From: Microbacterium sp. RU33B
GTDB taxonomy: Bacteria; Actinomycetota; Actinomycetes; Actinomycetales; Microbacteriaceae
Length of the DNA: 64,000 bases
Direction: 5' to 3'
NCBI RefSeq assembly: GCF_900155915.1
Contig: NZ_FTPO01000001.1
Span: 1,178,001-1,242,000, forward strand
Part shown: one piece after another, positions 1 through 64,000 of the stretch
How positions within the stretch are numbered: position 1 is the stretch's first letter
How the letters are laid out: the number at the start of each line of letters is the position of its first letter
The notes under the pieces: model-generated
Databases searched by the model: none
What the model saw: only the letters and a program-made list of their open reading frames with translations
Told to the model about the DNA's origin: nothing
Position numbers and translations under genes: made by a program

Positions 1-208
1 CCGTGTCGCCGATGCCGCTGGTGACCTCGATCGTGTTCGTGAGCAGCTCGCCGGTGATCGTGTAGCGCTCGAGCTCCGTGCTCTCGCCGAGGGCGGCGAG
101 CACGTCGGGCGCACGGGGGACGAGGTCTCCCGTCTCGCCGTCCGCGAGCATGAGCTCCCACTCCAGACCCACGGTCGAGCGGGCGGATGTCGAGAAGGCC
201 TCCGTCAC
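1..208 (-). CDS. Carboxylate-amine ligase, GCS2/YbdK type (N-terminal part)
   Basis: Only the first 69 codons are inside the window; the gene runs off the left edge. Translation from a GTG at 206-208 gives an N-terminus with VGLEWELMLAD followed by LVPRAPDVL and a TITGELLTNTIEV segment, which matches the start of the glutamate-cysteine ligase type 2 (YbdK-like) family, ATP-dependent enzymes that join a carboxylate to an amine. An ATG six bases upstream meets a stop after three codons in its own frame, so GTG is the likely start. The gene is divergent from the rpsP operon. The true substrate of YbdK-like enzymes is often uncertain, so glutamate plus cysteine is not assured. Confidence 0.7.
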   Translation of the reverse strand, partial: MTEAFSTSARSTVGLEWELMLADGETGDLVPRAPDVLAALGESTELERYTITGELLTNTIEVTSGIGDT

Positions 209-416
209 GCGCTCATTCTGGCACGGGGGATGATCCGATCGCGTCATCCGGCACCGCCGCGTCGGTTCGCGGCATCCGGCGCGATGTGGGACAATTGTGG
301 GTCGGACCCCCTGCTCGACCCTCTATCCAGCAGCGGCGTCCATCCCTGAGCTTCCGCCGGGTGTGCACCCCACGCTCCAGGCGACCAGTTCCCACTTCCA
401 CACATCCAGGAGAATC
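209..416 (+). promoter_or_regulatory. Probable rpsP promoter and leader
   Basis: This 208-base gap separates the GCS2-type gene from rpsP. A GACAAT box at 290-295 resembles an actinobacterial -10 element; no convincing -35 is visible. It would give an rpsP leader of about 115 bases. A ribosome binding site CCAGGAGA lies at 406-413, just before the GTG. The gap also holds one GGCATCC heptamer at 271-277. No strong hairpin was seen. Confidence 0.4.
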
Positions 417-839
417 GTGGCTGTAAAGATCCGTCTCAAGCGTCTCGGCAAGATCCGCGCGCCCTACTACCGCATCGTCGTCGCCGACTCGCGCACCAAG
501 CGCGACGGTCGCGTCATCGAGGAGATCGGCAAGTACCACCCCACCGAGGAGCCCTCGTTCATCGAGGTCGACACCGACCGTGCCCAGTACTGGCTCGGCG
601 TCGGCGCCCAGCCGACCGAGCAGGTGCTCGCGCTGCTGAAGCTCACCGGTGACTGGGGTCGCTTCCAGGGCGACGCGAACGCCGTCTCGACCGTGCGCAC
701 CGCGCCGGCCAAGGAGGAGTTCTCGATCGACGCGTCGAAGAAGTCGGTCGTCAAGCCCAAGGCCGAGAAGAAGGCCGAGGAGCCGGCTCCCGCCGACGCC
801 GAGGTCGAGGCGCCCGCCGCCGACGCCGACGCCGAGTAA
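417..839 (+). CDS. rpsP: 30S ribosomal protein S16
   Basis: The 140-residue product begins [20 protein letters not shown], the characteristic S16 N-terminus, and carries the family core up to about residue 85. S16 is a primary-binding protein needed for 30S assembly. The GTG at 417 is chosen because it gives this N-terminus and sits behind a good Shine-Dalgarno sequence; an in-frame upstream extension is not S16-like. The C-terminal 50 residues are a low-complexity Lys/Ala/Glu/Pro extension, longer than in E. coli S16 (about 82 residues) but usual in actinobacteria. It heads the rpsP-khpA-rimM-trmD operon. Confidence 0.97.
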
Positions 840-843
840 TCCG

Positions 844-1074
844 TTGCTGGCCGCCGCGCTCGAGCACATCGTCAAGGGGATCGTCGATCACCCCGACGAT
901 GTGCAGATCCATTCGTCCACTTCGCCTCGCGGAGACGTCCTCGAGGTGCGCGTGCACCCCGACGATCGCGGACGCGTGATCGGGCGCGGCGGCCGCACGG
1001 CCCGGGCTCTGCGCACGCTCATCTCGGCGCTCGCCGACGGTCGACGCGTCCGCGTCGACGTCGCGGACGACTGA
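844..1074 (+). CDS. khpA: KH-domain RNA-binding protein KhpA
   Basis: A 76-residue protein starting at TTG 844 (then LAAALEHIVKGIVDHPDDVQ), four bases after the rpsP stop. It is a single KH domain with the GxxG loop in VIGRGGRTARALR. KhpA (YlqC) binds RNA, usually with KhpB, and affects small-RNA function and cell division in Gram-positive bacteria. No clear Shine-Dalgarno is present, which suggests translational coupling to rpsP. The following rimM ATG lies one base beyond this stop. The assignment is firm from sequence and from the conserved position between rpsP and rimM. Confidence 0.9.
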   Translation: MLAAALEHIVKGIVDHPDDVQIHSSTSPRGDVLEVRVHPDDRGRVIGRGGRTARALRTLISALADGRRVRVDVADD

Positions 1075-1075
1075 G

Positions 1076-1732
1076 ATGGCCGAGCCCACCCGCAAGGAGG
1101 GGGCGAAGGCCGCTGTCACGCCGCCCGCCGCCCCCCGGACGCAGCTTCGCGTCGGACGCCTCGTGAAGGCCCACGGCCTGAAGGGCGCCCTCAAGCTCGA
1201 GCTGTACACCGATGACCCCGAGGGTCGCTTCACTCCCGGCGCCACCTTCACGCTCCAGGTGCCCGAGGCATCCCCGTGGCACGGCAAGCCCCTCACGGTG
1301 CGCGAGTTCCGCTGGATGAACAGCCACCCCGTGGCGTTCTTCGAAGACGTCGACGACCGCGAAGGCGCCGAGAGCCTCGTCCGCGCGATCCTGTGGATCG
1401 ATCAGGACTCCGAGGCCGCGCCGGACGAGGACGAGGCCTGGTACGACCATCAGCTCGTCGGACTCGACGTGGTCCGCGACGACGCCGTGATCGGCCGTGT
1501 CGTGCGCGTCGACCACCTTCCGTCGCAGGACATGCTCATCGTCCGTCCCGCAGGGTCGGGATCCGGCGATGCCGAGATCCTGGTGCCCTTCGTGAAGGCG
1601 ATCGTGCCCGAAGTGGATGTCCGCGCCGGACGCGTCGTCGTGACGCCGCCACCCGGACTCTTCGAAGACCTCGCCGACGACGACTCCGACGCGCCCGAGG
1701 CCTCGGCTGCCGAGGACGCCCCCGAGGACTGA
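1076..1732 (+). CDS. rimM: Ribosome maturation factor RimM
   Basis: The 218-residue product has the RimM N-terminal domain from about residue 24 ([21 protein letters not shown]) and a PRC-barrel domain after about residue 120. RimM helps maturation of the 30S head and interacts with S19. The first 23 residues and last 20 or so are charged, low-complexity extensions. It starts one base after khpA and ends one base before trmD, so it is translated as part of the same operon. Confidence 0.95.
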
Positions 1733-1733
1733 C

Positions 1734-2459
1734 GTGCGCATCGACGTCGTCTCGATCTTCCCGACGTTCTTCGACGTGCTCGAGGTATCGCTTCTGGGCA
1801 AGGCTCGCGACCGTGGACTCCTCGACGTGCGGGTGCACGATCTGCGCGACCACGCCCACGATCGGCACCGCAGCGTCGATGACACGCCCTACGGGGGCGG
1901 CGCCGGCATGGTGATGAAGCCGGAGCCCTGGGGGCAGGCGCTCGACGAGATCGTGGCATCGAGCGACGCGGATGCCGGGACGGTGCGACCCGTCATCATC
2001 TTCCCCTCTCCCGCCGGCGAGCTGTTCTCGCAGGCGACCGCGCGGGAGCTCGCGGACGAACCGCACCTCGTGTTCGGCTGCGGCCGGTACGAAGGCATCG
2101 ACGAGCGCGTCTTCGACTACGCCGCGACCCTCGGTCGCGTGCGGCTCATGAGCCTGGGCGACTACGTCCTCAACGGCGGCGAAGTGGCCGCCATGGCCAT
2201 GATCGAGGCGGTGGGCAGGCTGATCCCGGGAGTGGTGGGCAACCCGGAGAGCCTGGTCGAGGAGTCGCACGAGGACGGACTGCTCGAGTACCCGTCGTAC
2301 ACCAAGCCGGCCTCGTGGCGCGGACGCGAGGTCCCGGATGTCCTCCTCAGCGGCCACCACGCGCGCGTGGCCGACTGGCGCCGCGCGCAGCAGGTGGAGC
2401 GCACGCGCATCCGTCGCCCGGATCTGCTGCCCGCCGCCGAGACCGAACCGCAGGCCTGA
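1734..2459 (+). CDS. trmD: tRNA (guanine-N1-)-methyltransferase TrmD
   Basis: The 241-residue protein starts at GTG with [17 protein letters not shown], typical of TrmD, the SPOUT enzyme that makes m1G37 in tRNAs with G36 and prevents +1 frameshifting. Visible family motifs include [11 protein letters not shown] near residue 45, [12 protein letters not shown], and the knot segment [14 protein letters not shown]. It is the last gene of the rpsP operon. In many bacteria rplS follows directly, but here pyk and the trehalose genes intervene and rplS is at 11.9 kb. Confidence 0.97.
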
Positions 2460-2574
2460 GCGGCGCGGCGGACGGATCGCGCCGAACTCCGTCTGTACAG
2501 CTTCGCGACAACCGCGCGAAACACGGGCACGGCAGACTGGGGTGGTCCATCCCGCCCGAACGGAGACACGTGCC

Positions 2575-4002
2575 ATGCGCAGAGCCAAGATCGTCGCCAC
2601 CCTCGGCCCCGCGACCGAGTCGTACGAGGTCGTGGAGGCCCTCGTCCGCGCCGGCCTCGACGTGGCGCGCCTCAACCGCAGCCACGGCGACTACGGCGTG
2701 CACGAGCAGGCCTACGCGAACGTGCGGAGGGCGAGCGAGGCGTCCGGTCGCGCGGTCGGGGTGCTCGTCGACCTGCAGGGACCGAAGATCCGTCTGGCCC
2801 GTTTCGCCGCGGGCCCGCATCACCTCGCCCCCGGTGACGTCTTCACGATCACGACCGAGGACGTCGAGGGCACGAAGGAGATCGTCGGCACGACCTACCC
2901 CGATCTCGCTCGGGACGTGGCGGCGGGCGACAGCATCCTGATCAACGACGGCAAGGTGCGCCTCCGCGTCCTGGAGACCGACGGCGTGCGCGTGCGCACC
3001 GAAGTGGTCGTGGGGGGAGAGGTGTCGAACAACAAGGGCATCAATCTGCCCGGCGTCGCCGTATCGACCGCCGCCCTCAGCCCGAAGGACGAAGACGACC
3101 TGCGGTGGGCGCTGCGGCTCGGCGCCGACATCGTCGCGCTCTCGTTCGTGCGCAGCCCGCGCGACGCCCATCGGGCGCGGGTGATCATGGCCGAAGAAGG
3201 CCGCGACGTCCCGCTGATCGCGAAGATCGAGAAGCCCGAGGCCGTGGAGCATCTGCAGGAGATCATCGACGCGTTCGACGGCGTCATGGTGGCGCGTGGC
3301 GATCTCGGCGTCGAACTGCCGCTGGAGGCCGTGCCGATCGTGCAGAAGCGCGCGATCGAGCTGGCGCGGCGCTGGGCGAAGCCCGTGATCGTCGCGACGC
3401 AGATGCTCGAGTCGATGATCGACGCTCCCGTGCCCACCCGTGCCGAAGTGAGCGACGTGGCCAACGCGGTGCTCGACGGCGCGGATGCCGTGATGCTCTC
3501 GGGGGAGACGAGCGTGGGCGCGCATCCGGTCACGGTGGTCGAGACGATGCAGCGCATCATCTCCTCGACCGAGGAGCACGGGATCGGACGCATCCCGACC
3601 CTCGGCACGAAGCCGCGCACGCAGGCGGGCGCCCTCACGCTGGCGGCGGCGAGCATCGCCGACTTCGTGGATGCCCGGTACGTGTGCGTGTTCAGCAAGT
3701 CGGGGGACTCCGCGCGCCGGATGTCGCGCCTGCGCCTTCCCGTTCCGATCATCGCGTTCACCGACCTGCCCGGTGCGCGCTCGCGCAACGCCCTCGTCTG
3801 GGGCGTTCAGACCTACCTCGTGCCGTTCGGCCGGACCACCGACAGTCTGCTGGAGATCATCGACGCCACGCTGCTCGAGCAGGGTCTGGCCGAGGTCGGC
3901 GACCGGGTCGTGATGACGGCGGGAGCCCCTCCCGGCATCGCGGGCTCGTCCAACAACGTGCGCGTCCACACCGTGGGCGGAGAGGCCGGCCCGACCCCTT
4001 AG
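2575..4002 (+). CDS. pyk: Pyruvate kinase
   Basis: The 475-residue protein opens MRRAKIVATLGPATESYEVV and includes NRSHGDYGVH, VDLQGPKIRL and the signature IAKIEKPEA, whose lysine is catalytic. It transfers phosphate from phosphoenolpyruvate to ADP in the last step of glycolysis. The ATG at 2575 is preferred over an upstream in-frame extension because it matches the family start. A 115-base gap precedes it. It sits 83 bases upstream of glgX; whether they share a transcript is not visible. Confidence 0.97.
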   Translation: MRRAKIVATLGPATESYEVVEALVRAGLDVARLNRSHGDYGVHEQAYANVRRASEASGRAVGVLVDLQGPKIRLARFAAGPHHLAPGDVFTITTEDVEGTKEIVGTTYPDLARDVAAGDSILINDGKVRLRVLETDGVRVRTEVVVGGEVSNNKGINLPGVAVSTAALSPKDEDDLRWALRLGADIVALSFVRSPRDAHRARVIMAEEGRDVPLIAKIEKPEAVEHLQEIIDAFDGVMVARGDLGVELPLEAVPIVQKRAIELARRWAKPVIVATQMLESMIDAPVPTRAEVSDVANAVLDGADAVMLSGETSVGAHPVTVVETMQRIISSTEEHGIGRIPTLGTKPRTQAGALTLAAASIADFVDARYVCVFSKSGDSARRMSRLRLPVPIIAFTDLPGARSRNALVWGVQTYLVPFGRTTDSLLEIIDATLLEQGLAEVGDRVVMTAGAPPGIAGSSNNVRVHTVGGEAGPTP

Positions 4003-4085
4003 TCGAGCGGCGCTCGTCCGGCAAGAGCGGCCGGCAATTCACCCATCGTCGTTACGGTGGATACAACCCGATGGAAGGACCCCTC

Positions 4086-6290
4086 TTGCAGACTTGGCCT
4101 GGATCCGCCTACCCCCTGGGCGCGACGTTCGACGGCAACGGAACGAACTTCGCGCTCTTCAGCGAGGGAGCCACGAAGGTGGAGCTGTGCCTGTTCGGCA
4201 CCCGCGGCAAGGAGACGCGCATCCCGCTGACCGATGTCGACGCCTTCGTCTGGCACGCGTACGTGCCGAACGTGCTCCCCGGCCAGCGGTACGGCTATCG
4301 CGTGTACGGGGATGACGACCCGGCCAACGGGAAGCGGTTCAACCCCCACAAGCTCCTCCTCGATCCCTACGCCAAGGCCGTCGACGGCCAGGTGCAGTGG
4401 AACCAGTCGGTGTTCGGCTACAACTTCGGCGATCCCGATTCCCGCAACGACGAGGACTCCGCCGCGTCGATGATGAAGGGCGTCGTCATCAACCCGTTCT
4501 TCGACTGGTCGGGCGACCGGCTGCCGAAGACCCCCTACGCCGAGACCGTCATCTACGAGGCTCACGTGCGCGGCCTGACGAAGCTCCACCCGGAGATCCC
4601 CGAGGAGATGCGCGGCACCTACAGCGCCCTCGCGCATCCGGTCGTCATCGACCATCTCAAGCGTCTCGGTGTCACGGCGATCGAGCTGATGCCCGTGCAC
4701 CAGTTCATCAACGACTCCACCCTGCAGGACAAGGGGCTGTCGAACTACTGGGGCTACAACACCGTGGCGTTCTTCGCCCCCCAGAACACGTACGCCTCGA
4801 CCGGTCAGGGCGGCGAGCAGGTCCAGGAGTTCAAGGGCATGGTGCGCGCCCTCCACGCGGCGGGCATCGAGGTCATCCTCGACGTCGTGTACAACCACAC
4901 CGCCGAGGGCAACCACCTGGGCCCGATGCTCTCGATGCGCGGAATCGACAACGAGGCGTACTACCGCCTCGAAGACGACGACAAGCGCTACTACACCGAC
5001 TACACCGGCACGGGCAACAGCATGAACGTCCGGCATCCGCACACGCTGCAGCTCATCATGGACTCGCTGCGGTACTGGGTGCTCGAGATGCACGTCGACG
5101 GATTCCGCTTCGACCTCGCCTCGACGCTCGCGCGCGAGTTCTACGACGTCGACCGGCTGTCGACGTTCTTCGAGCTCGTGCAGCAGGATCCGGTGGTCTC
5201 GCAGGTCAAGCTCATCGCCGAGCCGTGGGACATCGGGCCCGGCGGCTACCAGGTCGGCAACTTCCCGCCGCAGTGGACGGAGTGGAACGGCAAGTACCGC
5301 GACACCGTCCGCGACTTCTGGCGGGGCGAGCCGCAGGCACTGGCCGAGTTCGCGTCGCGTCTCACCGGCTCGGCCGATCTGTACGAGCACTCCGGCCGCC
5401 GTCCGGTGGCATCCATCAACTTCGTGACGGCCCACGACGGCTTCACGCTGCGCGATCTCGTGTCGTACAACGAGAAGCACAACGCGGCCAACGGCGAGGA
5501 CAACAACGACGGGGAGTCCCACAACCGCTCCTCGAACTACGGTGTCGAAGGGCCGACCGACGACCCCGCGGTGAACGCGCTGCGTTCGCGCCAGCAGCGC
5601 AACTTCCTCGCGACGCTGCTGCTCAGCCAGGGCGTGCCGATGATCGCGCACGGCGACGAGCTGGGCCGCACGCAGGGCGGCAACAACAACGGCTACGCGC
5701 AGGACAATGAGATCACCTGGGTGGCGTGGGACTCCGTGGACCAGTCGCTCGTGGAGTTCACGGCCGCACTGACCCGTCTGCGCCACTCCCACCCGTCGTT
5801 CCGTCGGAGCCGGTTCTTCAACGGCCGCCCGGTGCGTCGAGAAGAGGGCCAGCCGATCCCCGACATCGTCTGGCTGCGTCCCGACGGCAGTCAGATGCAG
5901 CCGGAGGACTGGGACTCCGGCTTCGGACGTGCCGTCGGCGTGTTCCTCAACGGCGACGGCATCCGCGAACGCGACCGTCGCGGCCAGCCGATCAGCGATC
6001 TGCACTTCATCCTGCTGTTCAACGCCGGCGACGAACCCGTCGACTTCTCGCTTCCCGACAACGAGTTCAGCCCGCACTGGGATGTGCTCGTCGACACGGG
6101 GAGCGGCCAGATCAGCACCGGAATCGCCGAGCCCGGGGCGATCGTGCCCGTTGACGCGAAGGCGATGGTCGTGCTCGGCGAGCACCGCGACGCCGTCAGC
6201 GAGCCCGACCATTCGGTCGCCGCGTCGCTGACCGTGATGACCGGAGCGATCGAGGTCTCACCGGCGCCGAAGCCCGAGCTCGGGAGCTGA
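4086..6290 (+). CDS. glgX: Glycogen debranching enzyme GlgX (copy 1)
   Basis: About 734 residues. An N-terminal CBM48-like domain (YPLGATFDGNGTNFALFSEG) precedes a GH13 barrel with DVVYNHTAEGN, VDGFRFDLAS (nucleophile Asp), LIAEPWDIGPGGY (acid/base Glu) and VTAHDGFTLRDLVSYNEKHN. GlgX hydrolyses alpha-1,6 branches of phosphorylase-limit glycogen. I chose TTG 4086 because GGAAGGA at 4073-4079 is a good ribosome binding site with correct spacing and the product then begins QTWPGSAYPLG; ATG 4071 is the alternative. treY starts two bases after the stop, and together they form a glgX-treY-treZ operon that feeds linear malto-oligosaccharides to trehalose synthesis. Confidence 0.95.
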   Translation: MQTWPGSAYPLGATFDGNGTNFALFSEGATKVELCLFGTRGKETRIPLTDVDAFVWHAYVPNVLPGQRYGYRVYGDDDPANGKRFNPHKLLLDPYAKAVDGQVQWNQSVFGYNFGDPDSRNDEDSAASMMKGVVINPFFDWSGDRLPKTPYAETVIYEAHVRGLTKLHPEIPEEMRGTYSALAHPVVIDHLKRLGVTAIELMPVHQFINDSTLQDKGLSNYWGYNTVAFFAPQNTYASTGQGGEQVQEFKGMVRALHAAGIEVILDVVYNHTAEGNHLGPMLSMRGIDNEAYYRLEDDDKRYYTDYTGTGNSMNVRHPHTLQLIMDSLRYWVLEMHVDGFRFDLASTLAREFYDVDRLSTFFELVQQDPVVSQVKLIAEPWDIGPGGYQVGNFPPQWTEWNGKYRDTVRDFWRGEPQALAEFASRLTGSADLYEHSGRRPVASINFVTAHDGFTLRDLVSYNEKHNAANGEDNNDGESHNRSSNYGVEGPTDDPAVNALRSRQQRNFLATLLLSQGVPMIAHGDELGRTQGGNNNGYAQDNEITWVAWDSVDQSLVEFTAALTRLRHSHPSFRRSRFFNGRPVRREEGQPIPDIVWLRPDGSQMQPEDWDSGFGRAVGVFLNGDGIRERDRRGQPISDLHFILLFNAGDEPVDFSLPDNEFSPHWDVLVDTGSGQISTGIAEPGAIVPVDAKAMVVLGEHRDAVSEPDHSVAASLTVMTGAIEVSPAPKPELGS

Positions 6291-6292
6291 GG

Positions 6293-8629
6293 ATGCGTCC
6301 GAGTTCGACGTACCGCCTGCAGATCCGGTCGTCGTTCGACCTGAACGCCGCCGCCGACGTCACCGGCTACCTTCGCGACCTCGGGGTCGGGTGGGCCTAC
6401 CTCTCGCCGCTGCTGGAGGCGACGGAAGGCTCCGACCACGGCTACGACGTCGTCGACCCGACGCGGATCGACCCCGCCCGAGGCGGTCCGGAAGGGCTCG
6501 CCGCCTTCGCTGCGGCCGCTCATGCGGCGGGGCTCGGCATCCTGGTCGACACCGTGCCGAACCACATGGGCATCTCCCTGCCGGCGCAGAACCGCCTGTG
6601 GTGGGACGTGCTCACCCACGGCAGCGCGTCCCGCTATGCCGAGGCGTTCGACATCGACTGGGCGCACGGCGGCGGGCGCGTCCGCGTCCCGATCCTCGGC
6701 GCGGAGCTCGACGAGGTGATCGGCGACTTCGCGGTGGATGCCGAGGCGGGCGTCGTGCGGTACTTCGACCATGAGCTGCCGCTCGCTCCCGGATCGCTGG
6801 ACGGCGATCCCGACATCCGCGCTCTGCTCGACCGTCAGAACTGGGAGCCGATCTTCTGGCGGCGCGAGGCCGACGATCTCACGCATCGGCGGTTCTTCGC
6901 GGTGTCGACGCTCGCCGGAGTGCGCGTCGAGGTGCCGTGGGTGTTCGACGAGACGCACGCCGAGATCCTCCGCTGGATCGAGTCGGGACTCATCGACGGC
7001 CTGCGCATCGACCACCCCGACGGGCTCCTCGATCCCGGTGCGTACCTCGATCGACTCGCCGACGCCGTCGGCGACCGCTACGTGCTCGTCGAGAAGATCC
7101 TCGAGCACAGCGCGACCGACCACGCCGAGCCCCTGCCCTCGTGGTGGAGGACCGACGGCACGACGGGGTACGACGCGATGGCGGAGATCGACCGCATCCT
7201 GATCGATCCCGCAGGGGAGGCGCCGCTGGACGCACTCGATGCTTCGCTGCGCGCCGACACCGGGCTCGCTCCCGCGCAGTCCTGGCCCGACCTCATCCAC
7301 GACACGAAGCGCATGATCGCCGACACGATCCAGGGCTCCGAGGTGGCGCGGCTGGTCCGCACCCTGCCGTCCGGCGTACGCGAGGCGGTTCCGACGGCGT
7401 CCGACGCCCTCGCCGAACTGCTCGCGTGCTTCCCGACGTACCGCTCGTACCTTCCGGCGGGTCGCGAATGGCTCGACGACGCGGCCGCCGAGGCATCCGT
7501 CCGGCGTCCCGACCTGGCCGAGGCGATCGCGATCCTCGTGCCCGTCCTCGCCGATCCGCAGCGCGAGGTCGCACAGCGCTTCCAGCAGACGACCGGCCCG
7601 GTGATGGCCAAGGGCGTCGAGGACACCGCGTTCTATCGCGCGACCCGGCTCGGCACGCTCACCGAGGTGGGCGGCGATCCGAGCGTCTTCTCGCTGTCGG
7701 TCGACGGCTTCCATCGCGCGCAAGAGCGCCGACAGGCCGCGTGGCCGCACGCGATGACCTCGCTGTCCACGCACGACACGAAGCGCGGCGAAGACGTCCG
7801 CGCTCGGCTCTCGGTCCTGGCTGAGGTCCCCGGCCGGTGGAGCGAGGTGCTCGGCGAGCTCCGTGCGATCGCGTCGACCGGTCACGGACCGTTCGACTCC
7901 CTTCTGTGGCAGGCGATCATCGGCTCCTGGCCGGCGAGCCCGGAGCGCCTCCACGCGTACGCGGAGAAGGCCGCGCGCGAAGCGGCGGAGGCCACCGGCT
8001 GGTGGGATCCGGATGCCGCGTTCGAGGAGCGCATGCACGCGGTGGTGGATGCCGCGCACGGCGCCGCGCGCCCGATCGTCGAGTCGTTCGTCGCGGAGAT
8101 CTCCGCCGCGGGATGGTCGAACTCGCTGTCGGCGAAGCTGCTGCAGATCGCAGGTCCCGGCGTCCCCGACGTCTATCAGGGCTCCGAGCTCTGGGAGACC
8201 TCCCTCGTCGATCCCGACAACCGCCGAGCGGTCGACTTCGGCGTCCGGCGGCGGCTCCTGGCCGACCTCGACGCCGGATCGCTTCCACCCGTCGACGCAG
8301 AGGGCGCTGCGAAACTCCTCGTGACCTCCCGCGCGCTGCGACTCCGCCGCGACCGACCGGAGCTGTTCACGAGGTACACGCCACTCACGACCACCGGATC
8401 CGCGGCGGCGCACGCCGTGGCGTTCGATCGCGGAGGAGCGGTCGCGATCGCGACGCGACTTCCCGTCGCGCTCGCGCGGCACGGCTGGGGCGACACCGAG
8501 GTGCTCGTGCGGAGCGGCTCGTGGACGGATGCGGTCACCGGCCGGCGCTTCGCGGGCGGGCGGATCCCGCTCGCCGAACTGCTGGACACCTACCCCGCCG
8601 CACTGCTGGTCGAGGAGGAGGACGCATGA
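6293..8629 (+). CDS. treY: Malto-oligosyltrehalose synthase TreY
   Basis: The 778-residue GH13 enzyme begins [20 protein letters not shown]. It carries [44 protein letters not shown] (catalytic Asp) and VEKILEH (catalytic Glu), all diagnostic of TreY, which rearranges the reducing-end alpha-1,4 bond of maltodextrins to alpha,alpha-1,1. It begins two bases after glgX and overlaps treZ by four bases (ATGA), so translation of the three is coupled. Length fits the family (700-800). Confidence 0.96.
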
Positions 8630-10353
8630 TCGGGGTCTGGGCACCACGGGCCGCGAAGATCGCCCTGCGGCGGCCGGGTCACGACGATCTGCCCCTCACG
8701 GCGGGCGCCGGCGGGCACTGGTCCGCCGACATCGACCTGGCCGCCGGCGAGGAGTACGGGTTCGTGATCGGCGATGCCGACGTCGCGCGCCCCGATCCCC
8801 GCTCGCGCCGCCAGCCGTCGGGCGTGCACGGCCTGTCGGCGGCATTCGACGCCTCGGCGTTCGCGTGGACCGATTCGCTGTGGACCGGACGCCAGCTCGC
8901 CGGCGGCCTGATCTACGAGCTGCACATCGGCACCTTCTCGCCCGAGGGCACCCTCGACGGCGCGATCGCTCGCCTCGATCACCTCGTGGCCCTCGGCGTC
9001 ACGCACGTCGAGCTGCTGCCCGTGAACGGGTTCAACGGAGAGTGGAACTGGGGCTACGACGGCGTGCTGTGGTACACCGTCCACGAGGCGTACGGAGGGC
9101 CTGCGGCCTACCAGCGGTTCGTCGACGCCGCGCACGGGCGTGGCCTCGCCGTCATCCAGGACGTCGTGCACAACCACCTCGGGCCGAGCGGCAACTACCT
9201 GCCCGAGTTCGGTCCGTACCTGCGGGATGCCGAGAGGAACACCTGGGGATCGTCGATCGATCTCGATCAGGCGGAGGTGCGTCGCTACATCGTCGACAAC
9301 GCCGTGATGTGGCTCGAGGAGTACCACGTCGACGGTCTGCGGCTCGATGCCGTGCATGCGCTGCGCGACGAGTCGTCGCTGCACATCCTGCGCGAACTGG
9401 CCGAGACGGTCGACGCACTGTCGGCCCACGTCGGGCGCCCGCTCACCCTCATCGCCGAGTCCGACCTCAACGACCCGCGGCTCATCCTGCCGCGGGAGGC
9501 CGCCGGATACGGCCTCGCCGCCCAGTGGAGCGATGACTGGCACCACTGCGTCCACGTCGCCCTCACCGGCGAGACCGAAGGCTACTACGCCGACTTCGCC
9601 GACCCGGGGGCGCTTCCCAAGACCTGGACGGGCGGCTTCTTCCACGACGGCACGCTGTCGACGTTCCGCGGCCGCGAGCACGGATTCCCCGTGCCCGCGG
9701 AGGTGCCGACCTGGCGCCTCGTCACGTTCGCCCAGGATCACGACCAGATCGGCAATCGCGCCGCAGGAGACCGTCTCTCGCAGAGTCTCAGCCCCCGCCG
9801 TCTCGCGGTGGCCGCTGTGCTGACCCTGACCGCACCGGGAACCCCGATGCTGTTCCAGGGCGAGGAATGGGGCGCCTCGACGCCGTGGCAGTTCTTCACG
9901 TCGCATCCGGAGCCCGAGCTCGGAGAAGCGACCGCGAAGGGCCGTCTCGCCGAGTTCGTGAAGATGGGATGGGACGAGTCCGTCGTCCCCGATCCGCAGG
10001 ATCCGGAGACGTTCCGGCGGTCGCACCTGGACTGGAGCGAGCTGCTCGAGGAGCCGCACGCCGACCTCCTCGCGCTCTATCGGCGCCTCGCACGTCTGCG
10101 CCGCACCCATCCCGAGCTCACCGACCCCGCCGCGGCGACGCTGGCGGGGGTCTGTCTGACACCGGATGCCGCGCCCGGCGCGCGCGCGTTCCGCCTCGCG
10201 CGGGGCCGCCTCGACGTCCTCGTGAACCTCACCGGCGACCCGGTCGAGTTCGCGGACGTCGCCGAGGTGCTGCTGTCCACCGACACGTCGGAGCCCACCG
10301 GCGGGACGCTCGTGCTGGCCGCGGAGACGGCGGCCGTCGTCGTGCGCTCCTAA
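8626..10353 (+). CDS. treZ: Malto-oligosyltrehalose trehalohydrolase TreZ
   Basis: The 575-residue protein starts at an ATG overlapping the treY stop. It has an N-terminal CBM48-like domain ([18 protein letters not shown]), then [41 protein letters not shown] (nucleophile Asp) and [11 protein letters not shown] (acid/base Glu), as in TreZ, which releases trehalose from malto-oligosyltrehalose. With treY and glgX it forms a complete glycogen-to-trehalose module. Its TAA stop overlaps the stop of the convergent map gene. Confidence 0.96.
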
Positions 10354-11132
10354 GCGACGCCGAGCCAGGAACGATCGGTCAGAACGATCGGACCGTCGTC
10401 GGTGATGGCGACGGTGTGCTCGGCGTGCGCACCGCGTGATCCGTCGACGCTGCGCAGCGTCCACCCGTCGGGATCGGTGACCAGTCGATCCGTCGTGCCC
10501 AGGAACCAGGGCTCGAGTGCGATCACGAGGCCGGCCCGCAGCGGGAAGCCGCGGTTCGGCTTGCCGTCGTTGGGGACGTGCGGGTCGCCGTGCATGACGC
10601 GGCCGACGCCGTGACCGCCGAAGTCCGTGTTGATCGAATAGCCCTCGCTCCGCGCCACCTCGGCGATCGCGTGGGAGATGTCGCCGATGCGGTTTCCCAC
10701 GGTGGCGGCGGCGATCGCGGCATCCAGGGCTCGCTCCGCGGTGTCGATGAGCCAGAGGTCCTCATCGCGCGGTGTGCCGACGACGAACGACACCGCCGAG
10801 TCGGCCACCCAGCCGTCGATCGAGACGGCGAAGTCGAGCGACACGAGGTCGCCGTCCTTGACGGCGTAGTCATGGGGGAGTCCGTGCAGCACGGCATCGT
10901 TCACCGAGGTGCAGATGACCTTCCCGAAGGGGCTCGCGCCGAACGAGGGGTGGTAGTCGATGTAGCACGACTCGGCTCCGGCGCGGCGGATCATCTCGTG
11001 CGCCCGCCGGTCGATCGCGAGGAGGTTCGTGCCCACCTTCGTCTCGTCGCGCAGCGTCGCCAGGGTCTCGGCGACGAACCGGCCCGCGGGGCGCATGGCC
11101 TCGATCTCGGCGGGAGTGCGCAGTTCGATCAT
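10350..11132 (-). CDS. map: Methionine aminopeptidase, type I
   Basis: The 260-residue protein begins [20 protein letters not shown] and shows the pita-bread fold motifs [34 protein letters not shown], the metal ligand region [12 protein letters not shown] and ALEPWF. It removes initiator methionine from nascent proteins. GAGGAAG lies just upstream of the ATG at 11130-11132. Stop codons of map and treZ overlap, so the genes are convergent with no room for a separate terminator. Actinobacteria often carry two map genes; whether another exists is outside the window. Confidence 0.95.
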
Positions 11133-11233
11133 GGACTTCCTCTCGTCGTCTCCATTCTGCCGGATACTTCCGTGCGGACTGTGAGGATGCCGCGTCCTGC
11201 GCCGAAGGGAGTGCCGCGTCGACGCCACCGGCG

Positions 11234-11239
11234 TAGCAT
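11234..11239 (+). promoter_or_regulatory. -10 box TAGCAT before the small membrane protein gene
   Basis: TAGCAT is followed by exactly six bases and then the ATG at 11246. This is one instance of a spacing seen at many genes here and implies a leaderless or nearly leaderless transcript. No clear -35 is visible. Confidence 0.5.
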
Positions 11240-11245
11240 CGAGGG

Positions 11246-11740
11246 ATGACGCTGCGACGCGGGTTCTTCCGATGGCTTCTTCCGGCCGCGTTCCTCCTGC
11301 CCCTGTGGCTGTTCGTGGGCTGGATCATCTTCGGCCAGAGCCCGTGGGGATTCCTCTGGGTGCTCGTCTCGGTGCCGATAGTCTTCGTCGGTCAGCTCAT
11401 CCTTTCGCTCCTCGTGCGTGCCCGCGGGACCGTGCGGGCCACCCGCGCGGTGTCGTGGTGGGATGTCGCCGGGTTCACGAGCTGGCACCTGCTGATCATC
11501 GCGCTCGGCACCTTCAACGCCGACTGGTGGTGGCCGGTCTTCGCCGCCACCGTGGTGGTGGGGATCGCCCTGCTGTGGCTCGAGCTCTGGCAGCTCTGGC
11601 GCGAGGCGCGACCGTCCAACTTCGTGCTGCGCACGACCGACGGTGTCGCGTACATCCCGCCCACCGCCCAGAGCACTCCGGATGCGGTGACCCCCGAGGT
11701 CATCGTGGTCACGGAGAAGGATCGGCCCTTCGCCTCCTGA
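11246..11740 (+). CDS. Small multi-pass membrane protein, function unknown
   Basis: A 164-residue protein with about four hydrophobic segments (roughly residues 9-29, 34-56, 75-92 and 95-117) and a polar C-terminal tail of about 45 residues. I do not recognise a catalytic motif. Tryptophan-rich pairs (FVGWIIFG, NADWWWPVF, LWLELWQLWR) are notable. It is probably a conserved actinobacterial integral membrane protein. It sits alone between map and rplS on its own apparent promoter, so its neighbours say little about function. Confidence 0.75.
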   Translation: MTLRRGFFRWLLPAAFLLPLWLFVGWIIFGQSPWGFLWVLVSVPIVFVGQLILSLLVRARGTVRATRAVSWWDVAGFTSWHLLIIALGTFNADWWWPVFAATVVVGIALLWLELWQLWREARPSNFVLRTTDGVAYIPPTAQSTPDAVTPEVIVVTEKDRPFAS

Positions 11741-11905
11741 CGTTTTGGCCGGGTCGCGCATCCGTGGCAGAATGGACAGCTGTGCCCTGACAAGGCTCTG
11801 CCTCAGGGGAGCTCGTCGATCGGCGTCCTGCCGTCGGCCTCGGGCACAGCATCCATTCCCTTCATATTCGCGGTCGACCTGTGGCGGCCGCAGAGAGACA
11901 CGATC
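11741..11905 (+). promoter_or_regulatory. rplS leader with competing stem-loops
   Basis: The 165-base region before rplS can fold two ways. Helix A pairs CTGTGCCC at 11780-11787 with GGGCACAG at 11842-11849. Helix B pairs CCCTGA at 11785-11790 with TCAGGG at 11803-11808. They share bases 11785-11787, so both cannot form completely. A small inner hairpin CGGC/GCCG lies at 11821-11833. A -10-like CAGAAT at 11768-11773 would start transcription just before helix A. L19 leaders that autoregulate rplS are known in Firmicutes and other phyla; this one is inferred by analogy. Confidence 0.5.
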
Positions 11906-12256
11906 ATGCAGATCCTCGACGCTGTCGATGCGGCTTCGCTCCGCTCCGACATCCCCGCCTTCGCCCCCGGCGACAACGTGAAGGTGCACGTCAACATCAC
12001 GGAGGGCAACCGCTCCCGTATCCAGGTCTTCCAGGGCATCGTCATCGGCCGCTCGGGCGACGGCGTGCGCGAGACCTTCACGGTCCGCAAGATCAGCTTC
12101 CAGGTCGGCGTCGAGCGCACCTTCCCGGTGCACAGCCCGGTCATCGACCACATCGAGGTCGTGACCCGCGGTGACGTCCGTCGCGCGAAGCTCTACTACC
12201 TCCGTGCCCTCCGCGGCAAGAAGGCCAAGATCAAGGAGAAGCGCGACCACTCCTGA
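11906..12256 (+). CDS. rplS: 50S ribosomal protein L19
   Basis: The 116-residue protein begins [19 protein letters not shown] and includes [20 protein letters not shown] and a basic C-terminus ([18 protein letters not shown]), the standard L19 pattern; it sits at the 30S-50S interface. It is monocistronic: a structured leader precedes it and a strong intrinsic terminator follows at 12271-12312. This separates it from trmD, its usual operon partner in many bacteria. Confidence 0.97.
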
Positions 12257-12270
12257 TCGCGCAGTTCTCC

Positions 12271-12312
12271 GAACGACGCCCCGCCGGCTCCGCCGCGGGG
12301 CGTCGTTCTTTT
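12271..12312 (+). terminator. Intrinsic terminator after rplS
   Basis: A perfect 13-bp stem pairs 12271-12283 (GAACGACGCCCCG) with 12296-12308, topped by an inner CGGC/GCCG hairpin, and runs into TTCTTTT at 12306-12312. It begins 14 bases after the rplS stop and is a textbook rho-independent terminator. Confidence 0.85.
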
Positions 12313-12423
12313 CCGTGCCGCGATTCCGCCGTGAAACAGAGCGCCGACAGCGCGGCCCGCCGCAGGAATGTGCGACCCTTGATCTACCGGCCGACCGATT
12401 CGCGGCGAGCCTGACGAAAGTGC

Positions 12424-13227
12424 ATGATGACGACCGAGCAGACCGCGCCCGCCGACCCGGCGCCCACGGGCGGATCGCTCACACCGGCCACCCCCGTCGA
12501 GGCACCTCCTGTCGCTCCTCGGCGCCGCAACCGCACGCTGCTCTTCCTCCGCGACGTCGTCGTGATCGTCCTCGTCGCCGTCCTCGTCTCCCTCGTCATC
12601 AAGACGTTCTTCGTGCGCTCGTTCTACATCCCGTCGGCGTCGATGGAGGACACGCTCGTGGTGAACGACCGCATCCTCGTCGACGAGATCACGCCGCGTT
12701 TCGGCGACTACAGCCGCGGCGACATCGTCGTGTTCCGAGACCCGGGCGGATGGCTCCCCCCGACGATCGCCGAGCCGCGCCCGCCGATCGTCGAGGCGTG
12801 GGATTGGGTGCTGTCGCTCGTCGGCCTCGCCGCACCCGACAGCGAAGACCATCTCATCAAGCGCATCATCGGCCTCCCCGGTGACCACGTCGTATGCTGC
12901 GATGCGATCGGGCAGGTCGAGGTCAACGGCGTGCCGATCGACGAGTCGCCCTACGTCAAGCTCCAGCCCGGCAAGCCGGCGCCCGAGGTCAAGGAGTACG
13001 ACGTCACCGTCCCCGAGGGATCCCTGTGGGTGCTCGGCGACAATCGCGACCGCTCGCAGGACTCCCGGTTCCACCCCGACCAACCCGGGAAGGGCTTCGT
13101 GCCGATCGACAATGTGGTCGGGCGCGCCTTCCTCATCACCTGGCCGATGTCGCATCTGGGCACGCTCGACTTCCACCACGAGGTCTTCTCCGGAGTCCCC
13201 GACCCCGTCGGCACCCCCGCTCCATGA
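12424..13227 (+). CDS. lepB: Signal peptidase I
   Basis: A 267-residue membrane protease. An N-terminal cytosolic stretch of about 38 residues is followed by one transmembrane helix (about 41-60). The catalytic serine is S73 in IPSASMEDTL and the lysine is K146 in HLIKRIIGLPGD; the GDNRDRSQDSR box is present. It cleaves signal peptides of secreted proteins on the outer face of the membrane. Two adjacent ATGs (12424, 12427) could serve as start. rnhB overlaps its stop by four bases, so the pair is co-translated, as in many actinobacteria. Confidence 0.95.
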   Translation: MMTTEQTAPADPAPTGGSLTPATPVEAPPVAPRRRNRTLLFLRDVVVIVLVAVLVSLVIKTFFVRSFYIPSASMEDTLVVNDRILVDEITPRFGDYSRGDIVVFRDPGGWLPPTIAEPRPPIVEAWDWVLSLVGLAAPDSEDHLIKRIIGLPGDHVVCCDAIGQVEVNGVPIDESPYVKLQPGKPAPEVKEYDVTVPEGSLWVLGDNRDRSQDSRFHPDQPGKGFVPIDNVVGRAFLITWPMSHLGTLDFHHEVFSGVPDPVGTPAP

Positions 13228-13883
13228 CGGTCGCCGAGCCTCGTCTGACGCTCGAGAGGAGGCTCCTGCGGGAGCATCCGATCCTGATCGCATGCGACGA
13301 GGTGGGCAGAGGCGCGCTCGCTGGCCCGGTCGCCGTCGGCGCGGTCGTCGTCGATGCTCCGCGTGCGCGCAAGCGCGTCCCTCAGGGCCTCCGCGACTCG
13401 AAGCTCGTCCCCGAGATGCGACGGGCCGAGGTCGCCGCCCGCGCGGCCTCCTGGGTCTCGGGCAGCTCGGTGGGGTGGGCGAGCGCGGCGGAGATCGACG
13501 AGATCGGCATCATGCGCGCGCTCGGTCTGGCGACGATCCGCGCGCTGGGCGAGCTGCGGATGCAGGGCTTCGTCCCCGAGGAGGGCATCGTCATCCTCGA
13601 CGGGAACTACGACTACATCACAGCGGCGGGTGCGCGCGATCTGCAGGTGAGGCCGGTCATCAAGGCCGATCGCGACTGCGCGAGCGCCGCCGCGGCATCC
13701 GTCATCGCGAAGGTCGCGCGGGATGCGCACATGACGGCGCTCCACGACGAGCTTCCGGCCTACAACTGGGCCCGGAACAAGGGCTACGCGAGCCCCGATC
13801 ACCGTGAGGCGATCCGTACGCACGGCATCAGCGCCCACCACCGCGCGTCGTGGTCGATCGCCGACGCGCCGACGCTGTTCTGA
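13224..13883 (+). CDS. rnhB: Ribonuclease HII
   Basis: The 219-residue protein has the RNase HII signature DEVGRGALAGPVAVGAVV near residue 25, then DSKLV, ILDGNYDYI and KADRDCASAAAASVIAKVARD. It nicks RNA in RNA-DNA hybrids and removes single ribonucleotides from DNA. Its ATG overlaps the lepB stop (ATGA). The gene is convergent with the DUF2469 gene, with only 11 bases between them. Confidence 0.95.
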   Translation: MTVAEPRLTLERRLLREHPILIACDEVGRGALAGPVAVGAVVVDAPRARKRVPQGLRDSKLVPEMRRAEVAARAASWVSGSSVGWASAAEIDEIGIMRALGLATIRALGELRMQGFVPEEGIVILDGNYDYITAAGARDLQVRPVIKADRDCASAAAASVIAKVARDAHMTALHDELPAYNWARNKGYASPDHREAIRTHGISAHHRASWSIADAPTLF

Positions 13884-13894
13884 GCAGGAGCCGC

Positions 13895-14218
13895 TCAGGT
13901 GTCGAGCGACAGCTCCTCGGGCAGGTGGAAGTCGCGGCGCTGCAGCTCCTCCACGTTGACGTCCTTGAACGTGAGGACGCGCACCGACTTCACGAATCGG
14001 TCCGCGCGGTAGATGTCCCAGACCCACACATCGGTCATCGAGATCTCGAAGTAGAAGTCGTGCTCCGTGTCGCGGCGCACGACGTTCACCTCGTTGGCGA
14101 GGTAGAACCGGCGCTCGGTCTCGATCACGTACTGGAACTGCGATACGACGTCGCGGTACTCCTTGTAGAGCGCCAGCTCCAGCTCGCGGTCGTAGTCCTC
14201 GAAGACGTCGTCATCCAT
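13895..14218 (-). CDS. DUF2469 family protein
   Basis: A 107-residue acidic protein beginning MDDDVFEDYDRELELALYKE, with ETERRFYLANEV and FEISMTDVWVWDIYRA. This is the actinobacterial DUF2469 family, which usually sits between rnhB and yraN, as here. Its function is not known. A TAGAAT box at 14228-14233 lies nine bases upstream of the ATG on the minus strand, suggesting a very short leader. Confidence 0.85.
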   Translation of the reverse strand: MDDDVFEDYDRELELALYKEYRDVVSQFQYVIETERRFYLANEVNVVRRDTEHDFYFEISMTDVWVWDIYRADRFVKSVRVLTFKDVNVEELQRRDFHLPEELSLDT

Positions 14219-14227
14219 GGTGAGTCC

Positions 14228-14233
14228 ATTCTA
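14228..14233 (-). promoter_or_regulatory. -10 box TAGAAT of the DUF2469 gene
   Basis: Read on the minus strand, TAGAAT is followed by nine bases and the ATG at 14218. It matches the actinobacterial -10 consensus well; no ribosome binding site lies between, so transcription probably begins at or next to the start codon. Confidence 0.5.
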
Positions 14234-14336
14234 GGCGTGCCGCAGAGGCTCCTCCCCAAGCGGCGATCGTGAGGCGGAGTGCACCGTGCGCGCCGGACCG
14301 GGTCGCGCCGCGATCCGGGGGTCCGAACATGTCTGA

Positions 14337-14699
14337 ATGGCCGACAAAGACACGCTCGGACGCGCGGGAGAAGACCGTGCGGCTCGTCATCTGCAGCGAC
14401 TCGGATACCGGGTGCTCGATCGCAACTGGCGCACGCGCACGGGTGAGATAGACCTCGTGGTCGCCGCCGGCGACGTCGTGGTCGTCGTCGAGGTGAAGAC
14501 ACGCCGGAGCGACGGCTTCGGCGACCCGTTCGAAGCCGTCGACGCCCGCAAGCAGGCCCGGCTCTGGCGTCTCGCGATGGAGTGGATCGCGGCGCATCCC
14601 GATCACGTGCAGGGCAGGCGTCTGCGCATCGACGCGATCGGCATCGTCGGAGCGGATCCCGCCACCGGTCGCCTCGAGCACTGGGAGGACGTCGCGTGA
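14337..14699 (+). CDS. yraN: YraN / UPF0102 family endonuclease-like protein
   Basis: The 120-residue protein carries GRAGEDRAARHLQRLGYRVL, the nuclease-like motif NWRTRTGEIDLVV, and VVVVEVKTRR, the E-x-K element of the restriction-endonuclease-like fold. UPF0102 proteins resemble Holliday-junction resolvases, but their role is not settled. It overlaps yifB (GTG within the stop region) and lies in the conserved yraN-yifB-dprA set, which points to DNA processing. Confidence 0.9.
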   Translation: MADKDTLGRAGEDRAARHLQRLGYRVLDRNWRTRTGEIDLVVAAGDVVVVVEVKTRRSDGFGDPFEAVDARKQARLWRLAMEWIAAHPDHVQGRRLRIDAIGIVGADPATGRLEHWEDVA

Positions 14700-16225
14700 C
14701 CGTCGCCCGGACGTGGTCGGTCGCGCTGTCGGGAGTGGCCGGACGCCTCGTCGAGATCGAAGCCGATCTGACGAACCAGCTGCCCGATTTCAAGATCATC
14801 GGCCTGCCCGACAAAGCCCTCGGCGAGGCATCCCAGCGGGTGCGCAACGCCTGCGCCAACAGTGGCCTGCCCTTTCCGCGCCGGCGCCTCACCGTGAACC
14901 TGTCACCCGCGAGTCTGCCCAAGCACGGGTCGGGATTCGATGTGGCGATCGCCGTCGCGGCCCTCGCGACCGAAGTGCCGATGGATGCCGCTTCGGTCGC
15001 ATCGTCGGTGCATCTGGGCGAGCTCGGGCTCGACGGGAGGCTGCGGCCGGTGCCCGGCGTGCTCCCCGCCGTCGTCGCGGCTGCGGCTGCGGGAGTCCGG
15101 CGGGTCGTCGTGCCGCAGGCCAACCGTGCGGAGGCGGAGCTCGTGTCCGGGGTCGAGGTGTTCGGAGCCGTCGATCTGGCAGACGTGGCGCGGTGGCACG
15201 GAGCCGCGATCGAGACCGCGGATCGCGACCCGGTCGTCGCGCCGGACGCCCCTGCCCTCGTCGATGACGCGCTCGATCTCGTCGATGTCATCGGACAGCG
15301 CGAAGCCGTGGATGCCCTGATCGTGGCCGCCGCGGGCGGCCATCACCTGCTCATGTGCGGGCCTCCCGGAGCAGGCAAGACCATGCTCGCGCGCCGCCTG
15401 CCGGGGATCCTCCCCGAGCTCGACGACCGAGCAGCCCTCTCCGTGGCGTCGATCCGCTCGCTGTCGGGTGAGAGCGTGACCTCCCTCACGCGCGTGCCCC
15501 CTTTCGAGGCGCCGCACCACAGCGCCAGCATCGCCGCCCTGGTCGGCGGCGGATCACGCGCGATCCGCCCCGGCGCCATCGCCCGAGCCACCGAGGGTGT
15601 GCTCTTCCTCGATGAGGCAGGTGAGTTCGCCGCGTCGGCTCTCGATGCCCTGCGTCAGCCCCTCGAGAGCGGCACGATAGAGATCCACCGCGCGGGAGCG
15701 ACGGCCGCCTACCCGGCGAGGTTCCAGCTCGTGCTCGCGACGAACCCGTGTCCGTGCGGCGACTACGCGGTCGCGGGGGGATCGTGCACGTGTCCGCCCG
15801 CGGCGATCCGGCGATACCTCGCGAAGCTCTCCGGACCGCTGCTCGACCGGATCGACATCGAGCTGTCCCTCGCGCGCGTCTCGGTCGCCCAGCATGCGAA
15901 CTCGCCGGGCCGAGGCACCTCGTCTGCCGACGCGAAGGCACAGGTGGCCGACGCACGGTCGCGTTCGGCCGCGCGCCTGCGCGACACCCCCTGGCACCGC
16001 AACGCCGATGTGCCCGGCACCTGGCTGCGCCAGGGTCCGCTCAGTCCTCCGCCGGTCGTCCGCCGGCCGCTGGATGCCGCGCTCGCCCGCGGCGCCATCA
16101 CTCTTCGCGGCTACGACCGCGTCCTGCGGGTCGCATGGTCGGTCGCAGATCTCGAGGGATCCGCGCAGCTCACCGTGGGACACATCGGCCGGGCACTGTT
16201 CTTGAAGAAGGGAATCACCGCATGA
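14696..16225 (+). CDS. YifB/ComM family Mg-chelatase-like AAA+ ATPase
   Basis: The 509-residue protein starts at GTG 14696 (MTVARTWSVALSGVAGRLVE). An N-terminal lon-protease-like domain (about 1-170) precedes an AAA+ domain with Walker A GPPGAGKT at residues 222-229 and Walker B LFLDEAGEF, plus a Cys-rich segment NPCPCGDYAVAGGSCTC. ComM in Gram-negatives is a hexameric helicase that promotes branch migration during natural transformation; the actinobacterial role is less certain. It overlaps yraN and dprA by four bases each. Confidence 0.9.
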   Translation: MTVARTWSVALSGVAGRLVEIEADLTNQLPDFKIIGLPDKALGEASQRVRNACANSGLPFPRRRLTVNLSPASLPKHGSGFDVAIAVAALATEVPMDAASVASSVHLGELGLDGRLRPVPGVLPAVVAAAAAGVRRVVVPQANRAEAELVSGVEVFGAVDLADVARWHGAAIETADRDPVVAPDAPALVDDALDLVDVIGQREAVDALIVAAAGGHHLLMCGPPGAGKTMLARRLPGILPELDDRAALSVASIRSLSGESVTSLTRVPPFEAPHHSASIAALVGGGSRAIRPGAIARATEGVLFLDEAGEFAASALDALRQPLESGTIEIHRAGATAAYPARFQLVLATNPCPCGDYAVAGGSCTCPPAAIRRYLAKLSGPLLDRIDIELSLARVSVAQHANSPGRGTSSADAKAQVADARSRSAARLRDTPWHRNADVPGTWLRQGPLSPPPVVRRPLDAALARGAITLRGYDRVLRVAWSVADLEGSAQLTVGHIGRALFLKKGITA

Positions 16226-17418
16226 GCGGGTTCGATCTGTCTCCGCGGGCCGCACGCCGCGCGCTGTCCGCCGTCTCCGACACGGTCGATGTGGCGGACG
16301 CGGTCGTCGCCGAACGCTACGCGCGCGTCGTGTGGAACTCCCTCGCCGAGCCGGGCGACGGCGTCGCAGGACGTGTCATCGCCGAACTCGGTGCGACCGC
16401 GGCTCTGCGGCTCCTGATGGACGGCGATCTGACGTCGACGTCGGTGACGTCGGAGCGCGAGCTGACAGACGGTCGGAAGCGATGGATGCCGCGCCTCAGC
16501 GCCGCGCCGATCGCGCACGCACTCGAGATCGCCTCAGTGCGCCGCGTGCGACTCCTCGTCCCCGGCGACGTCGAGTGGCCCGCGCAGGTCGACGATCTCG
16601 GTGAGAACGCGCCCCTTGCCCTGTGGGCACGCGGCGACGCCTCGCTCCCGGCGCGTGCGGGCGCGTCGGTCGCGATCGTGGGAGCCCGCGCGGCGACGTC
16701 GTACGGCGAGCACGTGGCGATGGAGCTGTCTGCCGACCTCGCCGCGAGCGGAGTCCCGATCGTCTCCGGCGCCGCGTACGGCATCGACGGCGCAGCGCAC
16801 CGCGCCGCCCTCGCCGTCGGGGGTGCGACGATCGCGTTGCTCGCCGGGGGAGTGGACCGCCCCTATCCCGCCGGTCACTCATCGCTCATCGACAGGATCG
16901 CCACCGCGGGAGCGGTCGTGAGCGAGGTCCCCTGCGGAGCGAGCCCCACGAAGTGGCGGTTTCTCGCGCGGAACCGGCTGATCGCGGCCGTCAGCGCCGC
17001 GACCGTTGTGGTCGAGGCGGGTTGGCGGAGCGGGTCGCTGAACACCGCGGGGCACGCCGCAGCGCTCGGACGCTCCATCGGTGCCGTTCCCGGTCCGGTC
17101 ACGAGCGGGGCGTCGGCGGGATGTCACCGTCTGCTGCGGGAGTTCGGCGCCCAGTGCATCACGTCGGCCGCTGACGTGCGGGAGCTGCTCGGTTTCGTCG
17201 AGCATCCGGCCGCTCCGCCGCCCGACGGACGCCCACCGACCGATGAGCGGATGCGCGTGCGCGATGCCCTCAGCGGCCGGTCGTGGCGCGACGTCGACGA
17301 TCTGGCAGCGCGCAGCGGCATGTCACCTTCCGATGTCGAGATGCACCTCGGTCTCCTGCTCATCGAGGGGCGGGTGGAGCGGGAAGGTCGGAGATGGCGT
17401 CACCTCGCCGAGCGCTGA
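16222..17418 (+). CDS. dprA: DNA-processing protein DprA
   Basis: The 398-residue protein has the SMF/DprA Rossmann-like domain: VAIVGARAATSYGEHVA, IVSGAAYGIDGAAHRAAL, the YPAGHSSL motif and FLARNRLIAAVSAATVVVEA. A winged-helix-like C-terminus (about 340-398) follows a proline-rich linker. DprA loads RecA on incoming single-stranded DNA. The ATG overlaps the yifB stop. An N-terminal extension of about 120 residues precedes the core. Whether this organism is naturally competent cannot be judged from the window. Confidence 0.93.
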   Translation: MSGFDLSPRAARRALSAVSDTVDVADAVVAERYARVVWNSLAEPGDGVAGRVIAELGATAALRLLMDGDLTSTSVTSERELTDGRKRWMPRLSAAPIAHALEIASVRRVRLLVPGDVEWPAQVDDLGENAPLALWARGDASLPARAGASVAIVGARAATSYGEHVAMELSADLAASGVPIVSGAAYGIDGAAHRAALAVGGATIALLAGGVDRPYPAGHSSLIDRIATAGAVVSEVPCGASPTKWRFLARNRLIAAVSAATVVVEAGWRSGSLNTAGHAAALGRSIGAVPGPVTSGASAGCHRLLREFGAQCITSAADVRELLGFVEHPAAPPPDGRPPTDERMRVRDALSGRSWRDVDDLAARSGMSPSDVEMHLGLLLIEGRVEREGRRWRHLAER

Positions 17419-17496
17419 TCGCAGGCGAGCGGCCCGGATGTCGGTGGGCGCGGAGCGCCGCAGCACGCGGGCGCCGAGGCGCGGCATCCTGGGAGT

Positions 17497-18474
17497 ATGC
17501 GCCTGGAGGAAGCCGTCGAGTTATACGCGACGCACCTGCGCGACGTGCGGCGGCTGTCGCCTGCCACCGTACGGGCGTATCGATCCGATCTCGCCGACCT
17601 CGCGGCATGCGTCTCTCCTCCTGCAGCCGACGAGATCGACCTGACCGGCATCGATCTCGAGCACCTCCGAGAGTGGACCTGGCGGGCGACGCAGCGGGGC
17701 GATGCCCGTTCGACGATCGCACGACGCACCGCCGCCGTCCGCGGGTTCTTCGCGTGGGCGCTCGACGAAGGACTCGTCGACGCAGATCCCAGTGCGCGCC
17801 TGGTCGCCCCCAAGCGCGGGCGCTCGCTCCCGAGGGTCGCCACGGCCGAGGCGCTCTCTCGCGCGTTCGACGAACTCGCCGCCGCCGGAGGTGCCGGCGA
17901 TCCCCTCGCTCTGCGCGATCTCGCGGTCCTCGAGCTCCTCTACGGCTCCGGCATGCGCGTCTCGGAGCTCTGCGGCCTCGATCTCGACGACCTCGACCGC
18001 GAACGCCGGACGGCGCGCGTCCTCGGCAAGGGGGCCAAGGAGCGCGTGGTGCCGTACGGGGCCCCCGCAGGCCGTGCCCTGGATGCGTATCTCGTGCGCG
18101 GGCGACCGGTGCTGCGCTCTCGGGCGGATGCCGCGCGGGCGGACGCGTCGCAACCCTCGCGCGAGCAGGGTGCGGGCGAAATGGCGATCATCGACCAGGT
18201 CCGCGCCGTGTTCCTCGGAGCGCGCGGACGCCGGCTCGGCGCCCGCACCGTGTACGACCTGGTCGCCCGCACCCTCGGGCCGATCGTCGGAGGCGCGGTC
18301 GGCCCCCACGCGCTGCGCCATTCGGCTGCCACCCATCTGCTCGACGGCGGAGCCGATCTGCGCACGGTCCAGGAGATCCTCGGCCACGCGAGTCTCGGCA
18401 CCACGCAGATCTACACGCACGTCTCGAGCGAGCGCCTCGCCGCGAGCTACCGGCTCGCTCACCCTCGCGCCTAG
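17497..18474 (+). CDS. xerC: Tyrosine recombinase XerC
   Basis: The 325-residue recombinase has an N-terminal SAM-like core-binding domain (1-95) and a catalytic domain with R154 (GMRVSEL), H271-x-x-R274 (HALRH), H297 (ILGHASLG) and nucleophile Y306 (QIYTHV). XerC with XerD resolves chromosome dimers at dif. It is about 25 residues longer than typical XerC because of a polar stretch around residues 207-232. The position behind dprA is the usual housekeeping one, so it is not a phage integrase. It overlaps the convergent LytM gene by four bases. Confidence 0.92.
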   Translation: MRLEEAVELYATHLRDVRRLSPATVRAYRSDLADLAACVSPPAADEIDLTGIDLEHLREWTWRATQRGDARSTIARRTAAVRGFFAWALDEGLVDADPSARLVAPKRGRSLPRVATAEALSRAFDELAAAGGAGDPLALRDLAVLELLYGSGMRVSELCGLDLDDLDRERRTARVLGKGAKERVVPYGAPAGRALDAYLVRGRPVLRSRADAARADASQPSREQGAGEMAIIDQVRAVFLGARGRRLGARTVYDLVARTLGPIVGGAVGPHALRHSAATHLLDGGADLRTVQEILGHASLGTTQIYTHVSSERLAASYRLAHPRA

Positions 18475-19034
18475 CCGACCGCCCCGCAGCACGGGAGGAG
18501 CACGGCGCGGGGGACGCCGCCCAGGAGCAGGAGCGGGTTGATGTACTCGCCGTCGCGCCGCACACCGAAGTGCAGCTCGCCTGGTCGGGAATGGCCGCCC
18601 ACGGTGATCGTGGCGACGACATCGCCGCGCTCGACGGGATCGCCGGGCCCGAGCTCGCTCGTCACCGGCTCGAGGGTCGTCACGAGACCGTCGCCGTGAT
18701 CGATGGTCAGGATGCCGCGTCCCGCAACCTGACCGGAGAAGGCGACGACGCCCGAGGCCGGAGTCATCACCGTGGCAGCTCCCACGGGCGACAGATCGAT
18801 TCCGCGGTGGCCCGTGCCGTAGGGATGCGCGGGCTGCACGTAGTGCTCGGTGATGCGGAACCCGTCGAGCGGCCACCGCCAGTCGCGCTGACCCGCTTCG
18901 ATGCCCTGCGCATCCGGTTTCGGAGGCACGGCACCCGTTGCCGCGCCTGGAAGCCCGACCACGAGCACGGCGATCGACAGGAGCGCCGTGGGCGAGCGCC
19001 ACCGGCTGACGGGGGCGCGGCGAGGTGACGGCAT
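18471..19034 (-). CDS. Secreted M23/LytM-domain protein, probably catalytically impaired
   Basis: About 187 residues. A signal peptide ([12 protein letters not shown], then a hydrophobic core [11 protein letters not shown] and GAATGA) leads into an LytM domain. The zinc motif HxxxD is present in GHRGIDLS, but the usual HxH near the C-terminus reads E-L-H in GELHFGV, so the first histidine is replaced by glutamate. M23 enzymes cleave peptidoglycan peptides; forms with lost residues often act as amidase activators. I chose ATG 19034 because it starts a compact signal peptide; GTG 19055 is an alternative. The end overlaps xerC. Confidence 0.85.
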
Positions 19035-19127
19035 CCGCCCACTCTCGCGTCCCACGTGTCAACCCGGTCGACCGTGCCCGACGACGTGGACCCTTCCCGC
19101 GCCAGGACGGCATGGGGAGGAGGCGCG

Positions 19128-19343
19128 GCTGATACACTGGTGGCGCACCTCGCTTGTCGGGGTGACTCCGCGTGCCCATTGCGCGGTGGTGATCTCCGGA
19201 TCGCCCCGCGTGGCATCCCACACCCAACGGTCCCCGTGACACCTGTCCCGGGGTGGGCGTGTGCCGGGCACCAGGCTCGCCGGCCATATCGGTCAGGCGC
19301 GAACAACCGCAGGGCGCGCACGCGCCAGAACAGGAGAACGGCC
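19128..19343 (+). promoter_or_regulatory. rpsB promoter and structured leader
   Basis: An extended -10 TGATACACT (box TACACT at 19133-19138) begins a leader of about 200 bases. It can form CGGGGTGA 19158-19165 with TCGCCCCG 19201-19208 (one G-U pair), enclosing CCGCG 19168-19172 with CGCGG 19182-19186, and a second hairpin CCCCG 19232-19236 with CGGGG 19249-19253. The ribosome binding site CAGGAGA is at 19331-19337. S2 autoregulates rpsB through leader RNA in other phyla; this leader is inferred to be similar in role, not in structure. Confidence 0.5.
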
Positions 19344-20315
19344 ATGGCCGTCGTCACCATCCGCCAGCTGCTCGACAGCGGCGTCCACTTCGGACACCGC
19401 ACCCAGCGCTGGAACCCGAAGATGAAGCGCTTCATCCTCACGGAGCGCTCGGGCAACCACATCATCGACCTGCAGCAGTCGCTGGTCTACATCGACCAGG
19501 CGTACGAGTTCGTCAAGGAGACCGTCGCCCACGGTGGCACGATCCTCTTCGTCGGAACGAAGAAGCAGGCTCAGGAGATCCTCGCCGAGCAGGCGACCCG
19601 CGTGGGCCAGCCCTACGTCAACCAGCGGTGGCTGGGTGGACTCCTCACCAACTTCCAGACGATCTCCAAGCGCCTCGCGCGCATGAAGGAGCTCGAGGAG
19701 CTCGACTACGAGGTCCCCGCGAACTCCGGCTTCACCAAGAAGGAGCTCCTCCTCAAGAAGCGCGAGCTCGACAAGCTCCACAAGTCGCTCGGCGGAATCC
19801 GCAACATGACCAAGACGCCCTCGGCGATCTGGGTCGTGGACGCGAAGCGCGAGCACCTCGCGGTCAACGAGGCGACCAAGCTCGGCATCCCCGTGATCGG
19901 CATCCTCGACACGAACGCCGACCCGGATGAGTTCCAGTACCCGATCCCCGGCAACGACGACGCGATCCGCTCGGTGGGCCTGCTCACTCGCATCATCGCC
20001 GACGCCGCGGCCGAGGGTCTCATCCAGCGCCACAACCCGACCGACGAGACGGCTGAGGCCGCCGAGCCGCTCGCGGACTGGGAGCGCGAACTGCTCGAGA
20101 CGCCCGTCGTGACCGACGTCGCCGAGGTCGAGACGATCGCGACCGAGTCCGACGCCGATCGCGCGGGTGCTGCAGCCCGTGAGGTCGCGCCCGCGACTGC
20201 CGAGGCCGAGGCCGCGGACGACGCCGCCGAGGCCGTCGAGTCGCCGGTCGAGGACGAGGCCGCCGACAAGGACGCGGCCGACGAGGCCGAGGCCGTCAAG
20301 GAAGCCGCGGAGTAA
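19344..20315 (+). CDS. rpsB: 30S ribosomal protein S2
   Basis: The 323-residue product begins [20 protein letters not shown] and contains [41 protein letters not shown] and [19 protein letters not shown], the S2 hallmarks. The first 245 residues are the S2 core; the last 75 or so are an Ala/Glu/Asp-rich low-complexity tail common in actinobacteria. It is followed by tsf after 103 bases, a universal bacterial pairing. Confidence 0.97.
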
Positions 20316-20334
20316 CTCTCCGCCCATCGACACC

Positions 20335-20379
20335 GTCCCGGTCGGATCGCGCGCTCGCACGCCGCGTTCCGGCCGGGAC
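20335..20379 (+). promoter_or_regulatory. Stem-loop between rpsB and tsf
   Basis: GTCCCGG at 20335-20341 pairs perfectly with CCGGGAC at 20373-20379. No T-run follows, so it looks more like an attenuator or RNA-processing structure setting the rpsB:tsf ratio than a full terminator. The tsf ribosome binding site CTAGGAG lies 22 bases downstream. Confidence 0.4.
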
Positions 20380-20418
20380 ATCCACGACTACCCACCACAA
20401 TCTAGGAGCCGCCACATC

Positions 20419-21246
20419 ATGGCAAACTTCACGATCGCCGACATCAAGACCCTTCGCGATCAGCTCGGCACCGGCATGGTCGACACCAAGAAGGCACTCG
20501 AGGAGGCCGACGGCGACCTCGAGAAGGCCGTCGAGATCCTGCGCCTCAAGGGTGCCAAGGGCAACGCCAAGCGCGCCGACCGTTCGACGAGCGAGGGCCT
20601 GGTCACCGCGAAGGAGCACGACGGTCAGGTCACGATCCTCGAGCTGAACACCGAGACCGACTTCGTCGCGAAGAACGATCGCTTCATCGCGCTGGCCGAC
20701 AAGGTCCTCGAGGCGGCATCCGCCGTCTCCGCCGACTCGGTCGAGGCGGCTCTCGCAGCCCCCGCCGGTTCGCAGACCGTCGCGGAGCTCATCTCCGACG
20801 AGGCCGCCATCATCGGCGAGAAGGTCGAGCTGCGTCGCGTGCGCACGCTCTCGGGCGACTCGTTCGAGGTCTACCTGCACCGCACCAGCAAGGACCTGCC
20901 TCCGCAGGTCGGCGTCGTGCTGGCGTACACGGGCGACGACGCGGAGACGGCTCGCAGCATCGCGCAGCACATCTCCTTCGCGAACCCGACGTACCTTTCG
21001 CGCGACGAGGTCCCCGAGGCCGACGTCGACAAGGAGCGCGAGATCGTCACGGAGATCTCGCGCAACGAGGGCAAGCCCGAGGCGGCGCTCCCGAAGATCG
21101 TCGAGGGACGCGTCAACGCGTTCTTCAAGCAGGTCTCGCTGCTCGACCAGGACTACGCGAAGGACAACAAGCAGTCCGTCGCGCAGATCGCGAAGGATGC
21201 CGGTCTCACGCTGACCGACTTCGCGCGTTACAAGGTCGGCGCGTAA
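20419..21246 (+). CDS. tsf: Translation elongation factor Ts
   Basis: The 275-residue protein begins MANFTIADIKTLRDQLGTGM and has VDTKKALEEADGDLEKAVEI and the TDFVAKND motif, characteristic of EF-Ts, the GDP exchange factor for EF-Tu. The ATG at 20419 has TAGGAG about 10 bases upstream; upstream in-frame sequence is not EF-Ts-like. A strong hairpin terminator follows eight bases after the stop. Confidence 0.97.
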   Translation: MANFTIADIKTLRDQLGTGMVDTKKALEEADGDLEKAVEILRLKGAKGNAKRADRSTSEGLVTAKEHDGQVTILELNTETDFVAKNDRFIALADKVLEAASAVSADSVEAALAAPAGSQTVAELISDEAAIIGEKVELRRVRTLSGDSFEVYLHRTSKDLPPQVGVVLAYTGDDAETARSIAQHISFANPTYLSRDEVPEADVDKEREIVTEISRNEGKPEAALPKIVEGRVNAFFKQVSLLDQDYAKDNKQSVAQIAKDAGLTLTDFARYKVGA

Positions 21247-21253
21247 CACGTCG

Positions 21254-21287
21254 AGAAGGCCCGCATCGGATTCGATGCGGGCCTTCT
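21254..21287 (+). terminator. Intrinsic terminator after tsf
   Basis: A perfect 15-bp stem pairs 21254-21268 with 21273-21287 around a GATT loop, beginning eight bases after tsf. The 3' arm ends in CTTCT followed by T, a weak U-tract, as is common in high-G+C genomes. It separates rpsB-tsf from pyrH. Confidence 0.8.
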
Positions 21288-21353
21288 TCACGCCCCCGGC
21301 CCGGCACGTGACATCCGTGCACCCGCACCCGTGCCCTCGGGCACCAGCTTCGA

Positions 21354-21359
21354 TAGTCT
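21354..21359 (+). promoter_or_regulatory. -10 box TAGTCT of pyrH
   Basis: TAGTCT lies 24 bases before the pyrH GTG; GAGAGGATC between them can serve as ribosome binding site. It follows the tsf terminator, supporting a separate pyrH transcript. Confidence 0.45.
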
Positions 21360-21383
21360 GCAGACGCGACGAGAGGATCCCCT

Positions 21384-22103
21384 GTGATCGATGAGAACAC
21401 CGGACGCCGGCGCGTCCTCCTGAAGCTGTCCGGCGAGGCGTTCGGCGCCGGCCAGCTCGGCGTGAACCCCGACGTCGTCAGCCAGATCGCCCAGGAGATC
21501 GCCGCGGCGGTCGACCGGGTCGAGATCGCGATCGTCGTCGGCGGCGGCAACTTCTTCCGCGGCGCGGAGCTCAGCCAGCGCGGGATGGACCGCGGCCGCG
21601 CGGACTACATGGGCATGCTCGGCACGGTGATGAACGCGCTGGCCCTTCAGGACTTCCTCGAGCAGGCCGGCGCGGCGACGCGGGTGCAGTCGGCCATCGC
21701 CATGACCCAGGTCGCCGAGCCCTACATCCCGCGCCGCGCGGAGCGGCACCTCGAGAAGGGCCGCGTCGTGATCTTCGGCGCGGGCGCCGGTCTCCCGTAC
21801 TTCTCCACCGACACCGTCGCCGCGCAGCGCGCGCTGGAGATCGGTGCCATCGAGGTCCTCGTCGCCAAGAACGGCGTCGACGGCGTCTACACCGCCGACC
21901 CCAAGGTCGATCCCTCGGCGACGCGGATCGACCGCCTCACCTACGCCGATGCGCTCCAGCGCGGACTGAAGGTCGTGGACTCCACGGCGTTCAGCCTCTG
22001 CATGGACAACAAGATGGACATGCGCGTCTTCGGCATGGAGCCCGCGGGCAATGTCACGAAGGCCCTGCTCGGGGAGCAGATGGGCACTCTCGTCACCGCC
22101 TGA
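21384..22103 (+). CDS. pyrH: UMP kinase
   Basis: The 239-residue amino-acid-kinase-fold protein begins [20 protein letters not shown] and shows [32 protein letters not shown] and [15 protein letters not shown], diagnostic of bacterial PyrH, the hexameric UMP kinase of pyrimidine synthesis. Starts at GTG with a good ribosome binding site. It lies in the conserved pyrH-frr-cdsA order. Confidence 0.97.
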
Positions 22104-22134
22104 GTGGGCACCGGTCGGTCGTGCCCGGCACGAC

Positions 22135-22140
22135 TAGACT
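22135..22140 (+). promoter_or_regulatory. -10 box TAGACT of frr
   Basis: TAGACT lies 30 bases before the frr GTG in the 67-base pyrH-frr gap, suggesting that frr-cdsA has its own promoter in addition to any read-through from pyrH. Confidence 0.45.
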
Positions 22141-22170
22141 GAGAGGCCGGATCTACCGAATGGAGACACT

Positions 22171-22725
22171 GTGATCGCCGACGTCATGGCAGATGCCGGA
22201 ACCCGCATGACGCGGGCCGTCGAAGCCGCCAAGGAGGACTTCGCGACCGTGCGCACGGGGCGCGCGAACCCGCAGCTCTTCCAGAAGGTGCTCGTCGACT
22301 ACTACGGCTCGCCGACGCCGCTCGCGCAGCTCGCGTCGATCAACAGCCCCGAGGCTCGCACCCTGATCGTCACGCCGTACGACAAGTCGGCGCTCAAGTC
22401 GATCGAGCAGGCGATCCGCGACATCCCGAACCTGGGCGTCAACCCCACCAACGACGGCAACATCGTGCGCATCACCCTGCCGGAGCTCACGGAGGAGCGT
22501 CGCAAGGAGTACGTCAAGCTCGTGCGCGGCAAGGGCGAAGACCACAAGGTGCATCTGCGCGGCATCCGCCGCAAGGCGAAGGACGACCTCGACGCGCTCA
22601 AGAGCGACGTGGGGGAGGACGACCTCGTCCGCGCGGAGAAGGAGCTGGATGCGCTCACGCGTTCACACGTCGACGCGATCGACGATGCGCTGAAGCGCAA
22701 AGAGGCCGAACTGCTCGAGGTCTGA
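22171..22725 (+). CDS. frr: Ribosome recycling factor
   Basis: The 184-residue protein matches RRF throughout: [61 protein letters not shown] splits post-termination ribosomes with EF-G. It starts at GTG 22171; cdsA follows nine bases after its stop. Confidence 0.97.
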
Positions 22726-22733
22726 GACCGCAT

Positions 22734-23768
22734 ATGACCGATGCATCCGGAGGAGCGCCGGGCGGCGACATCCCGGTCGATCCGGATGCCCCGTCCCTCG
22801 CCCCGAGGCGCGCGAACGCCGATCCCGCACGGCAGGATCCGCTCGCTCACGTCCGCGCCGCGCGGTCGGAGTTCGAGCACCAGGTGGCGCACGCGCGCGC
22901 GGAGTTCGAAGAGGCCAACGAGCGCATCAAGCAGCGCACGGGCCGCGACCTGATCCTCGCGATCCTCATCTCGCTGGCGATCGGCGCGATCCTGCTCGCC
23001 TCGCTGCTGTTCTTCAAGGAGGCGTTCATCGTCTTCGCCCTGGCAGCGAGCACGCTCGGGGTGGTCGAACTGCACCGCGCGCTGACCGGCGCCGGGCGCC
23101 GGGTCGACCTGGTGCCGCAGCTCATCGCCGGGTCGGCGCTCGTGCTGTCGGGCTTCTTCCTGGAGCCGTGGCTGCTGTGGGTCACGATCTTCGTGTCGGT
23201 CGCCTTCGTCGCGATCTGGCGGATGATCGGCCAGATGGCCGCGGACGACGGACGCACGTACGGCGATGTCCTCGGCGATGTGCTCGTCGCGGGTCTGGTG
23301 CAGCTGTACGTCCCCTTCTTCGCCGCCGTGTGCCTCGTGCTGCTGCGCCAAGAGGGCGGACAATGGTGGGTCCTCGGCTTCATCATCGTCGCCGTCGCGT
23401 CCGACACCGGCGCCTACGTGGCGGGTCTGTCGTTCGGCAAGCATCCGATGGCGCCGCGCATCAGCCCGAAGAAGACGTGGGAGGGCTTCGCGGGCGCCGT
23501 GGTGGCGGCCGTCGTGGCCGGAATCCTGCTCGCGATGTTCATGCTCGACGTGCCCATCTGGGCCGGCGTGCTGTTCGGGCTGCTGATCCTCACGACCGCG
23601 ACTCTCGGCGACCTGGGCGAGTCGATGATCAAGCGCGACATCGGCATCAAGGACATGAGCTCCTGGCTGCCCGGACACGGGGGAGTCCTCGATCGCCTGG
23701 ACTCCATCCTCCCCTCCACGACCGCCGCTCTCGCGCTGTACTACCTGCTCACCCCCCTGGCTGGATGA
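22734..23768 (+). CDS. cdsA: Phosphatidate cytidylyltransferase
   Basis: The 344-residue polytopic membrane protein makes CDP-diacylglycerol from phosphatidate and CTP. The C-terminal CTP-transferase signature is clear: SDTGAYVAGLSFGKHPMAPRISPKKTWEG split over about residues 222-250, then LGESMIKRDIGIKDM. About seven or eight hydrophobic segments start at residue 75; the first 70 residues are hydrophilic. Its stop overlaps the start of the DivIVA-repeat gene. Confidence 0.95.
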   Translation: MTDASGGAPGGDIPVDPDAPSLAPRRANADPARQDPLAHVRAARSEFEHQVAHARAEFEEANERIKQRTGRDLILAILISLAIGAILLASLLFFKEAFIVFALAASTLGVVELHRALTGAGRRVDLVPQLIAGSALVLSGFFLEPWLLWVTIFVSVAFVAIWRMIGQMAADDGRTYGDVLGDVLVAGLVQLYVPFFAAVCLVLLRQEGGQWWVLGFIIVAVASDTGAYVAGLSFGKHPMAPRISPKKTWEGFAGAVVAAVVAGILLAMFMLDVPIWAGVLFGLLILTTATLGDLGESMIKRDIGIKDMSSWLPGHGGVLDRLDSILPSTTAALALYYLLTPLAG

Positions 23769-24346
23769 TGACCACCGACACCCCCGCAGAGACCGATTCC
23801 GCGCCGCGCCCGGCCGCCTTCCCCCTCACCTCGGGTCGCACGAAGGGCTACGAGCGTCGAGCCGTCGACGCGTTCCTCGAGCACGCCCGGGTGGCGTTCG
23901 AGGAGGGCGGACCGATGGCCTCGGTCGACGTCCGTCGCGCCGCGTTCCCGCTCGTGCGCCGCGGCTACGCCATCGCGGCGGTCGACACTGCCCTCGGGCG
24001 GATCGAGGATGCGTTCGCCGCGCGTGAGCGACAGCTCGCCGTGCGTGCCGCCGGCGCGCACAGCTGGGTCGGGCAGACGCGCGAGACGGCGCAGGTCGTG
24101 CTCGATCGGCTCTCCCGCCCGCGCGGCAAGCGCTTCTCCCGCGTCGGGGCGCTGCGGTACGGCTACCGGATCGATGAGGTCGACCTCGTCGCCGACAAGA
24201 TCGCCCGCTACCTCGAGACCGGCCAGTCGGTCACGGTGGAGCAGGTGCGCTCGGTGGCGTTCCGGATGCAGCGGGGCGGCTATCGGGAGACGCAGGTCGA
24301 CGCCGTGCTGGACGCCGTCGTCGAGGTCATGCTCGCCGTCACCTGA
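23765..24346 (+). CDS. DivIVA-domain repeat protein
   Basis: A 193-residue protein (start ATG 23765 or 23768). It contains four short repeats of the form FP..R.GY....VD.fl: FPLTSGRTKGYERRAVDAFL, FPLVRRGYAIAAVDTAL, RYGYRIDEVDLVADKI and FRMQRGGYRETQVDAVL. This resembles the DivIVA-like repeat family of actinobacteria rather than the coiled-coil Wag31/DivIVA. Overlap with cdsA suggests a membrane- or pole-related role, but function is unknown. Confidence 0.8.
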   Translation: MMTTDTPAETDSAPRPAAFPLTSGRTKGYERRAVDAFLEHARVAFEEGGPMASVDVRRAAFPLVRRGYAIAAVDTALGRIEDAFAARERQLAVRAAGAHSWVGQTRETAQVVLDRLSRPRGKRFSRVGALRYGYRIDEVDLVADKIARYLETGQSVTVEQVRSVAFRMQRGGYRETQVDAVLDAVVEVMLAVT

Positions 24347-24421
24347 CTCTCTGCGCGTTCCGTGGCAAGTGAGAGATCGCTCATCCGCGTCGCTCAAATG
24401 GCATGCTCAGGAACGGGCGGC

Positions 24422-24427
24422 TAGACT
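24422..24427 (+). promoter_or_regulatory. -10 box TAGACT of the lytic-protein gene
   Basis: TAGACT lies nine bases before the GTG at 24437. The 90-base gap from the previous gene holds no other signal that I can support. Confidence 0.45.
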
Positions 24428-24436
24428 CGGCTCACT

Positions 24437-25153
24437 GTGACTTCCGGCAACGAGTTGATTCCCGCAGCATCCTCCCGGGTGCGCCGCCGCGAGACCGCGA
24501 ACACAGCGACCCCCGATGTCGCCCCTGTCGCGTCGCGTACGGCCGCTTCGGCGACGCCGCGCTGGTCGCGCCGCCGGGGAGTCCTGGGCGTGTTCGCCGC
24601 CTTCTGCGCCCTCGGTTTCGTCGCCGCGTACGTCGGCCCGACCGGTGCCGCCCTCGCCGAAGCCGGCGACGACGCGGCCGTCGCGTCGGTGTCGATCTAC
24701 GGCTCCTCGATCGACGAGGCGCAGTCCTTCGTCGCCGCCTCCGACGAGCCCGATGCGGCCGCCGACACGCTCGACCGCGGCGGCTACACCGTCTACGTGA
24801 CACCCAAGCCCAAGCCCGTCGTCGTCGCGCCCAAGGCCGCAGCGGCGTCCGCATCGCGTCCGATGTACACCGGCGGCGGATCGAAGACCGAGTGGCTCCT
24901 CGCCTCGGGCATCGCCGAGAGCGACTGGGCCTACGTCGACTACATCGTGAGCAAGGAATCCGGCTGGAACCCCAACGCCACGAACAAGAGTTCGGGCGCG
25001 TGCGGTCTGGTGCAGGCGCTGCCGTGCAGCAAGGTCCCGGGGAACGGCTACGACCCGGTCGACAACCTGCGCTGGGCGAACGGCTACGCCGTGGGCCGGT
25101 ACGGAAGCTGGGCCGGAGCGTACGCGTTCTGGACCGCGAAGCACTGGTGGTAG
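24437..25153 (+). CDS. Secreted transglycosylase-like cell-wall protein
   Basis: The 238-residue protein has a basic N-terminal region (WSRRRG) before a transmembrane or signal segment (about residues 48-68), a spacer, a Lys-Pro run (VTPKPKPVVV), and a C-terminal domain of about 85 residues. That domain has YIVSKESGWNPNATN, with the probable catalytic Glu, then GACGLVQALPCSK and WANGYAVGRYGSWAGAYAFW, resembling the SLT/aggregation-promoting-factor type of muramidase. It likely acts on peptidoglycan outside the cell. The two Cys could form a disulfide. Confidence 0.8.
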   Translation: MTSGNELIPAASSRVRRRETANTATPDVAPVASRTAASATPRWSRRRGVLGVFAAFCALGFVAAYVGPTGAALAEAGDDAAVASVSIYGSSIDEAQSFVAASDEPDAAADTLDRGGYTVYVTPKPKPVVVAPKAAAASASRPMYTGGGSKTEWLLASGIAESDWAYVDYIVSKESGWNPNATNKSSGACGLVQALPCSKVPGNGYDPVDNLRWANGYAVGRYGSWAGAYAFWTAKHWW

Positions 25154-25162
25154 GACGGGCGG

Positions 25163-25447
25163 ATGCCTCGTTCCCGACGACCGCGGCGTGAGCCTGCCCG
25201 CGACGACTCGATCGAACGGCTCATCGCCGGCTGGAAGCGCACCGAGACGCGCCGTGGTGCGGAGTGGACCGTGCAGCCCGTGTCGGCGGCACAGGCGCAG
25301 AAATCGTACAGATGCCCCGGATGCGGGCGCGACGTCGAACCCGGCGTCGCGCACGTCGTCGCGTGGCGCGCGGACGGCGTGCTCGGCGATCAAGCCGACC
25401 TCGCCGCGCGCAGACACTGGCACCAGGCGTGCTGGAAGATCGGCTGA
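25163..25447 (+). CDS. Small protein with a CxxC...H..C zinc-ribbon-like motif
   Basis: A 94-residue basic protein. The C-terminal half contains YRCPGCGRDVEPGVAHVV and RRHWHQACWKIG, a CxxC plus His/Cys pattern that could bind one zinc ion. Function is unknown. It lies nine bases after the lytic-protein gene and one base before the hydrolase gene, so it is probably part of a three-gene transcript. Confidence 0.75.
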   Translation: MPRSRRPRREPARDDSIERLIAGWKRTETRRGAEWTVQPVSAAQAQKSYRCPGCGRDVEPGVAHVVAWRADGVLGDQADLAARRHWHQACWKIG

Positions 25448-25448
25448 C

Positions 25449-26183
25449 ATGGAGATCCGCGGCCCCCTGCTGCTGCCCGCACGACGCGAGGACATCGAAC
25501 TCGAGACCCTCGACGGTCTCACGCTGGTCGGCGAACTGGCCCTGCCCGCCGACCGCGACCCCGTCGCGACGCTCGTGACCCTGCATCCGCTGCCCACGGC
25601 CGGCGGATTCATGGACTCGCACATCTTCCGAAAGGCCGCGGGACGACTCCCCGCTCTCGCCGACCTCGCCGTGCTGCGCTTCAACACGCGCGGCACCACG
25701 TCGCCACGCGGAACCAGCGACGGCGCGTTCGACGGCGGACTCGCGGAGTCGTTCGACGTCGCGGCGGCCGTGGACTTCGTGCGCGAACGCGGACTTCCCC
25801 GTCCGTGGCTCGTGGGATGGTCGTTCGGCACCGAGCTGGCGCTCAAGTACGGTCGCGACCACGACATCGAAGGCATCATCCTCCTGTCGCCGCCGCTGCA
25901 CCGTGCCACCGCAGACGAGGTCGCGGCCTGGGCGCAGCATCCCGATCGACGCGTCGTCGTCCTGGTGCCCGAGCTCGACGACTATCTGCGACCGGCGGAG
26001 GCCGCCCAGCGGTTCGCGTCGATCCCGCACGCCGTGCTGATCCCCGTCGACGGCGGCAAGCACCTCTGGGTCGGCGAGACGCAGACGCGGCGCGTGCTGA
26101 CCGAGATCGTCGCCGCGGTCAACCCCGATGCCCTCCCGCTCGCCACGGAGTGGCACGGCGAGACCGAGGCATCCGGGGCCTGA
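25449..26183 (+). CDS. Alpha/beta hydrolase
   Basis: The 244-residue protein shows HPLPTAGGFMDSHIFRKAAG, FNTRGT, the nucleophile elbow GWSFGTELAL (Ser), an acid candidate in VPELDDYLRP and a final His in GGKHLW. This resembles the serine-hydrolase group that acts on small esters, sometimes annotated as dienelactone-hydrolase-like. Substrate is unknown. It ends three bases before the convergent AI-2E permease gene. Confidence 0.85.
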   Translation: MEIRGPLLLPARREDIELETLDGLTLVGELALPADRDPVATLVTLHPLPTAGGFMDSHIFRKAAGRLPALADLAVLRFNTRGTTSPRGTSDGAFDGGLAESFDVAAAVDFVRERGLPRPWLVGWSFGTELALKYGRDHDIEGIILLSPPLHRATADEVAAWAQHPDRRVVVLVPELDDYLRPAEAAQRFASIPHAVLIPVDGGKHLWVGETQTRRVLTEIVAAVNPDALPLATEWHGETEASGA

Positions 26184-26186
26184 GCG

Positions 26187-27245
26187 TCAGCGCTCGTTCT
26201 GCCGCGGGATGATCACCTGGCGGTAGATGATCAGGATGCTCGCCGCCACCGGGATCGCGATGAGCGCGCCCAGGAGGCCGAGCAGCGAGCCGCCCGCGAG
26301 AGCGGCGATCACGACGACGGCGCCCGGCACCGAGACCGCACGGTTCATGACGCGCGGCGAGATCACGTACGCCTCGATCTGCATGTAGATCAGGTAGTAG
26401 ATCGCCGCGATGAGCGCAGTCGTGGGGGAGCCGATCACGAGGCAGGTCAGCACGATGAGCGTCGAGCCCGTGAGCGTTCCGACGAGGGGGATCAGGGAGA
26501 AGAAGAACGCGATGACCGCGAGCACGGCGGGGAACGGGGCGCCGATGATCGAGAGGAAGATCGCGCTCAGGATGCCGTTGATGACGCCCATCGTGACCTG
26601 GCCCATGACGTAATAGCCGACGGACCTTGTGATCTGCTCGGCGATGTCGATGAACCGGGGGCGCTTCGAGGCTGGCACCAGCTGGTAGACGGCGGCCTTC
26701 AGCGAAGGGGTGGATGCCGTGAAGTAGATCGTCAGGATCAGAACGATGAACGCGCCCGTGAGGCCGGCGATGATCGTGCCACCGACGACGACGACACCCT
26801 CCCCGATTGCCCCGACGTCGAGATTCTGACTTACCTCGGTCAGCCAGTTTTCGGCATACGCGAAGACAGCGGCGACGTCGAGATTGGGAAACACCCCGAC
26901 GAGCCAGTTCTGTAGGGTCTCAAGATCGGCGCCGGCCTCTACCCACTTCGTGATCGCGGCGACGAGCTGACTCACCTGCTGCGTGATGATCGGAACAACC
27001 ATGAGGATGATGCCGGCGAAGATCGCCAGCACACCGAGGATCGTCACGAGCACGGCGGCCCAGCGCGGCAGCTTGCGCCGCTCGAGGAACGACACCGCCG
27101 GCTCGAGACCGAGCGAGAGGAACAGTGCGGTCCCGACGTAGAGGAGGATCGTCGACAGGGTCTGGATGCTGCCGATGAACAGCAGTCCCAGCCCCACGCC
27201 GAGCGTCGCCACGAATGCGACGCGGAACGGGTTGTGGATCTTCAC
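26187..27245 (-). CDS. AI-2E family transporter (TqsA/YdiK type)
   Basis: The 352-residue membrane protein has about seven or eight transmembrane segments. It opens MKIHNPFRVAFVATLGVGLG and contains LFLSLGLEPAVSFLERRKLPRW, IPLVGTLTGSTLIVLTCLV and a C-terminal RNEP-free tail. The family includes AI-2 exporters and Na+/H+ antiporters, so substrate is open. GTG 27245 is chosen because GAGGAGC sits ideally upstream; longer upstream reading is not family-like. A GGATGCC heptamer lies in the upstream gap. Confidence 0.88.
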   Translation of the reverse strand: MKIHNPFRVAFVATLGVGLGLLFIGSIQTLSTILLYVGTALFLSLGLEPAVSFLERRKLPRWAAVLVTILGVLAIFAGIILMVVPIITQQVSQLVAAITKWVEAGADLETLQNWLVGVFPNLDVAAVFAYAENWLTEVSQNLDVGAIGEGVVVVGGTIIAGLTGAFIVLILTIYFTASTPSLKAAVYQLVPASKRPRFIDIAEQITRSVGYYVMGQVTMGVINGILSAIFLSIIGAPFPAVLAVIAFFFSLIPLVGTLTGSTLIVLTCLVIGSPTTALIAAIYYLIYMQIEAYVISPRVMNRAVSVPGAVVVIAALAGGSLLGLLGALIAIPVAASILIIYRQVIIPRQNER

Positions 27246-27417
27246 TGACAGCTCCTCGATTGCGGCGGAGACGGATGCCGTGCAGTCAGGATATGCACAC
27301 CCGGAGCCCGGCGCGCGGATTGGACCCTCTCTGGGGATCTTCAGGTGTGTCCCGCTAGTCTGAAATGTCGAGTCATCGGTCGCGCGCGCGTGCGCGGACC
27401 CGGGAAGGTGTGGATTC

Positions 27418-29277
27418 GTGCGTTTCGTGTGGGCTGTCGTGGCATTCGTGCTCGCCGCCGTGATGATCGGTGCGGGCCTGGCCCAGCGGACGATCTTCCA
27501 AGGGCCGAAGACCGAGACGACGCAGCTGCAGGTGGAGCAGGACGCGCCGTTCACGATGATCGACGGAGCGGTGCTCAACCGACTCCCCGGCTCCCAGACA
27601 CTGCGCGCGCAGTCCGACGGCACGATCTTCGTCTCGTACGGCCGCACCGCCGACCTCCAGGCCTGGCTGTCCGACACGCCCTACAACGAGATCTCCCTCG
27701 ACTCCGCCGGTCTCCCGGTCGCCACCTTGGTCGAGCCGGAGGTCGAAGCCGTCGAGGAGACTCCGGCGGATGCCGAGGCCGGCGCCGCGACCGAGGCCCC
27801 CGCTGAGGGCGAGACCGACGCCGCGGCCGAAGACGCCGGCGCAGCCGTGCGGAGCCCCGTCGGATCGGACCTGTGGCTCGACGAGTTCCAGGAGGACGAC
27901 CTCCTGATCGCCCCGCTGCAGCTTCCCGACACCATGAGCGTGCTCGTCGCGTCCGACGGCGCGGAGCCCGCGCCCGCTCAGCTCTCGGTGTCGTGGCCGA
28001 TCCAGAACTCCACCCCCTGGGCCGGCCCGCTCATCGTGCTGGGCGGCATCGTCATGCTCGTCGGCGCATTCCTGTACTTCCTCGGCATCCGCAACGCCCG
28101 CCGATCCCGTGGCCCCCGCCGCAAGGGCCTCCCGATGCCGGTCACCGAGCCGATCGACCTCGCCGTCGAGGGCGCCGACAAGGGCGTCATCACGGCAGGC
28201 AAGCCGACGCGTCGGGGAATCGCCGGGCGCAAGGCGTTCGTGGCGCTTCCCATCATCGCCATCACCGGCCTGCTCGTCAGCGGATGCTCCGCCGAGTCGT
28301 GGCCGACCTTCGGTCCGTCGCCGACGCCGTCGCCGACGCAGACCGTGATCGCGCCCGAGGACCAGCAAGACCCCGCGATCACGGCGACGCAGGCCGAACG
28401 GATCATCACGCGGATCTCCGAGACGATGGCGGACGCCGATTCGACGATGGATGCCGCGCTGGCAGCCACGCGCATGGGCGGTGCCGCTCTCGCCGAGCGC
28501 ACGACCAACTACAAGCTGCGCGCGGCGATCGCCGACTACGCGCTTCCCTCGTCGGTCCCGACCAAGCCGCTCGAGATCGTGCTGCCGCAGGCCACGAACG
28601 AATGGCCCCGAGTCGTCATGGCGGTTGCGACCGACGCCGACGACAAGACCGCGAGCATCATGTACCTGACCCAGGAAGACCCCTGGTCGGCGTACAAGCT
28701 CACGTACCTGGCGGCGCTCGAGGCGGCCACGGAGATGCCGAATCTCGCCCCCGACTACATCGGCGCGACCCGCGTCGCGCCGGATTCCCCGTTCCTGCTC
28801 ATGGCTCCCGACCAGATCGCGGCCGCCTATGCCGACATCCTCGACAAGGGTGAAGAGAGCGAGTTCTACGCCGACTTCGAGGCGGAAGGCGACCAGTTCC
28901 GCACGATCGTCTCGGAAGACCGTGCGCGCCGGATCCAGGAGTTCAACGCCACCGGCGCGACCACAGGCAGCCTCGCGTTCGGATCGACGCCCGGCACGGA
29001 GACCCCCATCGCCCTCGCGACCGTGGAGAGCGGCGCGATCGTCGCTGTCAACCTCAACGAGACGGACACGGTCAAGCCGGTCAGCGCCGAGGCGGTCATC
29101 AAGCTGACGAACAACGCGACGGTGCGCACGCTCACCGGCGTGGAGCAGTCGGCGACCGGCTTCACGTCGACCTTCGGCGACCAGCTGTTCTTCTACGTCC
29201 CCGCGCAGGGTTCCACCGAGAAGATCCGTCTTCTCGGATACTCGTCCTCCATCCTCGACGCTCAGGTGATCAAGTGA
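27418..29277 (+). CDS. Large membrane protein with internal lipobox
   Basis: 619 residues. A signal-anchor (about 3-22) is followed by an extracytoplasmic region with an Ala/Glu-rich stretch (105-145), a transmembrane helix (about 202-223), a basic cytosolic loop (NARRSRGPRRK), then a second hydrophobic segment ending in the lipobox V-S-G-C at C290. A 330-residue extracytoplasmic domain with a Pro/Ser/Thr linker (FGPSPTPSPTQT) follows. The last part looks like a free-standing lipoprotein fused behind a membrane protein. I recognise no enzyme motif. Overlap with the thioredoxin-TPR gene implies co-expression. Confidence 0.8.
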   Translation: MRFVWAVVAFVLAAVMIGAGLAQRTIFQGPKTETTQLQVEQDAPFTMIDGAVLNRLPGSQTLRAQSDGTIFVSYGRTADLQAWLSDTPYNEISLDSAGLPVATLVEPEVEAVEETPADAEAGAATEAPAEGETDAAAEDAGAAVRSPVGSDLWLDEFQEDDLLIAPLQLPDTMSVLVASDGAEPAPAQLSVSWPIQNSTPWAGPLIVLGGIVMLVGAFLYFLGIRNARRSRGPRRKGLPMPVTEPIDLAVEGADKGVITAGKPTRRGIAGRKAFVALPIIAITGLLVSGCSAESWPTFGPSPTPSPTQTVIAPEDQQDPAITATQAERIITRISETMADADSTMDAALAATRMGGAALAERTTNYKLRAAIADYALPSSVPTKPLEIVLPQATNEWPRVVMAVATDADDKTASIMYLTQEDPWSAYKLTYLAALEAATEMPNLAPDYIGATRVAPDSPFLLMAPDQIAAAYADILDKGEESEFYADFEAEGDQFRTIVSEDRARRIQEFNATGATTGSLAFGSTPGTETPIALATVESGAIVAVNLNETDTVKPVSAEAVIKLTNNATVRTLTGVEQSATGFTSTFGDQLFFYVPAQGSTEKIRLLGYSSSILDAQVIK

Positions 29278-30212
29278 CCGATGCCTCCCTCGGAGCCGCG
29301 CTGCGCGGCGCCGTCGACCTCTCCTCGCTGCGGAACCGCCCGGCGGCTCCCGGACCCGACCAGACGTCGGCGCCGGCCGGCGCCGCGTCGTCCCTCGTCT
29401 TCGATGCGACCGACGAGTCGTTCGGGCAGGTGCTCGAGCTGTCGCGGACCGTTCCGGTGGTCGTCGACCTCTGGGCGGAGTGGTGCGGCCCCTGCAAGCA
29501 GCTGAGCCCGATCATCGAGCGCGTCGTGAAAGAGCTGGCCGGACGCGTCGTGCTGGCGAAGGTGGATGTCGACGCCAACCCCCAGCTCGCTCAGGGCTTC
29601 CGCGCCCAGTCGATCCCGATGGTGGTCGCCCTCATCGCCGGCCAGCCGGTCCCGCTGTTCACGGGCGCTGTTCCCGAGGCCCAGGTGCGCGAGGTCTTCG
29701 CCCAGCTCCTCCAGCTGGCGGCGCAGCACGGCGTCACAGGCACCGTTCCTGTGGACGCCGAAGAGTCCGCGTCCGATTCCGAGCCTACCGAGCCCGCGCT
29801 CCCGCCGCTCCACGCCGAGGCGTTCGACGCGATCGAAGCGGGCGACTACCCGCGCGCGATCGCCGCGTACGAGCAGGCTCTGGCGGAGAACCCGCGGGAT
29901 GCCGAAGCCCGCGCCGGACTGGGCCAGGTGCGCCTTCTCGCCCGCGTGCAGGGCGCAGATCTGCAGGCTGCACGCGCAGCCGCGGCATCCGCTCCTCTCG
30001 ACATCGACGCACAGCTCGCCGTCGCCGATCTCGACCTCGCGGGCGGGCACATCGAGGACGCCTTCGAACGCCTGCTCGATCTGTTCGCCGCGCTGCCGTC
30101 GGACGAGCGACCTGCTGTGCGTGAGCGCCTGCTCGAACTGTTCGGGCTCGTGGGAGACGCGGATCCGCGCGTCGTCCAGGCGCGCGGTCGGCTCTCGTCG
30201 CTGCTGTTCTGA
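29274..30212 (+). CDS. Thioredoxin-domain protein with TPR-like C-terminus (CnoX/YbbN-like)
   Basis: The 312-residue protein has a thioredoxin domain (about 42-150) with active-site WCGPCK in LWAEWCGPCKQLSP and the cis-Pro in SIPMVV. The C-terminal half has TPR-like helices (FDAIEAGDYPRAIAAYEQAL, ARAGLGQVRLLARV), the layout of E. coli CnoX, a chaperone-holdase. Both cysteines are kept, so redox activity is plausible. GTG 29274 overlaps the upstream stop. The gene is convergent with glgB. Confidence 0.88.
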   Translation: MTDASLGAALRGAVDLSSLRNRPAAPGPDQTSAPAGAASSLVFDATDESFGQVLELSRTVPVVVDLWAEWCGPCKQLSPIIERVVKELAGRVVLAKVDVDANPQLAQGFRAQSIPMVVALIAGQPVPLFTGAVPEAQVREVFAQLLQLAAQHGVTGTVPVDAEESASDSEPTEPALPPLHAEAFDAIEAGDYPRAIAAYEQALAENPRDAEARAGLGQVRLLARVQGADLQAARAAAASAPLDIDAQLAVADLDLAGGHIEDAFERLLDLFAALPSDERPAVRERLLELFGLVGDADPRVVQARGRLSSLLF

Positions 30213-30213
30213 G

Positions 30214-30243
30214 CGGTGACGGATGCCGAGGCATCCGTCACCG
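30214..30243. terminator. Bidirectional hairpin between convergent genes
   Basis: A 13-bp perfect stem (30214-30226 with 30231-30243) around a CGAG loop lies between the stops of the thioredoxin-TPR gene (30212) and glgB (30250). It lacks a good T-run on either strand. Its arms are made from a GGATGCC and an adjoining GGCATCC heptamer. Confidence 0.65.
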
Positions 30244-30249
30244 TCGTCG

Positions 30250-32430
30250 TCACCCCTGAGTGGGTGAGGGGATGTGCGCCTGCGGGTCGTGCCGCAGCCA
30301 CAGCACGCCCAGGGGCGGCAGGATCATCGAGGCGCGCTTCGCATCGTTCGCGTGGACGACGCCCATGTTGCCCACTCCGGAGCCCCCGTAGATCTGCGCG
30401 TCGGTGTTGAGGACCTCGTGCCACACGCCCGACTCGGGCAGGTCGAGTTCGAAGCCGTGCACCGGGACACCGGAGAAGTTGCAGATCACCGCGACCGTGT
30501 TCCCGTGCCAGTCCCGCCGCGCGAAGGCGACCACGTTCGGGTTCCAGGCGGGTCCGCCGAGCCGCGTGAAGGCTGCGCCGTCGCTGTCGCGTGCCCACAG
30601 GGCGGAGTGATCGCGGTAGGCACGGTTCAGGGCCGCGACGAACCCGAGGAGCTCCCGGTGCGACGGCTGGTCGAGCAGCCACCAATCCAGGCTGCGTCCC
30701 TCGGACCACTCCGAGATCTGCGCGAACTCCTGACCCATGAACAGCAGCTGCTTGCCGGGGTGACCCCACATGTACGCCAGGTAGGCCCGCATGTTGGCGA
30801 GCTTCTGCCAGTGGTCGCCCGGCATCCGGCTGAAGAGCGAGCCCTTGCCGTGCACGACCTCGTCATGGCTGATCGGGAGCACGTAGTTCTCGCTGAACGC
30901 GTAGACGAACGAGAACGACAGTTCGCCCTCGTGGTGCGAGCGGTACATCGGGTCGCGCTTGATGTACTCGAGCGAGTCGTTCATCCAGCCCATGTTCCAC
31001 TTGAAGCCGAAGCCCAGGCCGGCGCGGCTCGTCGGCGCGGTGACGCCCGGGAAGCTCGTGGACTCCTCGGCGATCATCGCGATGCCGGGGTAGCGCTTGT
31101 ACGACGTCGCGTTCACCTCCTGCAGGAAGGCGATGGCCTCGAGGTTCTCGCGCCCGCCGTGCACGTTCGGCGCCCACTCGCCCTCTTCGCGCGAGTAGTC
31201 GAGGTAGAGCATCGAGGCGACGGCGTCCACGCGGAGTCCGTCGACGTGGAACTCCTCGAACCAGTACAGGGCGTTGGCCACGAGGAAGTTGCGCACTTCG
31301 CTGCGACCGTAGTCGAAGATGAGCGTGCCCCAGTCCTTGTGCTCTCCGCGGCGGGGGTCGGCGTGCTCGTAGAGCGGTTCTCCGTCGAAGCGTGCAAGCG
31401 CGAAGGAGTCCTTGGGGAAGTGCCCGGGGACCCAGTCCATGATCACGCCGATGCCGGCCTGGTGGAGCCGGTCGATGAGGTAGCGCAGGTCGTCGGGGTG
31501 GCCGAACCGGCTGGTCGGGGCGTAGTACCCGGTGACCTGGTAGCCCCACGATCCGCCGAACGGGTGCTCGGCGAGCGGCATGAACTCGATGTGCGTGAAG
31601 CCCTGCTCGGTGACGTATTCGATCAGCGGCTCGACGGCGTCGCGGTACGACAGCCCGGGGCGCCATGACCCGAAGTGCAGCTCGTACACCGACATCGGCC
31701 TGGAGACGGGCTGGCTCGCAGAGCGCTCGGTCATCCAGGCGCCGTCGCTCCAGGTGTAGGAGGACTCCGTGACGACGGATGCCGTCGCCGGCGGCACTTC
31801 GGCGAAGCGCGCCATCGGGTCGGCCTTCTGGATCCAGTCTCCGCGCCGGGTGAGGATCTCGAACTTGTAGGCCGTGCCGGCGCCGAGACCGGGGACGAAC
31901 AGCTCCCAGATGCCGCTGGAGCCCATCGAGCGCATCGAGTGGCTCTGGCCGTCCCAGTTGTTGAAGCCGCCGACGATGCGGACGGCCTGGGCGTCGGGGG
32001 CCCACACGGCGAACGACGTGCCCGCCGAGCCGCCGTGCTCGACGACGTGGGCTCCGAGGACGCGCCACAGCTCCTCGTGGCGTCCCTCGCGGATCAGGTG
32101 CATGTCGAGCTCGCCGAGCACGGGGGTGTGGCGGTACGGATCATCCGTGACGTAGTCGGGCGCGCCGTCGTAGGTGGTGACGAGCTCGTACGAGCCGAAC
32201 GATCCGCTCTTCGCGCCCTCCCAGACTCCGTACTTCACGTGCTCGAGCGGAACGCGGGTGCCGTCCGCGAAGACGGCCGTGACGCTCTCGGCGAGCGGTC
32301 GACGGGCGCGGACGATCCACTCGGTGGCGCCCTCGGCATCCGTCGACTCGTGGATGCCGAGCACGTCGTGCGGCGCGAAATGCGAACCGGACGACACGGC
32401 GTTCAGAATGCGATCATCGACGGTGGTCAT
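30250..32430 (-). CDS. glgB: 1,4-alpha-glucan branching enzyme GlgB
   Basis: The 726-residue enzyme begins MTTVDDRILNAVSSGSHFAP. It has N-terminal CBM48-type domains, then GH13 motifs DWVPGHFPKD, VDGLRVDAVASMLYLDYSR (nucleophile Asp), AMIAEESTSFPG (acid/base Glu) and LPISHDEVVHGKGSL. It makes alpha-1,6 branches in glycogen. AAGGAG precedes the ATG at 32430, which overlaps the glgE stop by four bases, so the two are translated together. This pairing of GlgE with GlgB is the core of the maltose-1-phosphate route to alpha-glucan in actinobacteria. Confidence 0.96.
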   Translation of the reverse strand: MTTVDDRILNAVSSGSHFAPHDVLGIHESTDAEGATEWIVRARRPLAESVTAVFADGTRVPLEHVKYGVWEGAKSGSFGSYELVTTYDGAPDYVTDDPYRHTPVLGELDMHLIREGRHEELWRVLGAHVVEHGGSAGTSFAVWAPDAQAVRIVGGFNNWDGQSHSMRSMGSSGIWELFVPGLGAGTAYKFEILTRRGDWIQKADPMARFAEVPPATASVVTESSYTWSDGAWMTERSASQPVSRPMSVYELHFGSWRPGLSYRDAVEPLIEYVTEQGFTHIEFMPLAEHPFGGSWGYQVTGYYAPTSRFGHPDDLRYLIDRLHQAGIGVIMDWVPGHFPKDSFALARFDGEPLYEHADPRRGEHKDWGTLIFDYGRSEVRNFLVANALYWFEEFHVDGLRVDAVASMLYLDYSREEGEWAPNVHGGRENLEAIAFLQEVNATSYKRYPGIAMIAEESTSFPGVTAPTSRAGLGFGFKWNMGWMNDSLEYIKRDPMYRSHHEGELSFSFVYAFSENYVLPISHDEVVHGKGSLFSRMPGDHWQKLANMRAYLAYMWGHPGKQLLFMGQEFAQISEWSEGRSLDWWLLDQPSHRELLGFVAALNRAYRDHSALWARDSDGAAFTRLGGPAWNPNVVAFARRDWHGNTVAVICNFSGVPVHGFELDLPESGVWHEVLNTDAQIYGGSGVGNMGVVHANDAKRASMILPPLGVLWLRHDPQAHIPSPTQG

Positions 32431-34511
32431 CGCTGCTCCTTGACGTGAAGGATGTGGACGGGTTCGGTGAACGCGTCGAGACGGACGAAGTTGTGGTCGG
32501 ACCAGGTCCAGGTCTCGCCCGAGAGCAGGTCCTCGACCTCGAACGGCTCCCCGGGCGCGACGCCCCACAGCCGGGTGTCGAGGTGCACCATCGTCTGGCG
32601 CACCGAGTGCGGATCGACGTTGGCGACCACGATGATCGTGTCAGAGACACCGGAGTCGGTGAATGCTCCGTCGAGGTGCTTCGAGTAGACCAGGATCGCG
32701 TCGTCGTCGCTCCAGTGCGCGGACCAGTTGCGCAGCTGTCGCAGGGCGGGATGCGCGGCGCGGATCTCGTTCAGGCGACGCAGGTACGGGGCGAGCGAAT
32801 CGCCGCGCTGCTCGGAGCCCGCCCAGTCGCGGAACTTGAACTCGTACTTCTCGTTGTCGATGTTCTCTTCGGAGCCGGGTCGCGCGACGTTCTCGTACAG
32901 CTCGTAGCCGGCGTACACGCCGTACGTCGGAGAGGACGTCGCGGCGATCGCGGCGCGGATCTTGTACGCCGGACGCCCGCCGTACTGCAGGTACTCCGTG
33001 AGGATGTCGTGCGTGTTCACGAACAGGTTCGGGCGCATGTAGTCGCTCGTCTCGTGCGAGATCGAGCCGAGGAACTCCTCGAGCTCCTCCTTCGTGTTGC
33101 GCCACGTGAAGTACGTGTAGCTCTGCTGAAACCCGACGGCGGCGAGCGAGCGCATCACCGACGGACGCGTGAAGGCCTCCGACAGGAAGATGACGCCCGG
33201 ATCCTGGGCGTTCACCTCGGCGATGAGCCACTCCCAGAACTGCAGCGGCTTGGTGTGCGGGTTGTCGACGCGGAAGATCCGCACGCCCTGCGCCACCCAG
33301 TGGCGCACGATCCGCAGCACCTCCGCGTAGATGCCCGCGGGGTCGTTGTCGAAGTTGACCGGGTAGATGTCCTGGTACTTCTTCGGGGGGTTCTCCGCGA
33401 AAGCGATCGAGCCGTCGGGCAGCGTGGTGAACCATTCCGGATGCTCGTGCACCCACGGATGATCAGGGGAGGCCTGCAGCGCGAGGTCGAGGGCGACCTC
33501 GAGGCCCTCGGCCCGGGCGGCGCGCACGAAGAAGCGGAAATCGGCGAGCGTGCCCAGCTCGGGGTGGACGGCGTCGTGGCCGCCGTCGGGCGAGCCGATG
33601 GCGTAGGGCGATCCCGGGTCGCCGGGCAGTGCCTCCAGGGTGTTGTTTCGGCCCTTGCGATTCGTCGTGCCGATCGGGTGCACCGGCACCAGGTAGAGCA
33701 CGTCGAAGCCCATCGCCGCGACCTCGGGAAGGCGCTTCGCGGACGAGCGGAACGTGCCGCTCTTGACGGTGCCGTCCTTCAGGCGACGTGCGCCTTCGGA
33801 GCGGGTGAAGAACTCGTACCACGCGCCGACGCCGGCGCGTTCGCGCTCCACCAGGAGCTCGAGCTCCTCGCCGCGCGTGGAGAGCGAGGCGAGCGGCCGC
33901 GCGGAGAAGAACGCGGCGATGGCAGGATCCCGGACGATCTCGAGCGCGACCTCGTCGGACACCTCGGCCTCGCGCAGGCGCGCGGCCGCGTTCTCGAGGG
34001 TACGGCGCTCGGCGAGCGGCCGTGCCTTCTCCGCGACGGCGCGCTCGAACAGACGCGCGCCCATCTCGCGCATGAGCGGCGCGTCGACGCCGGCGGCGAT
34101 CTTCAGCTCGGCGGCGTGCTCCCACGTCGCGAAGTCGTCGGCGAACCCTTCGAACCGGAATCGCCAGACGCCTTCTTCGAGAGGCGCGACGTGCGTCGCC
34201 CAGGTGTCGAAGCCGTCCAGGACGGGGGAGAGGCGATGCAGGGACTCTTCGCCGGACGGCGCGAACAGCCGCACGTGCACGCCGATGATGTCGTGCCCCT
34301 CGCGGAACGCCGTGACCCGGAACGGCACCGTCTCCCCGACGTAGGCCTTGGGCCGGTACGACCCGTAGGGCACCGAAGGACTCGGCTTCACCAGGGGTAT
34401 CCGCCCCATGACGGTGGAGGGTTCAGGCTGCCCTTCGGCGGCGGGACGGACAGGGATCGATGTGGCGCTCCGGACGGAACCGGAGCGCGCGGCGCGCGAC
34501 GTCGTGACCAC
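32427..34511 (-). CDS. glgE: Alpha-1,4-glucan:maltose-1-phosphate maltosyltransferase GlgE
   Basis: 694 residues from GTG 34511. N-terminal region carries GRIPLVKPSPSVPYGSYRPK; the GH13 part has IGTTNRKGRNN, RIFRVDNPHTKPLQFWEW (nucleophile Asp), VIFLSEAFTRP (acid/base Glu) and NLFVNTHDIL, typical of GlgE. It extends alpha-glucans with maltosyl units from maltose-1-phosphate. GTG 34511 is supported by a TAGGTT box six bases upstream; ATG 34409 is the alternative, starting just before GRIPLV. No treS or maltokinase gene lies in the window. Confidence 0.94.
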   Translation of the reverse strand: MVTTSRAARSGSVRSATSIPVRPAAEGQPEPSTVMGRIPLVKPSPSVPYGSYRPKAYVGETVPFRVTAFREGHDIIGVHVRLFAPSGEESLHRLSPVLDGFDTWATHVAPLEEGVWRFRFEGFADDFATWEHAAELKIAAGVDAPLMREMGARLFERAVAEKARPLAERRTLENAAARLREAEVSDEVALEIVRDPAIAAFFSARPLASLSTRGEELELLVERERAGVGAWYEFFTRSEGARRLKDGTVKSGTFRSSAKRLPEVAAMGFDVLYLVPVHPIGTTNRKGRNNTLEALPGDPGSPYAIGSPDGGHDAVHPELGTLADFRFFVRAARAEGLEVALDLALQASPDHPWVHEHPEWFTTLPDGSIAFAENPPKKYQDIYPVNFDNDPAGIYAEVLRIVRHWVAQGVRIFRVDNPHTKPLQFWEWLIAEVNAQDPGVIFLSEAFTRPSVMRSLAAVGFQQSYTYFTWRNTKEELEEFLGSISHETSDYMRPNLFVNTHDILTEYLQYGGRPAYKIRAAIAATSSPTYGVYAGYELYENVARPGSEENIDNEKYEFKFRDWAGSEQRGDSLAPYLRRLNEIRAAHPALRQLRNWSAHWSDDDAILVYSKHLDGAFTDSGVSDTIIVVANVDPHSVRQTMVHLDTRLWGVAPGEPFEVEDLLSGETWTWSDHNFVRLDAFTEPVHILHVKEQR

Positions 34512-34517
34512 GGTTCG

Positions 34518-34523
34518 AACCTA
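34518..34523 (-). promoter_or_regulatory. -10 box TAGGTT of glgE-glgB
   Basis: On the minus strand TAGGTT is followed by six bases and the GTG at 34511, within the 44-base gap after glgX copy 2. It suggests that glgE-glgB can be transcribed separately from glgX, as leaderless mRNA. Confidence 0.5.
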
Positions 34524-34555
34524 CCGCGCGGTCTGCTCTGCGCACAGGGACGCGC

Positions 34556-36643
34556 TCACTCCATCCGGAACAGGTGCATCGATGTCGACACGATCGGCAC
34601 CACGTCTCCGGGTGCGAACACCTCGTGGTCGTCGCTCGGAGTCTCATCGGCACTCGACCACAGCGACACGAAGCGCTCGACGCCCTCGATCCGGGGGAGA
34701 GTCACGTCGATCGGCCGCTCGTTGCCGTGCACGATGAGCAGGATGCGGTTGGGCGCCTCGTTCTCCGGCGTCGATGCGGCGTCGTACTGGAGCGTGCGGT
34801 GGGCGGGGTTCGTCCACCGGTCGATCGACATCGTCTCGCCGTTCTCGTCGTACCAGTCGATGACGGAGGCGCTGGGCACCACTTCGTCGTCGTGTGCGAA
34901 CCGGCTCGGGCGGAGGGCGGGATTCGCCTGGCGCAGGGCGATGAGACGCTGCACGTGGGCGTGGATGTCCTTCTGCCACGGCGCGTACTCCCACGACATC
35001 CAGTTCAGCGGAGAGTCGTGGCAGTAGGTGTTGTTGTTGCCGCGCTGCGAACGGGCGAACTCGTCGCCCGCGGTGAGCATCGGGATGCCCGACGACAGCA
35101 GGAGCGTTCCCAGCAGATTGCGCATCGCCTTACGGCGGGTCGCGAGGATCGTCTCGTCGTCGGTGGGCCCTTCGGCGCCGTGGTTGAACGAGCGGTTCGT
35201 GTCGGCGCCGTCGCGGTTCTGCTCGCCGTTGCCCATGTTGTGCTTCACGTCGTACGAGACGAGGTCGCGCAGGGTGAAGCCGTCGTGCGCCGTGACGAAA
35301 TTGATGCTCGCCAGCGGACCGCGCTCATTGCTGAAGGTGTTCGACGATCCCGCGAGGCGCGTGGCGAATCCGCCGATGCCCACGGGAGCGGTCGATGCGC
35401 GCCGGGCGTAGTCGACGTCGCTGAGCCAGAAGTTGCGCACGCGGTCGCGGTAGCGGTCGTTCCATTCGTGCCAGCCGGCGCCGAAGTTGCCCGTCTGCCA
35501 CCCGCCGAGGCCGACGTCCCACGGCTCGGCGATCTTCTTGACGCCCGCCAGGGCGGGATCGTGGAGGATGGCCTGGAGCAGGGGATGCTCCGGCGTGAAC
35601 TCGTGCTGCGCGTCGCGCCCGAGCGTCGCGGCCAGATCGAAGCGGAACCCGTCGATCTGCACCTCGTTCGCCCAGTACCGCAGCGAATCCAGCACGAGGC
35701 GGGAGGCGGCATCCGTCGAGGTGTCGATCGAATTGCCGCACCCGGTGACGTCGATGTACGCGCCGTCGGCGCTCTGACGGTAGTACGCGCGATTGTCGAT
35801 TCCGCGGAAGCTGGTGCGGGGTCCGCCGATGCCGAGCTCGGAGGTGTGGTTGTACACGACGTCGAGGATGACTTCGAGGCCTGCTTCGTGGAGGAGCTTC
35901 ACCATGCCCTTGAACTCGCGCAGGACCGCCTCCGGGCCCTCCTTGCGGCTGGCCTCGGTGGCGTAGGGCGCATGCGGGGAGAAGAAGTTGAGGGTGTTGT
36001 AGCCCCAGTAGTTGACGAGTCCGTGCTGGAGGAGGCGCGGCTCCGTCTCGAACGCGTGCACCGGCAGCAGCTCGATGCTCGTCACGCCGAGCGAGCGGAA
36101 GTGCTCGATCATGGCGGGATGCGCCAGACCCGCGTACGTTCCGTGCAGGGCGGGCGGAACGTCGGGATGCCGCTTGGTCATGCCCTTCAGGTGCCCCTCG
36201 TACAGCACCGTGCGGTCCAGCGGCACGTTCGGCTTGCCGACGCCGCCCCAGTCGAATCCGCCGTCGACGACGACCGATCGCCAGTCCTCGAAGTGCGGAT
36301 TCACGAGCCCTTTGGAGTAGGGGTCGAGGAGGAGCGATCCGGGATTGAACGTGTTGCCGGGACCGTGCGGTCCGTCCACGCGGATCGCGTAGCGCGTGCC
36401 CGGGCGCAGCAGCGGCGTTGTCACCGACCACACGCCGCTCGCGCCGGCCTCCAGTGCGATCGCATCCGTGATCCAGTCGAGGTCCGTGTCGTCGAAGACC
36501 ACCAGTTCCACCGATGTCGCAGCCCTCGACCAGACGCGGAGCGTGCCGCCCGCCGGGGTGAGCGTCACACCGAGATCGTCGAAGTCCGAGCTCAGCAGGC
36601 CGGGCGTCTCGGCGACGGCGGCGAGGGTCTGCGCGCGAGTCAT
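34556..36643 (-). CDS. glgX: Glycogen debranching enzyme GlgX-like (copy 2)
   Basis: The 695-residue protein begins MTRAQTLAAVAETPGLLSSD. An N-terminal CBM48-like domain is followed by GH13 motifs DVVYNHTSELG, QIDGFRFDLAATLG (Asp), KIAEPWDVGLGGW (Glu) and VTAHDGFTLRDLVSYDVKHN. It belongs with GlgX/isoamylase-type debranching enzymes. It is clearly diverged from copy 1 (for instance TVERMTRAQ-type start and RRASTAPVGIGGF insert), so it may prefer different branch lengths. It leads the glgX-glgE-glgB cluster. Confidence 0.92.
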   Translation of the reverse strand: MTRAQTLAAVAETPGLLSSDFDDLGVTLTPAGGTLRVWSRAATSVELVVFDDTDLDWITDAIALEAGASGVWSVTTPLLRPGTRYAIRVDGPHGPGNTFNPGSLLLDPYSKGLVNPHFEDWRSVVVDGGFDWGGVGKPNVPLDRTVLYEGHLKGMTKRHPDVPPALHGTYAGLAHPAMIEHFRSLGVTSIELLPVHAFETEPRLLQHGLVNYWGYNTLNFFSPHAPYATEASRKEGPEAVLREFKGMVKLLHEAGLEVILDVVYNHTSELGIGGPRTSFRGIDNRAYYRQSADGAYIDVTGCGNSIDTSTDAASRLVLDSLRYWANEVQIDGFRFDLAATLGRDAQHEFTPEHPLLQAILHDPALAGVKKIAEPWDVGLGGWQTGNFGAGWHEWNDRYRDRVRNFWLSDVDYARRASTAPVGIGGFATRLAGSSNTFSNERGPLASINFVTAHDGFTLRDLVSYDVKHNMGNGEQNRDGADTNRSFNHGAEGPTDDETILATRRKAMRNLLGTLLLSSGIPMLTAGDEFARSQRGNNNTYCHDSPLNWMSWEYAPWQKDIHAHVQRLIALRQANPALRPSRFAHDDEVVPSASVIDWYDENGETMSIDRWTNPAHRTLQYDAASTPENEAPNRILLIVHGNERPIDVTLPRIEGVERFVSLWSSADETPSDDHEVFAPGDVVPIVSTSMHLFRME

Positions 36644-36650
36644 GCGCTCT

Positions 36651-36656
36651 ACAGTA
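36651..36656 (-). promoter_or_regulatory. -10 box TACTGT of glgX copy 2
   Basis: TACTGT on the minus strand lies seven bases before the ATG at 36643 in the 56-base divergent gap with the cysteine desulfurase gene. Confidence 0.45.
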
Positions 36657-36699
36657 GTAAGGCCGCAGGGCGGATCCGGAACGGGGGACGGGGGAGCAC

Positions 36700-37887
36700 A
36701 TGGTCGTCTACCTCGATCACGCCGCCACCACCCCGCTTCGGACCGAGTCCCGCGAGGCGTGGATCGCGGTGTCGGAGCAGGTCGGCAACCCCTCATCCAT
36801 CCACACCGCGGGCCAGTACGCTCGCCGTGTGCTCGAGGAGTCGCGCGAGCGACTTGCCGCGGTCGTCGAATGCGACCCGATCGAGGTCGTGTTCACCTCG
36901 GGCGGGACCGAGTCGGTCAACCTCGCGCTCCAGGGGCTGTGGTCCGCACGGCCGAGCGGAACCGAGGCGATCGTCCTGCCCGACGGCGAGCACCACGCGA
37001 CGCTCGACACCGTCGCCTGGCTCCACCGGCACGGATCGGCCTCGGTCCGGACGGTTCCGCTGGATCGGGAGGGCCGCATCGAGGCCGCCTCCTTCGCGGC
37101 CGCACTGCCCGGCGCCGCGCTGGCCACGGCCCTCGTCGCGAACAACGAGGTCGGCACGCGGAACGACGCCGCCGCGCTGGCGGAGGCAGCGGCCCGCGCC
37201 GATGTTCCCCTCCACCTCGATGCGATCGGCGCGTTCGGCCATGTGGCGGTCTCGTTCCGCGACTGGCGTGCCGGCGCGCGGGGCCCGGCGGGACTCGTGG
37301 CGCTGAGCCTGTCGGCGCACAAGCTCGGCGGACCGGTGGGGGTCGGCGCGCTCATCGTCGCGCGCGAGGCCCGCATGCATCCGCTCGTGCACGGCGGCGG
37401 TCAGCAGCGCGCGCTCCGCTCGGGCACCCAGGATGCCGCCGGCGCGGCGGCGTTCGCGGTCGCGGCGGAGCTCGCGGTCGCAGAGCTGGCCGGCGAGTCG
37501 CGGCGGCTCGCGGCTCTTCGGGAGCGGCTCGTCGCCGGCATCCTCCTGTCCGTGCCGGGTTCCGAGCTCCTCGGCGACGCGTCCGACCGGCTTCCGGGAA
37601 ACGTCAACGTCCTCTTCCCCGGCGCGTGGGGGGAGACGCTGCTGTTCCTGCTCGATCAGGCCGGCATCTCGGTGTCGACCGGGTCGGCGTGTCAGGCGGG
37701 GGTCCCCGAGCCGTCGCACGTCGTGCTGGCACTCGGACGCACGGAGGTCGAAGCGCGCCAGGTGCTGCGCCTCACCCTCGGACGCACCTCCACCGACGTC
37801 GACGTCGACGCGCTCCTGGCCTCCCTTCCCGGGGCCGTCGAACGGGCGCGGGCGGCATCCGGCGCCCGCTCAGCACCCCGCTCGTAG
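36700..37887 (+). CDS. Cysteine desulfurase (IscS/NifS family)
   Basis: The 395-residue PLP enzyme begins MVVYLDHAATTPLRTESREA and has TSGGTESVNLAL, ANNEVGTRN, the PLP lysine in SLSAHKLGGPVG and the catalytic Cys loop STGSACQAGVPEPSH. It supplies persulfide sulfur. Its position directly upstream of mnmA suggests it feeds tRNA 2-thiouridine formation. A ribosome binding site GGGGGA precedes the ATG. The mnmA -10 box overlaps its stop codon. Confidence 0.94.
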   Translation: MVVYLDHAATTPLRTESREAWIAVSEQVGNPSSIHTAGQYARRVLEESRERLAAVVECDPIEVVFTSGGTESVNLALQGLWSARPSGTEAIVLPDGEHHATLDTVAWLHRHGSASVRTVPLDREGRIEAASFAAALPGAALATALVANNEVGTRNDAAALAEAAARADVPLHLDAIGAFGHVAVSFRDWRAGARGPAGLVALSLSAHKLGGPVGVGALIVAREARMHPLVHGGGQQRALRSGTQDAAGAAAFAVAAELAVAELAGESRRLAALRERLVAGILLSVPGSELLGDASDRLPGNVNVLFPGAWGETLLFLLDQAGISVSTGSACQAGVPEPSHVVLALGRTEVEARQVLRLTLGRTSTDVDVDALLASLPGAVERARAASGARSAPRS

Positions 37888-37890
37888 ACT
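37885..37890 (+). promoter_or_regulatory. -10 box TAGACT of mnmA
   Basis: TAGACT begins with the TAG stop of the cysteine desulfurase gene and lies exactly six bases before the mnmA ATG, implying leaderless mnmA mRNA. Confidence 0.55.
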
Positions 37891-37896
37891 GGACGC

Positions 37897-38994
37897 ATGC
37901 GGATCCTTGCGGCCATGAGCGGTGGCGTCGATTCCGCCGTCGCGGCCGCACGGGCCGTGGAGGCCGGACACGACGTCGTCGGCGTGCATCTCGCGCTCTC
38001 CCGCGCCGGCGGGACCCTCCGCACGGGAAGCCGCGGATGCTGCACGATCGAGGACGCGATGGATGCCCGTCGGGCGGCTGACCGCCTCGGCATCCCGTTC
38101 TACGTGTGGGACTTCTCCGAGCGCTTCCGCGACGACGTGATCGCCGACTTCGTGGCGGAGTACCAGGCCGGTCGCACCCCGAACCCCTGCATGCGCTGCA
38201 ACGAGAAGATCAAGTTCGCGGCCCTGCTCGAGCGGGCACTCGAGCTCGGCTTCGACGCGGTGTGCACGGGTCACTACGCGACGCTCGTCGACGGTGCGGA
38301 CGGGCTCGAGCTGCACCGCGCGTCGGATGCAGCGAAGGATCAGTCGTACGTGCTCGGCGTGCTGACGGCGGACCAGCTGGCGCACACTTACTTCCCGCTG
38401 GGCGCGACGCCGTCGAAGACTCTCGTGCGCGCAGAGGCGGAGGCGCGCGGCCTGTCGGTCGCCCAGAAGCCCGACAGCCACGACATCTGCTTCATCCCCG
38501 ATGGCGACACCCGCGGGTGGCTCGCCGACCGCGTGGGCGCCGAGGCCGGCGACATCCTGGATCGCTCCGGAGCCGTGATCGGCTCGCACGAAGGCGCGCA
38601 CGCGTTCACCGTCGGACAGCGGCGCGGACTCAAGATCGGCACGCCGGCGTCCGACGGCAAGCCGCGATTCGTGCTCGAGGTGCGTCCCGTGTCGAACACC
38701 GTCGTCGTGGGCCCGAAGGAGGCCCTCGCGACCGCGGAGATCTCGGGGGAGCGGTTCACCTGGGCCGGTCGCGCTCCCGAGGAGGCGGAGTTCGACTGCC
38801 ACGCCCAGATCCGCGCCCACTCCGACCCCGTCCCCGCGCGTGCCTCGATCGGCGACGGCGTGCTGACGGTGGTCCCCGAGACTCCCTTCGACGGCGTGGC
38901 GCCGGGCCAGACGGCGGTCCTCTATGTCGGCACGCGCGTGCTCGGGCAGTTCACGATCGACCGCACCGTGTCGGCCGTGCCCGTCGACGCCTGA
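37897..38994 (+). CDS. mnmA: tRNA-uridine 2-sulfurtransferase MnmA
   Basis: The 365-residue protein has the PP-loop [20 protein letters not shown], the catalytic cysteines in [14 protein letters not shown] and [12 protein letters not shown], and YATLV and [10 protein letters not shown] motifs. It thiolates U34 of tRNA-Lys, -Glu and -Gln. It accepts sulfur from a cysteine desulfurase, and such a gene is immediately upstream. The ATG follows a TAGACT box by six bases and has no Shine-Dalgarno. Confidence 0.96.
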
Positions 38995-39021
38995 CGCCTG
39001 CCGCGTGTCCGGACCCGCTTC

Positions 39022-41373
<2,352 letters not shown>

Positions 41374-41380
41374 CAACACC

Positions 41381-41689
41381 ATGGCGCAGTGGATCTACCG
41401 CATCGTCCCCACCCGGCCCGGCATGGTCGCCGACCCCACCGATGCCGAGTCGGCCGTCGTCGACGAGCATTTCGGCTACCTGCAGGCGCTGAAGTCCGCC
41501 GGCATCCTGATCCTCGCCGGACGCACCCAGGTCGAGGAGGGGACATGGGGCATCACGATCTTCGAGGCGCCCGACGAGGCATCCGCTCGCGCTGTGATGC
41601 ACACCGACCCCGCCGTCGCCGCGGGCGTGATGAGTGCGACGCTGTACCCCTACGCCGTCGCGGTCGCCCGTGACGGCATCTCCGAGTGA
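41381..41689 (+). CDS. YciI family protein
   Basis: A 102-residue single-domain protein of the YciI/dimeric alpha+beta barrel type: DEHFGYLQALKSAGILILAGRT, then ITIFEAPDEASARAVMHTDPAV. The His in DEHFGYL and the acidic pair are typical. The family resembles muconolactone isomerase and dehydrochlorinases, but a function is rarely known. It starts seven bases after ligA, so it may be co-transcribed. It is convergent with the acyl-CoA ligase gene, three bases apart. Confidence 0.88.
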   Translation: MAQWIYRIVPTRPGMVADPTDAESAVVDEHFGYLQALKSAGILILAGRTQVEEGTWGITIFEAPDEASARAVMHTDPAVAAGVMSATLYPYAVAVARDGISE

Positions 41690-41692
41690 CCC

Positions 41693-43396
41693 TCAGCCGC
41701 CGGTGGTGAGGTTCAGCAGGGAATCGCGCACCTGGCGGCGGAGGACCTTGCCGATCAGCGACTTCGGCAGCTCGTCGACGACGAACACGCGACGCGGCAC
41801 CTTGTAGGGCGTCAGGATGCCGCGGGCGAACTCGCGGATGCCCTCGATGTCGGGCTCCGCGACGCCGGGGGTGAGCACGACGGCGGCGACGACCTCTTCG
41901 CCGGAGTGATCGCTCGGGAGCCCCACGACGGCCGCGTCCTCGACCTGCGGATGCTGCCGCAGAGCATTCTCCACTTCGGTCGGGGCGACGTTGAATCCGC
42001 CCGTGATGATGAGCTCCTTGATGCGGTCGACGATGCGGACGAATCCGCCGTCGTCGATCTGCACGATGTCGCCGGTGCGGAACCACCCGTCGACGAAGAC
42101 CGCCTGCGTCTCCTCGGGCTTGCCGTAGTAGCCCTGGAAGACCTGCGGTCCGCGCACGAGCAGCTCGCCCCGCTCGCCGAACGGCACGTCCTTCGTGGGT
42201 TCGTCGGGGTCGACGACGCGGCACTCGGTGCCCGGGATCGGAAGGCCGACCGTGCCCGGAACCCGGTTCGGCGCGACCGGATTCGCCATCAGCACCGGCG
42301 AGCACTCCGACAGGCCGTAGCCCTCGACGAGGTAGCCTCCGGTGGCCGCTTCGAATGGAACCACGAGTTCGTGCGGCAGCGCCATCGCACCGGAGATCGC
42401 CACCTCGGTGCCCTTCAGCGAGACGCCCTGCTCGTTCGCGGCGCGCAGCAGACGGTCCGCGATCGGAGGAACAAGCGGGAGGAAGGTCGCCGGATGCTTC
42501 TTCATCACCTCGAGCACCATGTCGGGCTCGAAGCGGGGGAAGAGCACGAGTCGCGCCCCCATCGACATCGCGAACGTCAGACACAGGGTGAGTCCGTAGG
42601 CGTGGAACATCGGCAGCACCGCGTACACGACGCATCCGTCGCCCCGGGTGATCGACGGCACCCAGGCCTGCGACTGCTTCGCATTGGAGAGCAGGTTGCG
42701 ATGCGTCAGCACGGCTCCCTTGGGGGTGCCGGTGGTGCCGCTCGTGTACTGGATGATCGCCACGTCGTCGGTGGCGGGCTTCGGATGCGACTTCGGCAGC
42801 GGTGCGTTCGCGAGCAGGGACTCCCACGAGATGGCTCCGCTCACCCTCTCGGTGAGGGCCGCGCGCGACTCGCGGGCCTTCGCGATCGGGAGCCGAAGAG
42901 CGAGCCGGAGGCGGAACGGCATCGCCTGGGTGATGTCGATCGAGATCAGATCGCGCACCGCGATGTCGGCAGGGAGATCTTGCACCGACGCGACGACCTT
43001 GCTCCACACGATGGCGACCTTCGCTCCGTGATCCTCGAACTGCTTGCGCAGCTCGCGGGGCGTGTAGAGGGGATTGTGCTCGACCGCGATGGCGCCGATC
43101 CGGAGGATCGCATAGAAGGCGACGATGTGCTGCGGGCAGTTCGGCAGCACGATCGCCACCGTGTCGCCCGCGCGCACACCGAGCGCCTTGAGGCCGGCTG
43201 CGGCGCGTTCGATGGCGTCGAGCATGTGGCTGTAGGTGGTCTCCCTGCCGAAGAACTGCAGGGCGGGAGCATCCGGGTAGTCGCGCACGGATGCCTCGAC
43301 GATGTCGATCAGAGACCCGGAGACCGGGGCGAGATCCTCGGGCACACCGTCGGCGTAGCTGGCGATCCAGGGGCGGGGCGGGTCGAACGTGGTCAC
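41693..43396 (-). CDS. fadD: Long-chain fatty acid-CoA ligase
   Basis: The 567-residue AMP-binding enzyme has IIQYTSGTTGTPKGAVLTH, VEGYGLSECSPVLMANP, GWFRTGDIVQIDDGGFVRIVDR split across the A5-A8 motifs, and LPKSLIGKVLRRQ with the C-terminal catalytic lysine. It activates fatty acids to acyl-CoA. It starts at GTG 43396 with a TAGGCT box six bases upstream. The gene is divergent from gatC. Chain-length preference cannot be read from sequence. Confidence 0.9.
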   Translation of the reverse strand: MTTFDPPRPWIASYADGVPEDLAPVSGSLIDIVEASVRDYPDAPALQFFGRETTYSHMLDAIERAAAGLKALGVRAGDTVAIVLPNCPQHIVAFYAILRIGAIAVEHNPLYTPRELRKQFEDHGAKVAIVWSKVVASVQDLPADIAVRDLISIDITQAMPFRLRLALRLPIAKARESRAALTERVSGAISWESLLANAPLPKSHPKPATDDVAIIQYTSGTTGTPKGAVLTHRNLLSNAKQSQAWVPSITRGDGCVVYAVLPMFHAYGLTLCLTFAMSMGARLVLFPRFEPDMVLEVMKKHPATFLPLVPPIADRLLRAANEQGVSLKGTEVAISGAMALPHELVVPFEAATGGYLVEGYGLSECSPVLMANPVAPNRVPGTVGLPIPGTECRVVDPDEPTKDVPFGERGELLVRGPQVFQGYYGKPEETQAVFVDGWFRTGDIVQIDDGGFVRIVDRIKELIITGGFNVAPTEVENALRQHPQVEDAAVVGLPSDHSGEEVVAAVVLTPGVAEPDIEGIREFARGILTPYKVPRRVFVVDELPKSLIGKVLRRQVRDSLLNLTTGG

Positions 43397-43402
43397 GCGC
43401 TC

Positions 43403-43408
43403 AGCCTA
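43403..43408 (-). promoter_or_regulatory. -10 box TAGGCT of the acyl-CoA ligase gene
   Basis: TAGGCT on the minus strand lies six bases before GTG 43396. Together with the gatC box at 43443-43448 it makes a compact 58-base divergent promoter region. Confidence 0.5.
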
Positions 43409-43442
43409 GCCATGAGCGCAAGGCGGGCACAGGAGCCCCAAC

Positions 43443-43448
43443 TAGACT
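43443..43448 (+). promoter_or_regulatory. -10 box TAGACT of gatCAB
   Basis: TAGACT is followed by six bases and the gatC GTG at 43455, implying a leaderless gatCAB transcript. Confidence 0.55.
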
Positions 43449-43454
43449 GTCGGA

Positions 43455-43754
43455 GTGTCTGAAATCACACCGGATCTCGTGCGCCATCTCGGCGTTCTCG
43501 CCCGCATCCAGCTGAGCGAAGAGGAGGTCGAGCGACTCACCGGTCAGCTCGACGCCATCGTCGACAACATCGCGAAGGTGTCGGAGGTGGCAACTCCCGA
43601 CATCGTGGCGACCAGCCACCCGATTCCTCTCCAGAACGTCTTCCGCGCCGACGAGGTGGGCGACATGCTCACGCTCGAGCAGGCGCTGCAGAACGCTCCG
43701 GATGCCGCCGACGGCCGCTTCCGCGTCACCGCGATCCTGGGAGAAGAGCAGTGA
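43455..43754 (+). CDS. gatC: Asp-tRNA(Asn)/Glu-tRNA(Gln) amidotransferase subunit C
   Basis: The 99-residue protein begins [20 protein letters not shown] and has [19 protein letters not shown], the GatC pattern. GatC wraps around and stabilises the GatA-GatB complex. It overlaps gatA by four bases. The organism therefore makes Gln-tRNA (and possibly Asn-tRNA) by transamidation. Confidence 0.96.
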
Positions 43755-45274
43755 GCGACCTCACTCGTCTGACCGCCGCCGACCTCGCCGACAAGCTGAG
43801 CTCGGGCGAGGTGTCCAGTGTCGAGGCGACGCAGGCCCACCTCGACCGGATCGCGGCCGTCGACGGCGACATCCACGCCTTCCTGCACGTGAGCGATCAC
43901 GCGCTCGAGGTGGCCGCCGACATCGACCGCCGTCGCGCCGCCGGAGAGCGCCTCGGGCCGATCGCCGGAGTGCCGCTGGCCATCAAGGACGTGCTGGTCA
44001 CGACCGACATGCCCTCCACGAGCGGTTCGCGGATCCTCGAGGGCTACCTCTCGCCGTTCGATGCGACGGTCGTCGCGCGTTCGCGCGCCGCCGGTCTCGT
44101 CCCGCTCGGCAAGACCAACATGGACGAGTTCGCGATGGGCTCGTCCACCGAGCACTCCGCGTACGGTCCGACCCACAACCCGTGGGACCTCGATCGGATC
44201 CCGGGCGGATCCGGCGGAGGCTCCGCCGCCGCCGTCGCCGCTTTCGAGGCGCCGCTCGCCCTCGGCTCCGACACCGGCGGCTCGATCCGTCAGCCCGCTC
44301 ACGTCACGGGCACGGTCGGGCTCAAGCCCACCTATGGCGCGGTGAGCCGGTACGGAGCGATCGCCCTCGCGTCGTCGCTCGACCAGGTCGGCCCGGTGAC
44401 CCGCACCGTGCTCGACGCGGGTCTCCTCCACGATGTCATCGGAGGGCACGACCCGCACGATTCGACGTCGCTCGTCGATGCATGGCCGTCGTTCGCGGAG
44501 GCGGCGCGCGACGGAGCCCGCGGCGACGTCCTGAAGGGCCTCAAGGTCGGCGTGATCGCCGAGCTGCCCGATTCGGGCTTCCAGTCCGGGGTCTCCGCGT
44601 CGTTCCGATCCGCGCTGGCCGCCATGGAGGCCCAGGGCGCCGAGATCGTCGAGATCAGCGCTCCGCACTTCGAGTACGGGGTCGCCGCGTATTACCTGAT
44701 CCTGCCGGCCGAGGCATCCAGCAACCTCGCGAAGTTCGACTCGGTGCGCTTCGGCATGCGCGTCACTCCGCACGCGTCGGCGACGGTCGAAGACGTCATG
44801 GCCGCGACGCGGGATGCCGGATTCGGCGACGAGGTCAAGCGCCGCATCATCCTCGGCACGTACGCGCTGTCGGCCGGCTACTACGACGCCTATTACGGAT
44901 CGGCGCAGAAGGTGCGAACCCTCATCCAGCGCGACTTCGACGCGGCCTTCGCGAAGGTCGACGTCATCGCGACTCCTTCTGCCCCGACGACGGCGTTCCG
45001 CCTCGGCGAGAAGATCGACGATCCGCTGCAGATGTATCTGAACGACGTCACCACGATCCCCGCGAACCTCGCCGGAGTGCCCGGGATCTCCATCCCGTCG
45101 GGACTCGCGGAGGAGGACGGATTGCCTGTCGGCATCCAGTTCCTCGCTCCCGCGCGTGAAGACGCCCGTCTCTACCGGGTCGGTGCGGCGCTCGAAGCGC
45201 TGCTCGTGGACTCGTGGGGCGGTCCGCTGCTCGACAGGGCGCCGGTGCGCGGCGCGAACGGAGGGGCCCGCTGA
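43751..45274 (+). CDS. gatA: Asp-tRNA(Asn)/Glu-tRNA(Gln) amidotransferase subunit A
   Basis: The 507-residue amidase-signature protein has the catalytic Lys in [12 protein letters not shown], then [31 protein letters not shown] (cis-Ser) and the nucleophile Ser in [12 protein letters not shown]. It releases ammonia from glutamine for GatB. Starts at GTG overlapping gatC; its stop shares a base with the gatB ATG. Confidence 0.97.
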
Positions 45275-46806
45275 TGGCCAAGGCAAAGCTCATGGACTTC
45301 GACAAGGCGCTCGAGCTGTTCGAGCCCGTCCTCGGCTTCGAGGTGCACGTCGAGCTCAACACCAAGACGAAGATGTTCTCCTCCGCGGCCAACCCCGCCC
45401 ACTCCGACAACCACGGCGCAGCGCCGAACACGCTGGTCGCCCCCGTCGACCTCGGGCTCCCGGGCTCGCTGCCGGTCGTGAACGAGACGGCGGTGCGCTC
45501 CTCGATCAGTCTCGGGCTCGCGCTCGGCTGCTCGATCGCGCCGTCGAGCCGGTTCGCGCGGAAGAACTACTTCTACCCCGACCTCGGCAAGAACTACCAG
45601 ATCTCGCAGTACGACGAGCCGATCGCGTTCGAGGGTTCGGTCGAGATCGAGCTCTTCGACGGCACGCTGGTCACCGTGCCGATCGAGCGCGCCCACATGG
45701 AGGAGGATGCCGGCAAGCTCACCCACGTGGGCGGGGCGACCGGTCGCATCCAGGGCGCCGAGTACTCGCTCGTCGACTACAACCGCGCAGGTGTGCCGCT
45801 CGTCGAGATCGTCACGAAGCCGATCTACGACACCGAGCATCGGGCGCCGGAGATCGCGAAGGCCTACGTCGCCGCCATCCGTGACATCGTGATCGCGCTC
45901 GGCATCTCGGAGGCGCGTCTCGAACGCGGGAACCTGCGCTGCGACGCGAACGTCTCTCTGCGCCCGCGTGCCGCCGACGGTCAGCCAAAGGCGCCGCTCG
46001 GCACCCGCACGGAGACGAAGAACGTCAACTCGATGCGGTCGGTGGAACGTGCCGTCCGATACGAGATCCAGCGCCAGGCCGCGATCCTCGCGGACGGGGG
46101 CAGCATCACGCAGGAGACGCGCCACTGGCACGAAGACTCCGGCACGACGTCTCCCGGGCGGCCGAAGTCCGACGCCGACGACTACCGCTACTTCCCCGAG
46201 CCCGACCTGCTCCCGGTGGCGCCGTCGATCGAGCTGATCGAGGAGCTCCGTGCCGCGCTGCCCGAGCCTCCGGCCGAGCGTCGGCGTCGCCTCAAGGCGG
46301 ACTGGGGCTTCACCGACCTCGAGTTCCAGGACGTCGTGAACGGCGGCCTGCTCGCCGAGGTCGAGGCCACCGTCGCCGCCGGTGCGGCACCCGCCGCGGC
46401 GCGCAAGTGGTGGACGGGCGAGCTCACCCGCGTCGCGAACTCCGAAGGACGAGAGCCGGCCGAGCTCGTCGAGCCCACCGCGGTCGCAGAGCTTCAGAAG
46501 CTCGTCGATTCCGGCACCCTCACCGACAAGCTCGCGCGGCAGGTGCTGGAGGGCATGATCGCGGGGGAGGGCACGCCGCAGGAGATCGTGGATGCCCGCG
46601 GACTCGCGGTCGTCTCCGACGACGGCGCCCTCATCGCCGCCATCGACGACGCGCTCGTGGCCCAGCCCGATGTGCTCGCCAAGATCCGCGACGGCAAGGT
46701 CCAGGCCGCCGGCGCGGTGATCGGGGCGGTCATGAAGGCGATGAAGGGTCAGGCGGACGCCGCCCGCGTGCGCGAGCTCGTCCTCGAGCGCGCCGCCGCC
46801 CTGTAG
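45274..46806 (+). CDS. gatB: Asp-tRNA(Asn)/Glu-tRNA(Gln) amidotransferase subunit B
   Basis: The 510-residue protein has [64 protein letters not shown] and a C-terminal YqeY-like tail domain. GatB binds the mischarged tRNA and converts Glu/Asp to Gln/Asn. ATG 45274 begins [19 protein letters not shown]. It is the last gene of the operon; a GC-rich imperfect hairpin (CGCGCA about 46814-46819 with TGCGCG at about 46836-46841) follows and may slow transcription before dinB. Confidence 0.97.
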
Positions 46807-46842
46807 TCGAGGGGCGCGCAGCCGCATGTCGGCGGTGCGCGC

Positions 46843-46848
46843 GAGAAT
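46843..46848 (+). promoter_or_regulatory. -10-like box GAGAAT of dinB
   Basis: GAGAAT, one base off the TAnnnT pattern, lies exactly six bases before the dinB ATG. No SOS-box-like palindrome could be made out nearby. Confidence 0.35.
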
Positions 46849-46854
46849 GGATGC

Positions 46855-48117
46855 ATGGGACGCGGTGACGGCACAGGACGCCTCGTCTCGGCGATCGGCG
46901 CCGACGACACCGGGACGGGAATCCTGCACGTCGACATGGACGCGTTCTTCGCGGCGGTGGCGATCCTCGATGACCCGTCGCTGAAGGGCAAGCCGATCAT
47001 CGTCGGCGGTCCGGCCGACGGACGCGGTGTGGTCTCCAGCGCATCGTACGAAGCACGCAGGTTCGGAGTCCGCTCGGCGATGCCGGTGAGTCAGGCCCTG
47101 CGGCTGTGCCCCACGGCGATCATTGTGACCTCCTCGTACGACCGCTACATCGAGGAGTCGGAGAAGGTCATGGCGATCTTCCGCGAGTACACGCCGCTGG
47201 TCGAGCCCTTGTCGATCGACGAGGCCTTCCTCGACGTCCGCGGAGCGCGACGGCTCTGGGGGACCCCCGGTCAGATCGCGGTGCAGCTGCGGGAACGCGT
47301 GCTGGAGCAGACCGGACTCACGTGCTCGATCGGTGTGGCTGCCACGAAGCACGTGGCGAAGATGGCGTCCACGATCAGCAAACCGGATGGGCTCCTCATC
47401 GTGTCCGAGGCCGCCACGGCCGCGTTCCTGCGCGACCGCCCGGTGCGCGCGCTGTGGGGCGTGGGACCGAAGACGGCCGAATCCCTCGAAGGGCGCGGCA
47501 TCCACAGCGTCGCCGACATCCTCGACACACCGCGGCCCGTGCTCGATCGCGTCCTGGGTCCCGCGATGAGCGAGCGGCTCTGGCATCTCGCGCGAGGGCT
47601 CGACGCCCGAGAAGTGCACACCGAGCGCATCGAGAAGAGCATCGGTCACGAAGAGACCTTCCACACCGACATCAGTGATGTCGCGGTCCTGCGCAGCGAA
47701 CTCCGACGGCTCTCGGACCGTGTCGGCGCACGCCTGCGCAGACACGGCTGGGAGGCCTCGACCATCGCGATCAAGGTGCGCTTCTCCGACTTCTCCACCA
47801 TCTCCCGCTCGCAGACGCTCCCCGAACCCACCGGAGTGAGCCAGCGCATCGGCGATGCTGCGCACGATCTGTTCGAGTCGATCGACCGACACCTTCCGAT
47901 CCGACTGGTCGGGGTGCGGGGCGAGAAGCTGCGCCCGGCGGGCGATGCTCCGCCGTCGCTGTGGGACGACGACGAGGAGTGGCGCCGCGTCGAGGGTGCG
48001 CTCGACGACGCCACCGCGCGATTCGGCAAAGGCGCGGTCACCCGGGCGACGCTGCTCGGCCCGAGCCGGGGCGGAGGAACGCTCCCCTCGAATCCGCGAC
48101 CCTCCCACCGGGAATGA
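46855..48117 (+). CDS. dinB: DNA polymerase IV (Y-family, DinB)
   Basis: The 420-residue polymerase shows HVDMDAFFAAVAILDDP, SSASYEARRFGVRSAMP, PLSIDEAFLDVRGA (the catalytic SIDE acidic pair) and CSIGVAATKHVAKMAS, then a little-finger domain. It bypasses DNA lesions with low fidelity. It has no recognisable beta-clamp motif that I can name at the C-terminus (THR..NPRPSHRE). The first 20 residues precede the usual VDMDAFF start, a short extension common in actinobacteria. Confidence 0.94.
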   Translation: MGRGDGTGRLVSAIGADDTGTGILHVDMDAFFAAVAILDDPSLKGKPIIVGGPADGRGVVSSASYEARRFGVRSAMPVSQALRLCPTAIIVTSSYDRYIEESEKVMAIFREYTPLVEPLSIDEAFLDVRGARRLWGTPGQIAVQLRERVLEQTGLTCSIGVAATKHVAKMASTISKPDGLLIVSEAATAAFLRDRPVRALWGVGPKTAESLEGRGIHSVADILDTPRPVLDRVLGPAMSERLWHLARGLDAREVHTERIEKSIGHEETFHTDISDVAVLRSELRRLSDRVGARLRRHGWEASTIAIKVRFSDFSTISRSQTLPEPTGVSQRIGDAAHDLFESIDRHLPIRLVGVRGEKLRPAGDAPPSLWDDDEEWRRVEGALDDATARFGKGAVTRATLLGPSRGGGTLPSNPRPSHRE

Positions 48118-48144
48118 CCGCTGGGCAGGGTGCGCCACGGCGGG

Positions 48145-48150
48145 TAGCGT
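48145..48150 (+). promoter_or_regulatory. -10 box TAGCGT of the GerW-like gene
   Basis: TAGCGT is followed by six bases and the ATG at 48157, the same leaderless spacing as at mnmA and ligA. Confidence 0.5.
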
Positions 48151-48156
48151 GGACTC

Positions 48157-48477
48157 ATGGCCAATCTCGCGCTCGAACTCGCCCAGCAGTCCGCCTCGAT
48201 CGGCGTCACCTCCGTCTACGGTGAGCAGCAGGATGTCGACGGCATCCGTCTCATCCCCGTCGCCCTCGCCGGCCACGGCTTCGGCGGCGGCTCCGACGAA
48301 GCGGGCAACGGCGGAGGCGGCGGCGGCGGCTGGTCGATTCCGGTCGGCGCCTACATCCGCAAGGGCGACGATCTCCGCTTCGAACCGAACCTCGTGTCGC
48401 TCCTCGCCGTCGCCATCCCTTTCGTCTGGGTCGCCGGCCGCGCGCTGTCCCGTGTCATCCGCGCCCTCAAGAAGTAG
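48157..48477 (+). CDS. GerW/YtfJ-like small protein
   Basis: A 106-residue protein: IGVTSVYGEQQDVDGIRLIPVA, a glycine-rich stretch (GHGFGGGSDEAG, then GGGGGGGW), and a hydrophobic C-terminus (LVSLLAVAIPFVWVAGRAL) that may insert in the membrane. The first part and the Gly-rich segment match the GerW (YtfJ) family, named for spore germination in Bacillus, but found in many non-sporing actinobacteria. Its role here is unknown. Confidence 0.75.
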   Translation: MANLALELAQQSASIGVTSVYGEQQDVDGIRLIPVALAGHGFGGGSDEAGNGGGGGGGWSIPVGAYIRKGDDLRFEPNLVSLLAVAIPFVWVAGRALSRVIRALKK

Positions 48478-49042
48478 CGATCCGCTGGCGGCCGCCCTCG
48501 ACGCCGCCACGGCACACGTTCTCACGGCGGTGAAGGCGGTCGGCGCGTCCAATCCCGTCATCCTCATCGACGGTCGCAGCGGTGCAGGCAAGTCGAGCCT
48601 CGCTGCCCGGATCGTGGCTGCCTGGCCACTCAGAGGCCGCGTCCAGCTCGTGGGGCTCGATTCGATCTATCCCGGCTGGGACGGTCTCGCCGACGGCGTC
48701 GAGACGGCACGCGAGCTCATCCTCAATCCGCATGCCCGAGGCCTCGTGGGCGTGTGGCAGCGGTGGGATTGGGAGGCATCCGCGTACGCCGAGGCGCACG
48801 CGGTCGATCCTTCGTTGCCGCTCGTCATCGAAGGATCCGGCATTCTGACGCCTGTCACGGCCCGCCTGAGCGATGTGCGCGTCTGGCTCGACTCACCGGC
48901 CGCGTCGCGCAAACGGCGCGCGCTCGACCGCGACGGCGAGACCTACCGCCCGCACTGGACCCGCTGGGCGGAGCAGGAGGAACGTCACCTCACTCGTGAC
49001 GAGCCCGCGACTCACGCGACGCACGTGCTCGCGGTGCCGTAG
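48452..49042 (+). CDS. P-loop nucleoside/nucleotide kinase-like ATPase
   Basis: About 196 residues from a GTG at 48452 that overlaps the previous gene by 26 bases. Walker A is IDGRSGAGKSSLA near residue 39; other conserved pieces are GLDSIYPGWDGLADG, WQRWDWEA and PLVIEGSGILTP, with an Arg-rich lid (SRKRRALDRDGETYRPHW). This is the uridine-kinase-like group often annotated as ATP-binding protein. The start is uncertain: no good ribosome binding site is seen, and a GTG at 48528 would remove only linker sequence. Substrate is unknown. Confidence 0.75.
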   Translation: MSSAPSRSSDPLAAALDAATAHVLTAVKAVGASNPVILIDGRSGAGKSSLAARIVAAWPLRGRVQLVGLDSIYPGWDGLADGVETARELILNPHARGLVGVWQRWDWEASAYAEAHAVDPSLPLVIEGSGILTPVTARLSDVRVWLDSPAASRKRRALDRDGETYRPHWTRWAEQEERHLTRDEPATHATHVLAVP

Positions 49043-49048
49043 CGCTGC

Positions 49049-49537
49049 TCAGTCCTCCAGCGCCCTGACGAGGCCGTCGAGGCGGTAGCCGAGCCAGTCG
49101 TAGATGCCGAAGCGCGGATCGTCCGCGTCGTGGTCGTCGTGGGTGTCGACGCCCAGACGCGAGGCCATGACGAGGCGGATCGCCGCGAGGGTGCGCAGCC
49201 ACGATTGGACAGTGGCGGGATCGAGCAGAACCGTGACGGCCTCCGTCTGCTGATCCTGCGTCGCGTCGTCCGCGAGCACGGCGACGTCGCTGAGCGACGC
49301 CATGACGACGGCCGCGTCGTCGCGCCGGCGGTCGAGGAGGTCGTCCTGGGTGAGTTCGCGGAACTCGGTCGCTGCGTCGGCGTCATCGGTATAGGCATCC
49401 GGAGCGAGCCGCGCGACTGCGGGGTCGTGTACGGACTCCTCGGTGTCGGCCAGGAGCTCGGAGAACTGCGTCACGAGGCCGGCGAGGTGTGCGGCTTCGA
49501 TGCGGGCGAGTTCGACGACGACGGTGCGGTCGGTCAC
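49049..49537 (-). CDS. DUF2017 family protein
   Basis: A 162-residue acidic, helical protein. It begins MTDRTVVVELARIEAAHLAG and has LLDRRRDDAAVVMASLSDVA, VQSWLRTLAAIRLVMASRLG and YDWLGYRLDGLVRALED. DUF2017 nearly always follows clpS in actinobacteria, as here, where its GTG overlaps the clpS stop. A link to Clp proteolysis is inferred from that context only. Confidence 0.85.
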   Translation of the reverse strand: MTDRTVVVELARIEAAHLAGLVTQFSELLADTEESVHDPAVARLAPDAYTDDADAATEFRELTQDDLLDRRRDDAAVVMASLSDVAVLADDATQDQQTEAVTVLLDPATVQSWLRTLAAIRLVMASRLGVDTHDDHDADDPRFGIYDWLGYRLDGLVRALED

Positions 49538-49842
49538 TGAGGTGCCTTTCGAACGGTGGCCCAGAGGCCGTAGTCGTGCATCGCCTGCGCGTGGAGCTCC
49601 ATCTGCTCGCGGGCGCCCTCGGCCACGACGGCTGAGCCCTCGTGGTGCACCATCAGCATGAGGCGCTCGGCGACGTCGCGAGGGAACGAGAAGTACTGCC
49701 GGAAGACATAGGTCACGTAGCTCATGAGGTTCACCGGGTCGTCCCAGACGACCGTCTGCCATGTCGCATCGGGGGCAGGAGACTCATCGAGTCGGACATC
49801 CTCGTCGATCCGCGGAGTGGCGACGCCTGCCATCATGCCCAC
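49534..49842 (-). CDS. clpS: ATP-dependent Clp protease adaptor ClpS
   Basis: The 102-residue protein contains TVVWDDPVNLMSYVTYVF, the DDPVN-type substrate-binding loop, and MLMVHHEGSAVVAEGAREQMELHA. ClpS hands N-degron substrates to ClpC or ClpA. Several methionines (49842, 49836, 49833) could be the start; the N-terminal 25 residues are variable in the family. It overlaps the zincin-like gene by ten bases and the DUF2017 gene by four, forming a three-gene minus-strand unit. Confidence 0.95.
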   Translation of the reverse strand: MGMMAGVATPRIDEDVRLDESPAPDATWQTVVWDDPVNLMSYVTYVFRQYFSFPRDVAERLMLMVHHEGSAVVAEGAREQMELHAQAMHDYGLWATVRKAPQ

Positions 49843-50183
49843 CCCAATTCGTGCAGCCGCTCGTCGTCGATGCCGTAGAAGTGCGCGATCTCGTGTACGA
49901 GTGTCGTGTGCACCTCATCGCGGAGCTCTTCCTCCGTGTCGCACGCGGCCAGATGGGCAGCACGGTAGACGATGATCCGGTCGGGGAGCTCTCCCACCCC
50001 GTACCGGTCGCGTTCGGTGAGCGCCCATCCGTCGTAGAGACCGAACAGGTCGATGCCGCCGTCCTCCGAAAGCTCCTCGACCACGAAGATGACGTTGTCG
50101 AGACCATCGACCATGTCGTCGGGCAGACGATCGAGTTCATCGATCACCAGGGCTTCGAAGGCCTCGGCATCCATCTCGATCAT
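49833..50183 (-). CDS. Metallopeptidase family (zincin-like) protein
   Basis: The 116-residue protein has HEIAHFYGIDDERL, an HExxH zinc motif with a downstream Asp, plus DEVHTTLV before it. It matches the minimal-MMP-like (DUF1025) family found beside clpS in actinobacteria. Substrates are unknown. It overlaps clpS and is 31 bases from the 3' end of tRNA-His. Confidence 0.88.
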   Translation of the reverse strand: MIEMDAEAFEALVIDELDRLPDDMVDGLDNVIFVVEELSEDGGIDLFGLYDGWALTERDRYGVGELPDRIIVYRAAHLAACDTEEELRDEVHTTLVHEIAHFYGIDDERLHELGWA

Positions 50184-50214
50184 GTCGTCCTCACGCCGCG
50201 AGAGGCGTTCGTAT

Positions 50215-50291
50215 TGGGGTGAGTAACGGGGCTCGAACCCGCGACATCGGCCACCACAAGGCCGCGCTCTACCAACTGAGCTATACCCACC
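50215..50291 (-). tRNA. tRNA-His (GTG anticodon)
   Basis: The minus strand folds into a full cloverleaf: acceptor 5' GTGGGTA (50290-50284) with 3' TACTCAC, D arm with TAGCTCAGTTGGTAGAGC, anticodon stem CGGCC/GGCCG around TTGTGGT, and T loop TTCGAGC. The extra 5' G (50291) opposite C73, the histidine tRNA identity pair, is encoded. CCA is encoded at 50217-50215. Confidence 0.95.
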
Positions 50292-50327
50292 ATGTCTCCC
50301 GCTCGCGCGGGCAACCAGAAGATTATC

Positions 50328-50954
50328 TCACACCACGGGGCCGAACGACGACACGACGGAGGCGGCGACGGCGCGTGCCCCATCGCTCGTCGGACCGGGC
50401 TGGGGCACGAACACGGCTTGACGGTAGTAGCCGAGTTCGCGGATCGACTCGAGGATGTCGGCGAGGGCGCGGTGGCCGCCTCCCTTGGCGGGCGCATGAA
50501 TGTAGGCGCGGGGATACCAGCGTCGCGAGAGCTCCTTGACGCTGGAGACGTCGACGTTGCGGTAGTGCAGCCAGCGATCGATGCGCGGCATGTACTTGGC
50601 CAGGAACATGCGGTCGGTGCCGATGGTGTTGCCCGCCAGTGGAGCCTTGCCCTCCTGGGGCACGAAGCGCTGGATGTACTCCAGAGCGAGGAACTCGGCC
50701 TCGGCGGCGCTCACGCCGTGGGGGATCTCCTCGATGAGTCCCGAGGCCGTGTGCATCTCCCGGACGAAGTCGTTCATGTGCTCGAGGGCGGAGTCATCCG
50801 GCTTGATCACGACCTGGAAGCCCGGATCGAGGAGCCGCAGCTCGAAGTCCGTCACGACGACCGCGATCTCGACCAGTTCGTCGGCGTCGAGGTCGAGGCC
50901 CGTCATCTCGCAGTCGATCCACACGAGCCGGTCGTTCTCAGAAGCGCCCACCAT
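50328..50954 (-). CDS. orn: Oligoribonuclease
   Basis: The 208-residue DEDDh exonuclease opens MVGASENDRLVWIDCEMTGL and shows the acidic residues in WIDCEMTGLDLDADE, NTIGTDRMFLAKYMP and the His motif HRALADILESI. It degrades short RNAs, including pGpG from cyclic-di-GMP. The ATG at 50954 follows TAGGAT by six bases on the minus strand. The gene is flanked by two tRNA genes on the same strand. Confidence 0.96.
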   Translation of the reverse strand: MVGASENDRLVWIDCEMTGLDLDADELVEIAVVVTDFELRLLDPGFQVVIKPDDSALEHMNDFVREMHTASGLIEEIPHGVSAAEAEFLALEYIQRFVPQEGKAPLAGNTIGTDRMFLAKYMPRIDRWLHYRNVDVSSVKELSRRWYPRAYIHAPAKGGGHRALADILESIRELGYYRQAVFVPQPGPTSDGARAVAASVVSSFGPVV

Positions 50955-50960
50955 GAGTTC

Positions 50961-50966
50961 ATCCTA
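50961..50966 (-). promoter_or_regulatory. -10 box TAGGAT of orn
   Basis: On the minus strand TAGGAT is followed by six bases (GAACTC) and the orn ATG, again the leaderless spacing. Confidence 0.5.
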
Positions 50967-51017
50967 TAGACGGGGTCCGACGGCCCGGCCGGTGGTCGTG
51001 GCATCCATCGCGCACAG

Positions 51018-51090
51018 CCCCCCCGGGAGGATTCGAACCCCCGACCAAGCGGGTAGAAACCGCTTGCTCTGTCCCCTGAGCTACGGAGGG
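51018..51090 (-). tRNA. tRNA-Arg (TCT anticodon)
   Basis: The minus strand forms a cloverleaf: acceptor CCCTCCG with CGGGGGG (one G-T pair), D arm TAGCTCAGGGGACAGAGC, anticodon stem AGCGG/CCGCT around TTTCTAC, and T loop TTCGAAT. The anticodon is TCT, reading AGA/AGG. CCA is not encoded. It decodes codons that are rare in this G+C-rich DNA. Confidence 0.95.
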
Positions 51091-51304
51091 AAGGTCGTTC
51101 CAGTCTATCGATCCACGAGAGCCGGACACGGCGCGGATGCGCCCGTGGAATGCGGAAGCGCCACAGACACTCGTGTCGTGCACGACGGAGCGCCGAGTAG
51201 TCGACCGCGACCGGACGCAGCCACGACGTCTGCCCTGGCGGATGCGTCGGAGCGGGCGTAACGTCGCACACGAGTCACCGGGGGAGTCTGGAAGGAGTCT
51301 CACC

Positions 51305-51514
51305 ATGTCGAACACGACGACACGCCGCCTCTGGGTCGCGTACGGGCCGTCCGGGGCCGTCGGAACGATCGAGAAGCACGGCGAGGACTATTCGGTGAAG
51401 ATGGCGGGGGCGGATGCCGCTCTCGGCGCCTACCCGTCCATGGAGATCGCGAAGAACGCGTTGTTCTCGCACCTCAAGCCGGGCACCGACTGGCCGGAGT
51501 TCCGCGAGCACTGA
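51305..51514 (+). CDS. Small conserved protein, function unknown
   Basis: A 69-residue protein (MSNTTTRRLWVAYGPSGAVG...), preceded by GGAAGGAG at about 51290-51297, a strong ribosome binding site with good spacing to ATG 51305. The middle (GTIEKHGEDYSVKMAGADAALGAYPSME, about residues 20-47) resembles short actinobacterial proteins of unknown role. No enzyme motif is visible. The upstream 214-base gap from tRNA-Arg shows no gene. Confidence 0.75.
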   Translation: MSNTTTRRLWVAYGPSGAVGTIEKHGEDYSVKMAGADAALGAYPSMEIAKNALFSHLKPGTDWPEFREH

Positions 51515-51570
51515 GCGACGGCGAGTCGAAGCGCGGATGACCTGATCGTCCCGCGTTGTCGGCGGAGCGC

Positions 51571-52362
51571 TCAGGATGCTGGCGCGGCCGAGTCCCGAGC
51601 CCTCGGTCGCCGCGCGGCGCGCGGGGGGCGGAGTGTGGATCTGGCGGACTCTTCGCACTCGTCGGTTGCGTCGGGTTCGTCGGCGAGCCGCGGGTCGGCG
51701 GGGCGTGCGTCAGCGGGGTGAGCCTCCGGGGCATCCGCGTCCGAGGTCGGACGTGTCGAGCGCTTCCCGTCCCGCTGGGTGTCGAGGAGGGGGAGCGCGA
51801 CATGCACGAGCGGACCGATGAGCACGGCGAAGAGCACCGTGCCGATCCCCACGGTGCCGCCCAGGATCCAGCCGATGATCAGCACGGAGATCTCGACGAG
51901 GGCACGGCACGTCCAGATGGGCCACCCGAGCCGTGCGTGCATGCCGGTCATGAGCCCATCTCGCGGACCAGGACCGAAGCGCGCACCGATGTAGAGTCCG
52001 GAGGCGATCGCCACGAGGAGGATCCCACTCAGAAGAACGGCGACCTGAGCGAAAGGTCCGGTGACGGGGGGAACCACCGTGAGCGTGGCCTGCAGGCTGG
52101 TGCCGACGAGCAGGATGTTCGCAATCGTGCCGACGCCCGGTCGCTGGTGCAGCGGGATCCACAGCAGGAGCACGAGGAACCCGAGAACATTGGTCACCCA
52201 TCCGATGCCGATCCCGGTGCGGACCGAGACACCCTGTGCGAGCACGGTCCACGGATCGACCCCGAGTCCGGCCTCGATCGTCAGCGCGCACCCCGTGCCG
52301 TAGAGCACGAGACCGATCAGCAGTTGAAGGACGCGGCGAGTCATGTCGATATCCAATCGCAT
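51571..52362 (-). CDS. YczE/YyaS/YitT-family membrane protein
   Basis: About 258-263 residues. Five hydrophobic segments span residues 8-200; motifs include GLGVDPWTVLAQGVS and GARFGPGPRDGLMTG, both typical of the YczE family. The last 60 residues are an Asp/Ala/Pro/Arg-rich cytosolic tail. ATG 52362 (MRLDIDM) and ATG 52344 (MTRRVLQ) are both possible; the latter fits the family start better. It is divergent from a MocR regulator, a pairing known from YczR regulons in which the regulator controls the transporter-like yczE gene. Confidence 0.85.
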   Translation of the reverse strand: MRLDIDMTRRVLQLLIGLVLYGTGCALTIEAGLGVDPWTVLAQGVSVRTGIGIGWVTNVLGFLVLLLWIPLHQRPGVGTIANILLVGTSLQATLTVVPPVTGPFAQVAVLLSGILLVAIASGLYIGARFGPGPRDGLMTGMHARLGWPIWTCRALVEISVLIIGWILGGTVGIGTVLFAVLIGPLVHVALPLLDTQRDGKRSTRPTSDADAPEAHPADARPADPRLADEPDATDECEESARSTLRPPRAARRPRARDSAAPAS

Positions 52363-52389
52363 GATTGGCTAGGTCGTTCCGGTCCAATC
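52353..52389. promoter_or_regulatory. Candidate MocR operator: repeated CCAATC half-sites
   Basis: CCAATC at 52353-52358 and GATTGG at 52363-52368 make an inverted repeat with a four-base centre, and a third CCAATC is at 52384-52389 in direct orientation to the first. The sites span the start of the yczE-like gene and lie next to the regulator promoter. MocR regulators bind repeated half-sites of this kind. Confidence 0.5.
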
Positions 52390-52393
52390 TGCG

Positions 52394-52399
52394 TATTCT
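52394..52399 (+). promoter_or_regulatory. -10 box TATTCT of the MocR-type gene
   Basis: TATTCT is followed by six bases and the ATG at 52406. A CCAATC half-site ends five bases upstream, so a bound regulator would sit over its own promoter. Confidence 0.5.
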
Positions 52400-52405
52400 G
52401 GCTGG

Positions 52406-53830
52406 ATGGACTCGCGAATCTCCGCACGCGCGCTCACTCTGGCGCTGGGTGGCTGGCGTACCCGGGAGCCGGCGTACGAAGCGCTGGCCGACGGCATCCG
52501 TCTGCTGTGCCTCGACAATCGGCTTGCGCCGCGGACCGCTCTGCCCGCCGAGCGCGAGCTCGCCGCGGCTCTCCACGTGAGTCGCAGCACCGTCGCCGCG
52601 GCGTACCGCAGCCTGCGCGACACCGAGCACATCTCGAGCCTGCGCGGTTCGGGGAGCGTCACCCTTCCCCTCCGGGGCCGCGAACTGGGTCGCGTCCTGG
52701 AGGGCGATGGTGCGATCGACCTGCAGCAGGCCAGTCCGCCTGCGTGGCCGGGACTGGCGGGTGTCATCGCCGATGTCGCCGGCTCGTCGGCCGCGCTGGT
52801 GTCGCGGTCGGGATACGACATCCTGGGCAGGCGCGAACTGCGCGAGGCGATCGCTGCGCACTACGAGGACCGAGGGATCCCGACGTCGCCGTCGGAGATC
52901 CTCGTGACGACGGGCGCCCAGTCCGCGATCCATCTGCTGGCCTCGGTGCTCCTCGGCAGGGGGGACCGTGCGCTGATCGAGACGCCCACGTATCCGCACG
53001 CCGCGGAGGCTCTGCGGCGCGCCGGCGCGCGGCTGGTGGGGGTTCCGGTAACGACGGCAGACGGGTGGGATCTGGATCGTGCCGAGCAGGCGTTCGCCCG
53101 CACCCTCCCCGTTGTCGCGTACCTGATGCCCGACTTCCAGAACCCGACGGGCAGATCAATGACTCCCGAGGAGCGCAGCTCGATACGGCGCGCGGCTGAT
53201 CGCGCCGGGACCATCCTCGTGCTCGACGAGACGACCGCCGATCTCGACATCGATCGCGGACGCGTGGACCGCGGCTTCGCGGACGCGGATCCCCGCAGCA
53301 TGGTGCGGATCGGCTCGCTAGGCAAGACGGTGTGGGGCGGCCTGCGCATCGGATGGATCCGGGCCGAGGCCGATCTCGTGCGGCGGCTGATCGCGGCCCG
53401 ATCGGTGCAGGATCTCGGCACCCCCGAGTTCGAGCAGGCTGTGGCGACGCAGCTCTTCTCGCGATTCGACGAGATCGCGGCACAGCGCTCCCACGTGCTC
53501 CGTTCGGGGCGCGACGCGGCGGCGTCCGCGCTCGCACTCCGGCTGCCCGAATGGCGCGTCCCGCACGTCCACGGCGGTGTGTCGCTCTGGATCGAGCTCG
53601 ACGCGCCACTGAGCTCGGCCCTCGTGATGGAAGCGCGATCGCGTGGAGTGCTCCTGTCGGCCGGACCCCGGTTCGCGGTGGACGGGGGGCATGAACGCCA
53701 CCTCCGCATGCCCTTCACATCACCCCCCGACGATCTCGTGCGCGCGGTAGACGTGCTCGCGGAGGCATGGCCGCGGGTGCGGAGCGGGGCGCCCGTCTCC
53801 CTCGTCTCCGCCTTCGAAGCGGTGGTGTGA
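52406..53830 (+). CDS. MocR/GntR-type transcriptional regulator with aminotransferase domain
   Basis: The 474-residue protein has an N-terminal GntR winged helix (about 20-90: YEALADGIRLLCLDNRLAP, LPAERELAAALHVSRSTVAAAYRSL) and a C-terminal fold-type I aminotransferase-like domain with TTGAQSAIHLLASVL, MPDFQNPTGRSM and the PLP lysine in IGSLGKTVWGGLRIGW. MocR proteins sense PLP or its adducts. Genomic context with a YczE-like protein suggests the YczR subgroup, whose effector is not established. Confidence 0.93.
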   Translation: MDSRISARALTLALGGWRTREPAYEALADGIRLLCLDNRLAPRTALPAERELAAALHVSRSTVAAAYRSLRDTEHISSLRGSGSVTLPLRGRELGRVLEGDGAIDLQQASPPAWPGLAGVIADVAGSSAALVSRSGYDILGRRELREAIAAHYEDRGIPTSPSEILVTTGAQSAIHLLASVLLGRGDRALIETPTYPHAAEALRRAGARLVGVPVTTADGWDLDRAEQAFARTLPVVAYLMPDFQNPTGRSMTPEERSSIRRAADRAGTILVLDETTADLDIDRGRVDRGFADADPRSMVRIGSLGKTVWGGLRIGWIRAEADLVRRLIAARSVQDLGTPEFEQAVATQLFSRFDEIAAQRSHVLRSGRDAAASALALRLPEWRVPHVHGGVSLWIELDAPLSSALVMEARSRGVLLSAGPRFAVDGGHERHLRMPFTSPPDDLVRAVDVLAEAWPRVRSGAPVSLVSAFEAVV

Positions 53831-53842
53831 CCACGACGCGCC

Positions 53843-54103
53843 TCAGCGAGCGAATCTGAGGCAGTCGACGGCGTCGTCCGCCGACCAGAAGTCGCCGAGA
53901 TCGCGGAACGTGCGTGATGCGGCATGGAAGCGCCGCGCTCGGTAGCGCACACCCTGAGCGTGCGCGACGCTCTGGAGATGGCCGATGACCCGACCGCCGG
54001 GATCGACGACGCGCCAGAGCGCAGGCCCGGCTCCGGCGAGGCGCAGAGGTGCTGCGCGGTGCAGCTGCGGTGTGGTGGACGTGTGGGCGGCGAGAAGTGT
54101 CAT
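53843..54103 (-). CDS. Small basic protein, function unknown
   Basis: An 86-residue protein with a good ribosome binding site (AAGGGAG) before ATG 54103. The sequence (WRVVDPGGRVIGHLQ, YRARRFHAASRTFRDLGDFWS, DDAVDCLRFAR) looks like a small folded domain, but I do not recognise it. It is convergent with the MocR gene and divergent from ssb. A TATCTT box at about 54127-54132 could be its -10. Confidence 0.7.
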   Translation of the reverse strand: MTLLAAHTSTTPQLHRAAPLRLAGAGPALWRVVDPGGRVIGHLQSVAHAQGVRYRARRFHAASRTFRDLGDFWSADDAVDCLRFAR

Positions 54104-54270
54104 GACTGCTCCCTTCTGATTCGAAGATATGTGCGACCTCCGACATCGCCCATGCGGAGTCTGCCCTGGTCACGTCGGCGATTCCTCCCCAGAAGCCTCG
54201 TCGCGCGCGATGTCCACCACACGATCCGTGCGGGCAGAGCACGTGCGCTTCCGCCCGCACTCTGAGAACG

Positions 54271-54303
54271 CGTCGGTGCCCGCCGGGCACGCGGGCACCG
54301 ACG
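54271..54303 (+). promoter_or_regulatory. Perfect 12-bp stem-loop upstream of the extra ssb
   Basis: CGTCGGTGCCCG at 54271-54282 pairs with 54292-54303 around a nine-base loop. The loop GGGCAC can alternatively pair with GTGCCC at 54276-54281, giving a competing smaller hairpin. It lies 46 bases before the ssb ATG. The rest of the 245-base gap (54104-54348) holds no recognisable gene. Confidence 0.5.
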
Positions 54304-54348
54304 CAACCACGGGAGCGACTTCCCGCACACACAGAGAGAGGATGCGCA

Positions 54349-54897
54349 ATGAGCGACACCATCACGGTCATCGGCAACATCGCAGGCGACCCCGAGCACA
54401 GGCAGACCGCGGCAGGCATCGCCGTCACGACGTTCCGCGTGGCGAGCAGCCAACGGCGCTTCGACAGAGCCACCGGCCAGTGGGTCGAGGCGCACACGAA
54501 CTGGTACTCCGTCTCCGCGTTCCGAAGTCTCGCGCAGCACGCCTTCCGATCGCTCCGCAAGGGAGACCGGGTCGTGCTCACGGGCAAGCTGAGGGTGCGC
54601 AACTGGGACAACGGAACGGCCCGCGGCACAGCCGTCGAGATCGATGCGGACGCGATCGGCCATGACCTGCTCTGGGGGACGACGACGTTCGAGAAGCACA
54701 CGGGGCCCGTGCGCACCCAGGCGGCTGAGTCCTGGTCCGCCGGGGAGACTCCTGCACCCGCGTGGAACACCGCCGAGGGGGGTCCGTCGCCATGGGAAGC
54801 TCCCGACGGCGGGCAGGACGATGGCGGCGATGACGTGGCCGATAGCGACGAGGCGCACCGGCCGCTGGTCCTCGTCGGAGCGGACACCCCCTACTGA
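54349..54897 (+). CDS. ssb: Single-stranded DNA-binding protein (second-type SSB)
   Basis: The 182-residue protein has an SSB OB-fold in the first 110 residues: MSDTITVIGNIAGDPEHRQT, FRVASSQRRFD, NWYSVSAFRSLAQHAFRSLRKGDRVVLTG split over the core. The tail is acidic (GGDDVADSDEA) but ends VGADTPY instead of the canonical DDDIPF tip used for partner binding. It is probably a paralogue (SsbB-like) of the replicative SSB next to rpsF-rpsR, which is not in the window. GAGAGGATG provides the ribosome binding site. Confidence 0.9.
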   Translation: MSDTITVIGNIAGDPEHRQTAAGIAVTTFRVASSQRRFDRATGQWVEAHTNWYSVSAFRSLAQHAFRSLRKGDRVVLTGKLRVRNWDNGTARGTAVEIDADAIGHDLLWGTTTFEKHTGPVRTQAAESWSAGETPAPAWNTAEGGPSPWEAPDGGQDDGGDDVADSDEAHRPLVLVGADTPY

Positions 54898-54935
54898 CGG
54901 CGCGCGCTCTCGGCGTCCGCTCGGGGCGTCGGCAA

Positions 54936-54941
54936 TAGACT
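54936..54941 (+). promoter_or_regulatory. -10 box TAGACT of the lipoprotein gene
   Basis: TAGACT lies six bases before the GTG at 54948, the recurring leaderless arrangement. Confidence 0.55.
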
Positions 54942-54947
54942 CGACCC

Positions 54948-55454
54948 GTGAGTCGTCGTCCCGAGCTGTCGCCGTCCGCGCGATCCGTCGTCGTCGGAGG
55001 ACTCGCCGCTCTCGCGCTGACCCTCGCAGCGTGCACAGGCACTGCCCCCGAGACCTCGACTTCGCCGACGACCGCAACGTCGCCCGAGCCGTCCGCGTCG
55101 TCGACCACCACGGCATCGGGCCCGGCTCTGATGCCCGAGGGCACCGCTGAAGAGAACCTGCCGTTCTTCACGAGCATCGTGGAGGCCGTGTGGGCGACGC
55201 CCGAGCAGGCGCAGGGCCGGGCGTACGTCGATGCTCTGACCGCAGCGGGGTTCGACAAGAGCGCGATGCAGGTCACTCAAGACCTGTCGACGGTCGGCAA
55301 TCCGGCCGAGAGCATCCAGTTCTCCGTGCGGTGGGGCGACGAGTGCCTCATCGGACAGGTCGGTCCCGCCACCGGCGCGCCGTTCACGACCACGGCCGCC
55401 GTGCTGGAGCCCGACCTGTGCCTCATCGGGCAGACGCGGCCCATCGACTGGTGA
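54948..55454 (+). CDS. Small secreted lipoprotein
   Basis: The 168-residue protein starts at GTG with MSRRPELSPSARSVV, a hydrophobic stretch and the lipobox LTLAAC at about residues 24-29, then a Thr/Ser/Pro-rich spacer (about 30-60). The C-terminal domain of about 105 residues contains two cysteines (GDECLIGQVG, PDLCLIGQTR) likely to form a disulfide and resembles DUF6993-type proteins of Microbacteriaceae. Function is unknown; it would be anchored on the outer face of the membrane. Confidence 0.8.
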   Translation: MSRRPELSPSARSVVVGGLAALALTLAACTGTAPETSTSPTTATSPEPSASSTTTASGPALMPEGTAEENLPFFTSIVEAVWATPEQAQGRAYVDALTAAGFDKSAMQVTQDLSTVGNPAESIQFSVRWGDECLIGQVGPATGAPFTTTAAVLEPDLCLIGQTRPIDW

Positions 55455-55536
55455 CCGCCGGCTCCGTCCCGACGCTCCGACGTCGTCCGGCGGGCGCGGC
55501 GAAGGAAGGACGCGCGAACGCCTGGCCCGCGGTGGG

Positions 55537-55542
55537 TAGGCT
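55537..55542 (+). promoter_or_regulatory. -10 box TAGGCT upstream of ettA
   Basis: TAGGCT is six bases before an in-frame TTG at 55549 and 39 bases before the ettA GTG at 55582. If leaderless translation starts at TTG, EttA gains 11 residues. Confidence 0.45.
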
Positions 55543-55581
55543 TGGCCGTTGGGTTTCGACACCGAGGAGTGGTTCAGAACA

Positions 55582-57261
55582 GTGGCCGAATACATCTATT
55601 CCATGGTCCGCGCGCGCAAAGCCGTGGGCGAGAAGCTGATCCTCGACGACGTCACGATGTCGTTCCTGCCCGGCGCGAAGATCGGCATGGTCGGTCCCAA
55701 CGGGGCGGGCAAGTCGACGATCATCAAGATCATGGCGGGTCTCGACGTGCCCTCCAACGGCGAGGCGAAGCTCTCGCCGGGCTTCACGGTCGGCATCCTG
55801 ATGCAGGAGCCCGAGCTGGACGACTCGAAGACCGTTCTGGAGAACATCCAGGACGGTGTCGCGATCAAGGCAAAGCTGGATCGCTTCAACGAGATCTCCG
55901 CCCTGATGGCCGAGCCCGATGCCGACTTCGACGCCCTCCTGGCCGAGATGGGCGTGCTTCAGGAGGAGATCGACGCCGCCGATGCGTGGGACCTCGACTC
56001 ACAGCTCGAGCAGGCCATGGACGCCCTCCGCACCCCGCCGGCCGACGCTGCCGTCTCCAACCTGTCCGGTGGTGAGCGTCGCCGCGTCGCCCTCGCCAAG
56101 CTCCTTCTCCAGAAGCCCGACCTGCTCCTCCTCGACGAGCCGACCAACCACCTCGACGCGGAGAGCGTTCTGTGGCTCGAGCAGCATCTGCAGAAGTACA
56201 CCGGTGCCGTCATCGCGATCACCCACGACCGGTACTTCCTCGACAACGTCGCGGAATGGATCGCCGAGGTCGACCGCGGACGGCTCATCCCCTATGAGGG
56301 CAACTACTCGACCTACCTCGAGAAGAAGGCCGAGCGCCTCGCGGTCCAGGGCAAGAAGGACGCCAAGCTCGCGAAGCGTCTCGCCGAGGAGCTGGACTGG
56401 GTGCGGTCCAACCAGAAGGGTCGCCAGGCCAAGTCGAAGGCCCGTCTTGCTCGCTACGAGGAGATGGCCTCCGAGGCGGATCGCACGCGCAAGCTCGACT
56501 TCGAGGAGATCCAGATTCCGCCGGGCCCGCGCCTGGGCGGCATCGTGATCGAGGCCAAGAAGCTGCAGAAGGGGTTCGACGGTCGTTCGTTGATCGACGG
56601 CCTCACCTTCAGCCTTCCGCCGAACGGGATCGTCGGGGTCATCGGCCCCAACGGTGTCGGAAAGACGACGCTGTTCAAGACGATCGTCGGTCTCGAGCCG
56701 CTCGACGGCGGCGATCTCAAGATCGGCGAGACGGTCAAGATCAGCTACGTCGATCAGTCGCGCGCGAACATCGACCCAAACAAGACTCTGTGGGAAGTGG
56801 TGTCCGACGGGCTCGACATCATCACGGTGGGGAAGGTCGAGATCCCGTCCCGCGCCTATGTCTCGAAGTTCGGCTTCAAGGGGCCGGACCAGCAGAAGAA
56901 GGCGGGAGTGCTGTCCGGCGGTGAGCGGAACCGCCTCAACCTCGCCCTGACGCTGAAGGAGGGCGGCAACCTGCTGCTCCTCGACGAGCCCACGAACGAT
57001 CTCGACGTCGAGACCCTGCAGTCGCTCGAGAACGCGCTGCTCGAGTTCCCGGGCTGCGCCGTGGTCATCACGCACGACCGGTGGTTCCTCGACCGCATCG
57101 CGACCCACATCCTGGCGTACGAAGGCACCGACGAGAACCCCGACCACTGGCACTGGTTCGAGGGCAACTTCGAGGCCTACGAGGAGAACAAGATCGTCCG
57201 CCTCGGTGCGGATGCGGCGAAGCCGCACCGCTCGACGTACCGCAAGCTCACACGTGACTGA
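55582..57261 (+). CDS. ettA: Energy-dependent translational throttle protein EttA (ABC-F)
   Basis: 559 residues with two ABC domains: Walker A GPNGAGKS (38-45), LSGGERRRVALAKLLL, LLLDEPTNHLDAES; then GPNGVGKT, LSGGERNRLNLALTL and LLLDEPTNDLDVET. The linker between has the ABC-F arm. EttA binds the ribosomal E site and gates the first peptide bond according to ATP/ADP. GTG 55582 gives MAEYIYSMVRARKAVGEK, the usual start; TTG 55549 in frame is an alternative. It overlaps the thioesterase gene by eight bases. Confidence 0.95.
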   Translation: MAEYIYSMVRARKAVGEKLILDDVTMSFLPGAKIGMVGPNGAGKSTIIKIMAGLDVPSNGEAKLSPGFTVGILMQEPELDDSKTVLENIQDGVAIKAKLDRFNEISALMAEPDADFDALLAEMGVLQEEIDAADAWDLDSQLEQAMDALRTPPADAAVSNLSGGERRRVALAKLLLQKPDLLLLDEPTNHLDAESVLWLEQHLQKYTGAVIAITHDRYFLDNVAEWIAEVDRGRLIPYEGNYSTYLEKKAERLAVQGKKDAKLAKRLAEELDWVRSNQKGRQAKSKARLARYEEMASEADRTRKLDFEEIQIPPGPRLGGIVIEAKKLQKGFDGRSLIDGLTFSLPPNGIVGVIGPNGVGKTTLFKTIVGLEPLDGGDLKIGETVKISYVDQSRANIDPNKTLWEVVSDGLDIITVGKVEIPSRAYVSKFGFKGPDQQKKAGVLSGGERNRLNLALTLKEGGNLLLLDEPTNDLDVETLQSLENALLEFPGCAVVITHDRWFLDRIATHILAYEGTDENPDHWHWFEGNFEAYEENKIVRLGADAAKPHRSTYRKLTRD

Positions 57262-57760
57262 CGAGACCCCGCACGACCGACGCCTGCACGTGCCGATTCC
57301 GCTCCGCTGGGGCGATCTCGATGCGTACAACCACGTCAACAACACCTCGATGCTGAAGCTCCTCGAAGAGGCGCGCGTGCGCGTGTTCTGGGAGCCGCAG
57401 GAGGGCGAGACGGCGCCGGCGACGGCGGTCCTCGATGCCAGCATCGAGAGCGGCGTGCTCACGCTCATCGCCCGCCAGGAGATCGAGTACCTCGCTCCCG
57501 TGCCGTACCAGCGGCATCCGCTCGACGTGCAGCTGTGGTTCGGCTCGCTCGGGGGCTCCAGCGTCGAGGTCTGCTACGAGGTCTGCAGTCCGCTCGAAAC
57601 CGCCGCGGCCGCGGGCGGGCAGACCGTCTACGCGCGTGCGACGACCATCATCGTGAAGGTGGATGCGCGCACGGGTCGTCCGCTCCGGCTGAGCTCCGAG
57701 GAGCGGGCCGTGTGGGAGCCGTACATCGGCGATCCGATCGTCTACGGCCACCGGCGCTGA
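57254..57760 (+). CDS. Hotdog-fold acyl-CoA thioesterase (4HBT type)
   Basis: The 168-residue protein contains IPLRWGDLDAYNHVNNTSML, the 4HBT signature with the catalytic Asp in WGDLDAYNH, followed by EARVRVFW and EIEYLAPVPYQRHPL. It hydrolyses acyl-CoA thioesters; substrate is unknown. GTG 57254 lies within the end of ettA. It is convergent with the tesB gene, 12 bases apart. Confidence 0.88.
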   Translation: MTDETPHDRRLHVPIPLRWGDLDAYNHVNNTSMLKLLEEARVRVFWEPQEGETAPATAVLDASIESGVLTLIARQEIEYLAPVPYQRHPLDVQLWFGSLGGSSVEVCYEVCSPLETAAAAGGQTVYARATTIIVKVDARTGRPLRLSSEERAVWEPYIGDPIVYGHRR

Positions 57761-57772
57761 GGCGTCGGCGGG

Positions 57773-58693
57773 TCAGCCCCTCGCCTCGTCCGGTCGGTCC
57801 GCCGACACCGGGTCGGGCACCCGCACCATGATCTCCTGCGCGACGGTCGCGAGAAGCGCGCCCTCGCGCGAGTAGATGCGCCCCGTAGCCAGACCGCGAC
57901 CGCCGAGAGCGTTCGGCGATTCCTGCACGTAGAGCATCCAGTCATCCACCCGGCCCGGTCGATGCCACCACATGGCGTGGTCGAGGCTCGCGACCTTGAG
58001 TCCCGGCGTCGCCCACGGCACGCCGTGCGCGCGCAGGACGGACTCCTGGATCGTCAGGTCGCTGAGGTACGCCAGGGCGGCGCGGTGCGTGAGGGGATCG
58101 TCGGGCAGCCGGCGACGGGTGCGCATCCAGACCGCCTGATGCGGCACGTGCTCGCCCTCGACCGTGAGGTAGATCGGCTTGGTGACGTGGCGCACATCGA
58201 CCGGTCGCTCGGCGAACAGGCGCTTCGACATCGGGTGCAGACCGCTGAGGTGGTCCTCATCGTCCGAGAGGTCCTCGGGACCGGGGATGTCGGCCGGCAT
58301 GGGCGTCTGATGCTCCATCCCCGGGTCTTCGTCCTGGAACGACGCGATCATCGAGAAGATCGGCACGCCCTCCTGGAAGGCCTGGGTCCGCCGGGTCGAG
58401 AACGAGCGGCCGTCGTGGATGCGGTCGACCGAGAAGGTGAGTCCCGTTGACGAATCGCCCGGCCGGAGGAAGTAGCCGTGCATCGAGTGGACGGAGCGAC
58501 CCTCGGGGAGCGTGCGAGAAGCGGCAACGATGGACTGGGCCAGCACCTGGCCGCCGTAGACGCGTCCGAGCGGCATCGACTGCGACACGCCCGTGAAGAT
58601 GTCCTCGGTCGTGCGCGCGTCGTTGTCGGCGAGGTCGAGAACCGCCAGCAGGGCGGCGATGGGGTCGTATTCGCCGCTCGCGTCGTCGGTCAC
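57773..58693 (-). CDS. tesB: Acyl-CoA thioesterase II (TesB)
   Basis: The 306-residue double-hotdog protein shows RVYGGQVLAQSIVAASRTLP, HSMHGYFLRPGDS, SFSTRRTQAFQEG, and in the C-terminal half LAYLSDLTIQESVL and SLDHAMWWHRPGRVDDWMLY split over the second active-site half. It cleaves medium- and long-chain acyl-CoAs. GAGGAG precedes the GTG at 58693. It is divergent from the following unknown gene. Confidence 0.93.
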   Translation of the reverse strand: MTDDASGEYDPIAALLAVLDLADNDARTTEDIFTGVSQSMPLGRVYGGQVLAQSIVAASRTLPEGRSVHSMHGYFLRPGDSSTGLTFSVDRIHDGRSFSTRRTQAFQEGVPIFSMIASFQDEDPGMEHQTPMPADIPGPEDLSDDEDHLSGLHPMSKRLFAERPVDVRHVTKPIYLTVEGEHVPHQAVWMRTRRRLPDDPLTHRAALAYLSDLTIQESVLRAHGVPWATPGLKVASLDHAMWWHRPGRVDDWMLYVQESPNALGGRGLATGRIYSREGALLATVAQEIMVRVPDPVSADRPDEARG

Positions 58694-58753
58694 CGGGTCT
58701 CCTCATCTGGCGCCACGGGGGAAGTCGCGCCGCCCCTTGGTAGTTTAGAGCGG

Positions 58754-59431
58754 ATGTCGGAGCGCCTCCTTTTCCCAGACCCCCACGCCGCCGCCGATGC
58801 GCTCACCTTCGCCAGCCGTTCGCGTCACCTCGGTGACGGCGCCGTGCGCCTGCGCGCCGCCGAGGGCATCCTCGTCATGACCTCGGCACCGCTCGCTCCT
58901 CGCGGCCTGCTCGACGCGACGCCGACCGTGCTGGGCATGCGGATGCTTCCGGTGGACCCCGAGCTCGTGTGCGACGTCGTGGTCGATGCGTCGCTGCTCT
59001 CGCTCGACGCGGATGACGCGCGCGCTCTCGTCCTCCCGGACACCGGCCTCGCGCCGGCGTGGGCGGGCATCTCGCCTCCGCGCGGCGGTTGGAGCGGAGT
59101 CGGCGGGATCCTCGCGTCCGTCCTCGCGTCGCGGGCGCAGTGGGGGATCGCCGCCGTCGCCGAATCGATGCCCCAGAACCCCGGCGAAGACGTCGTGCGC
59201 AGCGTGCGGGCGTCGGTCTGGGGCGTTCCGGATGCCGCGCTCGACGACCTTCCGCTGGGCGCCGCCTTCGCCGCGTTCGGGCTGGGATTCATCGTCGGCG
59301 AAGAGGAGGCGCAGGTGCGCTCCGCCGGAGCGTGGACGCGACTGTCGTTCGCCCGCGGTCACGTGCTCGTGCGCGGTCCGCAGCGCTCGGGGCTCACCGA
59401 GGTGCGAACCACGGGTCGCGCTCGCTCCTAG
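58754..59431 (+). CDS. Conserved actinobacterial protein, function unknown
   Basis: A 225-residue soluble protein beginning MSERLLFPDPHAAADALTFA. It contains FASRSRHLGDGAVRLRAAEG, LPDTGLAPAWAGISPPRGGW and FGLGFIVGEEEAQVRSAGAW. No signal peptide or membrane segment is seen and I do not recognise a domain. A TAGTTT box at 58741-58746 lies seven bases upstream of the ATG. It is convergent with the FAD dehydrogenase gene, six bases apart. Confidence 0.78.
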   Translation: MSERLLFPDPHAAADALTFASRSRHLGDGAVRLRAAEGILVMTSAPLAPRGLLDATPTVLGMRMLPVDPELVCDVVVDASLLSLDADDARALVLPDTGLAPAWAGISPPRGGWSGVGGILASVLASRAQWGIAAVAESMPQNPGEDVVRSVRASVWGVPDAALDDLPLGAAFAAFGLGFIVGEEEAQVRSAGAWTRLSFARGHVLVRGPQRSGLTEVRTTGRARS

Positions 59432-59437
59432 GCCACC

Positions 59438-61108
59438 TCACACCGCCGCGGCGGCGGCCCGCCCGGCGACACGGCCGGAGAACAGGCATCCGCCCAGGAA
59501 CGTGCCCTCCAGCGCACGGTATCCGTGCACGCCGCCGCCGCCGAATCCGCTGGCTTCACCCGCGGCGTAGAGCCCTGGAACGGCCGTCCCGCCCGCACCG
59601 AGCGCACGGCCGGACAGATCGGTCTCGATTCCGCCGAGCGACTTGCGGGTCAGCACGTGCAGCTTGACGGCGATGAGGGGACCGGAATCCCGGCTGAGGA
59701 TGCGGTGCGGAGTCGCGGTGCGGATGAGCTTGTCGCCGCGATACGACCGTGCCGAGCGCAGCATCGCGATCTGCGCGTCCTTCGTGAAGTCGTTGTCGAT
59801 CTCGCGATCCCGCGCCTCGACTTCGCGGCGCACGCGGTCTCCGTCGAGGACGTCGCCGCCGGGGAGTGCCTTCATCCCGGCGATGAGACTCTCGAGATCA
59901 TCGCGCACGACGAAGTCCGCTCCGTTGTCCATGAACGCCTGGACGGGTCCGGCGGCCCCCTTGCCGAGCCGCGACTTCACCAGGAGCGGAAGGTCCTTGC
60001 CGGTCAGGTCGGGATTCTGCTCCGACCCGGACAGGGTGAACTCCTTCTCGATGATCTGCTGCGACAGGACGAACCAGGAATGGTCGTGCCCGGTCTGCCG
60101 CAGGTGCGCGAGAGTGCCGAGAGTGTCGAAGCCCGGGAACAGCGGGACCGGGAGTCGCGCGCCGGTCGCGTCGAGCCACACGGACGACGGCCCCGGGAGG
60201 ATCCGGATGCCGTGGTCCGGCCAGATCGGATCCCAGTTCTGGATGCCCTCGACGTAATGCCACATCCGGTCGCCGTTGATGAGCCGTGCACCGGCCTGCT
60301 CGGTGAGGGCGAGCATCGAGCCGTCGACGAACGCGGGAACGCCCGTCAGCATGGTCTGCGGGGGCGTGCCGAGGCGCTCCGGCCAGTGCGCGCGGACGAG
60401 GTCGTGGCTTCCGCCGATGCCGCCGGAGGAGACGATGGTCGCCGCGGCGGTGATCTCGAACGATCCCACCACCTCCCGCGACGTCGCGGAGCCCCGCGGT
60501 GAGCCGGACGGCGCGAGGATGTCGCCCACCGCGCCGGCGACCGTGCCGTCCACCGTCGTCAGGCCCGTCACGCGATGGCGAGGGAGGATCGTGATGCGAC
60601 CGCTCGCCTCGGCCTCTTCGACGGCGGCCTGGAACGGGGCGACGATCCCCGGCCCCGTGCCCCACGTGATGTGGAACCGCGGGACGGAGTTGCCGGGGCC
60701 GATCGCGGTATAGCCGCCGCGCTCCGCCCAGCCCACCACCGGGAAGAATCCCATGCCCTTCTCCCGGAGCCACGCGCGCTTCTCGCCGTTCGCGAAGTCC
60801 AGGTACGCCTCGGCCCACTGCTTCGGCCAGGCATCCTCGTCGCGGTCGAAGCCGGCCGAGCCGAACCAGTCCTGACGCGCGAGCTCGAGCGAATCCTTGA
60901 TGCCGAAGCGGCGCTGCTCCGGGGAGTCGATGAAGAAGAGGCCGCCGAACGACCACCACGCCTGTCCGCCCAGGTTGGTGCGCGGCTCCTGATCGACGAT
61001 CACGACGCGCTTGCCGACGGCGGCGGCCTCGGAGGCGGCGACCAGGCCGGCGAGGCCCCAGCCGATCACGAGGACGTCGGCCGCGTGGGTCGAGGGTGCG
61101 GGAGGCAT
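59438..61108 (-). CDS. FAD-dependent dehydrogenase, KstD/fumarate-reductase flavoprotein type
   Basis: 556 residues when read from ATG 61108, which has an excellent ribosome binding site AAGGAG (61116-61121 on the minus strand). The N-terminal dinucleotide fold is [20 protein letters not shown] (GxGxxG) with VVIVDQE; later [36 protein letters not shown] and the C-terminal [20 protein letters not shown]. This is the FAD-binding dehydrogenase group related to 3-ketosteroid dehydrogenase; substrate is unknown. The internal start means it can be made whatever the length of the poly-G tract, unless translation coupling from globin matters. Confidence 0.82.
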
Positions 61109-61627
61109 GGACGACTCCTTCGTCGCTTCGGGGGGGGGGGGGGGGGGGGGGGGTGAGGGGAGGGTGTCGGCCCGCGGCTGCGCGGTGACGGGGAGGGATG
61201 TCGTACCGCGGCCGGCCGCGGCCGGACCGATTCCGGTGGGCTCGAACGTGTTGACCATCGCGTGCGCGGCGCGCTGCAGGTAGTCCCACAGCGTCGCCTC
61301 GTGCAGCGGAGACAGGTCGAGCTCGTCGACCGCCGCGCGCATGTGCGCGAGCCAGCGGTCGCGTGCGTCGGGGTTCACAGCGAACGGCGCGTGCCGCATC
61401 CGCAGTCTGGGGTGTCCGCGCTGCTCGCTGTAGGTCGTCGGTCCGCCCCAGTACTGCTCGAGGAACATCAGCAGACGCACCTCGGCGGGCCCGAGATCCT
61501 CTTCGGGGTACATCGGCTTCAGGACCTCGTCCTGGGCCACACCGCGATAGAAGGAGGCGACGAGTCGTGCGAACGTCTCGTGCCCGCCGACCTCGTCGTA
61601 GAAGCTCACGGGGGTCGCGTCGGTCAC
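59438..61627 (-). CDS. Truncated haemoglobin (group 2) read in frame into FAD dehydrogenase
   Basis: As the sequence stands, one open frame of 729 codons starts at GTG 61627. Residues 1-130 are a group 2 truncated haemoglobin: Y27 (B10 position), H79 in RLRMRHAPF (proximal histidine) and W92 (G8). A linker (131-165) ends in eight prolines encoded by a 24-base homopolymer, then the FAD dehydrogenase begins at M174. Either a true fusion is made, or the globin gene has lost its own stop by a change in tract length. One base less (23 G) would end the globin product about 21 codons after the tract, at a TGA. The start overlaps the mscS stop by four bases. Confidence 0.55.
61130..61153. repeat. 24-base G homopolymer at globin/dehydrogenase junction
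   Basis: Twenty-four consecutive G on the plus strand (C on the coding strand), the longest homopolymer in the window. It encodes eight prolines in the open frame linking globin and dehydrogenase and lies about 10 bases upstream of the dehydrogenase ribosome binding site. Tracts this long are prone to slippage. Confidence 0.95.
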
Positions 61628-62733
61628 GGCGTGCTCTCGTCGGGAGGGGGAGTGCGGGTGGTCGCGTCATCCGTCTTCTTGAAGCCCCGCTTCGGCTTCC
61701 ACACCGGGTTGGACGGCACGACGGTGGTCACGGGCTGCGGTTTGGTGCGCGGCGGGTTCGCACCGCGGACGCGCTGCGCGCCCTCGAGACCCGAGAGTGT
61801 GATCGAGTTGAGCTGGGGGAGCGTGAGGCCGAGTTCGTCGATCGCGTGCTTGAGACGCATCCGGAGTTCGCGCGCCACGTCGTCCTTCGCGTTCGCGCGG
61901 GTCTTCATCACGAGGCGGATGACGAGCGCGTCGCCCGACACCGACTCGAGTCCCCAGACCTCGGGCTTCTCGATGACGCGCGTGCGCCACTTCGGATCCT
62001 TCTGAAGTCCCTTGGCCGCCTCGAGCATCGCGGTCTCGACCTCCTCGATGTCGGCGTCGACGGGCACCGCGAGGTCGATGATGACGCGCGACCAGCCCTG
62101 CGACATGTTGCCGATACGCAGGACCTCGCCGTTGCGCACGTACCACAGGGTGCCGTTGACGTCGCGGACGTGCGTGACGCGCACGCTCACGTACTCGACG
62201 ACGCCGGTGGCGAGGCCGAGGTCGACCACATCGCCGATGCCGACCTGGTCCTCGGCGACGATGAAGATGCCGTTGAGCACGTCCTTGACGATGTTCTGCG
62301 CGCCGAAGCCGAGCCCCGCGCCGATCGCCGCCGTCAGCAGCGTGAAGGATCCGATGATGTCGGAGTTGATCCGGTACACGATGAGGATGATGGCGACGAT
62401 CACGATCGTCACGTTGGAGACGTTCGTGAGGATCGAGCCCAGCGTGCGCGTGCGCTGCACGAGACGCACCTGCGCGAGCGGCGATCGCTCCAGCGCCTGC
62501 GTGTCGTCGACGTTGGCCTTGTCCTTCGCACCCGACACGATGCGATTGACGACGCGCGCGATCAGGCGCCGCAGGATCCAGGAGAGGAGCACCGCCCCGA
62601 TGATGATCAGGAACACGGCGAGAATCGTGAACCCGGTCTCGGTGAGGAACCCCAGGACGTTCGCCCACACGACGTTCCAGTCGATCGGCGTGGTCGACGT
62701 GGCGTCTGTTCCCGTTCCGTCTGTGAATCGCAT
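61624..62733 (-). CDS. MscS-family mechanosensitive ion channel
   Basis: The 369-residue protein has three transmembrane segments (about 28-50, 105-125, 130-150); TM3 and the beta domain show [21 protein letters not shown] split over the pore helix, [20 protein letters not shown] and [15 protein letters not shown]. It opens under membrane tension in osmotic downshock. The C-terminal tail is Pro/Lys/Thr-rich. ATG 62733 lies seven bases after TAGGAT. Its stop overlaps the globin GTG, so channel and globin are co-translated. Confidence 0.9.
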
Positions 62734-62806
62734 CGTCACGATCCTAACGACGGATGCCTCCGCAGTCGCTGTGCGCCGAGCTCCCACCCGGTGCCGGCGA
62801 AACGGC

Positions 62807-62843
62807 GACCGGCCCGCCACCCTGGTCGGGTGGCGGGCCGGTC
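62807..62843 (-). terminator. Hairpin terminator after pepN
   Basis: A perfect 15-bp stem pairs 62807-62821 with 62829-62843 around a seven-base loop, 12 bases beyond the pepN stop on the minus strand. No strong T-run follows. It would separate pepN from the mscS transcript. Confidence 0.7.
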
Positions 62844-62855
62844 GGAGCTCAGCGC

Positions 62856-64000
62856 CTACTCGGCGTCGCGCTCCTGCACCGCCAGGGCGCGCTCCACGCC
62901 GGCGAGGTTCTCGCTGACGAGGCGGCGCAGCGCAGCAGGAGCATCGCCGTGCGCGGCGAGCCAGCCGCGCGTCGCGTCGCGCAGCGGCAGGTCGGCCAGC
63001 GCCGCGGGGTACAGACCCACGATGAGGTACTGCGCGATCTGGTACGAGCGCGATTCCCACACGGGCAGCAGCATGTCGAAGTAGGGCTGGACGAACTCGT
63101 TCAGCGCGGCGCGGCCCGAAGGGTGCACCAGGCCGGCAGCCGCCGCGCGGACGATCGTGTTCGGCAGATCGTCGTTCTCGATGAGCGAGTCCCACGCCGT
63201 GCGCTTCGCCTCGACGGTCGGCAGTGCGGCCTTCGCCTGCGCGGCGAACTCGCCGCCCTTCGCGGTGTTGTCTGCGTCGAGTGCCGCATCGATGTCGGCG
63301 ACCGTGACGACGCCGCCGGCGGCGAGGGAGACGAGAAGCGCCCACGACAGGTCGGTGTCGATCTCGAGGCCCTCGAGAGTCGTCTCGCCGTCGCGCAGAG
63401 CGCGGACGGTCTGCCACTGTGCGGGGGTGGAGGCCACACTCGCGAACGACGTCGCGAACTGCAGCTGGCTGTCACTGCCCGCCTCGGCGGCCAGGGCGAG
63501 CGCCCACAGCGCGTCGGCGACCTTCTCGCGGCTCGCGTCGCGCGTGTCGGGCGCGACGTAGGAGTTCGCGGCGAGCAGCAGCTGGGCCAGCGTCGTGCGG
63601 ACGGTGGTCGACTCGCTCTCGGCGCCGATGTTGCGCAGTACGAGGTCGATGTAGTCCGAGGCGGACGCCTCGGCATCGCGAGTCTGATCCCATGCCGCGC
63701 CCCACACCAGCGACCGGGCCAACGGGTCGCTGATCTTCGCGAGGTGGGCGATCGCCGTCTTCAGCGAACGCTCGTCGAGGCGGATCTTGGCGTAGGCGAG
63801 ATCTTCGTCGTTGAGGAGCACGAGGTCGGGTCGAGCGATGCCCTTGAGCTCGGGAACCTCCGTCAGGTCGCCGTCGACGTCGATCTCGATGCGGTGCACA
63901 CGCACGAGCTCGCCCTCGGTGAGGCTGTAGAAGCCGACTCCGAGGCGGTGCGGCCGGATCGTGGGGTAGTCGGCCGGGGCCGTCTGGACGATCGCGAAGC
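62856..64000 (-). CDS. pepN: Aminopeptidase N (C-terminal part)
   Basis: The last 381 codons of a gene that continues past the right edge. The segment matches the C-terminal ERAP1-like helical domain of actinobacterial M1 aminopeptidase N: RPDLVLLNDEDLAYAKIRLD, ISDPLARSLVWGAAWDQTRD, TLEGLEIDTDLSWALLVSLA, FFDML-like FVQPYFDMLLPVWE and the ending LAVQERDAE. The catalytic HExxH region is outside the window. The enzyme trims N-terminal residues from peptides. Confidence 0.9.
   Translation of the reverse strand, partial: FAIVQTAPADYPTIRPHRLGVGFYSLTEGELVRVHRIEIDVDGDLTEVPELKGIARPDLVLLNDEDLAYAKIRLDERSLKTAIAHLAKISDPLARSLVWGAAWDQTRDAEASASDYIDLVLRNIGAESESTTVRTTLAQLLLAANSYVAPDTRDASREKVADALWALALAAEAGSDSQLQFATSFASVASTPAQWQTVRALRDGETTLEGLEIDTDLSWALLVSLAAGGVVTVADIDAALDADNTAKGGEFAAQAKAALPTVEAKRTAWDSLIENDDLPNTIVRAAAAGLVHPSGRAALNEFVQPYFDMLLPVWESRSYQIAQYLIVGLYPAALADLPLRDATRGWLAAHGDAPAALRRLVSENLAGVERALAVQERDAE

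Follow-up and report, generated by a model that had tools for sequence, protein, structure and literature searches.

The rplS locus and its leader

The window, i.e. the whole 64,000-nucleotide stretch of Microbacterium sp. RU33B DNA analysed here, contains rplS, which encodes ribosomal protein bL19. Among named sequences, those closest to the window's RplS are from Microbacterium. A structured leader RNA upstream of this gene and a strong terminator after it had been proposed by a sequence-only reading. The leader was borne out by comparison with relatives, and a terminator-like stem-loop lies 3' of rplS. No site of this kind was reported inside the leader. The features of the locus are as follows.

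11743-11748, + strand: −35-like TTTTGG, read directly; GTTTTGG or GGTTTGG recurs at this place upstream of rplS in the genus
11768-11773, + strand: −10-like CAGAAT, within the conserved block TGTGGCAGAATNG
11779-11787, + strand: 5' strand of helix P1, from covariation
11794-11813, + strand: hairpin P2 (11794-11798 with 11809-11813), from RNAalifold, unprompted, and pair counts
11800-11807, + strand: octamer in the P2 loop, GCCTCAGG, first strand of the kissing helix
11814-11841, + strand: variable linker from P2 to the 3' strand of P1, which forms a local hairpin in the energy fold of the window
11842-11850, + strand: 3' strand of P1, from covariation
11870-11891, + strand: hairpin P4 (11870-11875 with 11886-11891), from RNAalifold, unprompted, and pair counts
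11878-11885, + strand: octamer in the P4 loop, CCTGTGGC, second strand of the kissing helix
11892-11897, + strand: purine-rich AGAGAG abutting P4, read directly and putatively a weak Shine-Dalgarno-like sequence
11906-12256, + strand: rplS, ribosomal protein bL19, 116 aa, with relatives in nearly every genome searched
12287-12301, + strand: terminator-like stem-loop 3' of rplS

The leader (11760-11905) folds with an energy of −66.9 kcal/mol, compared with a mean of −55.5 kcal/mol for dinucleotide shuffles (z = −2.74), and only one of 200 shuffles folded as well. A consensus scan returned no sigma-70-type promoter. Because the −10-like box at 11768-11773 is conserved, transcription of rplS is predicted to start near 11780.

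Two hairpin loops of the leader pair with each other

The comparison of leaders across relatives drew on searches for RplS in 58 related genomes, 149 genomes from the family and 196 from the class. We fetched 80 named loci and 58 further regions, mostly from other families, and after orientation the upstream set comprised 224 regions, 220 of them distinct. An unanchored search for the best ungapped 8-mer complementarity was dropped, since other 8-mers often win in GC-rich leaders. The loops of P2 and P4 were therefore located with two weight matrices, independent of each other, which found both loops in 180 of the 220 distinct upstreams. These 180 leaders, which pass both loop thresholds, were joined by three with a lower P4 score and seven chosen by eye, most of which show a base shift or insertion in the P4 loop, giving 190 leaders. 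Two alignments were used: A1 has 53 rows hand-picked from 87 k-mer-diverse leaders (≤150 nt), themselves drawn from 171, and A2 holds 83 matches from the same 87.

Both P2 and P4 were predicted by RNAalifold, unprompted, on the 53 aligned leaders. The P2 loop has ten bases and contains GCCNCAGG, and the motif of the P4 loop among relatives is CCTGNGGC. The linker that follows P2 differs among relatives in both sequence and length. The distance from the end of P4 to the start codon is 14 nt in the window and 14-15 nt in 132 of the 190 leaders.

The two loops are complementary. P2 loop bases 11800-11807 can pair with P4 loop bases 11878-11885 in a helix of up to 8 bp, which in the window consists of seven pairs and a central U-U. 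Across the 190 leaders, 1417 of 1520 kissing cells are paired (93.2%), a value that falls to 20-53% when the partner is slid by one to three columns. Block permutation of the P4 loops (500 permutations) gave a mean of 1358.1 paired cells (sd 4.9), with a maximum of 1373. Scored by itself in A1, the kissing helix is paired in 93.6% of its cells (8.8-64.5% with slid partners) and shows a covariation of 0.087 versus 0.038 when shuffled. In A2, 95.1% of the kissing cells are paired, although the kissing helix was not part of the model that produced the alignment.

Changes in one loop are matched in the other. The sixth kissing pair occurs in every Watson-Crick state (AT 161, CG 14, GC 5 and TA 3; C-G is the natural state in Agromyces), its paired states other than A-U being found in separate family codes (f1, f3, f5, f7, f36 and f49), and the third pair changes from C-G to T-A in three leaders. 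The fourth pair is a U-U in 72 of the 190 leaders, including the window. Among the 29 leaders with an off-consensus P2 loop, 211 of 232 cells are paired with the leader's own P4 loop, as opposed to 196 with the consensus P4 loop. In two leaders from a further family, the two outermost pairs are changed with all eight positions paired: GCCACAGA with TCTGTGGC in L307, as read from the sequence, and GCCACGAG with CTTGTGGC in L303. On the best rplS tree, which is weakly supported, the sixth pair changes 12 times; a test for independent events found only one row pair on starred branches, the tree being too weak to certify independence. Both loops are near-palindromic, so that internal pairing is possible. 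Taken together, these counts leave little doubt that the leader forms a kissing-loop RNA structure.

In 186 of the 190 leaders, a promoter-like block matching TGTGGCAGAATNG precedes the P2 loop. At this place (11762-11775 in the window), many relatives have TGTGGCA, the same letters as in their P4 loop, and the window has CGTGGCA. This copy was considered as a third pairing partner and rejected, as it showed no covariation with the P2 loop: among the 185 rows scoring >7 for the promoter, 990 of 1295 cells are paired, against a permutation mean of 994.7. The TGTGGCA block may merely be promoter sequence.

A terminal helix encloses P2

At the predicted 5' end, the leader is closed by a further helix, which encloses P2. 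It corresponds to helix A of the sequence-only reading, in which 11780-11787 (CTGTGCCC) pairs with 11842-11849 (GGGCACAG) at eight of eight positions, and it extends to nine pairs in the window (11779-11787 with 11842-11850). This extended helix is P1. Its 5' strand follows directly after the promoter-like block, which suggests that P1 begins at about the expected transcription start. The strands vary together among relatives (TGTGCCC/GGGCACA, TGTGCCG/CGGCACA, TGTGTCC/GGACACG and others). In A2, an alignment that was itself fitted to P1, 88.4% of the P1 cells are paired, and all five outer pairs show two-sided changes. A longer outer extension seen in the energy fold (11770-11776 with 11852-11858) was rejected as due to chance, as it lies upstream of the predicted start and is not kept in relatives.

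Distribution of the element

In the window's own genome, covariance model R1 of the element matched a single place, at rplS (E = 2e-22). Across the phylum, 71 of 396 genomes had a match at E ≤0.1. All 26 matches with E ≤4e-6 lie directly 5' of rplS, unlike the four weaker loci that were inspected. The strong matches thus place the element in the 5' leader of one ribosomal-protein gene only, with a conserved secondary structure in which compensatory changes occur, those of P1 having been counted on the P1-fitted alignment. The sequence-only reading was right about a leader at rplS, and it overlooked both P4, which lies within the same 11760-11905 stretch, and a spread far beyond the Microbacteriaceae.

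Of the 52 family codes sampled within the class Actinomycetes, 37 have the element, namely 36 from the main sample and f41. It was not found in the other 15 (f4, f22, f25, f26, f28-f34, f38, f40, f47 and f48), most of which were judged from one to three genomes. In a later placement of 26 upstreams, three could not be placed (L289, L295 and L310). Streptomyces, presumably f35, and many pathogens belong to this bacterial group; f22 presumably corresponds to Mycobacterium and its relatives. Outside the class, R1 gave weak matches (E 0.0015-0.1) in 30 genomes. In the 29 of these where rplS was found the matches are elsewhere, either on a different contig or a long way from rplS, and we took them as chance. 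The kissing-loop motifs occur in none of the 22 readable rplS upstreams of these genomes, the other 7 of the 29 being unplaceable.

Relation to known leaders

At the gathering score, no Rfam RNA leader family matched the window, where the only hits were two tRNAs elsewhere. The model of the L19 leader of Firmicutes, RF00556, was unmatched at E ≤10 in the window and at E ≤5 in 20 diverse leaders, with only unrelated chance families appearing. A scan of the whole locus of one strong match (L233) gave nothing. The curated families of Rfam thus do not cover this leader, in line with the sequence-only reading, which recognised no published actinobacterial family.

The closest counterpart by gene is RF00556, also a 5' leader of rplS, for which L19 autoregulation is listed as predicted in the available text of PMC3766115 and which was extended to Flavobacteria according to the available text of PMC7247131. 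It differs, at the level of covariance-model searching, in that its model finds no match here. By architecture, the closest counterpart is the mycobacterial rpsO leader, which belongs to another gene and protein. In the accessible part of PMC8470358, it is an actinobacterial ribosomal-protein leader in which a pseudoknot or kissing loops are proposed to hide the ribosome-binding site: the pseudoknot of the mycobacterial leader is required for repression by uS15, with feedback at the level of translation, and a kissing-loops fold hiding the Shine-Dalgarno sequence is proposed for M. tuberculosis. Every strong R1 match, however, precedes rplS and not rpsO. Leaders for L31 and L17 are likewise candidates from comparative analysis in the same phylum, although of other genes, in the available portion of PMC7247131, which lists no L19 leader for Actinobacteria and in which "rplS" has no occurrence. 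Nor is an actinobacterial rplS leader described in the accessible text of PMC7247131, PMC11109978, PMC3766115, PMC10931766, PMC8470358, PMC2864571 or PMC2965389. The literature searched shows L19 leaders for Firmicutes and Flavobacteria only, though an earlier description in a 2017 collection of RNA candidates is possible.

Proposed function and alternative explanations

The rplS leader is probably an uncatalogued switch that sets the amount of L19. We infer that L19 is its ligand and that control is by repression at the level of translation. Transcription would start near 11780, and the first bases of the transcript would pair with 11842-11850 to form P1, enclosing P2. Kissing of the P2 and P4 loops would then dock this 5' domain against the ribosome-binding site. 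Free bL19 would most likely bind or stabilise the docked form, which would block loading of the 30S subunit on its own message and thereby match L19 output to ribosome assembly. Autoregulation by L19 through the docked kissing form is, in our judgement, reasonably probable. The frequent U-U at the fourth kissing pair and the lack of the element in 15 of the 52 family codes, presumed mycobacterial relatives among them, speak against it. The weakness of the Shine-Dalgarno-like sequence makes pure masking of that sequence less certain. Likeness of a leader to the rRNA site of its protein is common, not universal. A search for 23S rRNA mimicry by the loop motifs found nothing: neither motif occurs with ≤2 mismatches on the sense strand of the 23S rRNA locus, as compared at the level of sequence.

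Alternatively, the leader could be a fixed structure that aids translation or protects the message with no L19 ligand, e.g. a 5'-end clamp and a spacer hairpin holding the start region open. P1 at the predicted 5' end could indeed shield the RNA, and the tight spacing between P4 and the start codon in the 132 leaders would suit such a role. Strong matches nevertheless occur at rplS only, which a general stabiliser would not explain, and ribosomal-protein leaders usually bind their product. We therefore regard a fixed structure as rather unlikely.

Far less credible is direct masking of the ribosome-binding site by pairing of CTCTGC in P2 with GCAGAG, the loops mattering for that switch alone. 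All six of these pairs can form in 86 of the 190 leaders, yet permuting the partners gives much the same number (84.7 of 190), so the match is explained by conservation, and this pairing leaves the covariation of the loops unexplained.

The sequence-only reading had helix A compete with a helix B, L19 choosing between them. Both helices are present in the window, where helix B pairs 11785-11790 (CCCTGA) with 11803-11808 (TCAGGG) at six of six positions and has 11785-11787 in common with helix A. Checked for covariation in relatives, helix A stood whereas helix B found no comparative support. Helix B has 69.1% of its cells paired versus 67.5% in shuffles and an equal 69.1% when slid by +1. P1 and helix B were also counted in 180 of the 190 leaders, the other ten having no anchor; in fixed register, all six helix B positions are paired in 41 of the 180, and helix B is largely a Microbacterium feature. 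Its 3' strand is the P2 kissing loop and hence constant in sequence, which explains why helix B had been noticed. The P2 loop itself is conserved because it pairs with the hairpin loop beside the ribosome-binding site. A switch between helices A and B is thus extremely improbable. Equally hard to credit is a DNA operator, in which the inverted repeats TGCCNCAGG/CCTGNGGCA and a third copy, TGTGGCA, at the promoter would bind a transcription factor: a TGTGGCA-like block does lie beside the −10 region in most leaders, but the copy at the promoter shows no covariation with the P2 loop, both repeats lie within covarying RNA hairpins and the distance between them varies.

Returning to L19 autoregulation through the kissing form, we tentatively advance, at a little short of even chances, a broader reading that joins it to the distribution. 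The element would be an uncatalogued L19 leader of the class Actinomycetes, in which a docking contact serves as the switch recognised by L19, a 5'-terminal domain being brought by a 7-8 bp loop-loop helix onto the hairpin at the ribosome-binding site. It would probably have been present early in the class, with later loss or replacement in some lineages, among them f22, f33 and f34.

Outside Firmicutes and Flavobacteria, next to nothing is known of how L19 synthesis is controlled. The accessible part of a 2024 review states that there is no information on how the E. coli operon holding rplS is regulated (PMC10931766), and according to the available text of PMC8470358, the control of ribosomal proteins in actinobacteria is almost entirely unknown. 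The element described here yields a precise prediction that can be probed by mutation, through loop swaps and the four natural pair types, and would make rplS the second ribosomal-protein gene of actinobacteria with loop-loop docking at its ribosome-binding site.

Other conserved sequences upstream of rplS

Some rplS upstreams show conserved sequences of other kinds. Eight f33 upstreams (L294, L297, L298, L300-L302, L304 and L305) are without the kissing-loop element; several f33 upstreams have GATGAGGAACCGC before the start codon, and some GGCCGGGTGGACCTCCGCGTGC, perhaps marking another leader. The three f22 upstreams (L286, L293 and L296), from which the kissing-loop element is absent, have blocks like GCACGAACCGGTCG and CAGGTTCCTCTG, with a possible GAACC/GGTTC pairing. 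In another class of the phylum, L271 and L273 have CTTGTGTGTAAACC in common, followed by an inverted repeat before rplS, possibly a separate leader. Finally, locus L159, titled Corynebacterium-like bacterium B27, encodes an RplS with 88% identity to that of the window, and both its RplS and its leader are of the Microbacteriaceae type.
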